In this document: positions 1 to 64,000 of the stretch, piece by piece
How the letters are laid out: the number at the start of each line of letters is the position of its first letter
How positions within the stretch are numbered: position 1 is the stretch's first letter
Origin: Bacillus pumilus
Lineage (GTDB): Bacteria; Bacillota; Bacilli; Bacillales; Bacillaceae
Length of the DNA: 64,000 bases
Assembly: GCF_003431975.1 (NCBI RefSeq)
Contig: NZ_CP027116.1
Coordinates: 1,798,001-1,862,000, forward strand
Reading direction: 5' to 3'
The notes under the pieces: generated by a model
What the model was told of the DNA's origin: nothing
What the model saw: the letters and a program-made list of their open reading frames with translations, nothing else
Database searches by the model: none
Position numbers and translations under genes: made by a program

Positions 1-72
1 CATTGAGAACAAATGAAAACTTGCAAGTGCTATGAATAAGACAGCTAATTTTAGCAGCATATTTTTTTTCAT
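1..72 (-). CDS. N-terminus of a secreted or lipid-anchored protein (truncated by window edge)
   Basis: An ATG at 72 on the minus strand follows a good ribosome site (GAAGGGGTG about 6 bases upstream) and opens a frame that reads MKKNMLLKLAVLFIALASFH and onward to the window edge. The basic start followed by about 13 hydrophobic residues is a typical signal peptide. The mature part lies outside the window, so no function can be given. Roughly 160 bp of AT-rich sequence separates it from the next gene. Confidence 0.6.
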   Translation of the reverse strand, partial: MKKNMLLKLAVLFIALASFHLFSM

Positions 73-229
73 TTTTCTCACCCCTTCCTGTTTATTTTCA
101 TGATCTTACCACGTTTTCTGTTATTTGAAAAGCCTCATTTTTTTACTTTCCCTCTTTAAAAAAGCGATAAACATCAGGACATTTATAGGACTATTTCACT
201 TCATGAAAGGTTTCAATTTATTTTTTAAA

Positions 230-267
230 TTTAAAAAAAGTGCCATGATCGAGGATCAGACACTTTT
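230..267 (-). terminator. Rho-independent terminator of the MFS gene
   Basis: On the minus strand AAAAGTG pairs with CACTTTT, with an inner TGATC/GATCA stem, followed by a run of seven T. The hairpin overlaps the stop codon of the upstream MFS gene. Confidence 0.75.
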
Positions 268-1438
268 AGTGAACTTGCAATGAATGAGGTTTTGCGACAG
301 CTTTCGTAAAGATTCCTGCTATACATATGGCAAAAAGAACAAAAATAAAGGCGTGAAGCAGTCCTACTTGATTGGCGAGCAGACCTAATATTGGCGGGCC
401 AGATAGGGAGGCTGTGTACCCTGATAAGGTCACAATGCTGACGCGTTTGACCGCGTACCGGCTGTCATCGCCAGCTGCAGAAATGGTTAGCGGGAAGCCT
501 AAAGAAGCGCCAAGTCCCCATAAAAAGATCGATATCATACAGACAACAAGTGAAATCTTTAAAATAACCAAGAACAGTCCGGTAGCTGCTGATAAAATGG
601 CAATTCTCAGCAATAACACTCTGCCGAAACGATCGATCAAACGTCCGCTAATCAGTCTGCCGCTAATCATTCCACATAAAAATAAAGCATAGATGACTGT
701 ACTCATGGAATGTGAAACTTGATAGCCATCCACCATCGCAAGTGGAATCCAATCATTGGCAGATCCTTCGACAAACGCAAGACATAAGGCGATCATGGCA
801 AGAGAGACCGTTCGTTTGTTCAGCCACGCGGTTTGAGTATCATTGATTGTATCTGGCTGTTTCTCGTGCTGATCCTTTCCTGTACCGTGGGGGATAAACC
901 GGGTACAAATCAAGATGCTAAAAAAGAAAAGAAGGGCAATGACAAGTAGGTGATTCAACACAGAGACCCCTAGATGGATAAAAAGAATGCCAGCCCCTGC
1001 CCCGATTAAAGTGCCAATGCTAAAGGAAGCGTGCAAGATGGGCAAAATGGTTTTCTTGATCCTGTATTCAATTTCAGTTCCTTCCAGGTTCATCGCCACA
1101 TTGCACATACCTGAGCCAGCTCCAAAAAGAAATAGGCCGGCAGTGACAACAAAGATAGAGGAGAGGGCTGACCCAATGGCGAGAGTGGTAAATCCAAAGA
1201 ACATCAAAAACGCACTGATGATAATGGCCACGCGGCCGCCTTTTTTTCGGACAAATACATTTGAAAGAACAAGCCCAACAATTGAACCAACGGATAAGCC
1301 AAGTAAAATAAGACCCATCGTTCCTGTATTCGCTTGTAATAAATCTCTGACTTCCGGTGTCCGTGAAAACCATGTAGAGATGGAGATACCAGACATTGTG
1401 AAAATAATGATGATCGCTTTATACCACTTTAATTCCAT
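266..1438 (-). CDS. MFS transporter
   Basis: A 390-residue polytopic membrane protein with about 12 hydrophobic segments and a hydrophilic central loop near residues 185-205 (GTGKDQHEKQPDTINDTQTA). The MFS signature between TM2 and TM3 is seen as VLSNVFVRKKGGR, and its second-half copy as GRLISGRLIDRFGR. It resembles the fucose/hexose-permease-like MFS group (FucP/YfkF style), but the substrate cannot be read from the sequence. It is transcribed divergently from an isocitrate/isopropylmalate-type dehydrogenase about 180 bp away, which suggests a shared control region and perhaps a shared organic-acid substrate (inference). Confidence 0.85.
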   Translation of the reverse strand: MELKWYKAIIIIFTMSGISISTWFSRTPEVRDLLQANTGTMGLILLGLSVGSIVGLVLSNVFVRKKGGRVAIIISAFLMFFGFTTLAIGSALSSIFVVTAGLFLFGAGSGMCNVAMNLEGTEIEYRIKKTILPILHASFSIGTLIGAGAGILFIHLGVSVLNHLLVIALLFFFSILICTRFIPHGTGKDQHEKQPDTINDTQTAWLNKRTVSLAMIALCLAFVEGSANDWIPLAMVDGYQVSHSMSTVIYALFLCGMISGRLISGRLIDRFGRVLLLRIAILSAATGLFLVILKISLVVCMISIFLWGLGASLGFPLTISAAGDDSRYAVKRVSIVTLSGYTASLSGPPILGLLANQVGLLHAFIFVLFAICIAGIFTKAVAKPHSLQVH

Positions 1439-1621
1439 GTCATGTAATCCCTCACATTTAAAGATGTATCTGCTTGCTGAACAAATCTACTCGATTATAA
1501 ATGAGACTGGCTGATTCGTAAATAACTTGAGGGTGGAACATCTTCAATTCTGTTCAAAAGATAACATACCTTCACAATTCTTCTGATGAAACGGTAAAAT
1601 AAACACAAAGGGGGAGAAAGG

Positions 1622-2698
1622 ATGAAATCATATCGCATCGGTGTATTAAAAGGAGACGGGATTGGGCCAGAAATTGTACAATCCAATATGCGCATCTTAA
1701 TGGCAGCGCTATCAAATTTTCAGGAGTCATTTGTAGAATGGATTGAATGTCCAATTGGCTTTGAAGCCATCCATGCTTACCAAGATCCTGTACCGCCATC
1801 TACTATAGAAGAATTAAAAAAATGCCATGGGTGGATTTTAGGACCTCATGATTCCTCCTCATACCCAGAGAGATTGAAAGAGAGAAGAAATCCGAGTGGA
1901 GAGCTTCGTCATACGTTTGATTTATTTGCAAACATTCGACCATCTCAATCATTACCCGGAATACATGGACTTGTGCAAAACGTCGATCTCGTTATTTTTC
2001 GAGAGAATACAGAAGGCTTTTATCCAGACCGGAACATGCATCATGGCGTTGGAGAATGGATGATTACGCCAGAGGTCGCGATATCGACAGGTGTGTTTAC
2101 TAAAAAAGCGATTACACGTATCGCTCATGCTGCTTTTCAAAGTGCAATGGATCGCAGGCGAAAGGTGACCATAGTTCACAAGGCAAACGTCATCAAATTA
2201 GGATCTGGCTTATTTCTGCGAACATGCCTAGAGGTGGCAAAGGCATACCCTCAAGTAACAGTAGAAGATGTACATATCGATGCAATGGCGGCTCATTTAG
2301 TGAGACGTGCTGGTGATTTTGATGTCATTGTAACAGAGAATATGTTTGGGGATATTTTATCGGATTTAACAGGGGAGCTAGTCGGAAGTTTAGGAATCGC
2401 CCCTTCATTAAATTGTAATGAAAACCAAGCGATGGCACAGGCAGCTCATGGATCAGCACCAGATATCGCTGGGCAAAATATCGCCAATCCCATGGGGATG
2501 ATTCTTTCTACAGTTATGCTTTTTGAATGGTTATATGTGAAATATCATGACGACAGGCTGAAAAAGACAGCTGCTCTTATAAGACGTACCCTAGATGAGA
2601 TGATGAAAATGAACATAAAAACAAAGGATTTAGGAGGAATCAACACAACGTCACAATTCACTGATGCATTTATCGAAGTGATGAACCAGAATAAATAG
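1622..2698 (+). CDS. Isocitrate/isopropylmalate dehydrogenase family protein
   Basis: A 358-residue NAD(P)-dependent decarboxylating beta-hydroxyacid dehydrogenase. The N-terminal IGVLKGDGIGPEIV, the substrate loop RENTEGFY, KANV, the metal-binding VTENMFGDILSDL and the cofactor loop HGSAPDIAGQNIANP are all present and in family order. The RENTEG loop is closer to homoisocitrate or tartrate dehydrogenases than to LeuB. The gene stands alone, outside any leu or citrate operon, so it is probably a catabolic 2-hydroxyacid enzyme rather than a biosynthetic one (inference). The ATG at 1622 has a strong GGGGGAGAAAGG ribosome site. It is divergent from an MFS transporter. Confidence 0.85.
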   Translation: MKSYRIGVLKGDGIGPEIVQSNMRILMAALSNFQESFVEWIECPIGFEAIHAYQDPVPPSTIEELKKCHGWILGPHDSSSYPERLKERRNPSGELRHTFDLFANIRPSQSLPGIHGLVQNVDLVIFRENTEGFYPDRNMHHGVGEWMITPEVAISTGVFTKKAITRIAHAAFQSAMDRRRKVTIVHKANVIKLGSGLFLRTCLEVAKAYPQVTVEDVHIDAMAAHLVRRAGDFDVIVTENMFGDILSDLTGELVGSLGIAPSLNCNENQAMAQAAHGSAPDIAGQNIANPMGMILSTVMLFEWLYVKYHDDRLKKTAALIRRTLDEMMKMNIKTKDLGGINTTSQFTDAFIEVMNQNK

Positions 2699-2717
2699 AA
2701 GGGAGGAGAAGATCAAG

Positions 2718-2986
2718 ATGCAGTGTTATTAGACGTTTGCAAAATCACGATTGGACACCACTGTGTGTATTAGACCCGAAAGTACATATTTATATAGGTG
2801 GACACCCGCTTGACTGCAAAAGACACTGACCAGTGAACTATGGTTTGGGCGCTATTAATCCAGATGTCACATTTGGCGACAACGCTGTCATAGTATCTGA
2901 CAAAAAGCGTTCCAGCAAATGTGGTAGTTGACGGGAATTCTACAAAAATTAATAAATATATTGATGAATCAAAACCTAACAAATAA
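2718..2986 (+). pseudogene. maa: Decayed maltose O-acetyltransferase-like remnant
   Basis: Translated pieces in shifting frames match the C-terminal half of the Maa/hexapeptide acetyltransferase family. They are ITIGHHC, then PKVHIYIGGHPLD, then GAINPDVTFGDNAVI, then NVVVDGNSTKINKYIDE. The family normally has VHIYTATHPLD, INPGVTIGDNAVI and NVVVGGNPAK at these places. A stop and at least two frame changes separate the pieces, and the first half of the gene is missing. It begins only about 20 bp after the dehydrogenase stop, which suggests a deletion brought the two together. Confidence 0.75.
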
Positions 2987-3012
2987 TGCTGGATTTTTTC
3001 TTTTTTCTTTTT

Positions 3013-3107
<95 letters not shown>

Positions 3108-3122
3108 TCAAACATGATGTCC

Positions 3123-3287
3123 TCAGTCATATCGTTTTAACACCTTATCTGTTGTTGCTGTAGCATAGAGACTTTGATATATCCCCCACCATTCTGGGGT
3201 GATTTCAGCTCGATTTAGATCTGTTTGGAGTCTTCTGCTTCGAATACAGGAGTTACTCATGGGTCGGATAAGTATTCTAATTGACAT
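3123..3287 (-). CDS. Small hypothetical protein (54 aa), possibly a remnant
   Basis: A 54-codon frame begins MSIRILIRPMSN and ends TTDKVLKRYD, with ITPEWWGIYQSLYATA in its middle. The WWGIYQSLY stretch looks protein-like, and a GGAGAGG sits 4-5 bases before the ATG. I do not recognise the family. It lies among gene debris (the maa remnant is next to it), so it may be the surviving end of a larger gene. Nothing else coding was found between 2987 and 3453. Confidence 0.3.
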   Translation of the reverse strand: MSIRILIRPMSNSCIRSRRLQTDLNRAEITPEWWGIYQSLYATATTDKVLKRYD

Positions 3288-3453
3288 ATGACCTCTCCAT
3301 AATAGTCAGGTCTGGTTTCGTCCGTGTACCTTCTAATATCAAAGTGTATTTACTTGAAAAAATGTATCAATTTACCGTGATAAAAAAACAATCTAACCAT
3401 AAAATAAGAACTCTTCCCCTATCATCCAAAAATAAAGTAAGGTGGTTGAGTGA

Positions 3454-3552
3454 ATGAAGGCGAAAAACATATTGATAATTCCGATTATCACCTCTTCTAT
3501 AGAGGGTGCAGATAGAGAACTTGCGCTTGGATACCATGGAGATAATAAATAA
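3454..3552 (+). CDS. 32-aa ORF translationally coupled to the DUF421 gene
   Basis: A short frame, MKAKNILIIPIITSSIEGAD and onward to HGDNK, starts 8 bases after AAGGTGG and stops at a TAATG junction where the stop shares its A with the ATG of the DUF421 gene. The downstream gene has no clear ribosome site of its own, so translation of this peptide probably delivers ribosomes to it. The peptide is too short to place in a family. It could be a functional micro-protein or only a coupling leader. Confidence 0.5.
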   Translation: MKAKNILIIPIITSSIEGADRELALGYHGDNK

Positions 3553-4271
3553 TGGAAACGTTTATAGAAATTTTAAAGGTATATGGAAGGATCATCACTA
3601 TCATCCCTTGTCTTTTAATTATGACATTGTTCATGGGAAAACGGGCAATAGGAGAAGTGCCTGTATTTGATTTCTTGATCATTATTGTACTAGGTGCCGT
3701 GGCAGGGGCAGATATCGCTGATCCGGATATTCCTCATATATATACATTTTTATCAATAATAGCTATTGGATTATTACAAATCATTGTGTCGAAATTTAAA
3801 TTAAAAAATCGTTTTTTTGGACGACTGATTACATTTGAACCAACTATTGTCATCCGAAATGGTGATTTTATTGTAGAAAATTTACAAAAAATCCGATATT
3901 CCTTAGATAATGTCTTACAAATGTTAAGAGAAAAAGATATTTTTGATGTAAATGATGTAGAATTAGCCTTAATCGAACCAAATGGGAAACTAACTGCTTT
4001 TAAAAAACCTCATAAATCTACTGTTACGGCAGAGGATGTAGGAATTAAAAAAGTATCTGGAAACATTGCTTATCCTGTTATTATTGAAGGTAACATAGAA
4101 AATCAAGTTCTCACTCAGTTACATTTAACCGAACAGTGGCTTGTTCAGGAGTTACAGAAAAAAGACCTGAAAATGGTTGATATTTTTTTTGCATCAGTTA
4201 ATGCGAACCATGAATTGCATGTATCATTAAATAGTAACTACAAAAATTTTAAGCAGGAGATAAATCATTAG
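3552..4271 (+). CDS. DUF421 (YetF/YdfS/YkjA-type) membrane protein
   Basis: A 239-residue protein with three N-terminal membrane segments (about residues 5-25, 35-55 and 60-80), followed by a soluble alpha/beta domain. The features MTLFMGKRAIGEV, TIVIRNGDFIVENL, LREKDIFDVNDVELALIEPNGKLTAF and KDLKMVDIFFASV are characteristic of DUF421. Members are often tied to spores or stress in Bacillus, but the biochemical role is not established. The start overlaps the stop of a 32-codon ORF. A second DUF421 protein lies at 14.7 kb. Confidence 0.85.
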   Translation: METFIEILKVYGRIITIIPCLLIMTLFMGKRAIGEVPVFDFLIIIVLGAVAGADIADPDIPHIYTFLSIIAIGLLQIIVSKFKLKNRFFGRLITFEPTIVIRNGDFIVENLQKIRYSLDNVLQMLREKDIFDVNDVELALIEPNGKLTAFKKPHKSTVTAEDVGIKKVSGNIAYPVIIEGNIENQVLTQLHLTEQWLVQELQKKDLKMVDIFFASVNANHELHVSLNSNYKNFKQEINH

Positions 4272-4596
4272 TTTGTGACTTTTTCGTATAATAAAGCCGA
4301 GAAAAGACAATAGAAAATATGACCCAGCTAAAAGTTTCAAAAAAGCTGCGCTTAGATCAACGCAACAGATATTGTAGGCAGGCTGGTGCAACAACCAAAA
4401 AAGGGTTCATCCCATACGAAGTATAAAAGTCTATGGTACCGGAGTACGAACATGCGCTAAGTGTATCATCTACCTCTTTCGCCAGCCTGCGAATGCTAAT
4501 GACTTCCTAAGTCCCCCAAATAAACTAAGTAATACATAAAGCCTGTCCCCACTAAGAAATAAATCAATTCATATCATCTCCTTTAATTACTTAGGC
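4272..4596. other. Intergenic region, no assignable gene
   Basis: This 325-bp stretch separates the DUF421 gene from the minus-strand terminator of the SulP-Usp operon. It holds a 9-bp perfect inverted repeat, GCAGGCTGG near 4379 and CCAGCCTGC near 4484, about 95 bases apart. It also holds short open stretches on the plus strand (one reads INATDIVGRLVQQPKKGSSH) without start codons or ribosome sites. It may be decayed coding sequence or an unrecognised structured RNA. It does not match any riboswitch consensus I know. Confidence 0.35.
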
Positions 4597-4638
4597 AAAA
4601 AAATAGACTCCTACCCATTTTTAAAGTGGGTAGGAGTC
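4597..4638 (-). terminator. Terminator of the sulP-usp operon
   Basis: A perfect 12-bp stem (GACTCCTACCCA with TGGGTAGGAGTC), 9-base loop, followed on the minus strand by TATTTTTTT. It lies about 120 bp downstream of the usp stop codon. Confidence 0.8.
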
Positions 4639-4757
4639 ATTAGCACGATGGCAATTACGCGAACTCCATCGCCTATATATTTAATGCTTTAATATTTTAT
4701 TATTTTAAGTTTATTTCAAGTATTTTAGAACATGAAACTCTACTTTCTACCTCTGCC

Positions 4758-5177
4758 TTATTTCACAATTAAAACTGGACAGTCCACTCTTTTGGCTACT
4801 TTATGACTGACGCTTCCTAGAACCATTTCTTGAAAGGAGTTTAATCCTCTGCTCCCTATAATAACTAGATCAAAATGATTGTCATTGGCATAAGAAACGA
4901 TTGTTGGACCGGGATCACCATGTTTCATCGTTAGTTTATAAGGGAATTCTTCAGTTTTGAATTTTCCCTCTATTTTTTTCAGTTTCTGTCTTCTAGCTTG
5001 CTCTAGTGCCTCTACGCTTCCACTATGCAACACTTCACTTTTAGATTTAGCATAATCCAAAATATAAATGATCTCTACTTCTGTATCAGTCGTTAATTTT
5101 CCTAATTGGATTGCATGGTCCGTTGATCTTTCAGAATGGACTGAACCATCCACAGCTAAAAGTATTTTTTTATACAT
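4758..5177 (-). CDS. Universal stress protein (UspA family)
   Basis: A 139-residue Usp domain starting MYKKILLAVDGS and carrying the ATP-binding signature as GSRGLNSFQEMVLGSVS (the G-2X-G-9X-G-S/T motif), ending in VDCPVLIVK. I chose the ATG at 5177 because GAGGGGG lies 6 bases upstream and family members start here. An upstream in-frame ATG at 5192 overlaps the sulP stop (TAATG) and would add five residues. It is the second gene of an operon with the SulP transporter. This pairing is common in Bacillus and suggests the Usp senses or modulates transport, possibly through nucleotide binding (inference). Confidence 0.9.
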   Translation of the reverse strand: MYKKILLAVDGSVHSERSTDHAIQLGKLTTDTEVEIIYILDYAKSKSEVLHSGSVEALEQARRQKLKKIEGKFKTEEFPYKLTMKHGDPGPTIVSYANDNHFDLVIIGSRGLNSFQEMVLGSVSHKVAKRVDCPVLIVK

Positions 5178-5191
5178 TTCCATCCCCCTCA

Positions 5192-6652
5192 TTAATGACT
5201 TGGCTGATCATAGGTGGCTAATTTCTTTATTAATTTTTTGCTGGCGTCGTTTAATCCTGTTAGAAGAACGTCTTTATTGTTTTCTTTCAATTTTAATACA
5301 ACTTTATCGATTGCTGCTACAGCTGAATCATCCCAAATATGGGCTTCAGCAAAGTTTAATGTGACTTTTTCTTTTTGTTGATCACTGAAAGAAAATGATT
5401 TAACAAAATCCTGAACTGATGCAAAGAATAGTTGACCTTTAATATCGTATACTGTTTCTCGATTTGAAGAGTTTGAAGAGATTTGCACATGAACCTTTGA
5501 TATTTTGGCTACAAAAAAGATAGCACTTAAAATGATTCCCGCAAAAACACCTTTAGACAAATCGTGAGTTGCTACAACTGTAACTACAGTTACAACCATT
5601 ACAATAGAGTCAGATAAAGGAACTTTAGTAATTGTTCGTAATGATGACCAATCAAATGTACCAATAGAAACCATAATCATCACACCAACTAGAGCAGCCA
5701 TAGGAATTTTCACGACCCAATCACCAAGGACGATAATGAGAAACATTAAGAAAACACCTGCAACAAATGTGGATAAGCGTCCCCTACCTCCTGATTTCAC
5801 ATTAATCACTGATTGACCAATCATGGCGCATCCTGCCATTCCTCCGAAGAATCCGGCAACAATATTAGCAATACCTTGACCACGACTTTCCTTATTTTTA
5901 TCACTTTCTGTATCTGTCATATCATCTACGATAGATGCGGTTAATAAAGACTCTAGAAGCCCAACAATAGAAAGTGCTAATGCTGTTGGAAAGATGATCA
6001 TCAATGTGTCAATGTTTAAAGGAATATTAGGAATCATAAAGCTCGGTAAAGAACTTGTGATTTTACCTAAATCGCCTACAGTTCTTAATTCGAGATGACC
6101 AAAAATAGCTAAAACAGTCATTGCAACAATGGCGACAAGTGGAGCAGGTACCACTTTAGTGAACCGTGGAAGTAAATAAATAATGAGTAACGTAACCGCA
6201 ACCGCGATATAAGTGAGGTTCGATATTCCAACAAAATGGGGCACCTGTGCCATAAAGATTAGAATGGCAAGTGCATTTACGAAACCTACCATAACCGATC
6301 TAGGTATAAATTTCATAAAGCGAGCAATTTTAAGTGCACCAAATATGAATTGGATGATCCCGGTTAAAATTGTCGTAGCAAATAAATACTCAATACCGTG
6401 CTCTTTCACTAAGGTTACCATTAACAAGGCCATAGCACCCGTAGCAGCAGAAATCATTGCAGGACGACCGCCTACAAAAGAAATGACAACGGCGATACAA
6501 AAAGATGCATAAAGTCCAACCATTGGATCTACACCTGCTATTACTGAAAAAGCAATAGCCTCTGGTATTAGAGCAAGGGCAACAACGATCCCTGCTAAAA
6601 TATCTCCTTTTACATTGGGAAACCATTCATTATGAAGTTTTTGTATGAACAA
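5192..6652 (-). CDS. SulP family anion transporter with STAS domain
   Basis: About 486 residues. The N-terminal SulP core begins [28 protein letters not shown] (quoted in parts elsewhere) with 10-12 membrane segments. A cytoplasmic STAS domain fills the last 100 residues ([16 protein letters not shown] to [12 protein letters not shown]). Family members carry sulfate, bicarbonate or other anions by Na+ or H+ coupling, and the substrate is not readable here. A GTG at 6664 would sit on top of the AAGGAG ribosome site, so the TTG at 6652, 11 bases from it, is the better start. It is followed by usp in the same operon and is divergent from a resolvase-like gene. Confidence 0.88.
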
Positions 6653-6763
6653 AATAAAGAACACTCCTTCTTTTTTTATTGACTTCTAACTCTCATAGAA
6701 GTCAGGTCCGTTGATAACATCTTCAAATTTAACAGACCAAGATTTAAATGTCCATCATTTTTT

Positions 6764-6789
6764 GTGCCAAAAACGATCTTTTTTGGTAC
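6764..6789. promoter_or_regulatory. Candidate operator dyad in the sulP/resolvase-like divergent region
   Basis: GTGCCAAAAA and TTTTTTGGTAC form an inverted repeat (one mismatch, 5-base spacer) between the two divergent genes. A TATAAT lies further right at about 6828-6833 for the plus-strand gene. The location suits a regulator acting on both promoters. Confidence 0.45.
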
Positions 6790-6863
6790 TGTATATCATT
6801 GAGAAAGAATCGTATTGATTTTTTGTTATAATAACAATAAGCAAATTCTTTGGAGATGATAAA

Positions 6864-7412
6864 GTGATTTTCGGTTATGCACGTCCATTTAGCCAGGATA
6901 TAGATATGACTTTACAGACAAAAGCTCTTGAAAATAAAGGGTGTGATAGGATTTATTATGAACAAACAATATCTCCTAAAGATAGACCTGAATTAAATCA
7001 TTTATTACATTCTATAAATACGGGAGATCAAATATTTGTTTATAAATTTTATAGTATTGCTGATTCTACACGACACCTAATTGAATTAGTTCAATTACTA
7101 CAGCAGAAGCATGTCCAATTAATATCTATCATTGATCAAGTAGATACATCAACAAATGAAGGTAAAGTGTTTTTTAAGCTTATGAAGAGTGTTGGAGATT
7201 TTCAATATGATGTTTTAAGCGAGAGTACTAAGGCAGGTATTTATGAAGCTAAACGAAAAGGAAAAAATACAGGTCGCCCTAGAAAGCCTGATGCTAATGT
7301 CAGGCGAGCATTAGAAATGTATCAAAGTAAAAAATATAGCATCGCTCAAATTACACTCGAGACGGGTATAAGTAAAACAACTCTATACAGATATTTAGAG
7401 GATGAAGGGTGA
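6864..7412 (+). CDS. Resolvase-like protein lacking catalytic residues (YneB-like), probable DNA-binding regulator
   Basis: A 182-residue protein with the fold markers of a serine resolvase: an N-terminal GYARP segment, a middle GDQIFVYKFYSIADSTRHLIELV, and a C-terminal GRPRKPDANVRRAL linker plus a helix-turn-helix (YSIAQITLETGISKTTLYRY). The family consensus GYxRVST reads GYARPFS here, so the nucleophilic Ser position is Phe. The LDRLxR motif reads KFYSIAD, so both catalytic Arg are gone. Recombination is therefore unlikely, while DNA binding appears intact. The divergent position from sulP-usp and the dyad between them suggest it has become a transcription regulator (inference). An alternative is a decaying recombinase from a mobile element. 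Confidence 0.75.
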   Translation: MIFGYARPFSQDIDMTLQTKALENKGCDRIYYEQTISPKDRPELNHLLHSINTGDQIFVYKFYSIADSTRHLIELVQLLQQKHVQLISIIDQVDTSTNEGKVFFKLMKSVGDFQYDVLSESTKAGIYEAKRKGKNTGRPRKPDANVRRALEMYQSKKYSIAQITLETGISKTTLYRYLEDEG

Positions 7413-7427
7413 TCTTACTCTTACCAA

Positions 7428-7465
7428 ATGAAAAAGGGTTCGTTGATCGGAACCCTCCCTTTCAT
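7428..7465. terminator. Hairpin between convergent genes
   Basis: ATGAAAAAGGGTTC pairs with GGAACCCTCCCTTTCAT with a two-base bulge. It stands 15 bp after the resolvase-like gene and on the downstream side of arsC, so it may stop transcription from both. The T-run is better on the minus strand. Confidence 0.5.
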
Positions 7466-7476
7466 CAAATTAAGTT

Positions 7477-7608
7477 CTATTTGCATTGACATAAGTTAAA
7501 TCTGCGTAACTTTTTTAACCATTTTTCTTCTGCGTACATTCTCTTCTTGAAATATCCTAAAAGAGCAACTGCGTCACCAAATGAGGTGAGCCCAAGTTTT
7601 GTTGACAC
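7477..7608 (-). pseudogene. 43-codon coding fragment downstream of arsC
   Basis: A frame beginning with GTG reads VSTKLGLTSFGDAVALLGYF and continues KKRMYAEEKWLKKLRRFNLCQCK to a TAG. The amphipathic, Lys-rich composition looks like real coding sequence, but no ribosome site precedes it and I do not recognise the family. It is more likely the tail of a lost gene, left when the ars block inserted or decayed, than a free-standing gene. Confidence 0.3.
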
Positions 7609-7636
7609 TTATGAATATCTCGAATGTTCTTTCACG

Positions 7637-8056
7637 TTACTTTCCAGTCTCAGCAAACTGTTTCAATCGATCTCCAATTTCATCTCTTACCCTTTGGAAA
7701 AATGACCACTTCTCTTCTTCTGTTCCTTCTGCTTTTGCTGGATCATCAAAGCCCCAATGGACACGTTGGACATGAGGAGGAGTCATCGGGCATTTATCAG
7801 CTGCGTCACCGCATAGTGTTACGACTAAGTCAGCGTGATGCAATATCTTCTGATCAATCAGGTCAGATGTTTGATTAGAAATATCAATCCCTATTTCTTT
7901 CATTGCTTTTACAGCATTCGGATTTAATCCATGAGCTTCAATACCAGCGCTATAAACCTTCCACTCATCACCAAGGTGTTTTTTAGCCCAACCTTCAGCC
8001 ATTTGACTGCGGCAAGAATTACCGGTACATAAAAAGTATATTGTTTTCTTTGACAT
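7637..8056 (-). CDS. arsC: Arsenate reductase, thioredoxin type
   Basis: A 139-residue low-molecular-weight phosphatase-fold arsenate reductase. The P-loop [16 protein letters not shown] holds the first catalytic Cys, and [18 protein letters not shown] holds the other two Cys used for the disulfide cascade to thioredoxin. It converts arsenate to arsenite for export by ArsB. The open frame extends upstream into arsB, but the family starts [10 protein letters not shown], and GGAG lies 9 bases before that ATG, so 8056 is the start. It is last in the arsR-arsB-arsC operon. Confidence 0.95.
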
Positions 8057-8070
8057 GTTGATCGTCTCCT

Positions 8071-9375
8071 TTAATGTATAATCAATAGCCAGAAATACAA
8101 AGCTAAAAGTGTGATGAATAGTGTTGGTACAGTTAAAATGATCCCTATTTTGAAATATGTCCCCCAGGAAATCTTCACACCTTTTTGAGAAAGGACGTGG
8201 AGCCATAGTAGTGTTGCTAAGGAGCCAATGGGTGTAATCTTCGGTCCTAAATCAGAACCAATGACATTTGCGTATATTAACGCTTCTCTCATCATTCCTT
8301 GTGTATCGGTACCGGATATGGCTAATGCATCGATCATGACCGTCGGCATATTATTCATGACAGATGAAAGAATCGCTGCGATAAATCCCATACCAAGAGT
8401 CCCTGCCAATAAACCTTGATCTGCTACAGCTTGAATCACGCTTGAAAGAGCATCAGTAAGCCCTGCATTTCGCATGCCATAGACAACAACGTACATACCT
8501 ATGGAAAAGAATACGATCGCCCAGGGAGCTTCTTTTAGAACGCTTTTTGTTTGAACAGCAGGGCTTTTTTGTGCAATGACCAAGAATAAAATGGCAATCA
8601 CTCCAGCTATGACCGATACAGGTATAGATAAAAATTCGCTTGCAAAATAACCAATCAACAAAAAAGCTAATATATACCAAGATAAACTAAACATCTTTGG
8701 ATCTTTTATTGCTTCACTAGGTTGCTTTAACTCAGTCATATCATAGCGTTTTGGTATACTCTTTCTAAAGAAAAGATACAGCACAGTGATACTCGCTAGC
8801 AATGAAAAAAGGTTTGGAACAACCATTCTGGATGCATATTCAATAAACGTAATGTTGAAATAGTCGGCTGTTACAATGTTCACCAAATTACTTACGACAA
8901 GAGGAAGCGACGTTGTATCTGCAATAAACCCACTCGCGATAATAAAAGGGAATACAATTTTTTCATTGAAGTGTAATGCTCTCACCATGGCTAAAACAAT
9001 GGGTGTCAAAATAAGTGCTGCCCCATCGTTTGCAAATAAAGCAGCAACGATTGCACCAAGGATGGTCACATACACAAACATACGTAGCCCACTGCCTTTT
9101 GCAGCCTTTGCCATATGCAATGCTGCCCATTCAAAAAAGCCGATTCGATCAAGTATGAGTGAAATGACGATAATGGCGACAAAAGCTAAAGTCGCATTCC
9201 AAACGATGCCTGTCACGGTGATCACATCGTCAACATTCACAACACCTACGATTAAAGCTAAAATGGCCCCTCCACATGCGGACCACCCTATGGATAAATT
9301 TTTTGGCTGCCAGATAACCAATACCAAAGTGAACAAAAATATGAGTAATGATAAAACGGCAAAACTCAAACCCAT
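8071..9375 (-). CDS. arsB: Arsenite efflux protein ArsB
   Basis: A 434-residue membrane protein of the ArsB/NhaD superfamily, with about 12 hydrophobic segments. ArsB markers include [49 protein letters not shown] and [20 protein letters not shown]. It exports arsenite or antimonite using the membrane potential. It starts 6 bases after the arsR stop, indicating one transcript, and is followed after 14 bp by arsC. Confidence 0.95.
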
Positions 9376-9381
9376 CCCTCC

Positions 9382-9729
9382 TTACGAACAAGAAATGTTT
9401 GTTGCGTTCTGTTGTATTCTTTTTAAAAGGTCATCTTCTTTATTAATTTGATTTAAGATGATCCGAATCGTTTCAAATTCTGGACACAGTGTATTGATTG
9501 AATAATAACGCCACTGCCCTTTTCTGTTCTCATGGACAAATCCAGCTTTTTTTAATTTTCGTAAATGCTGACTAATAGCTGGTTGACTTATTTCGAACAT
9601 ATCTACCAGTTCACAAACACAATATTCCTTCTCCAAAAACAATTTCATCATGATCAGTCTTGTTTGATCACTGAGTGTTTTTAAACAATTCGACATATGT
9701 GTCACACCAATTGAAACATCTGTAGTCAC
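9382..9729 (-). CDS. arsR: ArsR family repressor of the ars operon
   Basis: A 115-residue winged-helix repressor. The metalloid-sensing pair is seen in [11 protein letters not shown], followed by the recognition helix [19 protein letters not shown] and the wing GQWRYYSI. The protein ends in a second Cys (NATNISCS) that could also take part in metalloid binding. The GTG at 9729 has GAGGGG 7 bases upstream. ArsR leaves DNA when arsenite binds, opening arsR-arsB-arsC. A candidate operator lies 75 bp upstream. Confidence 0.93.
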
Positions 9730-9803
9730 AATGATTCCCCTCTCTTAAAGATAGGTGGCGGTTCCTGTTATCAACTCTTCCAACAGTATATAACCGAAAG
9801 CTT

Positions 9804-9823
9804 ATATAATCAATCAATTATAT
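9804..9823. promoter_or_regulatory. Candidate ArsR operator
   Basis: ATATAAT and ATTATAT form perfect 7-bp arms around CAATCA, upstream of arsR. The AT-rich dyad with TCAA/TTGA elements resembles Gram-positive ArsR sites. Confidence 0.45.
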
Positions 9824-10007
9824 GAATTTAAACAAAAATTTATTCTCATGAAAATTACAGAAATTATACGGATTTTAAGAAAGCAGATTATTAGTGAGGT
9901 ATTTGGAGGAAAACCAATGATCGATTGCCCGCAAGAGGTCAATTAGGTATTAGATTAAGCCATTTAGTAAGGGAATTCTCTTCAATAGAGTGCGTTCTGG
10001 AATAATT

Positions 10008-10148
10008 AATCTTAACATGCACCGCTGTGGTACTGTACGACCACATGGTGAAAAAGAACTGAGACAACCAGATACAAACTTTCATATCATTGGTTCCAAA
10101 AGTTATGGAAGCGCACTTGCTTTTTTATTAGCCACCGGTTATGAGTAG
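10008..10148 (+). pseudogene. C-terminal remnant of an ars-associated flavoprotein (NAD(P)-binding, ArsO-like)
   Basis: The plus-strand frame reads NLNMHRCGTVRPHGEKELRQ and continues PDTNFHIIGSKSYGSALAFLLATGYE before a TAG. This matches the end of NAD(P)/FAD-binding oxidoreductases often linked to arsenic operons, where HSCGTVRPHGxxEL, FYIVGMKSYGRAPTFL and TGYEQVRS are usual (from memory of the family). The rest of the gene is missing. In the stretch 9830-10007 another open piece reads DRLPARGQLGIRLSHLVREF, which I cannot place. Together they show that the ars block once carried more genes. Confidence 0.65.
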
Positions 10149-10189
10149 GCTCTATCTGTTGTGAAAATGTCTTGTTGTATTAATGATTA

Positions 10190-10224
10190 AATAAAGCAAG
10201 TCTCGTTTTGGGACCTGCTTAATT
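10190..10224. terminator. Hairpin between the flavoprotein remnant and the PLP enzyme gene
   Basis: AAGCAAGTCTC and GGGACCTGCTT form an imperfect stem. It is placed to end transcription of the minus-strand PLP enzyme operon, with TTTATTT after the stem on that strand. Confidence 0.5.
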
Positions 10225-10257
10225 TCTATATGTTAAGGAGAGACAATTCTAATAGGG

Positions 10258-11361
10258 TTATTTTGATTTAATCCCTGCACCACAAAGAGGTATGACAATG
10301 GTTTCTTCTGGTTTCTTTTGATATTTCATGTAGCCAGCCAAATTGACTGCAGATGTCACTTCGACATAAAATCCTTTATCACTCAGTGTAGATCGTGCAT
10401 TCAGGATTTCGTCTTCTTCAATATCAATAAACGTCCCATTGGTTTCTTGTACAGCTTCTAAAATTTGCTTGGAGCGTGCTGGAGCAGCAATGGCGATCCC
10501 TTCCGCTAAGGTTCCTTTATTCGTCACAGGTGATGCTGATTCCTCCGCGTTTTGATAAGCTTTCACAAGAGGTGCACAGTTTTTCGCTTGTACGGCAACG
10601 ATTTTCGGTATTTTATGAATGAGACCATTTTCAAATAACTCTTTAAAGCCATAATATGCACCTAGGAGAAGAGTTCCGTTTCCAACCGGAATGATTAAAG
10701 CATCAGGTGATCCATTTAGTTGCTCATAGATTTCATAGGCGTATGTTTTAGTACCTTCAAAAAAGTAAGGATTATAGACATGGCTTGCATAAAACACGTT
10801 TTCATTGTCTACTGCCTTTTGTGCCGCAGCTGCAATGTCCTCTCGCGTCCCGTGAATTTCTTTAATCGTTGCACCATGTGCTTTTATTTGAGCGACCTTT
10901 TTAGGTGAAGTGTCATCGCTTAGATAGATGTCACAGGCAATCTCGCAGCGTGCTGCATAAGCTGCAATCGCCGTTCCTGCATTCCCGCTACTATCAGCAA
11001 TCACTTTTGATACCCCTAATTCCTTAGCCTTTGTCATCAAAACAGCGGCTCCTCGGTCTTTAAAGGATAGTGTCGGCATCATGTAATCAACTTTGACATA
11101 AGTGTTTGGCTCATTAGAACCTAGAACGATTAAAGGGGATTGACCCTCCCCCATTGTGACAGTTTCCCACGTCTTAGAACCTTTTGAAAATGGCATGGTT
11201 TCAACATAACGCCATAATGAATTTGGATAGTGATCCCAAGCTGCGATATCTATTTTCGGGGTATCTTTCACCAAATTTAATACTCCGCCACAATCACATT
11301 TCCATAGCGTTGGTGTCATCTCATGCTTTTTTCCGCAATGGTGACAAATCAATTGATTCAT
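10258..11361 (-). CDS. PLP-dependent threonine-synthase-like enzyme with N-terminal zinc ribbon
   Basis: A 367-residue fold-type II PLP enzyme. A short zinc ribbon (CHHCGKK and WKCDCGG, residues about 6-27) precedes the catalytic domain, with the PLP lysine in TLSFKDRGA, the phosphate-binding SSGNAGTAIAAYAA and the C-terminal VIPLCGAGIK. Overall it is like threonine synthase or diaminopropionate/threonine dehydratases. The ATG at 11361 lies 7 bases after AAGGGGTGG. Operon neighbours are a RidA deaminase and a DauR-type regulator, which points to catabolism of a hydroxy- or diamino acid through an enamine intermediate that RidA hydrolyses (inference). It is less likely to be a true biosynthetic threonine synthase. 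Confidence 0.8.
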   Translation of the reverse strand: MNQLICHHCGKKHEMTPTLWKCDCGGVLNLVKDTPKIDIAAWDHYPNSLWRYVETMPFSKGSKTWETVTMGEGQSPLIVLGSNEPNTYVKVDYMMPTLSFKDRGAAVLMTKAKELGVSKVIADSSGNAGTAIAAYAARCEIACDIYLSDDTSPKKVAQIKAHGATIKEIHGTREDIAAAAQKAVDNENVFYASHVYNPYFFEGTKTYAYEIYEQLNGSPDALIIPVGNGTLLLGAYYGFKELFENGLIHKIPKIVAVQAKNCAPLVKAYQNAEESASPVTNKGTLAEGIAIAAPARSKQILEAVQETNGTFIDIEEDEILNARSTLSDKGFYVEVTSAVNLAGYMKYQKKPEETIVIPLCGAGIKSK

Positions 11362-11380
11362 CAATCATCCACCCCTTCGA

Positions 11381-11419
11381 ATATTTTTTTATATGCTATA
11401 TAATTTTTTATATAGCATA
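11381..11419. promoter_or_regulatory. AT-rich dyads before the PLP enzyme gene
   Basis: ATATTTTTTTATATG at 11381-11395 is followed by a perfect dyad, TATGCTATATAA, TTTT, TTATATAGCATA, at 11392-11419. The same TATA-T-tract-TATA pattern recurs twice upstream of the regulator gene at 12505-12554. It is a likely binding site for that regulator, and the second copy could also form an RNA hairpin between ridA and the PLP gene. Confidence 0.5.
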
Positions 11420-11433
11420 GGCAAAAAAATATC

Positions 11434-11808
11434 TTAAATATATGAAATAGCATCAATTTCAATTTTGAAGCCAAAATGTAATTCATTCGTTGGTACAATC
11501 GTACGTGCTGGTTTATGTTCACCGAAAAATTCAGTATAAACAGCATCGACTTTGTCCCATAAATGAATATCTGAAATGTATAATGTCATGCGCAAAATCT
11601 TCTCTTTTTTACTACCTGCAGCTTCTACAATCATCTCTACATTTTTAAGCGCTTGTAATGTCTCTTCTTCAATGGAGCCGAATTCTTTTTCTCTCGTTTC
11701 GGGATTGATGGCAAATTGTCCTGAAACATAGACCGTGTTTTGATGAATGGTTGCGAATGCATAGTGTCCGTTTGCTTTTAGATTTCCTACCTCGAGTATG
11801 CTTTCCAT
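11434..11808 (-). CDS. RidA family deaminase
   Basis: A 124-residue YjgF/YER057c/UK114 protein. The family core is visible in TVYVSGQFAINPET, the central QALKNVEMIVEAAGS and the C-terminal KPARTIVPTNELHFGFKIEIDAISYI (shown in parts), including the Arg of the PAR motif and the Glu of IEID used for enamine binding. RidA hydrolyses reactive 2-aminoacrylate/enamine products of PLP dehydratases. It sits between the regulator and a PLP enzyme, which matches that role. The gene is followed by an AT-rich dyad. Confidence 0.9.
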   Translation of the reverse strand: MESILEVGNLKANGHYAFATIHQNTVYVSGQFAINPETREKEFGSIEEETLQALKNVEMIVEAAGSKKEKILRMTLYISDIHLWDKVDAVYTEFFGEHKPARTIVPTNELHFGFKIEIDAISYI

Positions 11809-11819
11809 TTTGACACTCC

Positions 11820-12470
11820 TTACCTTGATTTATGTTTGATTTCATCTAAATAGCTATAGACGGTGACTTTGGAAATGCCTAACATAGATGCGACCTTCTC
11901 AACAGATCCTTTCATTAAAAAAATGCCCTTTTCATCCATGAATTTAATGAGTTCAATTTTCTCGTGACGTTTCATGACTGGATGAACACTGTTTTGTATG
12001 ATCTGTTGAATCAACTGATCTACTATTTCTTCCACATTTTCAAGATCATTATTTGATGTTGTTTCATTTTCTTGAACTTCAACTTGTGTAGAAAGAAACG
12101 TGTCCATAAATTGCTGCATTTGATTCAGTGCTTCAACATCAAAATTGATACAGAAAGCACCAATTACTTTTTGCTTATCATCTCGTATTAATGAAGTCGA
12201 GGAGCGAATCGTACGCTTATCTTCTGTTACAAATGTATAACCAGCAAGATAATCTTCTTTAAAATCTTCTGATTGCAATACAGTTTTTACTAGGTGATCA
12301 AATGATTGACCGATTTCTCTTCCTGTCACATGGTTATTTACTGTAAACATGACAGATGCTTGAGGGTTCGTTAAATCATGAATCACCACTTCACAATTTG
12401 GTCCAAACATTTTTGCAGTAGATTTTGCTAAAGGAATATAACTCTCTAATAAATTCTTAATATGTTCCAT
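11820..12470 (-). CDS. YheO-type PAS plus helix-turn-helix regulator (DauR-like)
   Basis: A 216-residue regulator starting MEHIKNLLESYIPLAKSTAK. Residues about 1-115 form a YheO-like PAS sensor (FGPNCEVVIHDLTNP, TSLIRDDKQKVIGAFCINFD). The C-terminus has a helix-turn-helix of the DauR type (VEKVASMLGISKVTVYSYLDEI). The ATG at 12470 is 7 bases from GAGGTG. The family includes repressors of D-amino-acid use, fitting its place as first gene of an operon with RidA and a PLP enzyme. Repeated T-tract dyads flank the gene and are candidate operators, implying self-control. Confidence 0.85.
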   Translation of the reverse strand: MEHIKNLLESYIPLAKSTAKMFGPNCEVVIHDLTNPQASVMFTVNNHVTGREIGQSFDHLVKTVLQSEDFKEDYLAGYTFVTEDKRTIRSSTSLIRDDKQKVIGAFCINFDVEALNQMQQFMDTFLSTQVEVQENETTSNNDLENVEEIVDQLIQQIIQNSVHPVMKRHEKIELIKFMDEKGIFLMKGSVEKVASMLGISKVTVYSYLDEIKHKSR

Positions 12471-12504
12471 GCCTAAGCACCTCATTTTCTTATTCCACTA
12501 AATT

Positions 12505-12554
12505 GTATATTTTTTTATACGAAAAAACAATATATAGATTTTTTTATATGTTAT
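12505..12554. promoter_or_regulatory. AT-rich dyads upstream of the DauR-like regulator
   Basis: GTATATTTTTTTATAC (12505-12520) and ATATATAGATTTTTTTATAT (from about 12530) repeat the pattern seen before the PLP gene. They overlap the expected promoter of the operon. Confidence 0.5.
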
Positions 12555-12697
12555 GATGTTTATAAGATCACAAATATGTTCTGTCGAAAAAGTAATGTAA
12601 TCTTACTTCAATCAGCCTGATAAGGATGTCTATTCTTAACATGATTCTTTATCAGTTGGTTTCCAATGTTTCAATGCTAAGTCTGTGGGGTGTTTCT

Positions 12698-12895
12698 ATG
12701 AATAAATTATTGGCAATGTTGATATTAGGATTGAGCTTTAGTGGTGCTGCTCTCATTCTTTCTGTCCCTTTGTTATTCAAATCCAAACTAGAACAATATG
12801 AGCTCATGTTTGCTGCTGGATCAGCAGGCGCTTTCGCAGTATTTGCTGTCTCATGCCTAGTTCTTCGAAAACGATTCAATCGCTTGACTAAATGA
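12698..12895 (+). CDS. Small membrane protein (65 aa), unknown
   Basis: A 65-residue protein with two hydrophobic segments (LLAMLILGLSFSGAALILSV and FAAGSAGAFAVFAVSCLVL) and a basic tail (RKRFNRLTK). The ATG at 12698 has GGGGTG 5 bases upstream, while an earlier in-frame ATG at 12626 lacks a usable site. It lies alone between the DauR-like operon and the potassium transporter. I do not recognise the family. Confidence 0.55.
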   Translation: MNKLLAMLILGLSFSGAALILSVPLLFKSKLEQYELMFAAGSAGAFAVFAVSCLVLRKRFNRLTK

Positions 12896-13103
12896 TATCG
12901 TATTTATTTTTTTGAGATTGATCAAATGTTTGAACATCTTAAATAAACAAAAATAAGCCATTGATTTCAACATGGCTGATCTACTACACCCATCTATTAA
13001 AATGAAGATAATGGAAACAAAAACTAATGATATATAGACAATCGTATCCCTATTCGTTATATAATAACATTAAAATTTCATGTGCTCGAAAGAAGGCTTG
13101 GAA

Positions 13104-14441
13104 ATGTTTAAACTTGATCATTTTTTAAAAAAACCAATAAAATTAACTCCTCCCCAAATTTTAATGTTTGGATTTTTGACAGTTATTATCATTGGATCAT
13201 TCCTTTTATCTTTACCGGTCTCTACAGTCAAATCTATTTCCATTATTGATGCTTTCTTTACCGCTGTTTCAGCAACAACTGTTACAGGTTTAGCTGTAGT
13301 CGATACTGGAACAACCTTTACTTTGTTCGGACAAATAGTCATTATGCTGATGATCCAAATTGGTGGACTTGGTTTTCTAACTTTAGCCGTCATGGTCATC
13401 CTATTACTTGGCAAAAAGATTCGGCTTCGTGAAAGATTATTGGTTCAAGAAGCTTTTAATCTTACAAATATTGGTGGGATTGTACGTCTTGTCAAGGTAT
13501 TGTTTATTTTTTCAATGACATTCGAGTTATTGGCCACATGTATATTATCATTTCGATGGATACCTGAATATGGTCTTTTAAAAGGGTTTTATATTAGTTT
13601 ATTTCATGCCATATCTGCTTTTAATAATGCAGGCTTTTCTCTTTTTTCAAATAGTTTGATGAACTATGTCAATGATCCACTGATTAACCTAACGATCAGC
13701 TTTCTGTTTATCATTGGTGGTCTCGGGTTTACTGTGATTTTTGATATTTGGAATAAACGGAAATTCAAATTATTATCCGTCCATTCAAAGCTTATGATCA
13801 TAGGAACCCTCATTACAAATGGTATTGCGCTATTATTCATATTTTTAATGGAATTTGGCAATCCGCATACTTTAGGTCCGATGAGTCTTCTTGATAAATT
13901 CTGGGCATCATATTTTCAAGCTGTGACACCTAGAACCGCGGGATTTAATTCTCTTGATATAGGACATATGCACGAGAGTTCTTTGACGCTTATGATGTTC
14001 CTTATGTTTATTGGTGCTGGGAGTGCGTCAACAGGAAGCGGGATTAAGTTAACCACGATGATAATCATTTTGATTTCTGTCCACCATTTTCTTAAAGGAA
14101 ATAAAGAACCCGTGATATATAGACGTACTATTAAGCATGATGTGGTCATTAAAGCGTTAGCAATCAGCTTTATTAGTTTATGTTTTGTGTTTATCACCAT
14201 TTTTTTATTGACAATGACTGAAAAAGCTCCTTTCATCGATATTGTTTTTGAAACTTTCTCAGCATTTGGGACAGTAGGGCTTTCTATGGGGTTGACACCG
14301 GATTTGACGTTTTTAGGTAAGGTGATTCTGTCGGTTCTGATGTTTATTGGCAGAGTAGGTTCTCTGACCATTGTATTTATCTTTATGAGACGAACCAAAA
14401 GCCCAATACGTTATCCGGAGGGAGAAGTATTTGTAGGTTAA
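13104..14441 (+). CDS. ktrB: Ktr-type potassium transporter, membrane subunit
   Basis: A 445-residue TrkH/KtrB/KtrD family protein with four membrane-pore-membrane repeats. The four selectivity filter segments are ATTVTGLAV, AFNNAGFSL, TPRTAGFNS and AFGTVGLSM, each with the conserved Gly. The intramembrane loop GAGSASTGSGIKLTT that gates KtrB is also present. It mediates Na+-dependent K+ uptake. The regulatory RCK subunit (KtrA/KtrC) is not encoded next to it, as for the separate ktrC and ktrD of B. subtilis. The ATG at 13104 follows GAAAGAAGG. A terminator follows directly. Confidence 0.9.
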   Translation: MFKLDHFLKKPIKLTPPQILMFGFLTVIIIGSFLLSLPVSTVKSISIIDAFFTAVSATTVTGLAVVDTGTTFTLFGQIVIMLMIQIGGLGFLTLAVMVILLLGKKIRLRERLLVQEAFNLTNIGGIVRLVKVLFIFSMTFELLATCILSFRWIPEYGLLKGFYISLFHAISAFNNAGFSLFSNSLMNYVNDPLINLTISFLFIIGGLGFTVIFDIWNKRKFKLLSVHSKLMIIGTLITNGIALLFIFLMEFGNPHTLGPMSLLDKFWASYFQAVTPRTAGFNSLDIGHMHESSLTLMMFLMFIGAGSASTGSGIKLTTMIIILISVHHFLKGNKEPVIYRRTIKHDVVIKALAISFISLCFVFITIFLLTMTEKAPFIDIVFETFSAFGTVGLSMGLTPDLTFLGKVILSVLMFIGRVGSLTIVFIFMRRTKSPIRYPEGEVFVG

Positions 14442-14452
14442 TATGGATATAG

Positions 14453-14495
14453 AAATGGATTCACTTTTATCAACGGTGAATCCATTTACTTTTTA
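14453..14495 (+). terminator. Terminator of the potassium transporter gene
   Basis: AAATGGATTCAC and GTGAATCCATTT form a perfect 12-bp stem, followed by ACTTTTTAT, 11 bp after the stop codon. Confidence 0.8.
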
Positions 14496-14714
14496 TAATT
14501 TGAATATATTCATCGTTATACAAAACTTACAATAATAGATTTCTCACTTTATCTACATTAAAAGGAATGAATGATAGATTTTAATACTGATGAGACACCC
14601 AAATGTAAGTCCCTTATACTTCATTCGAACTTTTTTCATTGATGTGTCTATAAAAAATACATGAATCATGGAACAGATCACATAATAAGAAAAAATGAAG
14701 AAGGGGTTCTCACG

Positions 14715-15305
14715 ATGGATGTAACATTAATTTGGAAAACACTTCTTATATTTATTGTAGGAACGATGATTTTAAGAATAGGTGGAAGAAGAACAATAGC
14801 TCAAATGACGATTCCCCAAACAGTTATGATGATTGCTCTTGGCACCTTGTTGATCCAACCTGTTGCTAATCAGGGACTTTGGAGTACTTTTGTTATAGCT
14901 GGATTCTTAGTGCTTTGTCTCATTATCACCGAACTGATTCAAATTAAATTTGACAATGCAGAAACAATCATTTCTGGTAAGGCTGTATTAGTGATTGAAA
15001 ATGGCACATTAATCGAAAGTCATTTAAAAAGTCTTAGATTACCTGTTGATAAATTAGAGGAACGATTACGCCAAGCAGGTATTTCGAGCATCGGTGATGT
15101 TCAATATGCGACGTTAGAATCTAATGGACAATTAGGATATGCTTTAAAACCAGAAAAGCAGCCTGCCACAAAGGAAGATATTCAAAACCTCATTCAGTTT
15201 ATTCAAAATGGCAGCCTGGTGAATCATGAGAATCAATCACAAGATCCAATTTTCACTGAAATCATAAGCGAAAACACAGATACCGTACCTAAACATTTAG
15301 AGTAG
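14715..15305 (+). CDS. DUF421 (YetF-type) membrane protein
   Basis: A 196-residue protein with three N-terminal membrane helices and a DUF421 soluble domain. The markers are ILRIGGRRTIAQMTIPQTVM, ISGKAVLVIENGTLIESHL, LRQAGISSIGDVQYATLES and NGQLGYALKPEK. The ATG at 14715 has AAGGGG 8 bases upstream, and an earlier ATG at 14661 is in-frame but poorly placed. It shares the fold but little sequence with the DUF421 protein at 3.5 kb, so the two are not a recent duplication. The 270 bp upstream contain no other gene. Confidence 0.85.
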   Translation: MDVTLIWKTLLIFIVGTMILRIGGRRTIAQMTIPQTVMMIALGTLLIQPVANQGLWSTFVIAGFLVLCLIITELIQIKFDNAETIISGKAVLVIENGTLIESHLKSLRLPVDKLEERLRQAGISSIGDVQYATLESNGQLGYALKPEKQPATKEDIQNLIQFIQNGSLVNHENQSQDPIFTEIISENTDTVPKHLE

Positions 15306-15361
15306 GTTGTTACTTAAAAACAACATTGTTGATAATGACAGCTTCTTTTTTATCTCACTTG

Positions 15362-15529
15362 TTACTGCTTTTTGATTAAGTCCACGCCGTCATATGACAG
15401 GCTTTCAACATATGCAGCCTTTTCCAAAATGTATTGATCAAAAAAATCTTCGTATAGTCTGTCACAAGATTTCGCATCTCTAATGACATGTACGTTGATG
15501 GAATCTACCATATCAGATGGATAGTACAT
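15362..15529 (-). CDS. Small hypothetical protein (55 aa), possibly truncated
   Basis: The frame reads MYYPSDMVDSINVHVIRDAK, then SCDRLYEDFFDQYILEKAAY and VESLSYDGVDLIKKQ. The acidic helical composition looks protein-like, but there is no good ribosome site, and the open frame continues upstream into sequence whose other strand also looks coding. The most economical view is a gene fragment at a rearrangement junction near 15530-15550. No family is recognised. Confidence 0.35.
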   Translation of the reverse strand: MYYPSDMVDSINVHVIRDAKSCDRLYEDFFDQYILEKAAYVESLSYDGVDLIKKQ

Positions 15530-15551
15530 AAATGCAGTCAATTCTCTTCTA

Positions 15552-15705
15552 GTGGATATCACCTTTGAGGGAAATGGCAAACAAAAGCTGATCGCCAATT
15601 TTGAAAACTGCACCCTTGATGGTGTTCGTTTTACGGGATGTGACCTTTCGGCATGTATTCCACCAACATCCAAAAACCATCTATATGTTGAAAAGGTATC
15701 TGCAC
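15552..15705 (+). pseudogene. Gene fragment with pentapeptide-like segment
   Basis: The plus strand reads VDITFEGNGKQKLIANFENC followed by TLDGVRFTGCDLSACIPP. The NCTLDGVRFTGCDLSA stretch resembles pentapeptide-repeat proteins. The frame then runs into the terminator of the neighbouring minus-strand gene, so its natural C-terminus is missing, and there is no convincing start. It abuts a minus-strand fragment head-to-head. Confidence 0.3.
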
Positions 15706-15711
15706 GTGAAA

Positions 15712-15746
15712 ACAAAAAGAAAGCTTATGTTTGCACACATAAGCTT
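15712..15746 (-). terminator. Terminator of the DUF2651-like gene
   Basis: AAGCTTATG and CATAAGCTT make a perfect 9-bp stem with TTCTTTTTGTTTT after it on the minus strand, just downstream of the stop codon. Confidence 0.75.
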
Positions 15747-15750
15747 CTTC

Positions 15751-16026
15751 TTATCCTTTTTTATAGCGATGAACCATATATCGGATGATTTTTGTGATGA
15801 CAGAGGTACACATGCATAGAAAGGTCATAGCGATGACCCAATACATATTCGACATATCAAACCCCGTATAGGCAAAGATAAAAACAGTTGAAGCTACAAA
15901 TGTAATCATTAAAACGACGTAGACCCGCTTAAAAATGATATAGCCTACAATCCCCCAAATCAAAAATAATAAAGGCAATGTAAATAAGATCAGAGCCATA
16001 GGTTGAAGAAAGGAAACACTCATCAT
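15751..16026 (-). CDS. Small membrane protein, DUF2651-like
   Basis: A 91-residue protein with three hydrophobic helices (ALILFTLPLLFLIWGIVGYI, YVVLMITFVASTVFIFAYTG, YWVIAMTFLCMCTSVITKII) and a short basic tail. Size and layout resemble the DUF2651 proteins of Bacillus (YbeF type), with moderate confidence. The ATG pair at 16026 is preceded by AAAGGAGAGTGA. Its promoter region carries a widely spaced perfect inverted repeat. Confidence 0.6.
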   Translation of the reverse strand: MMSVSFLQPMALILFTLPLLFLIWGIVGYIIFKRVYVVLMITFVASTVFIFAYTGFDMSNMYWVIAMTFLCMCTSVITKIIRYMVHRYKKG

Positions 16027-16050
16027 TCACTCTCCTTTACTAACCAGCCA

Positions 16051-16118
16051 TTTGTTTACATCCATTGAAAAAGCGAACAATCATTATATTAATAGGAAAT
16101 GCGCACGATGTAAACAAA
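16051..16118. repeat. Widely spaced 12-bp inverted repeat around a promoter
   Basis: TTTGTTTACATC (16051-16062) and GATGTAAACAAA (16107-16118) are perfect complements 44 bp apart. A minus-strand TATAAT lies between them, so the arms bracket the presumed promoter of the DUF2651-like gene. A further TTTACATC occurs at about 16223. Confidence 0.5.
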
Positions 16119-16185
16119 AATTGGCATTTAAGGAAAGTTTATTCTGTGGTGAATTGACATTCTGAATGTATTTCATGTTGAGTTG

Positions 16186-16217
16186 AAAAAGGCTGCTTTC
16201 AAGTAAGCAGCCTTTTC
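16186..16217 (-). terminator. Terminator of the MerR-hydrolase operon
   Basis: AAAAAGGCTGCTT and AAGCAGCCTTTT form a long stem with a T-run on the minus strand, 50 bp after the hydrolase stop. Confidence 0.8.
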
Positions 16218-16268
16218 GTCTATTTACATCAGAGCATTCGGCATTTTTAGGTGTAAACTGAAGAATCC

Positions 16269-17195
16269 CTAACGATTGATCACTTGAATGATTTTCTTAA
16301 GAGCGTCTGCTGCTTCTGGAATTGGCATCACAACGAACACATGCAGCATTTCGGGATAAACAAAGGTTGATATGTCTATTCCTTGTTCTGTTAGGTTCTC
16401 GTCAAGCTTTATGGCATCTGGGTATAACATATCATGTGTTCCAATAAAATGAGTGATCTTGCCAAGTCCTTTAAAGTCACCGTAAATAGGACTAATCAAT
16501 GGATCAGTGACGCTTTGATCAGCTGCCCACATTTTTGTAATGACTTCCATTCCTTCAGGACCTAGAATCGGGTCCTTTTTAGCATATTCAAACATAAGAG
16601 GGTTGCTCATGCTCATGTCAACACATGCAGATAATAACACGATATCCTTTGGCTGCGTTAGTCCTTCCATGTTTAAAAGGTGTGCTAGACCAAGTGAGAT
16701 ATTTCCGCCGGCTGAATCTCCCATGATCGTCAATTGATTGGCACTTTCAACAGTTTTCAGAATGTCTTTATATAGGTGTAGGAGTTTTGGATACGTATCT
16801 TGGTTGTTATAATGAGGTACTTTAGGATAAATAGGAGCCACTACTTTCGCATCTAGTGACTGAGCCAATTGATCCATGAACCACCAATGGAAATTTAAAG
16901 GCTGATTTGTCCACGCGCCGCCATGTATATATAGAATGACTTTTTGTTTCGGTGACGTTTGGTCATTTAATGTGAACACTTGCATGCCTTGCAATGTCTG
17001 TTCTTTTATCTCACTAATGAACTTCACATCATTCCCAATGGCATAAGGCTGCGTATTTTCAATTCCTTTTTGATCAAGAAATTTTTTTGTGTTTTCGATA
17101 CTCGAGAAGCTCTCTTTATTACTTTGAGAAGCGAATAATGTTTCAAATTGAATACTTTCTTCAGAACGTTTGCCATTAAAAATGTCTATACTCAT
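16269..17195 (-). CDS. Alpha/beta hydrolase, HSL-type esterase
   Basis: A 308-residue hydrolase of the hormone-sensitive-lipase group. The oxyanion-hole motif is YIHGGAWTNQPL (about residue 90), the nucleophile elbow is GDSAGGN (about residue 160), the acid is in IGTHDMLYPDA and the base His in EMLHVFV. Such enzymes cleave short-chain esters, and the natural substrate is unknown. No signal peptide is present, so it is cytoplasmic. It lies 33 bp after a MerR regulator on the same strand and is likely controlled by it. Confidence 0.85.
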   Translation of the reverse strand: MSIDIFNGKRSEESIQFETLFASQSNKESFSSIENTKKFLDQKGIENTQPYAIGNDVKFISEIKEQTLQGMQVFTLNDQTSPKQKVILYIHGGAWTNQPLNFHWWFMDQLAQSLDAKVVAPIYPKVPHYNNQDTYPKLLHLYKDILKTVESANQLTIMGDSAGGNISLGLAHLLNMEGLTQPKDIVLLSACVDMSMSNPLMFEYAKKDPILGPEGMEVITKMWAADQSVTDPLISPIYGDFKGLGKITHFIGTHDMLYPDAIKLDENLTEQGIDISTFVYPEMLHVFVVMPIPEAADALKKIIQVINR

Positions 17196-17228
17196 TTTTT
17201 TCTCTCCTTTAACTCAATATCAATAGGT

Positions 17229-17630
17229 TTATTGATCATCCTGATTTGGCACACGAAATGATTCAAGGTAGACTTGTACTTCTTTCTCAGGGGTCTTTAA
17301 TAAGTTGGATAAAAGGTCTTGAATCAGACGAAGGCTTTTAATTTTCCTTTCAATTTCTTCATGTTTCAGATGGACAATCGTTCTTAGTGTATCAAGTTCT
17401 ATATCTTGACTCAGCATTTTCATAATTTCAGCTATTTCCTTTAATGAATACCCTAATGTTTTTGCATCTTTGATCAATTGAATTTTCACAACGTAATCTT
17501 CACTATAGAATCTATATCCGTTCGAATGACGGTTTGGAGCAGGTAATATGTTGTGCTCTTCATAGTAACGAATTGCGGCAGGACTGACTCCTGTTTTTTT
17601 GGCAAGCTCTCCTCTGGTCATCAACTCCAT
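17229..17630 (-). CDS. MerR family regulator
   Basis: A 133-residue MerR protein. The N-terminal helix-turn-helix (RGELAKKTGVSPAAIRYYEE) and wing (RHSNGYRFYSEDYVVKIQLI) are followed by a coiled dimerisation helix (KEIAEIMKMLSQDIELDTLR) and a short effector tail with no Cys pair, so it is probably not a metal sensor. It is the first gene of an operon with an esterase. The promoter has an extended spacer with a dyad, as usual for MerR-activated promoters. Confidence 0.88.
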   Translation of the reverse strand: MELMTRGELAKKTGVSPAAIRYYEEHNILPAPNRHSNGYRFYSEDYVVKIQLIKDAKTLGYSLKEIAEIMKMLSQDIELDTLRTIVHLKHEEIERKIKSLRLIQDLLSNLLKTPEKEVQVYLESFRVPNQDDQ

Positions 17631-17668
17631 CGTTACTCCTTTTTCTTATTTTGTCTTCCTATATTTAC

Positions 17669-17700
17669 ATTATAAAGGTTGAACCATGCTTCAAGGTCAA
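17669..17700 (-). promoter_or_regulatory. MerR-type promoter with dyad in a 20-bp spacer
   Basis: On the minus strand TTGACC (-35, 17700-17695) and TATAAT (-10, 17674-17669) are 20 bp apart. The spacer contains TTGAA and TTCAA arms around GCATGG, the classic layout for a MerR activator. The start codon of merR lies about 40 bp downstream. Confidence 0.7.
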
Positions 17701-17920
17701 GACGAAAAATTTATTTGCGATCTTTTGATGTCAAATGAGTGAATCGATGAAGATAGATTTGAGATCTTCTGGCTTCGTTTTGCAGTTTAAATTTTTAAGG
17801 TTGCTGTAAGGTTTGGATTAATACAGGTTAAGGTTGAAGTTGTACAATGGGTTTGTAAGGAAGTGAGTGGCGAGCTAAATGATCCCCCTCCTTCTAAATC
17901 AATCATAGAGGTGAAAAGGT

Positions 17921-18232
17921 TTGAGAGAGAATAAAATTTTGTCTTCATTATGTTACTTCAGTATCTTTTTTGCGCCGTTTCTGTTTCCAATTATCGTTTA
18001 CTTCTTAGGAAAGGACGAAGTGAAATATCATGCGAAAACATCACTTTGGACGCATGTGATTCCTTATTTGATTTTCGGTATTGGTATTGCCGGTTCAGGT
18101 TTACTTGGCATGAACGATATCCGTCATGCTGGTCCATTCTTAATTGCAACGTATGCTGTGACATTCCTTGTGGCGATTTACTTCTTCATTTGGAACATTG
18201 TGAAAGGCATCAAAGTGTTTTCAGAATATTAG
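17921..18232 (+). CDS. DUF4870 family membrane protein
   Basis: A 103-residue protein with four predicted membrane segments. The start MRENKILSSLCYFSIFFAPF, then FLGKDEVKYHAKTSLWTHV and FFIWNIVKGIKVF are typical of DUF4870. The start codon is TTG at 17921, 7 bases after GAGGTG. Function is unknown. The 290 bp upstream are AT-rich with no gene, apart from the merR promoter. Confidence 0.75.
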   Translation: MRENKILSSLCYFSIFFAPFLFPIIVYFLGKDEVKYHAKTSLWTHVIPYLIFGIGIAGSGLLGMNDIRHAGPFLIATYAVTFLVAIYFFIWNIVKGIKVFSEY

Positions 18233-18236
18233 ATGA

Positions 18237-18274
18237 GAAAAACGGTTCTGTCGTTGGTCAGAACCGTTTTTTTA
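18237..18274. terminator. Bidirectional terminator
   Basis: AAACGGTTCTG and CAGAACCGTTT form an 11-bp stem flanked by A and T runs, between the convergent DUF4870 and sensor kinase genes. Confidence 0.85.
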
Positions 18275-18281
18275 TGTTCGT

Positions 18282-19685
18282 TCATGCGGACAATTGAATA
18301 TCAATCGTTGTTCCCTCACCTATCATACTACGTATCGTAATTTCCCCGCCGTGCTTTTGGATGATATCTTTTGCAATGGCCATCCCGAGACCAGAGCCTG
18401 CATGTGTCCCTCCTGTGTTCGTCCCTCTATAGTAGCGATCAAATACTTTTTCTAGCTCTGCCTCTTCTATTCCTTTGCCGTTGTCTTTAATCGTAATATG
18501 GGTGTTTTCTTTTTGTTCAAGCTGTACTATGATTTTTACATCAGAATGATTGTGAACAAGAGCATTTAAAATAAGGTTGGTGACCGCTCTTCGGATGAGG
18601 ATCGTATCAATATTCAGCATGAGCTTGTCTACATTCGTTTGAAGCTCAATCGTCTGATCTGCATATCTCGAATCGTTTAGAATATCGATTAACGTTTCCC
18701 TCAGCAGAGGCACAATGTTCACGATTTCTTTATGCAGCATCACGTCGTTATTTTTCAGTCTTGTTGTTAAATTTAGATCCTCCATGACATCTTTGATGTA
18801 CAGTGATTTATTCTCTATGATGTTTGCATAATGTTTGATGTCTTGATTTGAAAGAGGATAATTTGGATCTTTCATGATTTCTGCATAGCCTTGTATAGAA
18901 GCTAGAGGCGTTTTAATATCATGAGAAATATGACTGATCCATTCTTCCCGCATTTGCTCTAATTTTTCTTTTTCTTTTTGGCTTGAAGCGAGCTGCTTTG
19001 ATAAGTGATTGACATTATAGAAGACATCTTTATATATTCCCTTAGCGCGCAGCTTTGTCGTATAATCACCATTTGCGAGACGCTGGATGCCATGAATCGC
19101 ACGGTCAAGTGGTTTGATGAGCTGCCGACTGAATAAGTAGCCAATGAGTAAGGCAATGATGGCATCGATTGACAATAAAATCATCGTTCCGATATTGAAT
19201 CTTGATACTAAGTCTCTCGTGTTGAACGAGAATAAATATTTTCCGATGGAAGGATCCTTAAATCCGATAAAGTAGCTGTATTCCTTGCCCATTCCTTTTT
19301 TTCCGCCAGCATAAATGGTCGATAGCAATTGCTTATCTTTATATTTATGTAAGTTCACGATTTCTATGGGTGTATATTTGCTCTTTAAGCCTTTAGGTGC
19401 CTGTGCATGATAGACGTCTTGTCCATTTTCATCTAATATTTGAATCCACGCATTTTGTTGTTTTAAGGCTTGCTGTCCTTCTTTGCTCACAGTGATGTCT
19501 TGATCGGAAAAGGTGATGTATTGTTCAAATGATCTTGTGAAGGTTTCGGGTGTGTGTTCTTCGTTTTGCTGGCTGCTTGCTTGCAGTACAAGCCAAATCA
19601 TGAAGCCAAATAGGTTAATAAAGACAGTGATAATGGTCACGATAATGACAGAGACCATATATCTGCCTGTTAATCGCCATTTCAT
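18282..19685 (-). CDS. Sensor histidine kinase
   Basis: A 467-residue membrane kinase. TM1 is about residues 10-33, an extracytoplasmic sensor of about 130 residues follows, then TM2 (about 167-187) and HAMP (KPLDRAIHGIQRLANGDY). HisKA carries SHISHDIKTPLASIQGYAEI, and HATPase_c shows NLILNALVHN, DNGKGIEEAELEKVFDRYY and GSGLGMAIAKDI. The layout resembles YclK of B. subtilis. It starts 3 bp after the response regulator stop, in one operon. The signal is unknown, and no target gene can be inferred from the neighbours. Confidence 0.88.
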   Translation of the reverse strand: MKWRLTGRYMVSVIIVTIITVFINLFGFMIWLVLQASSQQNEEHTPETFTRSFEQYITFSDQDITVSKEGQQALKQQNAWIQILDENGQDVYHAQAPKGLKSKYTPIEIVNLHKYKDKQLLSTIYAGGKKGMGKEYSYFIGFKDPSIGKYLFSFNTRDLVSRFNIGTMILLSIDAIIALLIGYLFSRQLIKPLDRAIHGIQRLANGDYTTKLRAKGIYKDVFYNVNHLSKQLASSQKEKEKLEQMREEWISHISHDIKTPLASIQGYAEIMKDPNYPLSNQDIKHYANIIENKSLYIKDVMEDLNLTTRLKNNDVMLHKEIVNIVPLLRETLIDILNDSRYADQTIELQTNVDKLMLNIDTILIRRAVTNLILNALVHNHSDVKIIVQLEQKENTHITIKDNGKGIEEAELEKVFDRYYRGTNTGGTHAGSGLGMAIAKDIIQKHGGEITIRSMIGEGTTIDIQLSA

Positions 19686-19687
19686 CC

Positions 19688-20395
19688 TTACGCATCCTTT
19701 ACAACAAATTTATAGCCAAGCCCTTTGACTGTGACGAGAAATTCTGGTGTAGATGGGGAATTCTCTATTTTCTCCCGAAGTCTACGTATGTGAACCATCA
19801 CTGTATTGTCAGAACCGAAGAAATCTTCTCCCCAAACGGTTTGATAAAGCGTTTCTTTACTGATTACGCGATTCGGGTGCTGCAAGAAATAGGTCATCAG
19901 CATAAGCTCTTTCGGCGTGAGTTCAATCGCCGCTCCGTTTTTCGTCAGCTCGGCTTGCTGCTCGTTTAACTCAAATGGGCCTTTTTTGATCACGGGATCC
20001 GTTTGAGAAGACTGTAAGTATGATGACCGTCTCAACTGGGCTTTTACCCGATAGGCGACTTCCTTTGGGCTGAACGGTTTTGTAATGTAATCATCGCCGC
20101 CAATGGCAAGTCCTACAATTTTGTCTGATTCCTCACCCTTTGCTGATAAAAAGATAATCGGAACATGGGAAGTCTCTCTGATTTGTTTGCAAATATCATA
20201 CCCTTCACCGTCTGGCAGCATAATATCCAATATGACGAGGTCGGGATGTTCTTGATGAAATTGCGTGAGTCCATCACGGGCAGTTGAAGCTGTTATCACC
20301 CGGTCAATGCCTTCTCTTGTTAATACGGTATGAATTAATTCTAAGATTTCTTTTTCGTCATCTATAATCAAGACTTTGCTTTGAAGTTTTTGCAT
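19688..20395 (-). CDS. OmpR family response regulator
   Basis: A 235-residue regulator with a receiver domain (VLIIDDEKEIL, phospho-acceptor Asp in DLVILDIMLPDGEG, SAKGEESDKIVGL, DDYITKPFSPKE) and a C-terminal winged helix (LTPKELMLMTYFLQHPNRVI, VMVHIRRLREKIE, TVKGLGYKFV). The ATG at 20395 follows AGGAGAG by 8 bases, and a GTG at 20404 would overlap that site. It is partner of the adjacent histidine kinase and resembles YclJ. Confidence 0.9.
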   Translation of the reverse strand: MQKLQSKVLIIDDEKEILELIHTVLTREGIDRVITASTARDGLTQFHQEHPDLVILDIMLPDGEGYDICKQIRETSHVPIIFLSAKGEESDKIVGLAIGGDDYITKPFSPKEVAYRVKAQLRRSSYLQSSQTDPVIKKGPFELNEQQAELTKNGAAIELTPKELMLMTYFLQHPNRVISKETLYQTVWGEDFFGSDNTVMVHIRRLREKIENSPSTPEFLVTVKGLGYKFVVKDA

Positions 20396-20475
20396 GATGA
20401 TCACTCTCCTGAAGTCATTGTTATTATTATACCCAAAGTGTAGACGTCGTGAAAAATCAACTTTCTATTTACACA

Positions 20476-20515
20476 GAAAAAAGCCAATTTTCTTTTTTAA
20501 TGAGAAAATTGGCTT
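20476..20515 (-). terminator. Terminator of the xynD-xynC operon
   Basis: AAGCCAATTTTCT and AGAAAATTGGCTT form a 13-bp stem, with TTTTTTC after it on the minus strand. Confidence 0.8.
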
Positions 20516-20524
20516 TGGTGTTTT

Positions 20525-21787
20525 TTAGCGTTTGACTACAAAGGTCGTCACACTTTGCGCAGGGAGATGGGCCCAAAATTGATTCCCTGATATGTTTAAG
20601 TCAGTTCCAGGCTGGAGGTTGCTGTTACCGCTCGTAATCCACCTTGACGCCTGTGAAGCGGTCCCATTTTGCATCACAAAGTGTTGATTGACTCCTGCAT
20701 TGTTTTTGTTAATCGCGACAATGACGACCTGATTGTTTCCTTTATAGGCTGATACGAAAACATTCGGTTCAGGGCTTTTCGTTGCATCAATTCTGACGTA
20801 CCCCGGACGTACAAACTTGGAGAAATGCGCCATGTTGTATCCACGTTTGCTGATCGTTCCATTTTCCTTCATAGGACCGTATGATCTGCGGATGTACCAC
20901 CAAACATACGCCTGAAAGTCCCCCTCCACCATCGAATGGTGAATATGCTCTGACACACCTAATGCCTCAGGCCAGCGGTCCGCTGAATTATTGTCACTAT
21001 TCGGATAGTAAACCTCTGTCATCCATAGCTCTTTCCCTCCTCCTTTTTGTTTGAAAAGAGGATACGGAAGCTGGCTGATTTGGGTTCCATACAGATGGGC
21101 ACCGAGAATATCCATATTTCTAAGTGCCTGCGGATCGTTTAAGATTGGGTCTGATATATTTTTAAGGTATTGAAAGGACTCTGGCGCCATGACGCGCGCA
21201 TTAATGGAGCCGGCATTTTCCCTCATGAATCGCAGGATTTCCTGAGGCGTCCACCATGTCCATTCATGTGCATAATCGGGCTCGTTTTGTACAGAAATGG
21301 CATAGAGATTAACGCCATTATTCTTCATATATGTCACAAAATCGTTTAGATGCTGGGCATATGCGGCGTATTGATTGTATCTTAGCCTCTTTGCAGATGC
21401 ACCATTACGATTAAAGGTCTCCACCATATGGCTTGGAGGATTCCAAGGCGAAGCGATCACCAAAGCACCGTGCTGTATCGCTCTTTTGGCGGTGGCGACT
21501 TCTCTGTGCCAATTATTTCTGTTCTCGTCTACAAAAATTCTTAGGATGGAGAATCCTAATTGATTCTGCCCATTGCCAAAGGCGGTGTCCCTTTGAGGGG
21601 CGGTTAAATCACCAATCCACGCCGGGTGGTTCATTCCGCCAAAGCCGCGAATCACTTGTCTTTCTGCATTGATATTAATATTCGCATCTGCCGCTGACAC
21701 CTCAGTTACCCCAGGCCCTAAAAACATGACAGACAACATAGTGAAGCAGACCAATAAAGTACAAATTGGTTTTTTGATTATGGACAT
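20525..21787 (-). CDS. xynC: Glucuronoxylanase XynC (GH30)
   Basis: A 420-residue secreted endoxylanase that cuts glucuronoxylan next to methylglucuronate side chains. A signal peptide (MSIIKKPICTLLVCFTMLSV to VSAADA) leads into a GH30_8 domain. The acid/base Glu is in SVQNEPDYAHEW, the nucleophile Glu in LWMTEVYYPN, and a side beta-domain ends QSVTTFVVKR. The ATG at 21787 gives the signal peptide and the B. subtilis XynC length. The open frame extends further upstream, overlapping the end of xynD, but that part is not like a protein start. It follows xynD by 34 bp. Confidence 0.93.
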   Translation of the reverse strand: MSIIKKPICTLLVCFTMLSVMFLGPGVTEVSAADANININAERQVIRGFGGMNHPAWIGDLTAPQRDTAFGNGQNQLGFSILRIFVDENRNNWHREVATAKRAIQHGALVIASPWNPPSHMVETFNRNGASAKRLRYNQYAAYAQHLNDFVTYMKNNGVNLYAISVQNEPDYAHEWTWWTPQEILRFMRENAGSINARVMAPESFQYLKNISDPILNDPQALRNMDILGAHLYGTQISQLPYPLFKQKGGGKELWMTEVYYPNSDNNSADRWPEALGVSEHIHHSMVEGDFQAYVWWYIRRSYGPMKENGTISKRGYNMAHFSKFVRPGYVRIDATKSPEPNVFVSAYKGNNQVVIVAINKNNAGVNQHFVMQNGTASQASRWITSGNSNLQPGTDLNISGNQFWAHLPAQSVTTFVVKR

Positions 21788-21821
21788 CAAATTTTCCCAC
21801 TCTCCCATCAACCAGTTTTGT

Positions 21822-23357
21822 TTACCTTTGAGTAAACTGCCAGGAATCAAATTGGAATAGGCTGGAACCATTTCCTTTGAAGACAAAAAATACGTTGTGT
21901 ACTCCCGTTGCTCCGTTTACTGCTGTTTCTATTTCTCGCCAGTTCCCGCCTGTTGAAGGGACATTAAGTGTTCCGACAATCCTACCGTCTGGACTGCCAA
22001 GACGTACTTCTATTTGTCCGCCTGAAGCTGCTGCTACATTGGCTTTAAAGGTTCTGGCACCTCTGGAACCGAAATCGACGTTACTGACAGCGACCCAATC
22101 TCCATTTTGAATGTTTGTGACATGCTGGTTATTGACTGGTCCGCCTGGAGCTGTTGAAGTCTCTGTCAAAATACGGCCATTCCATGCGAATGTCTCAGCC
22201 TCTACCCGCTGAAAAGGATTCAGGTTGGATAGCTGTTTGACTCCTTCAAAATTGGCTGCGACCTCTCGTAGGGAACCGTCCTGATTATGCACAAGCTTAT
22301 TAATATGGGGAGATCTGTAGCCTTTCCCTGCGCCATATAAGGCAGAGCTCACCGTTTGCGTGTGATACACGACATACCACTCGTTTTTGAAATTGAACAC
22401 AGCATGATGGTTATTACCACCGCCACCGAAAAATGCACCCGGATTTTTCAGGAAGTGTCCTTTATACGTAAAGGGGCCCATAGGACTTGAGCTCGTCATA
22501 TAACCGATCTCGCCTGGTGGTTTATCTGCTGGATGGGAGCCGCCAAAATTGATGCAATAGGAATAGTAATAGGTACCGTTATACTTATGCATCCCCGAGT
22601 CTTCAAACATAAAAGGAGCATCAATTGTAGATGCACTGCCAACCACACTTGTCATATCAGATCCTAGTTTCAGCACCCTTGCTGTTTTAGGATTGGCCCA
22701 TTGCCCCTGCGTTGGATTTGAACCGCCTGGAACGCCTCCGCCGGCATAGAGATAACCCGTTCCGTCATCATCTACAAATACGGCTGGATCAAAAAGCCAT
22801 ACAACACCAGACATCCCTGGTGTATTTGGCGTGACAAGCGCTTTTCCGATAGGATCTTTCCAAGGACCAATCGGGCTGTCCGCTGTCAGGACGCCAATCC
22901 CTCCGCCGCTGTTAGCAAAATAAAGGAAAAACTTATCCTTTCCATTGATCTTTTTCACCGCAGCCGCTGGAGCCCAGGAGGCGCCTGCCCATTTGGCAAT
23001 TCCTTTGCCGCCATTTGCCCCATTTGCGCCAGCTACTGGAATCGCTCCATGATCTGTCCAGTTCACCATATCCGCCGAAGAGATGACAAAGACCTTATTC
23101 AAATTCGCAAAAGAATTGTCCTTAATCGTTCCATTACTGTGATATTCATAGTCATCACTCGACATATAAATGTACACTCTGCCGTTATAGGTAAGTGCAA
23201 ACGGATCTGCCCCCAAGTGATGGTCTATGAGCGGATTTGCATTTCCTACTCGTTTTGCAATGGGGGTACTTGCTGCACTCGCATCATATACCGGAATACA
23301 GCTTAGTACCAAAGCAAGAATCAAAAAACCTACACCGCATTTCATCCTCTTCCTCAT
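21822..23357 (-). CDS. xynD: Arabinoxylan arabinofuranohydrolase XynD (GH43 plus CBM6)
   Basis: A 511-residue secreted enzyme removing arabinose from arabinoxylan. A signal peptide ends near PVYDASAAS. The GH43 propeller shows the base Asp in HHLGADPFALT, the middle Asp in WLFDPAVFVDDDG and the acid Glu in PFMFEDSGMHKY. The C-terminal 130 residues form a CBM6-type binding domain (QRVEAETFAWNG, NGDWVAVSNVDFG, SLFQFDSWQF). The ATG at 23357 is 11 bases from AGGAGG. It acts with XynC on cereal xylan and is transcribed with it. A poor cre-like sequence lies about 130 bp upstream. Confidence 0.93.
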   Translation of the reverse strand: MRKRMKCGVGFLILALVLSCIPVYDASAASTPIAKRVGNANPLIDHHLGADPFALTYNGRVYIYMSSDDYEYHSNGTIKDNSFANLNKVFVISSADMVNWTDHGAIPVAGANGANGGKGIAKWAGASWAPAAAVKKINGKDKFFLYFANSGGGIGVLTADSPIGPWKDPIGKALVTPNTPGMSGVVWLFDPAVFVDDDGTGYLYAGGGVPGGSNPTQGQWANPKTARVLKLGSDMTSVVGSASTIDAPFMFEDSGMHKYNGTYYYSYCINFGGSHPADKPPGEIGYMTSSSPMGPFTYKGHFLKNPGAFFGGGGNNHHAVFNFKNEWYVVYHTQTVSSALYGAGKGYRSPHINKLVHNQDGSLREVAANFEGVKQLSNLNPFQRVEAETFAWNGRILTETSTAPGGPVNNQHVTNIQNGDWVAVSNVDFGSRGARTFKANVAAASGGQIEVRLGSPDGRIVGTLNVPSTGGNWREIETAVNGATGVHNVFFVFKGNGSSLFQFDSWQFTQR

Positions 23358-23520
23358 CGGTTCATTTTCCTCCTGTTTTCATCTTCCTCATATTGGGGTT
23401 TACGCCCAATTTCAAATTATGTTGATATGTGCTGATGAAGAATGAATACAAAGGATGATTTATAGGGGAATCACTGCTAAATCCATCATGTAAACCCTTA
23501 CTTTTTGACTAGAAGACAAC

Positions 23521-23558
23521 AAAAAATGCAGTTCTCAAATGGAGAGCTGCATTTTTTT
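23521..23558 (-). terminator. Terminator of the mmsA gene
   Basis: AAAAATGCAGTTCTC and GAGAGCTGCATTTTT form a long stem with T-runs, 22 bp after the mmsA stop. Confidence 0.8.
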
Positions 23559-23579
23559 AGTTTATTCAATGAATGTAGA

Positions 23580-25040
23580 TTACATATAACGAGCGGTTAC
23601 CATTTTCTTTCTTGTGTAAAACTCTACTCCGTCTGTTCCGTTCGCATGTAAGTCACCGTAGAAAGAATCCTTCCACCCGGAAAATGGGAAAAATGCCATT
23701 GGTGCAGGCACACCGATATTCACACCGAGCATACCTGCGTCGATGTTTTCGCGAAATTCTCTAATGCTTGATGCACTGTCCGTGTACAGGCAGGCGCCGT
23801 TCGCAAATTTTGATTGATTGGACAGGTCGATCGCTTCTGTTAGTGAGGAGACACGGACAATGGATAAGACTGGGGCGAAAATCTCGTCCTGCCAAATTTT
23901 CATTTGATTTGTGACATGGTCAAAGATCGTTGGTCCAACGAAATACCCTCTTTCTTTTGTTTCAAGGTCTTTCCTGCCATCACGAATGAGGCTGGCTCCT
24001 TCTTCAATCCCTGACTGGATGTATTGAAGTGTTCGTTCTTTATGTTCCTTTCGAATGACTGGACCAAGGAAGACCTCTTCATTTATTCCATTTCCAATGA
24101 CGAGCTCGTTTGATTCATCAACTAATTTTTGAATGAGCTCATCTGCCACTTCTTCTTCCACTGCGACAACGGCCGCAGCCATGCAGCGCTCTCCTGCTGA
24201 TCCAAAAGCAGCGCCAATGATTTGCTTTGTTGCCGCGTCTAAATCAGCATCTTTGAGAACAATGGAATGATTTTTTGCACCTGCAAGTGCTTGGACACGT
24301 TTTCCATGCTCTGTGCCTTTTTTATAGACGTATTCTGCGACTGGCTGAGAGCCGACAAATGAAATGGCTTTGACCTTTTGATGTTCAAGCAGCCCATTGA
24401 CGACATCGTGAGCCCCATTGACAATGTTGAGAACACCTTTTGGAAGACCCGCTTTTTCAAATAGCTCGGCTAATCGCGTGGCAAGAATAGGCGTGCGTTC
24501 TGAAGGTTTTAAAACAAATGTATTTCCGCACGCAATAGCTAGCGGGAACATCCAGCAAGGGACCATCATTGGAAAGTTAAATGGGGTAATACCGCCGATG
24601 ACACCGATTGGATAGCGGTACATGCCAGATTCGAGTCCAGATGCGATATCTGGTAATTGTTTTCCCATCATTAAGGTCGGTGCACCAGCGGCAAATTCGA
24701 CACATTCAATTCCGCGCTGCACTTCACCTTTTGCCTCTGTTATACTTTTTCCGTTTTCAATTGTGACGAGTCCAGCCAGCTCATCCCAGTTCTCAACGAG
24801 TAACTGTTGGTATTTAAATAAAATGCGTGCCCTGCGGGGAACGGCTGTTTTAGACCAAGTCGTAAACGCTTCCTGTGCTGCGAGTATCGCACGTTCGACA
24901 TCCTTTTTTGTTGAAAGCGGCACTTCTGCGATGATCTCGCCAGTAGCTGGGTTATATACTGCCTCTGTTTGACTTGTTTCTGCCTCAATCCATTGTCCGC
25001 CAATATAATTTTTCAACGTTTGTACATCTGTTTTGGTCAT
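23580..25040 (-). CDS. mmsA: Methylmalonate-semialdehyde dehydrogenase (CoA-acylating)
   Basis: A 486-residue aldehyde dehydrogenase of the MmsA/IolA type. It converts malonate or methylmalonate semialdehyde to acetyl- or propionyl-CoA in inositol and valine catabolism. The family markers are [32 protein letters not shown], the catalytic Cys in [13 protein letters not shown], and [20 protein letters not shown]. The usual ALDH Glu region reads [11 protein letters not shown], as expected for CoA-acylating members. The gene stands alone with its own terminator and a candidate cre, not in an iol operon. The start follows AGGAGAGAGG. Confidence 0.92.
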
Positions 25041-25302
25041 GTTCCCTCTCTCCTTTTTTATGAAAAAATGTCATGCTTACAGGATGTGTATGATCGCCAT
25101 TGTCTCATCTAATGGGCATCCATCTGTATACACTCTTTGTCAAATGTAATTGTCGTGTTGGTTTACGTTGTGATCAAGAGCTTGTTCTAAGGTGTGAAAA
25201 GTTGCAGATATCTATTTGTTTGAGAAAAATCATTCCAGGATGAGGTTTATTCATGGTGTATTTTTGATAAACTGTTGGGTAACTTTAGAAAAACCATAAT
25301 AT

Positions 25303-25316
25303 TAAAAACGCTTTCA
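25303..25316 (-). promoter_or_regulatory. Candidate cre (CcpA site)
   Basis: The minus strand reads TGAAAGCGTTTTTA, one mismatch from TGWAANCGNTNWCA. It lies about 265 bp before the mmsA start and 60 bp after melA. The other 200 bases of this intergenic stretch show no gene. Confidence 0.45.
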
Positions 25317-25337
25317 GTCAATCCTCTTTTTGCAGCA

Positions 25338-25367
25338 TAAAAAAACCTGATGCGCGTTGCATCAGGT
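25338..25367 (-). terminator. Terminator of the mel operon
   Basis: ACCTGATGC and GCATCAGGT with TTTTTTATG on the minus strand, 11 bp after the melA stop. Confidence 0.8.
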
Positions 25368-25377
25368 AGAGGCTGGT

Positions 25378-26718
25378 TTATTTCTGTAAGTTGGTTGATG
25401 CGGTATATTGATTCGGTTCTGAAAAATGCGGGAGCATCTCACCATGTGCTTCAACGAGTTCATCGCATAATTTGATGACGTCATCAATCGATAGTTCAGC
25501 GCTTGTGTGTGGATCAAGTAATGCCGCTTGATAAATGTGCTCTTTTTTCCCGCTGATTGCTGCTTCAATTGTCATGAGCTGTGAGCTGATATTGGTCCGG
25601 TTGAGCCCAGCCAGTTGTTCAGGGATCTCTCCGACATAGCATGGCATAATGCCGCTCCGATCTGCAACACACGGCACTTCGACACACGTTTTTTCAGGCA
25701 GGTTGTGAATGAGACCGCCTGTGTTCAGCACATTCCCGGCAAATTTAAAGGGAACGTTCGTTTCAATCGCTTCAATGATACGAGAACCATATTCTTTTGA
25801 GCGAGTATGTGTGATCTGTGTATTGCCCACAAGGTCATGCTTCATGGTATTCCAGTTGTTGATTTGCTCCTCGCAGCGTCTCGGGTATTCATCAAGTGGA
25901 ATATTAAATTGACCGATCAATTCTGGATAGCGCGATTTGATAAAATAAGGGTGGTATTCGGCGTTGTGTTCTGAGGATTCAGTGACATAGTAGCCGAATT
26001 TATCCATCAGCTCAAAACGTACCATATCATGATGCCGTGATTTCTGCTTTTCTTTCGCTCTTCTTTTGATGTCTGGGTACAAATCTTTTCCGTCCCGTTT
26101 CACTTCTAATAACCACGCCATATGATTGATGCCGGCAATTTTTTCTTCAATGCCTTCATGATCCATTTCAAGTGATTCAAATAGATCCTTTGTACACACT
26201 TGCACGCTATGACAAAGACCGACTGTTTGAACCGGTGTATAGCGCAGCATCGCACCTGTCAGTGTGGCCATTGGATTTGTGTAATTTAACAATAAAGCAT
26301 TTGGGCAAACCTCTTCCATCTCCTTTGCAAAATCAAGCATCACAGGAATTGTTCGAAGGAAGCGGAAGATGCCGCCGATGCCAACCGTATCTGCAATCGT
26401 TTGTCTTAACCCATATTTTTTTGGAATCTCAAAATCAATCACGGTGCTTGGCCGGTAGCCTCCAACCTGGATGGCATTGATTACATATTTTGCATCCATT
26501 AAGGCTTCCTTTCGGTTGTGATAGGACTTAATGGTCACATGTGCACCGTAGTTCTCTTTTAAATGGCGGAGCATCGTTTCTGATTCTTTTAGCCGCTTAT
26601 GGTCGATATCATATAAAGCGAATTCAAAACCGCTTAGTGCAGGGACGAACAAACAATCTCCTAATATATTTTTAGCAAATACGGTACTCCCTGCACCGAT
26701 AAATGTAATTTTAGACAT
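25378..26718 (-). CDS. melA: Alpha-galactosidase MelA (GH4)
   Basis: A 446-residue NAD+- and Mn2+-dependent glycosidase of family GH4, which hydrolyses alpha-galactosides such as melibiose after import. The NAD-binding start is FIGAGSTVFAKN, the metal-binding Cys is in VGLCHSVQV, and GINHMAWLLEV is the second substrate/metal segment. The ATG at 26718 has AAGGAG 8 bases upstream, and the open frame starts eight codons earlier without support. It is the last gene of melR-melE-melD-melC-melA and is cytoplasmic. Confidence 0.92.
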   Translation of the reverse strand: MSKITFIGAGSTVFAKNILGDCLFVPALSGFEFALYDIDHKRLKESETMLRHLKENYGAHVTIKSYHNRKEALMDAKYVINAIQVGGYRPSTVIDFEIPKKYGLRQTIADTVGIGGIFRFLRTIPVMLDFAKEMEEVCPNALLLNYTNPMATLTGAMLRYTPVQTVGLCHSVQVCTKDLFESLEMDHEGIEEKIAGINHMAWLLEVKRDGKDLYPDIKRRAKEKQKSRHHDMVRFELMDKFGYYVTESSEHNAEYHPYFIKSRYPELIGQFNIPLDEYPRRCEEQINNWNTMKHDLVGNTQITHTRSKEYGSRIIEAIETNVPFKFAGNVLNTGGLIHNLPEKTCVEVPCVADRSGIMPCYVGEIPEQLAGLNRTNISSQLMTIEAAISGKKEHIYQAALLDPHTSAELSIDDVIKLCDELVEAHGEMLPHFSEPNQYTASTNLQK

Positions 26719-26752
26719 AGACGACTCTCCTTTTAACATCAAATATGTGGAA

Positions 26753-27583
26753 CTACCCTTTGACAGAGCCTTGTGAAAGCCCTGCGATAAAATATTTTTG
26801 CAACAGTAAAAACATCGTCACCATTGGCAGCATCGCAATGAGTGCAGCGGCACCAACGAGCTGGAGCTGATGTTGATTTTGACCAAAAAAATGGGATAGG
26901 GCGACTGTGAGTGTATGCATCTCTTTATCTTGCAAAAAGAAGATAGCAAATTGATAGTCGTTCCAAATATACACACAGGCAATGATTAAAACAGATGCGG
27001 TAATTGGCTTCAGAAGCGGAAAAACGACGGTGAAAAAAACTCTAAGTGTCCCCGCTCCATCAATACGGGCTGCTTCTTCAAGCTCCTTTGGAATTGTCGA
27101 CCGGATAAAGCCTGCGTATAAGAAAATGGTTAGCGGTAAAAAAGCAGCGACATTATTTAAAATAGCGATTTGATAGGTGTTCATCATCCCGATTTGAACG
27201 ACCATTTTATAGAGCGGGACAAGTGCTGTGAGCGGTGGAATAACCATAATAGCGATGAATAAAACATAAACTGCTTTATTAAGCTTTGTGCTTCTTCTTG
27301 CGAGCGGATAAGCTGCAAGAGATCCAAGAATGATGAGTAATACAGCGGAGCTGAACGTAATGATCACGGTATTCAAAAAGGACTGACCAAGCTGAGCCTC
27401 TGTCCATGCCGTGTGAAAGTTTTCAAGATGAAGTGCTTTCGGAAACAGCCATTTTGAGCTGAAATCACCTATCCCCTTTAATGATGTCGTCACCAAGATA
27501 TAAAATGGAATGAGATGAAGCGTTGTAATCAAAAGAGCGAGGAAGGTATACCATCTCTTCTTACGTTTAAAGGCGTTATCCAT
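26753..27583 (-). CDS. melC: Sugar ABC transporter permease (MelC/AmyC)
   Basis: A 276-residue inner-membrane permease of the MalG type with six membrane segments. The ATPase-contact EAA loop reads EELEEAARIDGAGTLRVFF. The start ATG overlaps the stop of melD (TGATG), showing translational coupling. No ATPase gene is present in the cluster, so a shared MsmX-type ATPase encoded elsewhere must energise it (known for B. subtilis, inference here). Confidence 0.9.
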   Translation of the reverse strand: MDNAFKRKKRWYTFLALLITTLHLIPFYILVTTSLKGIGDFSSKWLFPKALHLENFHTAWTEAQLGQSFLNTVIITFSSAVLLIILGSLAAYPLARRSTKLNKAVYVLFIAIMVIPPLTALVPLYKMVVQIGMMNTYQIAILNNVAAFLPLTIFLYAGFIRSTIPKELEEAARIDGAGTLRVFFTVVFPLLKPITASVLIIACVYIWNDYQFAIFFLQDKEMHTLTVALSHFFGQNQHQLQLVGAAALIAMLPMVTMFLLLQKYFIAGLSQGSVKG

Positions 27584-28515
27584 CACACCTCGGTCTCCTT
27601 TCGTTTGAAATAAATGAGCGCTGCGGCACTAATGACAAGAATAATGACCGCCATGAAGACTCCTTGTGTTGCTGCATAGCCTGCATCTTGACGTTTGAAA
27701 TACAGATCATACATAAAGGTTGACATGGATTGCGAGGAATCGCCAGGTCCGCCGCCTGTAAGTGCCACAATGACATCAAAGAGCTTGAGCCCGCCAATGA
27801 TATTGAGCACAATGTTAATGGTGATGGATGGCATAAGGAGCGGCAATGTGATCCGCCTGAATTGCTGGAGGCTTGATGCGCCATCTAGTTGTGCCGCTTC
27901 ATAATAATCCTTAGGAATACTTTGCAGGCCTGCTAAGTAAATAATCATTGCAATCCCAACGAATTGATAGGTGTTGACAAGCACAATGATCCATGTGTTT
28001 AATTGCGGATTCCCAAGCACATTCATTTGGTCAAAACCGAAAAACATCATCACATCGTTTAAGGCACCACCTTGGTAAGCAAACACAAAATACCAAATAT
28101 AGCCCATCGCAATCGGACTGATCATGACAGGTAAATAGATGACTGTTCTTGTAATGGCTCTCATCTTTAAGCTTTGATTTAATAAGAGAGCATATCCAAG
28201 TCCGATGATATTTTGTAAGATTGTGCTTCCGATTCCGTATAGAAGCGTATTTTTGACTACAAGCCATGTTGTTGGGTCCTGAAGCAGACGTTTATATTGA
28301 TTAAGGCCCACCCACTCATAAGTTTGTGAGAACCCGTTCCAATTCGTAAAAGAAAGCTGAATTCCGTTCAAAAAAGGATAAACGATAAAGGTACTGACAA
28401 CGAGAACAGCTGGCATGTACATCCACCAAAGGGATGAATCCTGTCTTCTTTTCATTTTCTGTTTTCGTAAAGAGGTGAATGAGGCTGGCTGCTGTGCTTT
28501 TGTGATGTCATTCAT
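27583..28515 (-). CDS. melD: Sugar ABC transporter permease (MelD/AmyD)
   Basis: A 310-residue permease of the MalF type with six membrane segments. The EAA loop reads [19 protein letters not shown] chose the ATG at 28515 because AGGAG is 8 bases upstream. A GTG at 28524 would overlap that site. Its stop overlaps the start of melC. Confidence 0.9.
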
Positions 28516-28545
28516 TGGCTTCACTCCTGTTTCAGCATGGGCCTG

Positions 28546-29802
28546 CTATTGTTTTTTCAGACGTTTATATTCCTCTTCCATCTTCTTCGATAATTTCTCT
28601 GGTGTGACGGAGCCTGCTAATAATTCTTGACCCGATGTTGCCATGACAGCCCACATGCCGCTTGGTAAGTATTTTCGATCGAAATACGGTTCAATCTTCA
28701 CCTCTTTATACTCTTCGTAAAACGTAGAGTAATAGTTTTTCGCTTTTACTTGCTTTAAAGCTGCTTCAGAGGATGTGCCTTCTGCGATTTTTTTCACATT
28801 TTCAGGCTTTGCGAGAAAATCGATGAATTGTTTTGCTTCTTTTAAATGTTTGGAGTCCTTCCAGGCAGCGACAGTAAACCGTTCTCCTCCAATCCAGCTT
28901 TGCTTATCTCCTTCATGAATAGATGGAACAGGCATTGTGCCGACTTTGATCGATGGATTGAGTTCAGATGTTTCAGGTCCTAAAGAGCCTCCGACAAAGG
29001 TGAAGGCTATTTTGTTTTGTGCCATCAGTTCAGGTGCTTGAGAGAGTTTTGCTGTGAGGACATCTTTGTTTAAAAGATCTTGATCTTTCAACTCCTCCAT
29101 GAACTGTGCAAGCGGTGTATAAAGAGACCAATCAAATGATCCGTTTTCAAGTTCTTCTCCGTATTGATGTTTTGGATCGGTGATTAATAAAGGGGTGGCT
29201 AGTTCATCAAAAACTTGGGCGATATTTGAGTTGTCTCCTCCTGGTATCCAGAGCGGTACAACCTCTCCTTTGCTCTTTTCTTTAACAGCCAGCAAAGCAG
29301 ATTTTAGTTCATCAAGTGTTCTAGGAACTTCAATGTGATATTCCTTTAATAGATTGGCATTAAAGCTTAGCCCGTCTTTTGCTTGATTCAGCGGATAAGC
29401 ATATACTTTGCCATCTTGGTCCTTTAAAATCTGATCGAGTGAAGGATCAAGATGTTTGACCCAATCCATCTCTTTTAAATCAGCCACATACTCGCTATAA
29501 CGCAGTTTGGCCCAGCCATGTGTGTCAAACAGATCCGGCATATCTTTTGCTCCCATTTTGACGCGGATCATATCTTCATAGCTATTGCCTGGGAAGTTGG
29601 CATCGATTCTAATTTGAGGATGCTCCTTTTCAAATTCACGAATCACTTCTTCAAATGTTTTTCTCTCCCCACTATTACTCATCGTCGAAAAGAGAGTCAG
29701 GGTGACCTTTCCGTTTGCTTCGGACGTACTGTGATTGCTACAAGCAGACAAAAGAATGGTTAAAACTAAAGCCGCAGTCATGAGCATGATTTTTTTATTC
29801 AT
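28546..29802 (-). CDS. melE: Sugar-binding lipoprotein (MelE/MsmE)
   Basis: A 418-residue extracellular solute-binding protein. The lipoprotein signal ends in the lipobox LLSACS, so it is lipid-anchored at Cys about 21. The family core follows (TLFSTMSNSGERKTFEEVI, DLFDTHGWAKL, FTFVGGSLGPE). It delivers raffinose/melibiose-type sugars to MelC/MelD. The start is preceded by AAGGAGGATACC. The operon promoter lies about 80 bp upstream. Confidence 0.9.
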   Translation of the reverse strand: MNKKIMLMTAALVLTILLSACSNHSTSEANGKVTLTLFSTMSNSGERKTFEEVIREFEKEHPQIRIDANFPGNSYEDMIRVKMGAKDMPDLFDTHGWAKLRYSEYVADLKEMDWVKHLDPSLDQILKDQDGKVYAYPLNQAKDGLSFNANLLKEYHIEVPRTLDELKSALLAVKEKSKGEVVPLWIPGGDNSNIAQVFDELATPLLITDPKHQYGEELENGSFDWSLYTPLAQFMEELKDQDLLNKDVLTAKLSQAPELMAQNKIAFTFVGGSLGPETSELNPSIKVGTMPVPSIHEGDKQSWIGGERFTVAAWKDSKHLKEAKQFIDFLAKPENVKKIAEGTSSEAALKQVKAKNYYSTFYEEYKEVKIEPYFDRKYLPSGMWAVMATSGQELLAGSVTPEKLSKKMEEEYKRLKKQ

Positions 29803-29879
29803 GGTATCCTCCTTTTAATCACTGAAAATTCAGACGATAATCGGTAGAATTCATGCAGTTGCGGAAACAAAGGAAGTCC

Positions 29880-29907
29880 ATTATACTGGAATTCTATTCT
29901 TTTCAAA
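29880..29907 (-). promoter_or_regulatory. Candidate promoter of melE-melD-melC-melA
   Basis: On the minus strand TTTGAA (-35) and TATAAT (-10) are 16 bp apart. Inverted TAGAATTC (29845-29852) and GAATTCTA (29889-29896) flank the presumed start point and could be MelR half-sites. Confidence 0.4.
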
Positions 29908-30020
29908 GAGATAAGAGAGCATACCGGCTGGCTGCCTTGTTCTTTAGCATCATCTGGCCATCATGCTAAGTAGCTTGCTTTCTGCTTTTTTGTCTCTTTT
30001 TTGTTTGCTGAAATATTGGT

Positions 30021-31061
30021 TCACCCCCTTTCATGGATGAGACATGTACTGCCCCGTTCGATGAGTTTTGTTGGCACGACGACTTTTAGAGGGAGCTTTC
30101 TGCCGTTTATTCGCTCAAGCAAAAGCTTCAAGCCGACTTCCCCCATTTCTTCTGTATATACTTTCACGGTTGTAAGCGGCGGACTTGAAAATGAAGCAGC
30201 TTCAATGTCATTAAACCCAACAATGGATACGTCCAAAGGTACACGTAGACCGGCTTCGTTGAGTGCGCGCATTGCACCGATCGCCATTGAATCACTCCCA
30301 ATAAAAAAGGCTTGTGGAAGCTTTCCTTTTTTAATAGCTTGTTGCATGAGCGTATAGCCATCTTGCATGGAGTATTCCCCAATGTGAATGTCATCCATAT
30401 GAAGACCTCCCGCCTCCTGCATTCTTCTCATAAACGTCGTTTGTCTTTCGTCCTCAATTACAGCATTTCCGTCGAAATAATGCTCCCGCTCTTTTCCGCC
30501 AATATAGCCTAGATGAGTATAGCCAAGCGATTGCAGGTGGCGAATCGCTCGATCTGCCGCTCTGACAAAATCGACATGCACACAATCATACAAATCTTCA
30601 TCCGCATAATGATTAATAAAAACAATGTGTTCCATTCTGTTTGTCATTTTTTCAACCGTATCAGGGCTGATTCGTCCAATGACAATCAAACCGTCAATAT
30701 CCTTTAGCATCGCCCTTTTGTCCATGCTTCTCAGGCGAAAGGTATGGAGGGTAGACAGACCTTGTTTGGCATATTCTTTTTCAATACCTTTTCGAATCGA
30801 TGAAAAAAAGGGATCATTTAATTCTTCGTCAATGGATTGAGCGACAACGATACCGATGACTGGGGATTCAGATGGGCTGTTTTCCTCTGCTTGATCGGCT
30901 TTTCTTGCTCTCACTGGGGTATAGTTTAACTTCTTTGCAATGTCGAGGATGTTTTGTCTTGTTGCGTGAGAAACGGCAAGTGTTTGATCGCCATTTAACA
31001 CACGGGAGACAGTAGAAACGGATACTTTAGCATCATGAGCAATATCTTTGAGTGTGGTCAT
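30021..31061 (-). CDS. melR: LacI family regulator of the mel operon
   Basis: A 346-residue LacI/GalR regulator. The N-terminal helix-turn-helix is TLKDIAHDAKVSVSTVSRVL with hinge LNYTPVRARK, followed by a periplasmic-binding-like sugar sensor (IGIVVAQSIDEELNDPFFS, GFNDIEAASFSSPPLTTVKV). The ATG at 31061 is 7 bases from AGGAG. It lies upstream of melE in the order of B. subtilis msmR-msmE-amyD-amyC-melA, and probably controls that operon. Its gap to melE (218 bp) has a separate promoter. Confidence 0.9.
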   Translation of the reverse strand: MTTLKDIAHDAKVSVSTVSRVLNGDQTLAVSHATRQNILDIAKKLNYTPVRARKADQAEENSPSESPVIGIVVAQSIDEELNDPFFSSIRKGIEKEYAKQGLSTLHTFRLRSMDKRAMLKDIDGLIVIGRISPDTVEKMTNRMEHIVFINHYADEDLYDCVHVDFVRAADRAIRHLQSLGYTHLGYIGGKEREHYFDGNAVIEDERQTTFMRRMQEAGGLHMDDIHIGEYSMQDGYTLMQQAIKKGKLPQAFFIGSDSMAIGAMRALNEAGLRVPLDVSIVGFNDIEAASFSSPPLTTVKVYTEEMGEVGLKLLLERINGRKLPLKVVVPTKLIERGSTCLIHERG

Positions 31062-31124
31062 AGGCAAACTCCTCTTGGTTTTTGACTAAATATTTACTAA
31101 AGATATTTGAAGGATAACACATTA

Positions 31125-31138
31125 ATAAAGCGTTTTCA
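31125..31138 (-). promoter_or_regulatory. cre-like or LacI-type operator upstream of melR
   Basis: The minus strand reads TGAAAACGCTTTAT, matching the cre core with two end mismatches. TTTACTAAA (31093-31101) and its complement TTTAGTAAA (31187-31195) flank it. It could be bound by CcpA or by MelR itself. Confidence 0.4.
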
Positions 31139-31202
31139 ATTGTGATTTTTTGATTTTTTATTTTGCTTTTGAGTAGTTTTATGGGTTTTAGTAAAATTGC
31201 GT

Positions 31203-31232
31203 AAAAAAAGAGGATTCATTTGATCCTCTTTT
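31203..31232 (-). terminator. Terminator of the PTS-alsE operon
   Basis: AAAAGAGGAT and ATCCTCTTTT with a T-run on the minus strand, overlapping the alsE stop codon. Confidence 0.8.
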
Positions 31233-31926
31233 AGTCACGTGATTCAATTGAGGCTGTTTCTTTTGTAAACAACTGTTCCATTGTCTGCCAAGCCGTGTCG
31301 AGTTGTTTGTGAAGTCCAAATAAACCTGAGTTGCCGATAATATAAATCTCGTTTCCAGCCTCAGCAAGCAGCCGGAACGTGCTCTCATTACAAGAGCCGT
31401 CTACTTCAATTGAATATGAGTACCCTTCTTGCTCTTTTATCTTTCTCACCTTTTTGATTTTACAAAGCATTTCTTTAATAAAAGGCTGTCCTGCAAAGCC
31501 TGGATCGATTGTCATGATCGTCACTCGGTCTATTAAATGTATAAAGGAATCTAACGCCGAAATTGGTGTGGCGGGGTTTAAGACAAAGCCGACTTTGCAG
31601 TCTCTTTGATGAATATGCCGAATGATCCTAAAAACGTCTCTTTGCACGACCTCTGGGTGTAAGCAGATCATGCTTGCGCCTGCATCAATGCAGGCATCGA
31701 TTAAAAATTCTTGGGGGTACTCTGCCATAAGGTGAACATCAATTGGTTTATCTGTCAGTTTTCTAAGCTCTTCTATGAAAAAGGGTGATAAGGTGATATT
31801 TTTCACGTAATGACCATCCATGACGTCGACATGATATCGATCTGCTCTCGTGTTGAGTATATGAATATGTTCGCGGAAGTGCGTTAAATCCATGCACATC
31901 AGTGAAGGTGAAAAAATGGCTGTCAT
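31231..31926 (-). CDS. alsE: Allulose-6-phosphate/ribulose-phosphate 3-epimerase (AlsE type)
   Basis: A 231-residue TIM-barrel epimerase. The family residues are in FSPSLMCMDL, the metal-binding YHVDVMDGHYV, IDVHLMAEYP, VTIMTIDPGFAGQPF and SIEVDGSCN. CMDL at the start and MTIDPGFAGQ favour D-allulose-6-phosphate 3-epimerase over the housekeeping Rpe, which has VNPGFGGQ. It is the last gene of an operon with PTS IIB and IIC components and a PRD regulator, so it probably processes the phosphorylated sugar they import (inference). Confidence 0.82.
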   Translation of the reverse strand: MTAIFSPSLMCMDLTHFREHIHILNTRADRYHVDVMDGHYVKNITLSPFFIEELRKLTDKPIDVHLMAEYPQEFLIDACIDAGASMICLHPEVVQRDVFRIIRHIHQRDCKVGFVLNPATPISALDSFIHLIDRVTIMTIDPGFAGQPFIKEMLCKIKKVRKIKEQEGYSYSIEVDGSCNESTFRLLAEAGNEIYIIGNSGLFGLHKQLDTAWQTMEQLFTKETASIESRD

Positions 31927-31943
31927 TCTTAGGCTCCTCCTTT

Positions 31944-33206
31944 TTACAGTTGAAATAAAAGCTTGATCATTCCAATCAAGATGCCGATGATACCAAAGTC
32001 TGTATCTCCAAAAGTTGTCCCTTCAAAGCCAAGGGTGCCTAGCACAGGTAATAAACAAGCAGGTAAAAAAGAAAGAAGCAATCCATTCACAAAGGCCCCA
32101 GCGACAGCCCCTCTCACACCTCCTGTTGCATTGCCATACACCCCTGCTGTAGCGCCGCAAAAAAAGTGCGGAACAAGACCAGGGACAATGACAGTTAATC
32201 CAAACAAAGGTAAAAGAAAAATGGATACGATCCCTCCTGCAAAGCTGCACAAAAAACCGATAATGACTGCATTTGGAGCAAATGGAAAAACGGTTGGTGC
32301 ATCAAGTGCCGGCTTTGCCCCTTTCACAAAACGATCAGCAATACCTTTGAAAGCAGGCACGATTTCACCGATTGCCATCCGCACCCCAGCTAAAATAATG
32401 TATACACCAGCAGCAAAGGTAATCGCCTGAATGAGAATGAAGACAGCGAAGTTCGTGCCCCCACTCATTTGTTCTATAAAGGGAATCCCAGCAAACGGTG
32501 CAATCGCAAAGAACAGAAAAGCCATCGTGATCGAAATGGCCACAGATGTATCTCTTAGAAAGCCGAGTGATTTAGGTACTTGAATGGTTTCCGTCGATTT
32601 CTCTGGACGACCGACCCATTTGCCGATCATTCCCGCTGTAAAATAACCGAAAGTGCTGAAGTGTCCGAGTGCCAGATCATCGCTTCCAGTGACTTTTCTT
32701 GTGAATGGCTGAAGAATAGCGGGTGCAATGACCATAGCCGTTCCTAATATAATTGAACCGATGGTGACAAGAAACGCTCCTTGCATACCAGCTGTCGAGA
32801 GAACGACTGCGAGCATTGCAGCCATATACAAAGTATGGTGTCCTGTTAAAAAGACGTATTTAAAGGGTGTGAATTTTGCCAATAACAAATTGACCAGCAT
32901 GCCAAAAATCATAATGAGAGCCGTCTGTGTCCCGAATTCCTTTTGGGCAATAGCCGCCATGGCATCTGTATTTGGGACAACCCCTTGAATATGAAATGCT
33001 GCTTCAAACATTTTTCTGAAAACGCCAAGTGAATCAGAGACGACTGTGGCGCCTGCTCCTAATATTAAAAAACCCATCGTTGTTTTTAAGGTGCCTGATA
33101 CAGTATCGGTAGCTGACTTTTTCTGCAAAAGTAAACCAGCTAGTGCAAACAAACCGATGAGAATGGCCGGTGTGCCCAATATATCGTTCATGATCAGTTC
33201 TATCAT
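31944..33206 (-). CDS. PTS IIC component, ascorbate/SgaT (UlaA) type
   Basis: A 420-residue PTS membrane subunit with about 11 hydrophobic segments. FLILGAGATVVSDSLGVF, FLTGHHTLYMAAML, LGHFSTFGYFTAG and FFCGATAGVYGNATGG are family features of the UlaA/SgaT IIC group. It carries the sugar across the membrane while IIB phosphorylates it. It sits between the IIB gene and alsE. The sugar is uncertain: the AlsE-type epimerase suggests allulose or another ketose rather than ascorbate, since no ascorbate lactonase or decarboxylase is present. Confidence 0.85.
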   Translation of the reverse strand: MIELIMNDILGTPAILIGLFALAGLLLQKKSATDTVSGTLKTTMGFLILGAGATVVSDSLGVFRKMFEAAFHIQGVVPNTDAMAAIAQKEFGTQTALIMIFGMLVNLLLAKFTPFKYVFLTGHHTLYMAAMLAVVLSTAGMQGAFLVTIGSIILGTAMVIAPAILQPFTRKVTGSDDLALGHFSTFGYFTAGMIGKWVGRPEKSTETIQVPKSLGFLRDTSVAISITMAFLFFAIAPFAGIPFIEQMSGGTNFAVFILIQAITFAAGVYIILAGVRMAIGEIVPAFKGIADRFVKGAKPALDAPTVFPFAPNAVIIGFLCSFAGGIVSIFLLPLFGLTVIVPGLVPHFFCGATAGVYGNATGGVRGAVAGAFVNGLLLSFLPACLLPVLGTLGFEGTTFGDTDFGIIGILIGMIKLLFQL

Positions 33207-33231
33207 GATGTAAATCCCCCTTTTTCGTGGC

Positions 33232-33498
33232 TTAAATGTGTTTACGAAGGACGTCTTTAATGGCTTCCTGGTCTAACAAGTTATTTAATCCAGCGACCGT
33301 TCTTGTGCCGTCATCCAGCTGATCGATAATGTCGGTTGCTCCGATATATAGATCGGCCAGTTCATTTTTACTTGTGCTGAGATCGGTATGATCCACTTCA
33401 GCTACAAGCCCTAACTCTTCTAATGCTTTTTTGACATTCATTTCTACGATAAAGCTGCTTCCTAATCCGTTCCCGCACACAACAAGAATTTTTTTCAT
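33232..33498 (-). CDS. PTS IIB component, ascorbate/galactitol type
   Basis: An 88-residue IIB domain with the phosphocysteine in ILVVCGNGLGSSFIVEM (Cys 8). It passes phosphate from IIA to the incoming sugar. A stand-alone IIA gene is absent from this operon, so the C-terminal IIA domain of the regulator or an unlinked IIA must serve it (inference). Start ATG follows AGGAGGAAAAAGAGA. Confidence 0.9.
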   Translation of the reverse strand: MKKILVVCGNGLGSSFIVEMNVKKALEELGLVAEVDHTDLSTSKNELADLYIGATDIIDQLDDGTRTVAGLNNLLDQEAIKDVLRKHI

Positions 33499-33513
33499 TC
33501 TCTTTTTCCTCCT

Positions 33514-35586
33514 TTATCGTTTTGAAAATTGATTAATTAGTTCTTGAACCGATGCTAATTCACTTGCTTCAACCAATTGCTTCATCCGTTTTTCATCACT
33601 TAACAGCATGGTCAGTTGTTTGAGCGCTTTCAGGTGGGTCATACTGTCAATGGCTGCTAGTACGATGACGAGACGAACCTGTTTTTTTTCATCCTTAGAG
33701 AAAAAAACGGGCCGCTTGAATGACATGAGTGACATGCTTAATTTGTTCACGCCGTCCTCTGGTCTAGCATGCGGAATGGCTACTTGTGGTGCAATCACAA
33801 TATAAGGTCCATTTTGATCAACGGATTGAATCATGGCCTCCACATAACCTTTCTGAATGGCATTTTGATCGAGTAAGGGCTGCGCTGCTTTTGTGATGGC
33901 CTCTTGCCATGTTTCTGCTGTTTGCTGGAGATGAATGGTTTTTTCTGTTAATAAATCGTTTAACACTGGTTTCCACCCTTTCTGATGGGATACATATGCG
34001 GGATGCAGTAGCTCTTTAAGATCACGAAGCAGTGCTTTTTCATTTTGTACGATGGCATGCTGCTGAATGATATTGAATAAAGCGTTCACATTTTTCTCAT
34101 CAAACCTGATTTCTGCACCTTCCCCATATTGAAGTAAGGTTTTTTTCTCATAGGCAGTGAGAATGGGATGAACGAGGTGAACGGGTTTTCCTTTAAACGA
34201 AATAGGTGTTGTTGATACAACAAAGTCAACATCAATGGATGACATTTCTTCATATGAACGCTTTGATAATAGTCCACGCACTTCAATGTAACCGATTAAT
34301 TCGATAAGCTGTGTTTTCAGCATGTGGCTTGTACCAATTCCTTCGCCGCAAACAATGTATACAGAACGCCGCACAATTGGGGAAATCCCTTCTCTTCTCA
34401 TCCAACCACCAAAATGCATCGCCACATAAGCTATTTCATGGTCACTTATCTTTGAGCAGGTCGCCTTTTCTAGATGGCATACGACCTTTTGAGTGATGTC
34501 AAACACCTCTGGCTGTGTTTTTTTAATAGATTCTGTTAATTCATTGTTGATATCAATGTGATAAATGAGTCTGTAATAGGCTGGGATGAGATGCATTGTT
34601 AAGTTGTGCTTCAAGGCTTCGTACTCTTGAAAGGAGATACATGCATACCGCTGAAAATCAACAATCATTTGTCTGGCAATGGTGCGAATGAGATGCTCTT
34701 CTGGCCTTTTATTTGATGGAAGCTTTTGTTTCTTGGCACTGAGCCATAGAGTGCTAAGAAAATAGATTTCATCATCATGAACTTGAATGCCAGTTTCTCT
34801 TTGAATTCTTGCCATGAAACGAATAGCCGCGAAGCATTCATCTGTTTCCTGTAATGTACGCTTTTCTTCGTTTGAAAGATGTACAGCATGTCCTAGCATC
34901 ATCCGCTTATAGTAGAAAAAGAGATCCAAAGACAGCTGATCCAGCATGTCATCTGCAAACTCGAGCTTAAGCTCTTGTTCAGATTGTTGGAGGAGATAGT
35001 GTAATCTCTTATACGAAATAGGGGCCTTTAACCAAAAAGATGGAAATGCTTTTTCGTTTTTTATCATGGTGCGAATGGTCTGAATATAAGGTTTCAGAGC
35101 CAATCGAATCGCTCTTTCTTCTCCTGAAATCAAATAGCCACAGGCTGCCTGGTAGTATAGCGTGAGCTGCTGCTTTGAAAGTGCTTTTTTTAACTGTTTC
35201 ATATCTTCAAGCAATGTATTTCTGCTCACTTTGGTGAGCTTCATAAAATCCTCTATTTTTAGATATTTCTCACTGCATGCAATGGATAAGAGCAGGATTG
35301 CCCTTCTTTCCTTTACACAGGGCTCATAATCGTGACCGACAAGAATGTTGTCAGCTTTTTGAATAATGACTTCTTTTTCATGTGGGTGTAAGTAGTAGCC
35401 AAGTTGATCTTTTCGTTGAACGCCGCTAAGCTGATGTGTGTCCAGCCAGCTATTCATGCGTTTGATTTCAGAGTAGACAGTTCGAGTAGAGACATTCAGT
35501 CGATTCTGTAAATCTTCAATTGATAAATAAGATGTCGTGTGAATCAGCATTGATAGTAAAGTCGTGCCTCTTTTGGTTAAGTGCAG
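33514..35586 (-). CDS. PRD-containing transcription regulator (LicR/MtlR type)
   Basis: About 690 residues: an N-terminal helix-turn-helix (SIEDLQNRLNVSTRTVYSEI), two PRD domains (around residues 180-390, with phosphorylatable His in IDINNELTE-flanking and HEIAYVAMHFGG segments), an EIIB-like domain (VCGEGIGTSHMLKTQL) and a C-terminal EIIA domain (PHARPEDGVNKLSMSLMSF). It activates the PTS-alsE operon it heads, depending on PTS phosphorylation. The first ATG (35550) would cut off the conserved family start. No ATG, GTG or TTG lies between it and the upstream stop at 35614, while CTG at 35586 is 8 bases from GGAGG and yields LHLTKRGTTLLS, so CTG is proposed. Confidence 0.82.
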   Translation of the reverse strand: MHLTKRGTTLLSMLIHTTSYLSIEDLQNRLNVSTRTVYSEIKRMNSWLDTHQLSGVQRKDQLGYYLHPHEKEVIIQKADNILVGHDYEPCVKERRAILLLSIACSEKYLKIEDFMKLTKVSRNTLLEDMKQLKKALSKQQLTLYYQAACGYLISGEERAIRLALKPYIQTIRTMIKNEKAFPSFWLKAPISYKRLHYLLQQSEQELKLEFADDMLDQLSLDLFFYYKRMMLGHAVHLSNEEKRTLQETDECFAAIRFMARIQRETGIQVHDDEIYFLSTLWLSAKKQKLPSNKRPEEHLIRTIARQMIVDFQRYACISFQEYEALKHNLTMHLIPAYYRLIYHIDINNELTESIKKTQPEVFDITQKVVCHLEKATCSKISDHEIAYVAMHFGGWMRREGISPIVRRSVYIVCGEGIGTSHMLKTQLIELIGYIEVRGLLSKRSYEEMSSIDVDFVVSTTPISFKGKPVHLVHPILTAYEKKTLLQYGEGAEIRFDEKNVNALFNIIQQHAIVQNEKALLRDLKELLHPAYVSHQKGWKPVLNDLLTEKTIHLQQTAETWQEAITKAAQPLLDQNAIQKGYVEAMIQSVDQNGPYIVIAPQVAIPHARPEDGVNKLSMSLMSFKRPVFFSKDEKKQVRLVIVLAAIDSMTHLKALKQLTMLLSDEKRMKQLVEASELASVQELINQFSKR

Positions 35587-35703
35587 TTGGAATTCCTCCC
35601 TTCTTCTCTTTGGTTATAAGTCTAATCAACTCACATGCGTCAAAGAAGTCCAAATGTTTTCAGCAAATGCTGTGCAGGTTTTTGGGTGGTTCTTTTGTTA
35701 TAA

Positions 35704-35733
35704 GAAAAAGCACACCCGTTTGAGTGTGCTTTT
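35704..35733 (-). terminator. Terminator after the LXG remnant
   Basis: AAAAAGCACAC and GTGTGCTTTT with T-runs on the minus strand. It closes the toxin-immunity block on its downstream side and resembles the hairpin at 38.5 kb. Confidence 0.7.
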
Positions 35734-35769
35734 AGGCTTGTATACAAAGAGTTCGTGATGGAAAAACTT

Positions 35770-35861
35770 TGTAATGAGGTCAGATATGTACTGAATAATC
35801 TCTTTATTTCTTTTTTGATCCGTCACAATTCTTTTGGCATTCATGATTTGCTCATATGTAC
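35770..35861 (-). pseudogene. Decayed LXG toxin fragment
   Basis: The minus strand reads VHM, then after a frame change NAKRIVTDQKRNKEIIQYIS DL. This corresponds to VHMGIKNAKSIVKDQKKALKTIFQDIDDL in the intact LXG protein at 36.7-38.4 kb. The DNA is also similar over about 50 bases (GTACATATG, ATGCCAAAAG, GGATCAAAAAA). It is a leftover of a second LXG gene or of a tandem copy. The rest of 35587-35938 shows only a 14-base palindrome (GGCACTTAAGTGCC, 35881-35894) and no gene. Confidence 0.65.
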
Positions 35862-35938
35862 AAAATCACCGCAGAACCTAGGCACTTAAGTGCCCAATGC
35901 GCTCAGTATCCGCAGATTTTAAACTTAAAAATTTTTTG

Positions 35939-36238
35939 TTACTTCATGTCCACTGCTTCTTTCATTTCTTCTATTATTTTATTAAGCCACTGTAGAGGAT
36001 TTAATGAGATCGCTGAAAAGTAGATTTCTGCATTATTTTCGATAAAGCTTTCTTTTTCTTGTATTGTTAAAGTACTATTTAAAAAATCCTGACAATCCTT
36101 TATAGTAGACAGCAGACAATCTTTGCTAGCTTCATGAATAAACTTATCTAAGGCTTCTTCTAGTGAATCGATATCCTGATGAAATGCCCCACCTAAAAAA
36201 TCTTCTAACTCCTCTAAATAATTGTAACTCTCATTCAT
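35939..36238 (-). CDS. Probable immunity protein, CdiI-like
   Basis: A 99-residue acidic protein starting MNESYNYLEELEDFLGGAFH and ending NKIIEEMKEAVDMK. The LEDFLGGAFHQDID start followed by an all-helical body resembles contact-dependent inhibition immunity proteins (CdiI_2 type), with moderate confidence. The ATG at 36238 follows GGGTG by 5 bases. It lies second after the LXG toxin, with an LXG remnant just downstream, so it may protect against a toxin no longer encoded here (an orphan immunity gene) rather than the intact one. Confidence 0.65.
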   Translation of the reverse strand: MNESYNYLEELEDFLGGAFHQDIDSLEEALDKFIHEASKDCLLSTIKDCQDFLNSTLTIQEKESFIENNAEIYFSAISLNPLQWLNKIIEEMKEAVDMK

Positions 36239-36354
36239 TGAATCACCCATCATACTATTTATCATAATTATAATCATCAATTAGATCAGTCAAGTTTCAA
36301 AACCTTGACTCCGAAAATCTTGTATTGATTTTCAGTGCACATTTTATTTCATTG

Positions 36355-36708
36355 TTAACTCAGTTGCCACATTAGTAACTCGATTTTTTCTATTAATTCG
36401 CCTTTTTGTTTCGTTTCAAATGATGTGACTGGATTTTCCCAATTAAAATCTTCTACTACATCTAAACCATAAACCCCTTCCGGATCTGCTTCCGGATACC
36501 ATCCGACATCTAGCAATATATTTTTCTTGCTATTCTTGATTTGTAATAAATCTTCAGTGAAATTTAGCCATTTATCATAATCATCTTTATTGAGTAATTC
36601 CGGATCTAACTCTGTTAAAGAATTGTAACTAGTTTCCCACCCTGAAGGTATTCTAAGTGGCTGAAGTTTATATTTAGGAAGTTTTTTCTGAATTTTCATT
36701 TTAAACAC
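36355..36708 (-). CDS. Probable cognate immunity protein of the LXG toxin
   Basis: A 117-residue acidic protein (LQPLRIPSGWETSYNSLTEL, LLDVGWYPEADPEGVYGLDV, WENPVTSFETKQKGELIEKI). It starts 10 bp after the toxin stop, within a few bases of AAGGAG. The start is GTG at 36708 or ATG at 36699. I do not recognise the family with certainty. The position directly behind the toxin, small size and acidity are what is expected of an immunity protein that binds the toxin domain. Confidence 0.65.
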   Translation of the reverse strand: MFKMKIQKKLPKYKLQPLRIPSGWETSYNSLTELDPELLNKDDYDKWLNFTEDLLQIKNSKKNILLDVGWYPEADPEGVYGLDVVEDFNWENPVTSFETKQKGELIEKIELLMWQLS

Positions 36709-36717
36709 TTACACTCC

Positions 36718-38367
36718 TTATGATCTTGGTTTAGCCATTTTTAAATACTCTTGTAATCGATTACCTGCTAATGGATGACCATGAAAAACTCCACTTGAAG
36801 TTAGTTCTGCTCTAACCCAAGACGTTTCTACTCCTAAATCAAAACCAACTGGACGACCAGTATTATAAATAAAATATACTGCACCTTTCTCGTTTTCTAC
36901 AATTAATCCTTTTTTTAAAGCTTCTTTCTCAATAACTTTATTTTTTATATCAGGCAAATACTGTGCCTGCTTTCGTCCTGTTTCACTAAATAGCTTAGCT
37001 TGTTCAGCTGTTTTGGCTTTTAAATGTTTAAAACCGTGTTCTGTATAGGTAGCATTGTTGATTTGAGTTCTAAAGTCTTTTCTACTGTAGTAGTGGTTAT
37101 GAGCTATTTTGTCGTGTCTCTTTGAGATGTTTGGAGTTAGTTCCATCTTCCCATGAAACCCTTTCGCCCCAAACGGCAAAAGCATTCCCTGCGCCGCATT
37201 CATACTCGCTTCCTGCTGTTCTTTCGAGACCTTATTTCCAAACATATCACGCCCCGTAATCGCTTCGCTGAAGCCGTTGGTGGCGGTGAGGCCATATAAG
37301 CCTTTTTGAGAAGTTTTCAACGCATCAAAAGACTTTTGTGATGTCTTGTAAATATCGACTGCTCTGACTGCGGCTGATGTGGCTTGGGTCGTTTTATAGA
37401 CGGCTTTTCCGCCTTTGAAAATACGCCCTGCCCAGCCGACGATTGGGATATAGCCTGCTGCTGCCATGCCGCCTGCGGCGACGCGTTGTCCTGCTGTAAG
37501 TTCTTCGCCTGTGATCGGGTCAACGCCTGTAGCAGCACGTTTTGCATCGTTCACACCTGTCAATTCATTGACGATATTTCCGCCATAATCGAGTGCTTTT
37601 TCATGCCAAGGACGGTTGGCGAGGGCTTCTTGTTCCTTTGCGATCTCGCGGGCTTCCTGTTGTTCTTTTTTGATTTGCAGATATTCAGAAGTTTGCTTCT
37701 CAATATCGCTTTTTGCTTTGTAGATTTCACTATTTTGATACGCTTTCTTGTCAAAATTCATCGGAGAAATCGCTTTTCCGTCATTTGTGGCATTCATCAT
37801 TTCTGCGTACAATGCCATTGTAGCCTTCTCCTCAGTCTCTGACAAAGCATATTCATCTTTTAAATGTTGATCAAGCTCTATTAAATCTTTAACCGTTTTT
37901 TTTCGTTCATCTTCCGCATCTGCAATCTTTTCATCAAAGGTTTTACTGTCAAATACCTCTAGAGAAATGAGGTCGTCGATGTCTTGAAAAATCGTTTTGA
38001 GTGCCTTTTTTTGATCCTTTACGATGCTTTTGGCATTCTTGATTCCCATATGTACTGCATTGTCTAAAAAGTGTTCTTCTACAAAGGTGTCGCCTCCAAA
38101 GTTTGTATCATCTAGTGTCCCAGAAACACCTTCATGAAAGGCTTTTTGTTTATCAATGAAGCTGATAAACATGTCTACATTTCCTGCGAGCTCTTTGTAG
38201 AAGCTTTTAATGTTATCGGCACCTTTTCCTGTGAAATCATCACCGAGGTTTGCCACGCCTTGTAGTGCCTTTTTTAAATCTATCATTTGTTCGCGGAGTT
38301 CCTGGTAGTGTTTTGCCCTTGCGTCCATGGCGCTTGTTAGTGCTTTTGCATCAAGTATCTTCCCCAG
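36718..38367 (-). CDS. LXG polymorphic toxin (type VII secreted) with pre-toxin TG linker
   Basis: About 549 residues. An N-terminal LXG helical domain (YQELREQMIDLKKALQGVAN, FTGKGADNIKSFYKELAGNV) directs export by the Yuk/Ess type VII system. A coiled middle (residues about 150-260) follows, then a pre-toxin TG segment (GVDPITGEELTAGQRVAAGG) and a glycine-rich hydrophobic stretch. The C-terminal ~130-residue toxin (TEHGFKHLKAKTAEQAKLF, AVYFIYNTGRPVGFDLGVET, SGVFHGHPLAG) looks like a small RNase-type fold (BECR-like), which is inference. The first ATG (38328) would remove ILDAKALTSA from the usual start. CTG at 38367 lies 9 bases after AAGGAG and gives GKILDAKALTSAMDARAKHY, so it is proposed. 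No small LapA-like partner gene is adjacent. Confidence 0.85.
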   Translation of the reverse strand: MGKILDAKALTSAMDARAKHYQELREQMIDLKKALQGVANLGDDFTGKGADNIKSFYKELAGNVDMFISFIDKQKAFHEGVSGTLDDTNFGGDTFVEEHFLDNAVHMGIKNAKSIVKDQKKALKTIFQDIDDLISLEVFDSKTFDEKIADAEDERKKTVKDLIELDQHLKDEYALSETEEKATMALYAEMMNATNDGKAISPMNFDKKAYQNSEIYKAKSDIEKQTSEYLQIKKEQQEAREIAKEQEALANRPWHEKALDYGGNIVNELTGVNDAKRAATGVDPITGEELTAGQRVAAGGMAAAGYIPIVGWAGRIFKGGKAVYKTTQATSAAVRAVDIYKTSQKSFDALKTSQKGLYGLTATNGFSEAITGRDMFGNKVSKEQQEASMNAAQGMLLPFGAKGFHGKMELTPNISKRHDKIAHNHYYSRKDFRTQINNATYTEHGFKHLKAKTAEQAKLFSETGRKQAQYLPDIKNKVIEKEALKKGLIVENEKGAVYFIYNTGRPVGFDLGVETSWVRAELTSSGVFHGHPLAGNRLQEYLKMAKPRS

Positions 38368-38382
38368 AAGAATTCACTCCTT

Positions 38383-38435
38383 CCTATTCATTGACAAGGT
38401 CAATTTTACCAACAGAGGGTTTGTCATTAAATAGG
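38383..38435. repeat. Inverted repeat before the LXG gene
   Basis: CCTATTCATTGACAA (38383-38397) and TTGTCATTAAATAGG (38421-38435) are complementary at 13 of 15 positions. The repeat abuts the LXG ribosome site and could be an operator or a leader hairpin hiding that site. Confidence 0.45.
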
Positions 38436-38502
38436 AATATAGATACAAAAACAGTACTTAATATGTAAATGATCAGAATCAGATCCTCGCCATTTTATTT
38501 TT

Positions 38503-38535
38503 CAAAGAAAAGCACACCCTTAACATTGTGCTCTC
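38503..38535 (-). terminator. Probable terminator of the marR gene
   Basis: AGCAC(AC) and GTGCT arms with TTTTCTTTG after the stem on the minus strand, next to the marR stop. The stem is short. Confidence 0.5.
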
Positions 38536-39006
38536 TTAAAACCTAGACTTAAGCAATTGCAGCTCTTCGTCCATAATATCTGCCGCTTCGGTAATAAATT
38601 GAATGATTAAGTCTAATTCTTCTCGTTTGTATTCGTTTGTGAGTTGTTTAGTTGATGCTGATAAGGATTGGAAAAGTTCTTTTACCTGTGATTTCCCTGC
38701 CGTTAATGGAACGATGATAACTCTTCGTTTGTCTTTTGGGTCCTTTTCTCTTTTGGCGTAGCCCGCTTTTTCAAGGCGGTCAATCAGAGCTGTGACTGCA
38801 CCTGAGCTAAGACCTGTTTTTTCACTTAATTCTCCTGCTGTGAGAGGACCGAGTTCGTTTAACAAATCGGCTGATTTCAGGTCTGTTGGGAAAAGGCCAA
38901 GCGATTGTGCGGCCGCTTGGTGGAATAAAACCGTTCGTGTGGCGAGGCGCCTCATTGTATGGATGATCAGGTCTGCTCTGTCTTCTGCGTCGTTCTTTAT
39001 TGACAA
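38536..39006 (-). CDS. MarR family repressor
   Basis: A 156-residue winged-helix regulator (LNELGPLTAGELSEKTGLSS, GAVTALIDRLEKAGYAKREK, wing DPKDKRRVIIVPLT). The start codon is TTG at 39006, 7 bases after GGAGGA. It is divergent from a DHA2 drug exporter, and a near-perfect dyad lies between them. It most likely represses both genes until a toxic compound binds. Confidence 0.9.
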   Translation of the reverse strand: MSIKNDAEDRADLIIHTMRRLATRTVLFHQAAAQSLGLFPTDLKSADLLNELGPLTAGELSEKTGLSSGAVTALIDRLEKAGYAKREKDPKDKRRVIIVPLTAGKSQVKELFQSLSASTKQLTNEYKREELDLIIQFITEAADIMDEELQLLKSRF

Positions 39007-39031
39007 CTTGTTCTCCTCCCTTTAAAATAAA

Positions 39032-39052
39032 TTATCTTGATCATCAAGATAA
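39032..39052. promoter_or_regulatory. MarR-type operator
   Basis: TTATCTTGAT, C, ATCAAGATAA: 10-bp perfect arms in the marR/exporter divergent region. A second TTGATCAT occurs about 25 bp to the right. Confidence 0.75.
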
Positions 39053-39124
39053 ATGTTCTCTTACTTTATATTTAAGTTGATCATAGCAAAAATAAGGAGA
39101 GAACGTAAGCAGGAGGTAAATGAA

Positions 39125-40645
39125 ATGAATCATGTGGATAAAGGCAAGGTATCCACCCGCTTTGTTGTCATCGGTTTGCTGTTAGGAATTTTTATGGCTG
39201 CGATGGACAATACCATTGTTGCAACAGCGATGGGAAGCATCGTAGCAGATTTGGGCAGTTTTGATAAATTTGCTTGGGTGACGGCTTCTTATATGGTGGC
39301 AGTAATGGCTGGGATGCCGATTTACGGAAAGCTTTCTGATATGTATGGTCGAAAGCGTTTTTTTCTGTTTGGACTTATTTTCTTTTTAATTGGATCTGCG
39401 CTGTGCGGTATCGCACAAACGATGGATCAGCTCATTATTTACCGAGCCATTCAAGGGCTTGGAGGCGGCGCCCTTCTTCCAATCGCGTTTACAATCATCT
39501 TTGATATCTTCCCGCCTGAAAAGCGCGGTAAAATGTCCGGTATGTTTGGTGCAGTGTTTGGTTTGTCGAGTGTACTAGGACCACTTTTAGGAGCTATTAT
39601 CACAGACTCGGTCGGCTGGCATTGGGTGTTCTATATTAATGTGCCAATCGGTATTGTTAGTGTGTTCTTGATTGCAAGATATTATCAGGAATCGCTAGAA
39701 CACCGCAAGCAGAAAATTGACTGGTCAGGTGCTATTACACTTGTCGTTGCGGTTGTCAGCTTGATGTTCGCACTTGAGCTTGGCGGTAAATCTTATGCTT
39801 GGGATTCGGTGCAAATCCTCACACTTTTTGCTGTGTTTCTTGTGTTCGGTACCATCTTCTTTATTGTGGAACGTAAAGCGGAGGAACCGATTATTTCATT
39901 TTGGATGTTTAAAAATCGTTTGTTTGCGACATCACAAATTTTGGCGTTTTTATATGGTGGAACATTTATTATTCTTGCCGTCTTCATTCCTATTTTCGTT
40001 CAGGCGGTGTACGGTGAATCTGCGACAAGTGCTGGATTCATTTTAACACCGATGATGATAGGGTCTGTCATTGGCAGTATGATTGGCGGAACGATGCAGA
40101 CGAAAGTGCCTTTCAGACGTCTTATGACGATTTCTGTTATCTCATTTTTCGCGGGGATGCTGCTGCTTGCCAATATGTCACCTGATACAGCTAGACTGTG
40201 GCTCACTCTCTTTATGATGATAGCAGGCTTTGGAGTTGGCTTCAGCTTCTCCCTTCTGCCGTCAGCTTCGATGAATGATCTTGCCCCTCGCTACCGAGGC
40301 AGTGCAAACTCAACCAATTCATTTATGAGATCACTTGGGATGACACTTGGTGTCACGATTTTTGGGACGATTCAAACCAATGTCCTAACGAATCGTTTAG
40401 CAGATGCTTTTAGCGGAATGAAAGGCGCCCCTTCTCAAATAGGCGATCCACAGGCCATTTTTCAAGAAGGTGCCCGTTCACAAATTCCGCCTGATATTTT
40501 AAATAAAGTCATCGATGCGATGTCACATAGTATTACGTACGTATTTTTAATTGCGTTATTCCCTATTGCCCTTGCGGCGATTACGGTATTATTTATGGGA
40601 AATGCACGGGTACGCACATCAAATGAAATGAAAGAAAGCGAATAA
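39125..40645 (+). CDS. DHA2-type MFS drug exporter (EmrB/QacA, 14 TM)
   Basis: A 506-residue exporter with about 14 hydrophobic segments. Family markers are FMAAMDNTIVATAMGSI (motif D1), GKLSDMYGRKRFF (motif A), YRAIQGLGGGALLPIA (motif B) and GLSSVLGPLLGAIITD (motif C, the antiporter signature). It expels drugs or host-derived compounds by proton antiport. The ATG at 39125 is 8 bases after GGAGG, and the upstream extension of the open frame is not used. It is controlled by the divergent MarR. Confidence 0.9.
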   Translation: MNHVDKGKVSTRFVVIGLLLGIFMAAMDNTIVATAMGSIVADLGSFDKFAWVTASYMVAVMAGMPIYGKLSDMYGRKRFFLFGLIFFLIGSALCGIAQTMDQLIIYRAIQGLGGGALLPIAFTIIFDIFPPEKRGKMSGMFGAVFGLSSVLGPLLGAIITDSVGWHWVFYINVPIGIVSVFLIARYYQESLEHRKQKIDWSGAITLVVAVVSLMFALELGGKSYAWDSVQILTLFAVFLVFGTIFFIVERKAEEPIISFWMFKNRLFATSQILAFLYGGTFIILAVFIPIFVQAVYGESATSAGFILTPMMIGSVIGSMIGGTMQTKVPFRRLMTISVISFFAGMLLLANMSPDTARLWLTLFMMIAGFGVGFSFSLLPSASMNDLAPRYRGSANSTNSFMRSLGMTLGVTIFGTIQTNVLTNRLADAFSGMKGAPSQIGDPQAIFQEGARSQIPPDILNKVIDAMSHSITYVFLIALFPIALAAITVLFMGNARVRTSNEMKESE

Positions 40646-40648
40646 TGT

Positions 40649-40683
40649 GAAAAAGCAGAGCGTTAACGGCTCTGCTTTTTTTC
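40649..40683. terminator. Bidirectional terminator
   Basis: GCAGAGC and GCTCTGC arms flanked by A5 and T7 runs, between convergent exporter and aldolase genes. Confidence 0.8.
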
Positions 40684-41553
40684 TTATTGATATAACGGTT
40701 GGGCTTTACCTTCACTGCCTACGATCTGTATTTTCGATTGGACCATATCTTTTGCTGCTTGTTTTGCTTTTTGTAAATACATACGTGGATCTAAGCTTTC
40801 CGGTTCGTTTGAGAAATGATCACGGATGGCTTCAGAGTACGCATTTTTCAATTCAGTTGAGACATTGACCTTTGCCATACCAAGTGCCACACATCGTCTG
40901 ACGTCTTCATCCGGTACAGCGGAACCACCGTGCAATACAAGTGGAACATCGATCAGCGCTGCAATTTGTTCAATGCGGTCAAAGTCAATATCCGGTACTC
41001 CTTTATAAATGCCGTGAGCAGTACCAATAGCAGGTGCTAAAGTCGGTACCCCAGTTTCTTCTACAAATTGACGACATTCTGATGGAATGGCTTTTTCAGC
41101 GTCTTTTTCATCGACGACAATATCATCTTCGACACCGCCTACCTTGCCTAATTCTGCTTCGACATTTACTCCTACTTTTAATGCGAGGTCCACGACTTCT
41201 TTTGTACGGCGTACATTTTCTTCATATGAATGCATGGATGCATCGATCATAACAGATGTATATCCCGCTCGTATACAGGTGAGAATGACATCAAAGTCCG
41301 TGCAGTGATCAAGGTGCAGACCGATGGGGATTTGATATTGATCAGCTGCTGCCTTGACGGTATCTGCAATCGCTTTTGCCCCAAGAGATTGAACCGTTCC
41401 AACCGTTGTTTGTAAAATGACAGGTGACTTTAATTCTGCGGCGGTTTCGAGCACCCAATAAATACTGTCAAAGGAATGTACATTGAATGCAACAATTCCG
41501 TATTTTTCTTTTTTTGCAACCTCAAGCATCGGTGTTGTTGAAAGTAAAGGCAT
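40684..41553 (-). CDS. Class II ketose-bisphosphate aldolase
   Basis: A 289-residue class II aldolase (FbaA/GatY/KbaY family). The zinc His and active Asp are in IPIGLHLDHCTDFD. PAIGTAHGIYKG and PLVLHGGSAVPDEDV carry further metal and substrate residues. It splits a ketose-1,6-bisphosphate to triose phosphates. The ATG at 41553 overlaps the junction with the IIA gene stop. It is the last gene of an operon with PfkB kinase and PTS IIBC/IIA, so a complete path from external sugar to glycolysis is encoded. Fructose versus tagatose specificity is not decidable here. Confidence 0.88.
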   Translation of the reverse strand: MPLLSTTPMLEVAKKEKYGIVAFNVHSFDSIYWVLETAAELKSPVILQTTVGTVQSLGAKAIADTVKAAADQYQIPIGLHLDHCTDFDVILTCIRAGYTSVMIDASMHSYEENVRRTKEVVDLALKVGVNVEAELGKVGGVEDDIVVDEKDAEKAIPSECRQFVEETGVPTLAPAIGTAHGIYKGVPDIDFDRIEQIAALIDVPLVLHGGSAVPDEDVRRCVALGMAKVNVSTELKNAYSEAIRDHFSNEPESLDPRMYLQKAKQAAKDMVQSKIQIVGSEGKAQPLYQ

Positions 41554-41555
41554 GA

Positions 41556-42014
41556 TCAAACATCCTCTCTTGTTAAAATATCTGATTTTAATACAGTCAG
41601 CATGTCTTCATTTGTTCTTGTTTCCAGCAGCTTTTGTCGTTTCGCTTCATCCATTAAACCTCTTGAAAGAGCAGAAAGTGCTTTTAAATGAGTGGTTCCT
41701 GCTTCATTTTTTGGGATCAATAAGGATAAGAAGAAAAAGCAAGGCTTCCCATCAAAAGCATCCCATTCAATGCCTGTTTCCGTGCGGACGATCACGAGCG
41801 CTGGTTTTGTGATGGCTTCTGTTTGTGTATGCGGAATGGCAAATCCATCTTGAAATCCAGTTGTGCTTAGTGCTTCCCTTTCAGCTAAGCCTTTTTTGAC
41901 ATCTTCTGGTGATGTGCAAATGCCTGCTTTGTAGGCAATGTCAGCAATGGCTGTGAAAACGCCAGCTTGTGACGACGCGGTTTCATGAAGATTCATATAA
42001 ATATGTTCCATCAT
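41556..42014 (-). CDS. PTS IIA component, fructose/mannitol type
   Basis: A 152-residue PTS_EIIA type 2 domain with the phospho-His in DGFAIPHTQTEAI and KPCFFFLSLLIPK as strand core. It relays phosphate from HPr to the IIB domain of the neighbouring IIBC protein. Start ATG is 7 bases after GGAGG. Confidence 0.9.
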   Translation of the reverse strand: MMEHIYMNLHETASSQAGVFTAIADIAYKAGICTSPEDVKKGLAEREALSTTGFQDGFAIPHTQTEAITKPALVIVRTETGIEWDAFDGKPCFFFLSLLIPKNEAGTTHLKALSALSRGLMDEAKRQKLLETRTNEDMLTVLKSDILTREDV

Positions 42015-42029
42015 TTCTCTTCCTCCCTA

Positions 42030-43445
42030 TTAAACTGCGGGTTTGTCTATTTTTTTACGGTAAAGTCCGTATAGAATGGCACCTACAAGTGATCCAATCA
42101 GTATGGATAGTACCCACTGAAATGCACCTGTGACGACTGGAAGGACAAGGAATCCACCATGCGGAGCTGGAACCTGTACGCCAAATAGATACGTCAATAT
42201 AGCTGAGATGGCTGAGCCAAACATGATAATTGGCAGGACTACGACCGGGTTTTTGGCCGCAAATGGGATGGCCCCTTCTGTAATATGAGTCGCCCCAAGA
42301 ATATAGTTGATCATCCCAGCATTTCGTTCTTGTGGTGTGAAATGTTTTCGGAAAATGGTGGTGGCAATCGCAATGATCAGTGGTGGCGTGATACATGCTG
42401 CAGACACACCAGCCATAAAGTAAAGGTTGCCTTGTGCAAGTAATGCCGTCCCTGTCACATAGGCTGCTTTGTTAAAAGGACCGCCCATATCAAATCCACA
42501 CATCGCTCCAACAATTAAACCTAAGAGCAACGGATTCGTGGATTGTACAGCTGAAAGGAAATCCATTAATGAATTATTTAGCCCTGTGATCGGAACTAAT
42601 AGTGGTGTCATCACAGCCCCAATTAAGAAAATACCGATCACAGGATAGATGAAGATTGATTTTAAACCGTCAAGTGATGCCGGCAATTTTTGAAGCAGGA
42701 ATTGAAGGAATACGATGATATAACCTGCTGCAAAACCTGCGATAATACCACCTAAAAATCCAGCACCTCCATCATTTGCAAGCAGTCCGCCGATAAACCC
42801 AACAACCATCCCTGGGCGTCTGGCGATTGAATCAGCGATAAATGCTGCTAAAATCGGCACCATTAAGCTAAATCCGAGTCCACCAATGTTTTTTAAATAG
42901 GCAGCAAACGGATGATACGTTTCATGCTGAGGATCAGCAGAGTAGATACCAAATAGGAATGAAATGGCAATTAAGACCCCGCCTCCAACAACAAATGGCA
43001 GCATGTGTGAGACACCGTTCATTAAATGTTTGTAGATGGTGTGTATCCACTTATTCGCCGATTTTTGTTGAGTTGGTGAAGAAGCTGGAGCTTTCTCCGC
43101 TCCAGAAGCCCTTCCTTTCACTTGATGAACAGGTGCATCTCCATTGATAATGCCTTGGATCAATTCATCTGGCGTGCGGATGCCTTTTGCTACAGGCACT
43201 TCAATCAGTGGTTTGCCGTGAAAACGATCTGTATTCACATCTTTGTCAGCTGCGACAATGACCCCGTCGGCTTCGAGAATGTCTTGATCGGTTAAAGCGT
43301 TTTCAATTCCTACTTGACCATGCGTTTCAACTTTGATGTCAACCCCTAATTGCTCAGCAGCTATTTTTAATGCTTCAGCTGCCATAAATGTATGTGCAAT
43401 GCCTGTTGGACAGCCAGTTGCAGCGACAATTTTTTTACGGCTCAT
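42030..43445 (-). CDS. PTS IIBC component, fructose type
   Basis: A 471-residue fusion. The N-terminal IIB domain has the phospho-Cys in AATGCPTGIAHTFMAAEAL, a linker spans about residues 95-130, and the IIC domain has about nine membrane segments (MLPFVVGGGVLIAISFLFGI, GFIGGLLANDGGAGFLGGII, CGFDMGGPFNKAAYVTG). It imports and phosphorylates a ketose at C1. It lies between the kinase and IIA genes, 12-16 bp apart. Confidence 0.92.
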   Translation of the reverse strand: MSRKKIVAATGCPTGIAHTFMAAEALKIAAEQLGVDIKVETHGQVGIENALTDQDILEADGVIVAADKDVNTDRFHGKPLIEVPVAKGIRTPDELIQGIINGDAPVHQVKGRASGAEKAPASSPTQQKSANKWIHTIYKHLMNGVSHMLPFVVGGGVLIAISFLFGIYSADPQHETYHPFAAYLKNIGGLGFSLMVPILAAFIADSIARRPGMVVGFIGGLLANDGGAGFLGGIIAGFAAGYIIVFLQFLLQKLPASLDGLKSIFIYPVIGIFLIGAVMTPLLVPITGLNNSLMDFLSAVQSTNPLLLGLIVGAMCGFDMGGPFNKAAYVTGTALLAQGNLYFMAGVSAACITPPLIIAIATTIFRKHFTPQERNAGMINYILGATHITEGAIPFAAKNPVVVLPIIMFGSAISAILTYLFGVQVPAPHGGFLVLPVVTGAFQWVLSILIGSLVGAILYGLYRKKIDKPAV

Positions 43446-43457
43446 GTCTATTCCCCC

Positions 43458-44372
43458 TTATATCTTGTCAATGTGTACTTGCTCAATTAATGAATGAATG
43501 TCATGTAAATCACTTAATCCTTTAGAAAATGCAGTAGATGCGCCCGTTGCAATACCATAGCGTAAGCATTCTTCAGGTGAATGACCTTCAAGCTGTTTAC
43601 TAAGAAAGGCAGCGAGCATTGCATCTCCAGAACAAGCTGTGTTTACCACAGTACCAGTCGGTGCGTTTCCCTTGAAGATGGCGTCTTTCGTGATGAATAA
43701 AGCCCCTTCTCCTCCGCGGGAAACAAGCACTTGCTCTGCACCCATTTCAATGAGTTTTTCTCCTGATTGAATGAGTTCTTTTTCTGACATAGGATGTGTT
43801 TTGCCGAAAAAAGCAGCGATTTCTTCTTCATTCGGTTTTAATAAATACGGCTTGAATTGAAGTGTGTCAAGAACTGCTGCGGAGCTTGTGTCTAAAATAA
43901 ACTTGACGTTGTGCTGATGACAAATAGCTGCTACATCTGAAAAAATGCTGGCTGGTACGCCCTTTGGTAGGCTGCCTGACATAATCAGGATGTCCCCCTG
44001 CGGGATGGCCGCTATTTTTTCACGAAAGGTGTGAAGTGCTTTTTCTTCAATTGCAGGTCCCTGGTTCACGAGCTTGTATTCTTCTGTCGTATTAATAAAA
44101 ACATTAATGCGTGTAATTCCTTCAACTGAGATAAAATCGGTTTGAATGGAAAGGTCCTTTAAGGATTGTTCAATATAAGAGCCTGAAAACCCAGCAATAA
44201 ATCCTAATGCAGTGCTGGTGAATCCATATTTCTTTAGCATAATGGAGACATTGACTCCCTTGCCATTCGGCTGATAATCTTCATCTTCCGTGCGGTTGAC
44301 TGCATTTGCCTTCATTTCTTTTAATGCAATATATAGGTCAATAGCAGGATTTAAGGTGCAGGTATAAATCAA
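43458..44372 (-). CDS. PfkB family 1-phosphofructokinase (FruK/LacC type)
   Basis: A 304-residue PfkB sugar kinase. The start MIYTCTLNPAIDLYIALKEM, the substrate loop NGKGVNVSIMLKKYG and the mid SGSLPKGVP are typical of FruK/LacC. The catalytic base segment reads VNTACSGDAMLAAF, where most members have GAGD, so the first Gly-Ala is Cys-Ser. This is unusual, although the Asp is kept. It phosphorylates ketose-1-phosphate to the 1,6-bisphosphate for the aldolase of the same operon. Two cre-like sites lie in its promoter region. Confidence 0.88.
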   Translation of the reverse strand: MIYTCTLNPAIDLYIALKEMKANAVNRTEDEDYQPNGKGVNVSIMLKKYGFTSTALGFIAGFSGSYIEQSLKDLSIQTDFISVEGITRINVFINTTEEYKLVNQGPAIEEKALHTFREKIAAIPQGDILIMSGSLPKGVPASIFSDVAAICHQHNVKFILDTSSAAVLDTLQFKPYLLKPNEEEIAAFFGKTHPMSEKELIQSGEKLIEMGAEQVLVSRGGEGALFITKDAIFKGNAPTGTVVNTACSGDAMLAAFLSKQLEGHSPEECLRYGIATGASTAFSKGLSDLHDIHSLIEQVHIDKI

Positions 44373-44423
44373 TTGGTTTCACCTTCTTTCTTTTCTCTAA
44401 AGAAAGTATCTCATACGTTTGAG

Positions 44424-44456
44424 TGAAAATGTTTTCAGATTGTGTAAAGGTTTTCA
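44424..44456 (-). promoter_or_regulatory. Tandem candidate cre sites of the fructose-type PTS operon
   Basis: TGAAAATGTTTTCA (44424-44437) and TGTAAAGGTTTTCA (44443-44456) each differ from TGWAANCGNTNWCA at one position. They are 5 bp apart and 52-84 bp before the kinase start, where CcpA could block the promoter. RpiR may share the region. Confidence 0.5.
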
Positions 44457-44459
44457 TGA

Positions 44460-44497
44460 TAAAAAGCCTTCTAGATCAAAGTCTCGAAGGCTTTTTT
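44460..44497 (-). terminator. Terminator of the rpiR gene
   Basis: AAAAAGCCTTC and GAAGGCTTTTTT, 11-bp stem with T-run on the minus strand, just after the stop codon. Confidence 0.8.
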
Positions 44498-44501
44498 ATG
44501 G

Positions 44502-45278
44502 TTATTTCATTCGGATCACATAGGCATCTAATAAAATGCGGGCAATGACATGAAGAGAGAGGCGCGACCTGACTTCATAATCTGGAAAGAAAGATTGTTC
44601 GCCTTTATATCCAACTAGAGTCATATCTGATATTTTGCTTAATGTAGAATCTATTCTTGTGGTGACGGTAATGGTCGTGACTTGCTTCATGCTGAGATTT
44701 TGGCACGCTTCAACGAGCTCGGCTGTTTCGCCATTTAATGAAACAAAGATCGCAAGTTCGTTTTTACTGATGTCTCGCGATTTCAGCCGAATAATATTCG
44801 GATCGTCATGTACTTCGCATGTTTTTCCGATGAGCTGTAATTTGATGGTCATCTCTTTGGCAATCATCTCTGAGAAGCCTCTGCCGAAAATATAAATTTT
44901 GTCCGCATTATGTATTTTTTGAACGGCATCTTCAATTTGTCCAATGCTTTGCAGTTGAATCGTCTTTAAAACCTCTTCTTCATTTTTTCGAATCGCCAAT
45001 TTAATGTCTTCATCAATGTTTTTAAGCTGATCACTTGCATCGGTCATTTTCTTTTCTTGTTTCAATCGATATTTAAAGGATGTATAGCCATTGTAACCAA
45101 TTTTTTTCATGAGTCTGACAATCGTCGCTGTCGAGACATTGGCTCTTTCACTTAATGTGACGATGGATAAGGTGGAGATATCCTCTAAATGCTGGTGAAT
45201 ATAGTTGAGTAAATAACGTTCTGTTTCACTTAACGTTTGATACACTTCGCTTGGAATGTTAAACAGTGGTTCGTTCAA
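44502..45278 (-). CDS. RpiR/MurR family regulator
   Basis: A 258-residue regulator with an HTH_6 domain (LSIVTLSERANVSTATIVRL, MKKIGYNGYTSFKYRL) and a SIS sugar-phosphate domain (IYIFGRGFSEMIAKEMTIKL, NELAIFVSLNGETAELVEA). The start is TTG at 45278, 7 bases from GGGGGA. It lies upstream of, and separated by a terminator from, the PfkB-PTS-aldolase operon, which it probably regulates in response to a sugar phosphate. Confidence 0.88.
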   Translation of the reverse strand: MNEPLFNIPSEVYQTLSETERYLLNYIHQHLEDISTLSIVTLSERANVSTATIVRLMKKIGYNGYTSFKYRLKQEKKMTDASDQLKNIDEDIKLAIRKNEEEVLKTIQLQSIGQIEDAVQKIHNADKIYIFGRGFSEMIAKEMTIKLQLIGKTCEVHDDPNIIRLKSRDISKNELAIFVSLNGETAELVEACQNLSMKQVTTITVTTRIDSTLSKISDMTLVGYKGEQSFFPDYEVRSRLSLHVIARILLDAYVIRMK

Positions 45279-45437
45279 TTTGATTCCCCCTTACTCACTT
45301 CATACTATAATTAAATGCCCAATAAAAACAAGATGATTCTTTTGTCATATATTTTGTGGATACATCACCATGAGTGAAATTTGATTTTTCACATACACTA
45401 AGGAAAAGTTGTGTCTGTTTAAAAGGAGCTGATCCCT

Positions 45438-46844
45438 ATGCTTTATCTTTTGTTTTTTCTTATTCTTGTCTATGTCGTCTATGTATTTTTGACCGCATTT
45501 GTAATGTTTTATTTACCGATACGAAAAACATGCAAAGAACATTGTATTTATAAAGCCTCCTCTATCTCAGGAGACGATCAGGGGACAAATCAAGTGATGC
45601 TTCTTGACGACGGGTTTGAGTCTGGTCAGGTGAGGATCCAAATGATTCGTGAGGCAAAGAAGCTGATCCGCCTCAGTTACTATTCTATTCAAAAGGGGAA
45701 AACAGCCGAATGGGTATTAGGTACTTTAATAGAAGCAGCTGATCGAGGTGTGAAAGTGCAGTTGTTATTAGACGGCATCTGTCACAGTTTGCGCGGGCCG
45801 CTGAAGCATTTGCGCTATGCGGTAGCAAATCATCCGAATATGTCCATTCGTTTTTATGAGCCCTTTCGTTTGTTCAAGCCTTGGACGTGGCATAATCGTC
45901 TACACGATAAGCTACTGCTAGCAGATGGCCGAGTAGCTGTGATGGGCGGGAGAAATATCGGTGATAAATACTTTGCAGATCAGCCGCCGAAAGATTTTGC
46001 TTTTGACCGTGATGTGCTGCTTTATAACGCGAAAAAAGGAAAAGTATTAGATGAAATGGAACAATATTTCGTTTATCTATGGAATCATCATTTTACGAAA
46101 AGAACTAAAGATGTATTCTCCAAGAAAAAAGCGAAAAAAGGGTTAAAGCTGAGAAAACAGCTGCTCAGATCCTATCAAGAAGCTGTGCGCACGAAAGAAC
46201 CTTTTGTGATGTCCTCCTTTGATTGGGAAGCAGACGCCACTTCTGTGAAACAGATTGCCTTTTTCACAAATCCTGTGGAACGCTTCAATAAGCGGCCGCT
46301 TGTGCTGAAAAAGCTGAACGATCTTGCGCACCGGGCAAAGCGTTCTGTACTTATACAAACGCCTTATATCATTCCAACACGCCCAATGAAAGCCGGACTG
46401 ACCCCCTTATCTAGTGAGATCCAGACGACAGTTGTCACGAATTCTCTTACAGCGACGCCAAATCCGTTGGCCTTTGCCGGATATTTAAGCACAAAAAAAG
46501 AACTGATGAAAACAGGCGTTCATTTGTATGAATATGAAGGGCCATTTTCCATTCATGCGAAATCAATGGTGATTGATGACTACTTAAGTATTATCGGAAC
46601 ATATAACTTAGATGCGAGGTCTAGTTTTTTAAACACAGAGTCGATTTTGGTTATTGACAGTGCCCCGTTTGCATTATCACTTACGCAGGCAATCGAACGG
46701 AAAATCGCCTACAGTTATCTCGTTGCTAAAGACCGAACAGCCTATCAGACGAGTGCTTATGGGCAGAAAAAAAAGCCTTTGATGAAAAGGCTCCTTTTAA
46801 ATGGATTATCTGCGATAACGGTATTATGGCGGCGATTAATTTAA
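45438..46844 (+). CDS. Phospholipase D family protein (cardiolipin synthase-like)
   Basis: A 468-residue protein with an N-terminal membrane anchor (LYLLFFLILVYVVYVFLTAF) and two PLD phosphodiesterase motifs, HDKLLLADGRVAVMGGRN and HAKSMVIDDYLSIIGTYN, each with the HxK...D core. It may transfer phosphatidyl groups (as cardiolipin synthases do) or cleave phospholipids, and length and anchor fit either. The ATG at 45438 follows AAAGGAG. It is divergent from rpiR and monocistronic, ending in a shared terminator. Confidence 0.85.
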   Translation: MLYLLFFLILVYVVYVFLTAFVMFYLPIRKTCKEHCIYKASSISGDDQGTNQVMLLDDGFESGQVRIQMIREAKKLIRLSYYSIQKGKTAEWVLGTLIEAADRGVKVQLLLDGICHSLRGPLKHLRYAVANHPNMSIRFYEPFRLFKPWTWHNRLHDKLLLADGRVAVMGGRNIGDKYFADQPPKDFAFDRDVLLYNAKKGKVLDEMEQYFVYLWNHHFTKRTKDVFSKKKAKKGLKLRKQLLRSYQEAVRTKEPFVMSSFDWEADATSVKQIAFFTNPVERFNKRPLVLKKLNDLAHRAKRSVLIQTPYIIPTRPMKAGLTPLSSEIQTTVVTNSLTATPNPLAFAGYLSTKKELMKTGVHLYEYEGPFSIHAKSMVIDDYLSIIGTYNLDARSSFLNTESILVIDSAPFALSLTQAIERKIAYSYLVAKDRTAYQTSAYGQKKKPLMKRLLLNGLSAITVLWRRLI

Positions 46845-46845
46845 A

Positions 46846-46882
46846 AAAAGGGCAGCTACTTTTGTGGCAGCCCTTTTTCTTG
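46846..46882. terminator. Bidirectional terminator
   Basis: AAAAAGGGC and GCCCTTTTT with an inner imperfect stem, between convergent PLD and YdcZ-like genes and overlapping the stop of the latter. Confidence 0.7.
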
Positions 46883-47341
46883 CGATTGATTCTCTTCTGC
46901 TGACTCCAATTTGGTCAATTTAAACACCAGAATTCCAGCAACAATCACAATGACACCTAATAGTTTTGTAAAAGAAAATTCCACTTTTTCTAACCCAAGC
47001 CAGCCAAGCGAATCAAACAAAAGCGCGCAGCCCAGCTGTGACGTGAGGACAATCGAAATGCCATAAGTCGGTCCAAGACGTTTGATACTCTGAACAAGAC
47101 AAATGACCACCCCTACCCCAATGGCTCCGCTTATCCAGTACCAAGCTTCCATATGTCTTAGTTGAAACATGCCAGTTCCCTCTAGTAAGAGACCCATCAG
47201 GAGTGAAGCGATAAAACCCATTCCAAGAACGAGGGTAGTCGTTGACCAAGAGCCTGTATGCTCGTTAACCTTACTGTTAAAAATGGTTTGTAAGCTGACG
47301 AGTGCGCCAGCCGTGATGGCTAATACTATTCCTATGATCAT
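46856..47341 (-). CDS. YdcZ (DUF606) DMT-type membrane protein
   Basis: A 161-residue protein with five hydrophobic segments (IIGIVLAITAGALVSLQTIF, TTLVLGMGFIASLLMGLLL, YGISIVLTSQLGCALLFDSL, KLLGVIVIVAGILVFKL). It belongs to the YdcZ/DUF606 half-size transporters, which often occur as gene pairs acting as heterodimers. A second copy lies at 48.1-48.5 kb with a Crp/Fnr gene between. Substrate unknown. Confidence 0.82.
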   Translation of the reverse strand: MIIGIVLAITAGALVSLQTIFNSKVNEHTGSWSTTTLVLGMGFIASLLMGLLLEGTGMFQLRHMEAWYWISGAIGVGVVICLVQSIKRLGPTYGISIVLTSQLGCALLFDSLGWLGLEKVEFSFTKLLGVIVIVAGILVFKLTKLESAEENQSQEKGLPQK

Positions 47342-47362
47342 ATTTAAATCCCTTCATTTCTT

Positions 47363-48043
47363 CTATTCATAAATATTGTGCTCTGCTATTTCTAGGAGCC
47401 CTTTCCGGTCACAAATCGTAATATTTCCTCTATGCCTCTCTATTAGTCCTTTTTCACTGAATTGCTGAATGACCCGGTTAATATGCCGGTAGCTTGTACC
47501 AATTAAGCTCGCCGCATCAGTGAGACGAAGGGCGCTTGCGCTGTCATCATCTGTAACAACAGACAATAAGTAGCTTGCTAGCCTAACCTCCACAGGATAT
47601 AAAAGATGGAAGCTCAAATCGTTTGATTTCGTATAAAATTTGTTTGTAATACCTTTTAGCAGAAAGTTTAACACGCGTGGGTCGTTCTTTGCATGGCGCA
47701 TGAGCGCTTGATGAGAAATCCTTAGCATATGTACTTCTGTGACAGCTTCAACTGTATTGACCATATCTGTCTTTTGGACGTATTCAATATCTCCAATCGC
47801 TTCAAGAGGGTGTTTAAAGCTAAGAATAAAGGTTTTTCCCTCTTTTGTGGTCGTGAAAATCTTTAATTTCCCTTTCACTAACAAGTACAGATACTCTCTC
47901 TTATCCCCTTTTGAACAAACAAGCTCCCCTTGCTCATACCGCCACAAGCTTACATGTGATATGAGGTTCTGATGAAAGACGTTCTCTAACTGATGTGCCT
48001 TAAGGTAAGTGAAAAAAAGAGATTCATCATGAAGCTCCTCCAT
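47363..48043 (-). CDS. Crp/Fnr family regulator (YeiL-like)
   Basis: A 226-residue regulator with a cyclic-nucleotide-type beta-barrel (VCSKGDKREYLYLLVKGKLK, FKHPLEAIGDIEYV) and a C-terminal helix-turn-helix (LTDAASLIGTSYRHINRVIQ). Only one Cys lies in the first 60 residues, so there is no Fnr-type iron-sulfur cluster, and the barrel lacks the cAMP-binding RS pair. The ligand is unknown. It is co-transcribed with two YdcZ-like genes, 13 and 21 bp away, and likely controls them. The start follows AAGGAGGG. Confidence 0.87.
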   Translation of the reverse strand: MEELHDESLFFTYLKAHQLENVFHQNLISHVSLWRYEQGELVCSKGDKREYLYLLVKGKLKIFTTTKEGKTFILSFKHPLEAIGDIEYVQKTDMVNTVEAVTEVHMLRISHQALMRHAKNDPRVLNFLLKGITNKFYTKSNDLSFHLLYPVEVRLASYLLSVVTDDDSASALRLTDAASLIGTSYRHINRVIQQFSEKGLIERHRGNITICDRKGLLEIAEHNIYE

Positions 48044-48056
48044 CTGATGCCCTCCT

Positions 48057-48482
48057 TTATAGCTTTAAAATGATCACGCCTGCGATCATCAAGAAAATCC
48101 CTGCATAATGAGGCCATTTCATTTTCTTCTTCTGTACACCAAACCATCCTTTTGCATCGATTGCAAAGGTAAACGCAAGCTGTGCAATAAGTAAAGCTGC
48201 GATGGTGAGTGTCACACCGATCATTTGAATCGCAGTCACTTCATTAAAAATAATAATCGCTGCAAAAGCGCCTCCTATTAAATAAAGTGGCTGTACCTTT
48301 CGATATTCCCTGAAGTGTCCGTCTCGTATGATCAGTAAAATGACGAGTGAGATGATAAAACCGGTCAGCTGCGTGATAGTGGCTGCCTGCCATGTGCCGA
48401 TATCCTGGCTGATTCTTGCGTTGGCTACGCCTTGCAGTGTAATACAAGCGCCTCCTAATAAAGCGAAAATAACACCTTTCAT
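48057..48482 (-). CDS. YdcZ (DUF606) DMT-type membrane protein
   Basis: A 141-residue five-helix protein starting MKGVIFALLGGACITLQGVA. The family signs are ANARISQDIGTWQAATITQL, AQLAFTFAIDAKGWFG and YAGIFLMIAGVIILKL. The ATG at 48482 is preceded by AAGGAG (11 bases), and the longer open frame upstream has no such support. It probably pairs with the YdcZ-like protein at 46.9 kb to form one transporter. Confidence 0.82.
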   Translation of the reverse strand: MKGVIFALLGGACITLQGVANARISQDIGTWQAATITQLTGFIISLVILLIIRDGHFREYRKVQPLYLIGGAFAAIIIFNEVTAIQMIGVTLTIAALLIAQLAFTFAIDAKGWFGVQKKKMKWPHYAGIFLMIAGVIILKL

Positions 48483-48692
48483 TCGTTCAAAAGCTCCTTC
48501 TTTTTTCAGTCTAGTACCATTAAATGATACATGCCCGCCGGTTGAAAAGGACATATGTCCCAATTGCGTATTATATCAGAAATTTTTTCATTTGCAGTTT
48601 GTTCGTTTTAGATTTTTCACAGTGGGTACAGTTTTATATCAGCTGAAAACAGAATATTGAATGAATCACATATAAAAAGGAGACATGTCAGA

Positions 48693-50120
48693 ATGAGAAA
48701 TCAAGAGAAACATTTTATTAACGGAGAATGGGTTACATCAACAGGAAACGAAACGACAGAGGTCATCAACCCTGCGACTGAAGAAGTCATTGGCACCATT
48801 AGCTTAGGAACAAAAGAGGATTTAGATAAGGCAGTGAAAGCAGCTCGTGCCGCCTTCCCTTCTTTCTCAAAAACATCTCGAAATGAACGAGTTAAGATGC
48901 TAGAAAACATTGTGCGCGGCTACGAAAAACGCAAAGATGAACTTGTAGAAGTGATGACACAAGAGCTCGGTGCACCGCTGAAAGTTTCAGAAGACGTTCA
49001 TTACAAAATGGGCTATGAACATTTTTCTAAAGCAGCGGAAGCACTTAAATCTTATACATTTACCGAGGATCGCGGCGGACATACCATTATAAAAGAAGCG
49101 ATTGGTGTCAGCGGACTGATTACACCGTGGAACTTCCCAACAAACCAAACATCACTAAAAATTGCGGGTGCCATTGCGGCAGGCTCACCAGTTGTCTTAA
49201 AGCCAGCAGAAATTACACCTTTTGCTGCGATGATTCTTGCAGAAATTATTGATGAAGCAGGCGTACCGAAAGGAGTCTTCAACCTAGTAAACGGAACGGG
49301 TGACGTGATCGGTGACGGCATAAGCTCACATCCTGATATTGACTTTGTTTCCTTTACGGGGTCAGGTGCCGTCGGCTCTAAAATTATGGAAAACGCGGCG
49401 GACAATGTGAAGAAAGTGGCCCTTGAGCTTGGCGGAAAATCCCCTCTTATCGTCTTAGATGATGCAGATGTGGATGTCGCCGCTGAAACCGCCATTCAGC
49501 ATATTGCGATGAATACAGGCCAAGTGTGCTCTGCAGCTACACGCATCCTTATTCCAGAATCAATGAAAGATAAATTTGAAAAAGCGCTGCTGAATGCCCT
49601 GCCGAAGTTTACAGTCGGTGATCCAAGAGAAAATCACGCTACAGGCCCGCTTGTTTCTAAAAAGCAGTGGGATACCGTGCAATCTTATATTGAAAAAGGA
49701 ATCGATGAAGGGGCTACCCTTCTTGCTGGGGGAACTGGAAAGCCGGACGGAATCAATAAAGGATATTTTGCCAAGCATACCATCTTCACCAATGTGAAAA
49801 ATGATATGACCATTGCGCAAGAAGAAATCTTTGGACCAGTCATGAGTGTCATCACCTATCAGGATCTCGATCATGCCCTTGAGATCGCTAATGATACAGT
49901 GTATGGCCTTGCCGGTTATGTTGTTGGTAAAGATGAAAAAACATTAAAATATGTCGCTGAGCATATCCGTGCTGGTCAAATCACCATTAACAATGCTGAA
50001 ACAGATTACTTTGCCCCATTTGGTGGCTTTAAGCAATCTGGTATCGGAAGAGAATGGGGAGACTTTGGTATCGAGGAATATTTAGAAGTGAAGGCTGTGA
50101 TGGGACTTCCAACGGCGTAA
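48693..50120 (+). CDS. NAD(P)-dependent aldehyde dehydrogenase
   Basis: A 475-residue aldehyde dehydrogenase. It shows [20 protein letters not shown] (cofactor site), the catalytic Glu in [15 protein letters not shown], the catalytic Cys in [15 protein letters not shown] and the C-terminal [17 protein letters not shown]. It oxidises aldehydes to acids, with the physiological substrate unknown. The ATG at 48693 follows AAGGAG by 10 bases. It stands alone between the YdcZ-like operon (divergent) and a lipoprotein gene, with its own terminator. Confidence 0.88.
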
Positions 50121-50125
50121 ATTGA

Positions 50126-50163
50126 GAAGGGAGAAAAACTCTAGGGTTTTTCTCCCCTTTTTA
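50126..50163 (+). terminator. Terminator of the aldehyde dehydrogenase gene
   Basis: AGGGAGAAAAAC and GTTTTTCTCCCCT arms followed by TTTTTATTT. Confidence 0.8.
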
Positions 50164-50222
50164 TTTAATCAATAAGAACCCATTTCGAATTTTAAGAACT
50201 GCTTTCTACTCCATTATTTATT

Positions 50223-50621
50223 CTAATCAATAATGATTTTGTATTTTTCGACGGTTGCTTTTGGAGGAAACGATTCTTGTAACTCATCAAACCAAATCTC
50301 AATTGTTTGCCCCTTTGACAGCTCTGTAGTATCAACTTTCGTTAAATCCATCATGATGAGATCGTGTTTATACTTATCGACAAGAAGAGGCGTATCTAAT
50401 GAATCATCGTGTTTTTTAGGAGATTTATTGTTAATAAGAAGTAAACCAGTCTCCCCTTTATATAGCAATATGCCTTTTTTTGAAAAAGGCGTTGCTATTT
50501 TATTTTGATTGTGTGGATTCTTTATATTGCCCTTTGTTGTAGAGTGACACCCTCCTAATAAAATGAGAAAAATCATGATGATAAGTCGAACACATATTAT
50601 TTTTTTAAATTTAAATGACAT
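50223..50621 (-). CDS. Lipoprotein with DUF3221-like domain
   Basis: A 132-residue protein starting MSFKFKKIICVRLIIMIFLI with the lipobox LLGGCH, so it is lipid-anchored outside the membrane. The C-terminal KGQTIEIWFDELQESFPPKA matches the end of DUF3221 domains (usual form VKVWxDGxVxESYPxQA), which look like OB-type folds. Function unknown. It is convergent with the aldehyde dehydrogenase and divergent from cysJ. Confidence 0.7.
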   Translation of the reverse strand: MSFKFKKIICVRLIIMIFLILLGGCHSTTKGNIKNPHNQNKIATPFSKKGILLYKGETGLLLINNKSPKKHDDSLDTPLLVDKYKHDLIMMDLTKVDTTELSKGQTIEIWFDELQESFPPKATVEKYKIIID

Positions 50622-50823
50622 CAACTAGATACGCCCCTTTTCAATGCTTCTTCATGTCTAGCTTTCTCAGATCAAAACGGCTTATATACGGCCCATTTTC
50701 TTAAGATACTTTAGACATGTAAGAAGATTTACCTTCAAGTTCCTTCACCTTGCAAAGGTATTAGAAATCTTAATCATGACAATCAATATTATATATTTTA
50801 CTTAATGGCAAACTTTCGGTAAA

Positions 50824-50836
50824 GTTCAAATTGAAC
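50824..50836. promoter_or_regulatory. Palindrome upstream of cysJI
   Basis: GTTCAA, A, TTGAAC forms a perfect 6+6 dyad about 60 bp before the cysJ start. In B. subtilis cysJI is activated by the LysR-type CysL, and this is a possible site. The remaining 200 bp upstream (50622-50823) also hold a loose CATGTCTA/TAGACATG inverted repeat. Confidence 0.4.
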
Positions 50837-50896
50837 CTATATATATAATTCCTATCGAATTAATCTATGTTTATATTCCTTGTGAGGTGGATATCG

Positions 50897-52717
50897 TTGC
50901 AACTTCATGTATTAAACAGTCCGTTTAGTCAGCAGCAGGCAGACTTGCTCAATCAGCTGCTTCCGACTTTAACAGATCAGCAAAAAATTTGGCTTACCGG
51001 TTATTTATCAGCACAGGCAGCTCTAGCCGGATCAGAAACGGCGACTACGGCCCCTTCTCCTTCTGCCGCAGTACCTTCGCAGCCTGTCAGTAAAGAAGTG
51101 ACTGTCCTTTATGGCTCACAAACAGGCAATTCCGAAGGATTAGCGAAAAAGACGGCGCAGCATCTTGAGGAGAAAGGTTTTCAAGTGACGCTCTCTTCTA
51201 TGTCCGATTTTAAACCAAATAATCTGAAAAAAATACACAATTTACTGATGATCGTCAGCACACATGGCGAGGGAGATCCGCCTGACAATGCCCTTTCTTT
51301 CCATGAATATGTCCACGGCAGACGTGCGCCAAAGCTTGATCATGTAAGCTTCTCTGTTCTTTCACTTGGCGACAGCTCCTACGAATTCTTCTGTCAGACT
51401 GGAAAAGAATTTGATGAGCGCTTCAAAGAGCTTGGTGGGACGCGTCTTACAGACCGAGTGGATTGTGACCTTGATTATGATGAGCCGTTTTCTGAATGGC
51501 TTCAAGGGGTGACTTCTTCACTTAGCGAAGGTGAAGCCGTAGCATCCCCGCAAGAATCAGCGGAACTAAACAAACAAACAGCTGCTTCTGAATATTCAAG
51601 AACGAATCCTTTTTATGCGGAAGTGCTTGAAAATATCAACCTAAATGGCCGCGGCTCTAACAAAGAAACCCGCCATTTGGAGCTCTCTCTTGAAGGATCA
51701 GGACTTGTTTATGAGCCTGGCGACAGCCTTGGCATTTATCCAACAAATGATCCTGCGCTTGTTGATGAACTGATCACGACATGCGGATGGAATGCAGAGG
51801 AACCCGTACCTGTTCATAAAAATGGCGACACTCTTCCTTTGAAAGAAGCATTCACTTCGCACTTTGAAATTACAGTATTAACAAAACCCCTTCTTCAAAA
51901 GATGGCGGATTTGACGAAAAATGAAGCCCTCCATGCCCTTTTAGAAGAAGGAAACGAAGAAAAGTTAAAAGCTTATGTAGCAGGAAGGGATTTAGTCGAT
52001 GCTGCGAGCGATTTCGGTCCTTTTGAAGGAACAGCCGCAGATTTCACTGCGATTTTAAGAAAAATTCCGGCTCGCCTTTATTCGATTGCAAGCAGCCTGA
52101 AAGCGAATGAAGAAGAAGTTCATTTGACGATCGGTGCTGTGAGATATGATGCGCACGGGAGAGAACGCCAGGGCGTCTGCTCGATCTTATGTGCGGAGCG
52201 CTTAGAGCCAGGTGATACGTTGCCAGTTTATATTCAGCACAACCAAAACTTTAAGCTTCCTGAAGATTCTGATGCACCAATCATTATGGTAGGCCCAGGT
52301 ACAGGCATCGCCCCTTTCCGTTCGTTTATGCAGGAACGAGAAGAAATCGGTGCAAGCGGAAAATCGTGGTTATTCTTCGGTGACCAGCACTTTGTGACGG
52401 ACTTCTTATATCAAACCGAATGGCAGAAGTGGCTAAAAGATGGCGTCTTAACGAAAATGGATGTGGCTTTTTCAAGAGATTCAGAGGAAAAAGTATATGT
52501 TCAGCATCAAATGAAGAAGCAAAGTAAAGAATTATTCGAATGGCTGGAGCAAGGTGCCTATGTATATGTTTGCGGAGATGAAAAGCATATGGCGCATGAT
52601 GTTCATCATACCCTTCTATCGATTATCCAAGAAGAAGGTGCGATGAGCAAAGAAAAAGCAGAAAGCTATCTTGCCAACTTACAGCAGCAAAAACGCTATC
52701 AGCGTGACGTTTATTGA
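50897..52717 (+). CDS. cysJ: Sulfite reductase flavoprotein alpha subunit
   Basis: A 606-residue diflavin reductase passing electrons from NADPH via FAD and FMN to CysI. The flavodoxin domain (LYGSQTGNSEGLAKKTAQH, STHGEGDPPDN, LGDSSYEFFCQTGKEFDERF in parts), the FAD site RLYSIASS and the NADPH site GPGTGIAPFRSF are in order, and it ends in YQRDVY as the family does. A TTG at 50897, 6 bases after GAGGTGG, starts the conserved LQLHVLNSPFSQQQ. It forms an operon with cysI, 33 bp downstream, for assimilatory sulfate reduction. Confidence 0.95.
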   Translation: MQLHVLNSPFSQQQADLLNQLLPTLTDQQKIWLTGYLSAQAALAGSETATTAPSPSAAVPSQPVSKEVTVLYGSQTGNSEGLAKKTAQHLEEKGFQVTLSSMSDFKPNNLKKIHNLLMIVSTHGEGDPPDNALSFHEYVHGRRAPKLDHVSFSVLSLGDSSYEFFCQTGKEFDERFKELGGTRLTDRVDCDLDYDEPFSEWLQGVTSSLSEGEAVASPQESAELNKQTAASEYSRTNPFYAEVLENINLNGRGSNKETRHLELSLEGSGLVYEPGDSLGIYPTNDPALVDELITTCGWNAEEPVPVHKNGDTLPLKEAFTSHFEITVLTKPLLQKMADLTKNEALHALLEEGNEEKLKAYVAGRDLVDAASDFGPFEGTAADFTAILRKIPARLYSIASSLKANEEEVHLTIGAVRYDAHGRERQGVCSILCAERLEPGDTLPVYIQHNQNFKLPEDSDAPIIMVGPGTGIAPFRSFMQEREEIGASGKSWLFFGDQHFVTDFLYQTEWQKWLKDGVLTKMDVAFSRDSEEKVYVQHQMKKQSKELFEWLEQGAYVYVCGDEKHMAHDVHHTLLSIIQEEGAMSKEKAESYLANLQQQKRYQRDVY

Positions 52718-52750
52718 TTTGATGCTTGAAAGAAAGGAGCTTTTACTTAC

Positions 52751-54469
52751 ATGGTGAAGACAGCATTAACAGCGCCGGATGGACCTCCGAGCGACGTAGA
52801 GGAAATCAAAGAAAAAAGTGATTATTTACGGGGTACGTTAAAAGAAGTGATGCTTGATCCGATTTCAGCGGGAATTCCGGATGATGACAACCGTCTGATG
52901 AAGCATCACGGCAGCTACTTACAAGATGATCGTGATCTGAGAAATGAACGACAAAAACAAAAGCTTGAGCCTGCCTATCAATTTATGTTGCGTGTCCGTC
53001 TGCCTGGCGGAATCGCCACATCTAAGCAGTGGCTTGTGATGGATGAGCTTGCTCACAAATACGGAAACGGTACGTTAAAGCTGACTACTCGTGAAACCTT
53101 TCAGCTTCACGGTATTTTAAAATGGAATATGAAAAAAACCATTCAAGACATTCATTCTACTATGCTTGATACAATTGCTGCTTGCGGCGACGTGAACCGG
53201 AATGTCATGTGTACATCGAATCCTTATCAATCTGAAGTGCACCATGATGTATACGAGCTGGCGAAAAAATTAAGTGATGACCTGCTCCCGCAAACAAGAG
53301 CTTATCACGAAATTTGGCTTGATGAGGAAAAGGTTGCGGCAACGCCAGATACGGAAGTTGAACCGATGTATGGTCCGCTTTATTTACCAAGAAAATTTAA
53401 GATTGGTGTGGCGGTCCCTCCTGCTAATGACATTGATGTTTTTTCGCAGGATTTGGGCTTTATTGCCATTATAGAAAACGATCAACTGGTCGGTTTTAAT
53501 GTCGCAATTGGCGGCGGAATGGGTATGACGCATGGTGATACAGCGACTTATCCGCAGCTTGCAAAGGTCATCGGCTTTTGTACACCTGAACAGGTCGTAG
53601 AAATTGCCAAACAAGTCATCACCATTCAGCGTGACTACGGAAACCGTTCTGTGCGAAAAAATGCCCGCTTTAAATATACGGTGGACCGCCTTGGTCTTGA
53701 GAATGTAAAAGAAGAGCTTGAGCGCCGTCTTGGGTTTACTCTTTTAGAGGCAAAGGATTATCACTTTGATCATAACGGTGACCGTTATGGCTGGGTAAAA
53801 GGCATTAATGGCAGATGGCATTATACGATGTTTGTAGAAGGCGGACGCATCACAGATTATGATGATTATCCGCTGATGACAGGCATTCGTGAAATCGCAA
53901 AGATTCATACTGGTGACTTCCGCTTAACAGCGAATCAAAATTTGATGATTGGGAATGTCACTTCTCATAAAAAGAAACAAATCGAGCAGCTCATTCAGGA
54001 GTTCGGTTTATCTGATGGCCAAAAGCACTCTGCCCTCCGCCGCAGTTCAATGGCCTGTGTTTCTCTTCCGACATGCGGCTTAGCGATGGCAGAAGCAGAA
54101 CGCTACCTCCCTCGCTTGATTGACAAAATTGAAGAGATTGTCGAAGAAAACGGATTAAGTGATAAAGAAATCACAATTCGTATGACTGGTTGTCCAAATG
54201 GATGCGCCCGCCATGCGCTAGGTGAAATTGGCTTTATCGGAAAGTCACCTGGCAAATACAACATGTATCTTGGCGCTGCGTTTGATGGTAGCAGATTAAG
54301 TAAGCTGTACCGTGAAAATGTTGGTGAGGAAGAGATTTTAAATGAGCTTGGCTCACTGCTCCCCCGCTATGCAAAAGAACGAGAAGATCAAGAGCATTTT
54401 GGTGATTTTGTTGTTCGGGCAGGGATTGTCAAAGCAACAACAGATGGCACGAATTTTCATGTGCAATAG
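52751..54469 (+). CDS. cysI: Sulfite reductase hemoprotein beta subunit
   Basis: A 572-residue sulfite reductase reducing sulfite to sulfide. The siroheme and 4Fe-4S cluster ligands are the two Cys pairs in [16 protein letters not shown] and [15 protein letters not shown], and the substrate-binding Arg/Lys segments ([29 protein letters not shown]) are present. Length matches B. subtilis CysI. The ATG has AAAGGAG upstream. A terminator follows the stop directly. Confidence 0.96.
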
Positions 54470-54472
54470 AAT

Positions 54473-54500
54473 AAGACAGGAGAGTGTCCTGTCTTTTTTT
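54473..54500 (+). terminator. Terminator of the cysJI operon
   Basis: AAGACAGG and CCTGTCTT arms, 7-base loop, followed by seven T. Confidence 0.85.
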
Positions 54501-54544
54501 CATTGTAATCGGTGTGAATTCTGAAACAGAATGCGAGGATTTGT

Positions 54545-56482
54545 CTACACGCTGTTCTGGTTCCTTTTTAAGTATTCGCAAATGCTTGTGTACACCTTAG
54601 GATTGTCTAAAGAAGAAAGATCTGGTGATGGCTTGTGTTCATAGGCTCCTTTTAATAACCGCCGGACAATTTTACCGTTTCTTGTTTTCGGTAAAGCTTG
54701 AATGAGATGGATTTCCTTTGGCGTGAGCGCTTTTCCCGCATGTGAACCAACATGAGTTTTGAGCTCTCCAATGAGTCCCTCATCTTCAAAAGACTGTGAG
54801 CTCGTCACGATGAAACAAACGAGGGCCTCTCCTTTCACCTCATCCTTCACCCCAATGACAGCTGCCTCATGTACGGCTGGATGCCCGACAAGAATGGATT
54901 CAATTTCTGCTGGACCGACACGTTTCCCTGCCGTATTAATGACATCATCCGATCTGCCTGTGATATGGAACGTGCCGTCCTCTGTTTGCATCACCCAATC
55001 CCCATGTGTCCACACCCCATCAAATCGTCTAAAATACGTGTCTTCATATCGCCCCGTATCTTTCCAAAACCCACAAGTCATGCCGACCCATGGTTTTTTG
55101 ACGACAAGCTCCCCTACTTCATTTGTGACGCTCTGACCTGCTTCATTATACACATCCGCTGCCATTCCTAAGATCGCTGCATTAAAAAGAACTGGTTTGA
55201 TTGGGCGAAGCAGCGTACTTCCTACAATTCCGCCAGAGACTTCTGTTCCTCCTGAATAATTTAGGATCGGTATGTGCTTTTGACCAATTTTGTCAAAAAG
55301 CCATTGCCACGGTGCTTCATTCCACGGTTCACCTGTAGAAATGATGGCTTTGATATGCGGGAGCTGAATACTTGTAAGATTTTGCTGCATCGCAGATCGA
55401 ACAAACGTAGGTGAAAGCCCAAAGTGTGTGACCTTTTTCTTGTGGATGAATGACCAGAGATGCTGTTCATCAGGATAATCGGGTGCACCGTCATATAAAA
55501 CGATTGCGGCCCCATTGATCAAGCCGCCAAAGACGAGAAATGGACCCATCATCCAGCCCATATCAGTGAGCCAAAACAAACGATCTCCTGCTCCAACGTC
55601 CATACAAAGACCAGCATCAAAAGCTGCTTTTACAGGGAAACCTGCGTGTGTATGGACAGCCCCTTTTGGCGTACCGGTTGTTCCAGACGTGTATAGGATC
55701 ATGAGCGGATCATCATTTGTGAGATAGGTCGTTTCACTCATCGGATCTTCTTTTAACAAATCATTAAGCCTGATATCCCCTTCATATTCAATATGAGAGG
55801 AAGTGTGTACAATGACGGTTTTGATCGTGTCTGTTTTATGAATCGCAGCTTCCGCACATTCTCGCATATTGATCGTTTTCCCGCGGCGCGTCACGCTTGA
55901 GCCTGTGACGACAATGGATGCACCTGACGCACGAATACGAACGGCAAGAGGCTCGCTTCCATAGCCAGAGAAGACGGGGCTAAAGATGACACCTACTTTT
56001 GCAAAGGCTAGCATGACAGCCACCGTTTCAGGAAGCATCGGCATATAAATGACGGCCACATCCCCTTTTTGAAGCCCATTCTTCAAAAAACCAGCGGCGA
56101 GGCGATTGACCTTATCCTGAAGGTCGAGATACGTCCATCTCCTTTCTTCCCCTCTCTCATTTCTCCAAATCACGGCTGACTGATGCTGCGTTTCCTCGTT
56201 CTCTGCCCATTTGTCCACTGCGGTTTCCGTTATGTTGAGCTGACCGCCTTTATACCATTTCGGCCACATGAATGAATTTTGACCTAATGCAGCTTCATAT
56301 GGCACCTTCCACTTGATGCCGACCGCCTTTTCAGCTTCTCTCCAAAACCAATCGGTCCGCTCGATACTAGCTTCGTAGAATGCTTCATACGTAGAAAAAC
56401 CAAGTGAGTGCATCCATTTGTAAAGACGTGTCTGTTTGATCATCTGATCTTCCGGTTTCCATGCTGGTGTCAGGTTCATCAT
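54545..56482 (-). CDS. AMP-forming acyl-CoA synthetase, probable acetoacetyl-CoA synthetase
   Basis: A 645-residue adenylate-forming ligase. The P-loop is YTSGTTGTPKGAVHTHAG, the adenylation motif STGEPWNEAPW/NYSGGTEVSGG, the hinge TGRSDDVINTAGKRVGPAEI and the catalytic Lys LPKTRNGKIVRRLLK. The long N-terminal ACAS domain (WFWREAEKAVGIKWKVPYEA) places it with acetyl-/acetoacetyl-CoA synthetases. It starts 12 bp after the carboxyltransferase gene. Because leucine breakdown releases acetoacetate, an acetoacetate-CoA ligase would finish the pathway (inference); acetate or propionate are alternatives. Confidence 0.83.
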   Translation of the reverse strand: MMNLTPAWKPEDQMIKQTRLYKWMHSLGFSTYEAFYEASIERTDWFWREAEKAVGIKWKVPYEAALGQNSFMWPKWYKGGQLNITETAVDKWAENEETQHQSAVIWRNERGEERRWTYLDLQDKVNRLAAGFLKNGLQKGDVAVIYMPMLPETVAVMLAFAKVGVIFSPVFSGYGSEPLAVRIRASGASIVVTGSSVTRRGKTINMRECAEAAIHKTDTIKTVIVHTSSHIEYEGDIRLNDLLKEDPMSETTYLTNDDPLMILYTSGTTGTPKGAVHTHAGFPVKAAFDAGLCMDVGAGDRLFWLTDMGWMMGPFLVFGGLINGAAIVLYDGAPDYPDEQHLWSFIHKKKVTHFGLSPTFVRSAMQQNLTSIQLPHIKAIISTGEPWNEAPWQWLFDKIGQKHIPILNYSGGTEVSGGIVGSTLLRPIKPVLFNAAILGMAADVYNEAGQSVTNEVGELVVKKPWVGMTCGFWKDTGRYEDTYFRRFDGVWTHGDWVMQTEDGTFHITGRSDDVINTAGKRVGPAEIESILVGHPAVHEAAVIGVKDEVKGEALVCFIVTSSQSFEDEGLIGELKTHVGSHAGKALTPKEIHLIQALPKTRNGKIVRRLLKGAYEHKPSPDLSSLDNPKVYTSICEYLKRNQNSV

Positions 56483-56494
56483 AAGGATGCCCCT

Positions 56495-58018
56495 TTAGAC
56501 CGGATAAACCGGATGTTTTCGTCTTGTAAATGTCATCTCTTTTGAGGTGTAGGCTTGTAATCGATGACATAGTTCAGCTCGCAAGTGGTCGAACGGGATG
56601 ACGCCATCGACAATCATTTCAGAGGCAAGCTCATATATATTCATATCTTCCTGGTACTCCTTGCGTTTCTCTTGGATAAATGCAGCTCTTTCTTCAGCAG
56701 GCAGTTCGGCAATTTTATTCGCATAGACAGCATTCACAGCCGCTTCTGGCCCCATGACAGCAATTTGTGCTGATGGAAGAGCGAGACAGCAGTCTGGTTC
56801 AAACGCTGGTCCTGCCATTGCATATAAACCTGCACCGTAAGCTTTACGTACAATGACCGATATTTTCGGAACGGTTGCCTCTGACATAGCGGAGATCATT
56901 TTCGCCCCATGTCTAATAATGCCAGCTTGTTCTACTTTTGTTCCGATCATAAATCCCGGGATATCCGCAAGGAAAAGGAGCGGGATATGAAAGGCGTCAC
57001 ATAGCTGAATAAACTTAGCGGCTTTATCAGCTGAGTCATGGAACAGCACCCCGCCTTTTACCGCTGGCTGGTTAGCAATCAGACCCACAGACTGCCCGTT
57101 CATTCGGCCAAAGCCTGTGATGAGCTCTGCGGCAAATAGTTTTTTGATTTCAAAAAATGATCCTTCATCAATGAGTAAATCAATGAGCTGATACATATTG
57201 AAAGGGGTATTTTGTCCTTTTGGGATAAGGTCTTGGATGGTCATCTCAGATGGTTTGGGTGCTTTGGCGGCTATTGCTTTTGGTTTTTCCGTATAGTTGG
57301 CAGGCATGTAAGTTAAATAATCACGGGCGATTTGAATCGCTTCTTCCTCAGTTTTGGCTAAAATATCGCCGCATCCGGAAATGCTGCAATGCATATTTGC
57401 TCCGCCCATTTCTTCAAGAGATACTTTTTCTCCAATCACCATCTCGGCCATTCGCGGGGAGCCTAAATACATTGAGGCATTCCCTTCAACCATGACGACG
57501 ATGTCACAAAAAGCAGGAATGTATGCACCTCCGGCCGCAGATGGACCAAATAGTAAACAAATTTGCGGAATACGTCCAGACAGCTTCACCTGGTTATAAA
57601 AAATGCGTCCCGCGCCCCTTCTGCCGGGAAACATGGCGATTTGATCGGTGATTCTTGCGCCCGCAGAGTCGACTAAATACAGCATCGGGCAGTTGAGCTT
57701 TTCGGCTGTTTCTTGGATTCTGATGATTTTTTCTACCGTTTTAACGCCCCATGATCCTGCTTTGACGGTAGAATCATTTGCCATGAGGCAAACGGTTTGC
57801 CCATTCATACGTCCCGTTCCTGTGACAACCCCGTCTGCTGGCAGATGTTCATCTTGACACTCGGCAAACATTGCATCCTCAATAAATGAATCCTCATCTA
57901 ATAACAACTGGAGCCGATCACGGACGAACAATTTCCCTTTTTCTTTGTTTTTTTCATGGTATCGTTCGGCTCCGCCTTTTACAATCCGCTGTTTTTTCAC
58001 TTCATATTCTTCGATCAT
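56495..58018 (-). CDS. yngE: Acyl-CoA carboxylase carboxyltransferase subunit (methylcrotonyl-CoA type, YngE)
   Basis: A 507-residue two-domain carboxyltransferase. The N-half has GVVTGTGRMNGQTVCLMAND, DSAGARITDQIAMFPGRRGA and LFGPSAAGGAYIPAFCD. The C-half has NQPAVKGGVLFHDSADKAAK, DIPGFMIGTKVEQAGIIRHG and KAYGAGLYAMAGPAFEPDCC. It moves CO2 from carboxybiotin to 3-methylcrotonyl-CoA. The ATG at 58018 lies 7 bases from AAGGGG, and another at 58024 is possible. It works with the biotin carboxylase and carrier of the same operon. Confidence 0.9.
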   Translation of the reverse strand: MIEEYEVKKQRIVKGGAERYHEKNKEKGKLFVRDRLQLLLDEDSFIEDAMFAECQDEHLPADGVVTGTGRMNGQTVCLMANDSTVKAGSWGVKTVEKIIRIQETAEKLNCPMLYLVDSAGARITDQIAMFPGRRGAGRIFYNQVKLSGRIPQICLLFGPSAAGGAYIPAFCDIVVMVEGNASMYLGSPRMAEMVIGEKVSLEEMGGANMHCSISGCGDILAKTEEEAIQIARDYLTYMPANYTEKPKAIAAKAPKPSEMTIQDLIPKGQNTPFNMYQLIDLLIDEGSFFEIKKLFAAELITGFGRMNGQSVGLIANQPAVKGGVLFHDSADKAAKFIQLCDAFHIPLLFLADIPGFMIGTKVEQAGIIRHGAKMISAMSEATVPKISVIVRKAYGAGLYAMAGPAFEPDCCLALPSAQIAVMGPEAAVNAVYANKIAELPAEERAAFIQEKRKEYQEDMNIYELASEMIVDGVIPFDHLRAELCHRLQAYTSKEMTFTRRKHPVYPV

Positions 58019-58036
58019 GACCATTCCCCTTCCTTG

Positions 58037-58819
58037 CTATTTGCCTTTGTATTGAGGTGTTCGTTTTTCTTGGAAAGCCTGAAGACCTTCCATTCGATCT
58101 TCTGTATCAATGAGCCGTACATAGGCTTCGTATTCTTTCATTAGACCTGTCCGTAAATTGTAATCAAGGCTCATTTGAATCGCTTGTTTCGCTTCTTTTA
58201 AAGCAATTGGGCCGTTTTTGGCCATTTGTTTTGCAAGAGAAATGGCGTCATGCATGAGCGCATCTGCTAAAGAGATGTGCTCAATCAGCCCGATTTGAAT
58301 CGCTTCTTCTGCTTGTAATGTAGCCCCTGTGAAAATGAGTTCTTTTGCTTTACCGAGTCCGACGAGGCGCGGGAGACGCTGCGTTCCTCCTGCCCCTGGT
58401 ATGATAGCTAGTCCTGTTTCTGGCAGGCCAAGTCTTGCTCCGGCTCGTGCGATGCGAATATCACAAGCGAGTGCGAGCTCAAGACCTCCGCCGAGTGCGT
58501 GTCCGTTCATTACGGCGATGACAGGTACAGGAAGAGATTCAATTTCTGTAAAGGTTTGTTGAATCGATAGCACCGCCGCTTTTGCTTCTTCCTCTGTCAT
58601 CAATCGTCGCTCTTTTAAATCAGCTCCTGCGCAAAAGATGTTAGAACCAGCTCCTGTCATGAGCAGACAGCGGATGCTTTCATCATGTTTGATTTCTTGA
58701 ATGGTTTGATTGATCTCCTCGAGCATCGCAGCAGACAGGGAATTCGCTTGTTCTGGCCTGTTTAAGGTCATGATTCCAATCTGTTCATCTTGTATCGTAA
58801 AATTGACCAATGATGTCAT
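58037..58819 (-). CDS. yngF: Enoyl-CoA hydratase (methylglutaconyl-CoA hydratase, YngF)
   Basis: A 260-residue crotonase. The oxyanion-hole segments are GAGSNIFCAGADLKERRL and NGHALGGGLELALACDIRIA, and the catalytic Glu region is GLPETGLAIIPGAGGTQRLP. In this operon the likely reaction is hydration of 3-methylglutaconyl-CoA to HMG-CoA. The ATG at 58819 follows AAAGGATG. The longer frame upstream overlaps the HMG-CoA lyase end and is rejected. Confidence 0.9.
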   Translation of the reverse strand: MTSLVNFTIQDEQIGIMTLNRPEQANSLSAAMLEEINQTIQEIKHDESIRCLLMTGAGSNIFCAGADLKERRLMTEEEAKAAVLSIQQTFTEIESLPVPVIAVMNGHALGGGLELALACDIRIARAGARLGLPETGLAIIPGAGGTQRLPRLVGLGKAKELIFTGATLQAEEAIQIGLIEHISLADALMHDAISLAKQMAKNGPIALKEAKQAIQMSLDYNLRTGLMKEYEAYVRLIDTEDRMEGLQAFQEKRTPQYKGK

Positions 58820-58833
58820 GTCACATTCATCCT

Positions 58834-59742
58834 TTATGAAGTAGTATGAGAGTGAAAAGCGCGTAAACAATGACTAGGCAAAGTGCGATCTACTTTTGTT
58901 TCAATCCATTCTGCTGCTTTTATCAATGCAGGAAAATGGATATTTGTTTCAATTCCTAGTTTTTGAAGCATATGCACCACATCTTCTGTTGCGACATTGC
59001 CGCTAGAGCCAGGTGCATAAGGACATCCGCCTAGCCCGCCGCTAGAGGAATCAAATGTTGTAATTCCAGCTTTTAATGCTGTATATATATTGGCAAGACC
59101 CATCCCCTTCGTATCATGAAAATGAAGAGCAATTTTATCAGCGGGAAAACGTTCAAGTAAAATGTCTAAACGCCTTTCTACTTGAAGCGGATGGGCTTCT
59201 CCGATGGTGTCGCCGAGGGATATTTCATCTATGCCATAAGAAAGCAGACGATCTGTTAGCCGTAGAATTTGATCCATCGGCACTTGTCGTTCATAAGGGC
59301 AGCCAAATACAGTGGAAATATATGCACGTGTGCCTTTTCCTGCTGCTTTTAAATCAGCTGTCATTTGTTTGATGACAGGAAGTGTTTCTTGGATGGATTG
59401 ATTCATATTCTTTTTGTTATGTGTTTCACTCGAAGAGATAAACATAGCGCCTGTGTCAAGATTTGCTTCAAAAAAGTGAGCGAGGCCTTTTTCGTTAGGA
59501 ATGAGTGCTGCATAAGTGGTGTCGTCATTTTTGTGTAAGGATCGAGCTAACTCTTTGGCGTCTTTTAAGGCTGGAACCCATTTCGGATGAACAAATGATG
59601 TGACTTCAATATAAGGGAGACGGGCTGCTACGAGCAGGTCAATCCACTTCCGTTTCTCATTTGTGTTCAGCCAGGCAGATTCATTTTGCAGTCCGTCCCG
59701 CGGGCCGACTTCCCTGATAAGTACACGCTTTGGTAGTGCCAT
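58834..59742 (-). CDS. yngG: Hydroxymethylglutaryl-CoA lyase (YngG)
   Basis: A 302-residue TIM-barrel lyase cleaving HMG-CoA to acetoacetate and acetyl-CoA. LIREVGPRDGLQNE carries metal-binding Asp and catalytic Arg, ALHFHDTKGMGLANI the metal His pair, and GGLGGCPYAPGSSGNVATED the signature with the catalytic Cys. Start ATG follows AGGAGG. The gene overlaps nothing and is followed by yngF after 14 bp. Confidence 0.94.
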   Translation of the reverse strand: MALPKRVLIREVGPRDGLQNESAWLNTNEKRKWIDLLVAARLPYIEVTSFVHPKWVPALKDAKELARSLHKNDDTTYAALIPNEKGLAHFFEANLDTGAMFISSSETHNKKNMNQSIQETLPVIKQMTADLKAAGKGTRAYISTVFGCPYERQVPMDQILRLTDRLLSYGIDEISLGDTIGEAHPLQVERRLDILLERFPADKIALHFHDTKGMGLANIYTALKAGITTFDSSSGGLGGCPYAPGSSGNVATEDVVHMLQKLGIETNIHFPALIKAAEWIETKVDRTLPSHCLRAFHSHTTS

Positions 59743-59753
59743 CTCGCTTCCTC

Positions 59754-59969
59754 CTATTCTGTCAGCTCTAGAAGAACCTCCCCTTCATCGACAAATTCCC
59801 CCTCTGCCTTATACACTTTGCTGATGACACCTGCCTCTTCTGCCACTATTGGAATCTCCATTTTCATTGATTCTAAAATAGCGACCTCCTGCCCTTTTTG
59901 CACTTCATCTCCTTGTTTCACAAGGAGTTTCCATAAGTTTCCTGCCATTTGTATCGTGACATTTTTCAT
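59754..59969 (-). CDS. Biotin carboxyl carrier protein (YngHB type)
   Basis: A 71-residue stand-alone biotinyl domain with the biotin Lys in AILESMKMEIPIVAEEAGVI. It shuttles carboxybiotin between the biotin carboxylase and the carboxyltransferase. Its start overlaps the last codon of the biotin carboxylase gene (ATGA type), showing coupling. Confidence 0.93.
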   Translation of the reverse strand: MKNVTIQMAGNLWKLLVKQGDEVQKGQEVAILESMKMEIPIVAEEAGVISKVYKAEGEFVDEGEVLLELTE

Positions 59970-61315
59970 GAATGGTTTCCCTCCCTTTTTTTCATGAGAA
60001 AATCGGTTGTGATGCTGCCATGTAAGAAAGCGGATGATCCGGCCATTTCCCTTAAAAGCGGTAAGTTGGTTTTGATCCCTTCTATTTCATATGCTTGTAA
60101 CGCCGCTTTTAATCGTTCTATTGCAAGATTTCGTGTATCACCGTAAACGATCATCTTCGCAATCATAGGATCGTAATATGGGGTCACGACACTCCCGTTT
60201 GTCACACTTGATTCATGGCGGATATAGGGAGCTTCTGGCGTAGACAGCCGAGTAATTGTTCCTGGTGATGGATAAAAGGTGACAGGGTCCTCCGCATAGA
60301 TTCTCACCTCAATGGCATGCCCGATTTGTTGAATATCCTCCTGATTGAAGGAAAGTGGCTCAGATGCTGCGATTTTTAGCTGTTCTTCGACAAGGTCAAT
60401 ACCTGTTATTTCTTCTGTGACAGGGTGCTCTACTTGTAACCTCGTGTTCATCTCTAAAAAGTAAAATTGCTGATGTTGATCGACTAAACATTCAATCGTT
60501 CCTGCATTTTCATAGCCAATGGCTTTAGCTGCTTTGACGGCCATCTGCCCCATCTGTTGTCTTACTGATTCGTCGAGACAGGCGGCTGGTGCTTCCTCGA
60601 TGATTTTCTGATGTCTTCTTTGGAGTGAACAGTCGCGCTCAAACAAGTGAACCCCGTGGCCAAAGGAATCAAAGAGAACTTGGATTTCAATGTGCCGCGC
60701 GTCTTCAATAACCTTTTCCATATAAAGCGTCCCGTCGTTAAAAAAACTTTTCGCTCTTTTTTGATTTCCTTCAAAAGCTTTATGCAGTTCCTCATCATTT
60801 CGCACGAGCTGCATGCCGATTCCTCCGCCTCCGCTTGATGCCTTGAGCATGATCGGATAACCGATTGACTGCGCTTTATTGACTCCTTCTTCTGCGTCAT
60901 GGAGTGGGGCTGAAACGCCTGGTACGATAGGAATTCCTGCACGCTCCATCGTTTTTCTCGCTTCAATTTTATTTCCCATGCGCTGAATGGCCTGTGCAGA
61001 TGGACCAATAAAAGCGATTCCTTCACTGCGGCAGCGTTCTGCAAAGGCCGCATTTTCTGATAAGAGGCCATATCCAGGATGGATGGCATCTGTATTTGTC
61101 TGCTTGGCTGTCTCGATGATCATTTCCATGTTTAAGTAGCTTTCTGATACTTTCGCTCCTCCAATCAAATAGGCACTGTCTGCTTCTTGCACATGAAGTG
61201 CATGCTGATCTGCTTCTGAATAAACAGCTACGGTGCTGATCCCAAGCCTTTTACAGGTCCGGATCATTCTACGAGCAATTTCTCCTCGATTCGCAATCAG
61301 TACTTTTTTGAACAT
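59966..61315 (-). CDS. yngH: Biotin carboxylase subunit (YngH)
   Basis: A 449-residue ATP-grasp biotin carboxylase. It starts MFKKVLIANRGEIARRMIRT, with the ATP loop KASSGGGGIGMQLV, the catalytic segment ERDCSLQRRHQKIIEEAPA and EMNTRLQVEHPVTEEITGID. It carboxylates the separate carrier protein using bicarbonate and ATP. The ATG at 61315 is used: a GTG 12 bases earlier overlaps AAGGAG. Confidence 0.93.
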   Translation of the reverse strand: MFKKVLIANRGEIARRMIRTCKRLGISTVAVYSEADQHALHVQEADSAYLIGGAKVSESYLNMEMIIETAKQTNTDAIHPGYGLLSENAAFAERCRSEGIAFIGPSAQAIQRMGNKIEARKTMERAGIPIVPGVSAPLHDAEEGVNKAQSIGYPIMLKASSGGGGIGMQLVRNDEELHKAFEGNQKRAKSFFNDGTLYMEKVIEDARHIEIQVLFDSFGHGVHLFERDCSLQRRHQKIIEEAPAACLDESVRQQMGQMAVKAAKAIGYENAGTIECLVDQHQQFYFLEMNTRLQVEHPVTEEITGIDLVEEQLKIAASEPLSFNQEDIQQIGHAIEVRIYAEDPVTFYPSPGTITRLSTPEAPYIRHESSVTNGSVVTPYYDPMIAKMIVYGDTRNLAIERLKAALQAYEIEGIKTNLPLLREMAGSSAFLHGSITTDFLMKKREGNHS

Positions 61316-61323
61316 TGCTGCCT

Positions 61324-62961
61324 TCACTCCTTTATGAGATCAAGTGCTTGTTTTTTCAGACGAAATTTTTGAATTTTCCCTGATGCAGTCATTGGATACT
61401 CGTCTGTGATGAAAAAATATTTTGGCATTTTGTAGCGTGCCATTTGTGACTGACAATAGCTAGTTAATGTCTCAATCGTCACCGCGCGACCTTGCTTGAG
61501 CCGAATGAATGCGGCTGCTTCCTCTCCATATGTTTCGTCAGGTATACCAACGACCTGTGCATCAAGAATGGCCGGATGCGTGTAAAGAACGTCTTCAATC
61601 TCTTTTGGGTACACATTCTCTCCGCCTCTAATAATCATATCTTTCAGACGTCCTGTAATTTTTACATAACCGTCCTCATCCATCTCCGCTAAATCCCCTG
61701 TATGAAGCCATCCGTCCTCATCAATGACTTCATTTGTGGCCTCTTCATTTTTATAGTAGCCTTTCATGACATGGTAGCCTCTTGTACACAGCTCGCCTTG
61801 TTCTCCTCTTGGCACTTCATCCGGCGTACCTGGGGCGGTGATTTTCACCTCGATGTGAGGAAGCGCCCGCCCCACCGTTTGAACCCGCCTTTCAAATGAA
61901 TCATCCGTTCTTGTTTGGGTAATGACAGGTGAGCTTTCGGTCTGACCGTAGGCAATCGTGAGCTCCTTCAATCCCATTTGTTCAATGACTGCTTTCATCA
62001 CATGGGATGGGCAAAGAGATCCTGCCATAATACCGGTCCGCAATGTGGACAGATCGTATTGGTGGAAATTCGGATGATCAAGCTCTGCAATGAACATGGT
62101 CGGGACGCCATGAAGAACTGTACACTTCTCTTTTTCCACCGTTTGAAGGACTCGCTCTGGATGGAACGATTCAATTGGGATGATCGTGCCTCCTTTTGTG
62201 AGACAAGCAAGTACGCCAAGGACAGATCCAAAGCAATGAAAGAACGGTACAGGAATGCACATGCGGTCTTCATGGGTAAGCTTCATACAATCCGCAATTT
62301 GGCTCGCATTGCAAACGATGTTTGTATGGCTGAGCATGACGCCCTTTGGGTAGCCGGTTGTGCCTGACGTATATTGCATATTAATGACGTCATCAGGTGC
62401 CAGCTCATTCATTCGTTTCTCCAATTGATGATCTTCCGTCCTTTCGGCAGCAGCTTGAATACTATCCCAGCTGCGCATACCTTTTGGCGTGTTCTCGCCA
62501 ATATACACAACACGTTTTAAATACGGAAATGAGGCGGAGGTGATGCTATCTCGGTCTGTTGTTTGAAGCTCCGGTATGAGGTCTTCCAGCATCTTGACGT
62601 AGGATGTCTCTTTAAACCCGTCTACGATAAACAGCATGCTGCTATCAGAATGCTTTAATAGATAAGCAAGTTCTTGTGATTGAAAATTCGTATTCACGGT
62701 GACAAGAACGGCTCCAATGGAGGCGCAGGCGAATTGCAGGATGAGCCACTCGGGTACATTGGGTGCCATGATGGCGATATGATCCCCTTTTTGAACGCCT
62801 AATGCCATAAGACCTTTCCCAGTTTCCTTGACCTCTTTAAAAAACGCTTCGTATGAATAACGTAATGAACGCTCTGGATACACAATGGCTTCATGTGCTG
62901 GGTGCTGCTCCTTTTTCTCTTTTAATAGGGAGCCAATCGTTTGTGGATGAATCGACATCAT
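61324..62961 (-). CDS. yngI: Acyl-CoA synthetase, AMP-binding (YngI)
   Basis: A 545-residue fatty-acid-type ligase (FadD/YngI group). The P-loop is MQYTSGTTGYPKGVMLSH, followed by AYGQTESSPVITQT, the hinge GRLKDMIIRGGENVYPKEIE and the catalytic Lys in TASGKIQKFRLKKQ. It may activate isovalerate or other short/branched acids to feed the operon's dehydrogenase (inference). The start follows GGAGGAAAATC. A candidate cre lies just upstream, inside the operon. Confidence 0.9.
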   Translation of the reverse strand: MMSIHPQTIGSLLKEKKEQHPAHEAIVYPERSLRYSYEAFFKEVKETGKGLMALGVQKGDHIAIMAPNVPEWLILQFACASIGAVLVTVNTNFQSQELAYLLKHSDSSMLFIVDGFKETSYVKMLEDLIPELQTTDRDSITSASFPYLKRVVYIGENTPKGMRSWDSIQAAAERTEDHQLEKRMNELAPDDVINMQYTSGTTGYPKGVMLSHTNIVCNASQIADCMKLTHEDRMCIPVPFFHCFGSVLGVLACLTKGGTIIPIESFHPERVLQTVEKEKCTVLHGVPTMFIAELDHPNFHQYDLSTLRTGIMAGSLCPSHVMKAVIEQMGLKELTIAYGQTESSPVITQTRTDDSFERRVQTVGRALPHIEVKITAPGTPDEVPRGEQGELCTRGYHVMKGYYKNEEATNEVIDEDGWLHTGDLAEMDEDGYVKITGRLKDMIIRGGENVYPKEIEDVLYTHPAILDAQVVGIPDETYGEEAAAFIRLKQGRAVTIETLTSYCQSQMARYKMPKYFFITDEYPMTASGKIQKFRLKKQALDLIKE

Positions 62962-62981
62962 GATTTTCCTCCTCCATCAAT

Positions 62982-62995
62982 GGTAAGCGTTTTCA
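62982..62995 (-). promoter_or_regulatory. Candidate intra-operon cre
   Basis: The minus strand reads TGAAAACGCTTACC, one mismatch from TGWAANCGNTNWCA. It sits in the 42-bp gap between the dehydrogenase and yngI, where CcpA could act as a roadblock. Confidence 0.5.
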
Positions 62996-63003
62996 TAAAA
63001 GGG

Positions 63004-64000
63004 TTATGATAGCAGTTGTCTTGCGATGACTAGACGCTGAATTTCTGAAGTGCCTTCTCCGATTTCCATGAGCTTGGCATCTCTTACAAGCCGTTCTACC
63101 CCGCACTCTTTCATGTAGCCTGTTCCCCCGTGAATTTGGACAGCATCAAGGCTTGCTTTAGTTGCCATTTCTGAAGCAAAAAGTTTGGCATAGGCTGCTT
63201 CTTTTGTAAAAGGTTTCCCTTGATCTTTCAGCCAGGCGGCTTTCCACACCATTTGTCTAGCGAGTTCTATTTGCATCGCCATATCCGCCAGTTTAAATTG
63301 AATGGCTTGAAAGGACGAGAGGGTCTGCCCAAATTGCTTCCTTTCCTTTGCATATGATAATGAGGCATCAAGTGCAGCTTGCGCGATCCCAACAGATAAA
63401 GCAGCAATCGAAATTCGTCCCCCATCTAATGTATATAAAAATTGTTTAAAGCCTTTTTTGGGATCTCCTAATATATGATGTGCTGGTACACGTACGCTGT
63501 CTAAAATGATTTCAGCTGTATCTGAACCGCGCACCCCCATTTTGTCATATGGATTTGTAATGGACAGCCCTTTTTGCCCTTTTTCTACAATGAAGGCTGA
63601 GATGATCGGGCGGTCTTGCTCATCGTAATCTGTGACTGCGGTAACGATAATCGTCCTGGCAAAATTGGCATTTGTGATCCAGCATTTCTCTCCGCTGATT
63701 ACATACTCTTGTCCGTCTTTGACCGCTTTTGTTTTCGTGCCTTTTGCATCTGATCCAGCATTTGGTTCCGTTAATCCGAAGGAACCGAGTGCCGTTCCAG
63801 ATGCCAGTGGAACAAGGTGATCCATCTTTTGCTCTTCAGTTCCGAAGTAATAAAGCGGGCTTGCCCCTAAGGAAACGGCTGCGGCATAGCTAAGGCCAGT
63901 ACTGGCACACTGTTTTCCGATTTCTTCTACAGCGAGTGCATATGAAATCGTATCTCCTCCTGCCCCTCCGTATTTTTCTGGAAAAGGAATGCCCATTAAG
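63004..64000 (-). CDS. yngJ: Acyl-CoA dehydrogenase (isovaleryl-CoA type, YngJ), 5' end outside window
   Basis: The last 332 codons of an acyl-CoA dehydrogenase. FAD and substrate motifs are FGLTEPNAGSDAKGTKTKA, EKCWITNANFARTIIV, the catalytic Glu region in GTGYMKECGVERLVRDAKLM, and the terminal IGEGTSEIQRLVIARQLL. The frame stays open to the edge (the residue before MGIPFPEKYGG is Leu, as in the family), so the true start lies beyond 64000. It would oxidise isovaleryl-CoA to 3-methylcrotonyl-CoA, the first step served by this operon. Confidence 0.92.
   Translation of the reverse strand, partial: LMGIPFPEKYGGAGGDTISYALAVEEIGKQCASTGLSYAAAVSLGASPLYYFGTEEQKMDHLVPLASGTALGSFGLTEPNAGSDAKGTKTKAVKDGQEYVISGEKCWITNANFARTIIVTAVTDYDEQDRPIISAFIVEKGQKGLSITNPYDKMGVRGSDTAEIILDSVRVPAHHILGDPKKGFKQFLYTLDGGRISIAALSVGIAQAALDASLSYAKERKQFGQTLSSFQAIQFKLADMAMQIELARQMVWKAAWLKDQGKPFTKEAAYAKLFASEMATKASLDAVQIHGGTGYMKECGVERLVRDAKLMEIGEGTSEIQRLVIARQLLS

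Follow-up and report, generated by a model that had tools for sequence, protein, structure and literature searches.

What kind of weapon sits at the end of an LXG toxin whose last residues recall no named toxin family, and is the acidic protein encoded directly behind it the matching antidote? The question is raised by a locus of Bacillus pumilus, analysed within a stretch of 64,000 nucleotides that is here called the window. LXG polymorphic toxins of the type VIIb secretion system (T7SSb) combine an N-terminal LXG domain of about 200 amino acids with a variable C-terminal toxin domain (CT) on a conserved chassis. At this locus, a frame of 549 residues runs without interruption (Table 1). As the initial annotation held, its LXG and pre-toxin TG (PT-TG) parts are clear, the former scoring 150 bits against a cut-off of 26.5, and the motifs quoted for the last ~130 residues are found in the CT. 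Besides these two domains, the only Pfam match of the full toxin is a sub-threshold WXG100 lying within the LXG part. Against PHROGs, the full toxin matches phrog_17521, a family of unknown function, over residues 3-438 (E 1.3e-140), a match that extends ~27 residues into the CT; judged from this sequence match, the LXG chassis is already known as phage-borne. We consider it likely that the gene encodes an antibacterial polymorphic toxin exported by the type VII secretion system (T7SS), with a small metal-independent RNase as its CT and the 117-residue protein as the antidote, the two forming a cassette recombined onto the LXG chassis. What the analysis shows directly is the domain layout, the lack of a family assignment, the gene linkage, the conserved residues, the opposite charge of the two proteins and two states of the cassette. 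The fold in this reading comes from a predicted model, and RNase activity, target, mode of neutralisation and export are inferred.

The codon at 38367 is CTG, located 9 nt behind GGAG, and the first in-frame ATG, GTG or TTG is an ATG at 38328; without the CTG start, the LXG domain is clipped. CTG occupies the start place in all four alleles found by a start-context pattern (window, L055, L085 and L086), and this codon and its ribosome site are common to three paralogues and one sister strain, whose LXG genes seem to start at CTG behind a good ribosome site. In the B. safensis protein P0004, a Met is recorded at the place of the window CTG, which means either that a usual start exists there or that the annotation accepts another codon. 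ORF callers begin LXG genes 13 codons after the CTG, clipping the LXG domain.

Table 1. Features of the toxin locus, with positions counted from the first letter of the window.
Feature	Position	Strand	Basis
LXG polymorphic toxin gene, 549 aa	36718..38367	(-)	Read from in-phase CTG at 38367; frame open
LXG domain PF04740, residues 3-202, T7SS export	37762..38361	(-)	Pfam E 7.9e-44
Pre-toxin TG (PT-TG) PF14449, residues 256-321	37405..37602	(-)	Pfam E 3e-21
Linker, chassis-cassette junction; 112-bp direct repeat (95.5% identical) flanking a different CT in sister genome G026	37143..37251	(-)	DNA alignment
C-terminal toxin domain (CT), residues 412-549, 138 aa and stop codon; putative BECR / RNase A-like RNase	36718..37134	(-)	Homologues and structure model
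CT Lys36-His37 codons (putative phosphate-binding Lys and general-base His)	37024..37029	(-)	29/29 A3 rows; register with His175 of Y. kristensenii CdiA-CT and His335 of MafB2
Codons of CT Arg108-Ala-Glu110	36805..36813	(-)	Arg 29/29, Glu 28/29 A3 rows
CT His118-Gly-His120 codons (putative general-acid site)	36775..36783	(-)	His118 28/29, His120 26/29 A3 rows
Probable immunity partner of the CT, 117 aa, pI 4.7, no assigned family	36355..36708	(-)	Next gene after toxin; homologues linked to CT
Orphan immunity gene CdiI_2 (PF18593), 113 aa, cassette tail, outside the pair	35939..36280	(-)	Pfam E 1e-15
Leftover of an LXG coding sequence (52 bp), at 86.5% identity with the LXG part of L055	35811..35862	(-)	DNA alignment

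No family in Pfam or NCBIfam fits the CT. Searched alone, its best Pfam match is PF17331, which at 13.5 bits (E 0.087) stays below the 23.4 cut-off and is read as chance; its best PHROGs match has an E of 0.085. The 29 members of the CT alignment (A3), scanned singly against Pfam and NCBIfam, returned carriers only (PT-HINT, Rhs core) or weak, scattered matches, in line with the first impression that this region matches no toxin family that can be named firmly. The domain is not a chance product, since homologues at E <= 1e-3 were found on 14 of 151 longer candidate proteins and as 24 of 1292 candidate proteins of 88-259 aa in a database of 5.8 billion proteins. These include P0001 from Bacillus pumilus and P0004 from B. 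safensis; the P0001 cluster (22 member sequences) has the same fusion as the window toxin, with a CT 96% identical. When carriers were named by Pfam or by source name, the CT was found on LXG and PT-TG together (window, L056, L057, L058), on LXG without PT-TG (L062), on PT-TG without LXG (P0003/L009), on WXG100 (P0006), on Rhs (P0002, P0005 and P0052 by name, L007 weakly), on PT-HINT (P0034) and on an eCIS core (L011, E 6.4e-31). Eleven proteins of 204-213 aa, mostly metagenomic, contain the CT alone behind a start that looks signal-peptide-like by eye (P0036-P0044, P0049, P0050), and are possibly secreted stand-alone versions.

The sole solved sequence relative is 8qjc_A, a "T6SS-associated Rhs core and toxin domain", which we take to belong to Kielkopf et al. 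2024. Its residues 1429-1522 match the single CT sequence (E 3.8e-9), and residues 1428-1525 match the A3 profile (E 9.1e-16). About 100 of 138 positions align, with KH, R-x-E and HGHP shared, whereas 8qjc has AKYM for AQYLP and a T6SS carrier. The LXG protein at L062 (6049-8079) has a CT like the 8qjc branch (AKY for AQYLP) and a divergent immunity protein; L062 and 8qjc perhaps represent a second CT subfamily.

The neighbouring protein is acidic and of unrecognised family, as first described: it has no match in Pfam or NCBIfam, and its best PHROGs match has an E of 0.013. The 21 immunity members of alignment A4, scanned singly against Pfam, gave carriers or weak, scattered matches, and no family was gained. 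Its pairing with the CT was examined by six-frame search at 16 loci (14 distinct, L008 being L059 and L010 being L063 by contig), using profile A2 for the CT and profile A1, built without any locus row, for the immunity protein. In each of the ten distinct loci where the CT is complete or mostly so (L007, L008, L009, L011, L012, L055, L056, L057, L058 and L062), across carriers, the open frame that follows it in the same orientation encodes an immunity homologue; the weakest case is L062, where the CT match covers positions 27-130 (E 1.2e-9) and the immunity match positions 48-108 (E 1.4e-6). Four distinct loci have broken CTs, and there the immunity gene is intact in L060, split in L061 and absent from L010/L063 and L064. 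Distances among the CTs track those among the immunity proteins (Mantel r 0.85, p 5e-5, n=11, the window included), a value to which shared host descent can contribute; r is 0.83 on dropping the near-identical L055 and 0.74 (p 0.002) for the seven closest loci. Because of this linkage and these correlated distances, the CT and the 117-residue protein are very probably toxin and immunity, the relationship suggested at the outset. The further suggestion that the pair is undescribed stands in so far as the family is absent from Pfam and NCBIfam, but this status is not certain, because one CT relative lies inside the solved 8qjc structure.

Among 150 related genomes searched, the CT is present in 11, in some as fragments, and the immunity family in 30; comparison of the two lists gives 21 genomes with immunity and no CT, and two with a CT fragment and no immunity (G032, G100). 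An immunity family that outnumbers its toxin is expected of defence against a weapon in circulation. Slightly more than half of the immunity matches (21/41) lie in open frames of 220-298 residues, and the front halves of those read match the profile faintly (E 0.001-0.14), so that the long proteins are tentatively regarded as tandem copies; in L012 the doubling is more evident (E 6e-20 and 4e-6). Immunity homologues in proteins of 220-250 aa, maybe tandem, occur at L012 (3432-4184), L058 and L072-L084, many of them in genomes without a toxin match.

RNase toxins of the BECR / RNase A-like class consist of helices followed by an antiparallel sheet core. The AlphaFold2 model of the CT, built on the 29 sequences of A3, has a mean pLDDT of 86 and a pTM of 0.77. 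When 996 chains were aligned to it by VIA, the six best by Z were bacterial RNase toxins, namely MafB2-CT (8.0), YxiD (7.3), the CdiA-CT of Yersinia kristensenii (6.6), the E. coli ribonuclease 1tfo (3.9), presumably colicin D, and the CDI toxins 7m5f (3.7) and 6cp9 (3.2), which we take to be RNases. Their rmsd is 3.0-4.1 over 76-91 residues; RNase 4 follows, and the first unrelated row has a Z of 3.0. Foldseek gave a weaker result, with 8hhj first (prob 0.90, E 0.036, TM 0.37/0.49, rmsd 7.0) and the other five VIA toxins missing from the 50 rows listed. A BECR/RNase fold, which the initial annotation had named as supporting its view, is favoured by VIA, less clearly so by Foldseek, and is the best reading of the model.

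VIA gives the end residues of each alignment alone, and residue pairs were derived from them by ungapped extension. CT His37 falls on MafB2 His335 and Y. kristensenii CdiA-CT His175, His118 on YxiD His528 and CdiA Thr276, and His120 on MafB2 His409 and CdiA Tyr278, residues described as catalytic or important in those toxins (PMC9970974, PMC12700104). Several ends misfit: that of YxiD at the N-terminus puts His37 on 446, against a His at 447, Lys446 being also needed for toxicity; that of MafB2 at the C-terminus puts His118 on 407; and those of colicin D give 608 and 679, against the essential His611 and Ser677 (Zhang 2012). Within A3, K36, H37, S50, A57, Q58, Y59, P61, E69, R108 and P121 occur in 29/29 rows, while E110 and H118 occur in 28/29, the exception being P0035, whose end is missing. 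As in BECR / RNase A-like toxins, one conserved His thus lies in the N-terminal part (H37) and another in the late strand (H118), both presumed catalytic. By eye, the invariant K36, H37, S50, Q58, E69 and R108 contain no acidic metal-binding motif. On this model, the CT is probably a metal-independent two-histidine RNase; RNA would be its substrate in view of the fold class, and tRNA as the target is a guess by analogy with YxiD.

Could the CT simply be a very divergent branch of a named family, Ntox50 (bacterial toxin 50) or Ntox26, missed by the HMMs? We regard this as unlikely, though worth weighing, since MafB2 and YxiD head the VIA ranking, and YxiD is assigned to PF15542 (Ntox50) and is 33% identical to MafB2, its close structural match (PMC12700104). 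The CT, MafB2 and YxiD all have a KH pair and, towards the C-terminus, a strand that resembles His-x-x-Pro. On the tests made, the CT falls outside Ntox50, though a distant kinship is conceivable: the PF15542 HMM has no match in the window protein, in the 29 A3 members or in the window's genome, and hhalign of the CT against 19 Ntox50 CTs did no better than shuffled columns, in a shallow alignment (Neff 2.1) from which loci L050-L054 were left out. The Ntox50 signature ends in HxVP (Zhang 2012), and the CT has HGHP instead. The Ntox26 signature, KHxx[DE], Q, W, H (Zhang 2012), is echoed by the conserved KH, Q58, W106 and H118, but its [DE] place is Ala40, invariant in A3. EndoU (PF14436) has no match in the window protein or the A3 members, whereas the neighbouring allele L055 does match. 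We therefore class the CT as a probable BECR / RNase A-like domain outside the families of Pfam and NCBIfam; it departs from the Ntox26 signature at the [DE] place.

Its closest structural counterparts differ in further respects. YxiD-YxxD of Bacillus subtilis 6633 is likewise an LXG toxin, with an Ntox50/PF15542 CT acting as a tRNase, but the window CT has no detectable sequence relationship with it, carries an AQYLP motif and an R-x-E strand, and is paired with a different immunity protein. MafB2-CT/MafI2 of Neisseria meningitidis B16B6, of RNase A-like fold, has another carrier and immunity protein and 13-14% identity in structural alignments. MafI2 is thought to block access of RNA to MafB2 through complementary charge (PMC9970974), which is resembled by the opposite pI of the CT (median 9.84, n=29) and the immunity family (median 4.65, n=21). 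The CdiA-CT of Yersinia kristensenii, of the RNase A superfamily, is 11% identical to the CT, is delivered by CDI and has an immunity protein of eight helices (PMC9970974).

A second alternative accepts the RNase fold and assigns it a chemistry other than RNA cleavage, such as DNase activity or modification of nucleotides or proteins. We find this improbable, with RNase toxins as the six best VIA neighbours (7m5f and 6cp9 presumably so) and no acidic metal-binding motif seen by eye among the invariant residues. A shared fold, however, shows no function: five of six LXG toxins of B. subtilis NCIB3610 acted as DNases (PMC8321402), the ART-like Rhs toxin Tne5 illustrates how fold-based guesses can mislead (PMC13285283), and Glu69 (29/29) and Glu110 (28/29) are conserved acids without an assigned role.

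Six LXG genes were found by PF04740 search in the 3.94-Mb genome, and a T7SSb cluster lies at 3.06 Mb, with an EssC-family ATPase (TIGR03928, 1779 bits) and matches to WXG100, YukD and YukC. A 979-aa protein with a PF12698 match sits in what we take to be the YueB place, judging from the B. subtilis yuk/yue order. With the LXG domain and this machinery in one genome, export via the T7SS is plausible. In the RNase toxin reading, the LXG part would lead the toxin out through the YukBA/EssC machine, with the pre-toxin TG and linker as the middle and the CT as the warhead, which would cut RNA, most likely tRNA, in the cytosol of competitors. His37, with Lys36, may act as base and His118, perhaps with His120, as acid, while Arg108 and its neighbours, and Lys36 too, could hold and stabilise the phosphate in a metal-independent transphosphorylation. 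The acidic 117-residue protein would protect the cell that makes the toxin by lying over the basic surface that binds RNA, and the cassette of both may have been installed on the resident LXG chassis by homologous recombination over the short linker repeat.

LXG polymorphic toxins are already known as a kind; the CT and the immunity protein belong to no family of Pfam or NCBIfam. If the RNase toxin reading is true, a CT that is blank in both databases gains a probable active site and a matching immunity family across LXG, Rhs, WXG100 and eCIS effectors, and one mutant set would inform weapon annotation in several secretion systems. The broader proposition, which we judge evenly balanced, is that the CT and its relatives form a clade of two-histidine RNase toxins (K-H ... 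AQYLP ... R-x-E ... H-x-H-P) that has not been catalogued before and is served by a dedicated immunity family. It would span five or more carrier types (LXG, WXG100, Rhs including T6SS, HINT, eCIS) and three or more phyla, of which two are represented by single metagenome-assembled contigs, together with the small Sec-secreted-looking CT-only proteins; in related genomes its immunity proteins, commoner than the toxin and often long and tandem-like, would point to defence.

The history of the locus can be read from its composition and from a sister genome. G+C is 43.8% from LXG to linker, 33.8% in the CT, 32.2% in the immunity gene and 30.4% in the CdiI_2 gene, against 40.9% for the window. In the sister genome G026 (L055, 4794-7268), the same locus has the same neighbours on both flanks, in the order LXG, EndoU CT (PF14436, E 2e-24), 111-aa protein, 175-aa ORF of linker and window-type CT, immunity gene, and a CdiI_2-like stretch split over two frames. 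EndoU, a known family with a different downstream protein, is thus an alternative warhead on the same LXG chassis. G026 has two copies of the linker at a distance of 864 bp; window DNA can be aligned on either side of this stretch, and the window's own linker with either copy. Two copies imply either that the window is the product of repeat recombination or that G026 is the product of insertion; the window looks like the recombined state, a direction that we infer. Polymorphic toxins have been described as recombining with standalone toxin cassettes (PMC3482391). Recombination between tandem immunity genes is described in PMC9484751. The two locus states in sister genomes, linked by a 112-bp repeat, offer a tangible example on which the replacement of a warhead on a T7SS chassis can be tested.

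That the locus is instead a dead remnant whose toxin is not made, as the CTG in place of a usual start, the LXG remnant behind the operon, the neighbouring orphan immunity genes and the broken CTs of the related genomes G035 (L061), G017 (L060) and G032 (L010/L063) might suggest, is very improbable against an open frame of 549 codons, the same fusion in the P0001 cluster, the CTG and ribosome site kept in paralogues and sister strain, and intact active-site candidates. The CdiI_2 gene has no matching toxin directly beside it, and DNA homologous to it also follows the immunity gene in L061, as in L055; the LXG remnant lies downstream of this gene.

Two other LXG genes of the genome share 96% and 98% DNA identity with the window over ~1.25 kb; these matches break off at 37160 and 37169, no more than 35 bp short of the CT, and other CTs lie beyond, a Tox-HNH-EHHH warhead in one paralogue and an unassigned one in the other. 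The second LXG paralogue, at L085 (1374-2861), has a CT without a Pfam family and a 151-aa unassigned neighbour. At another LXG locus of the genome (L087, 1388-5246), a CT-immunity cassette is tandemly duplicated behind an intact gene, followed by a third immunity-like gene.
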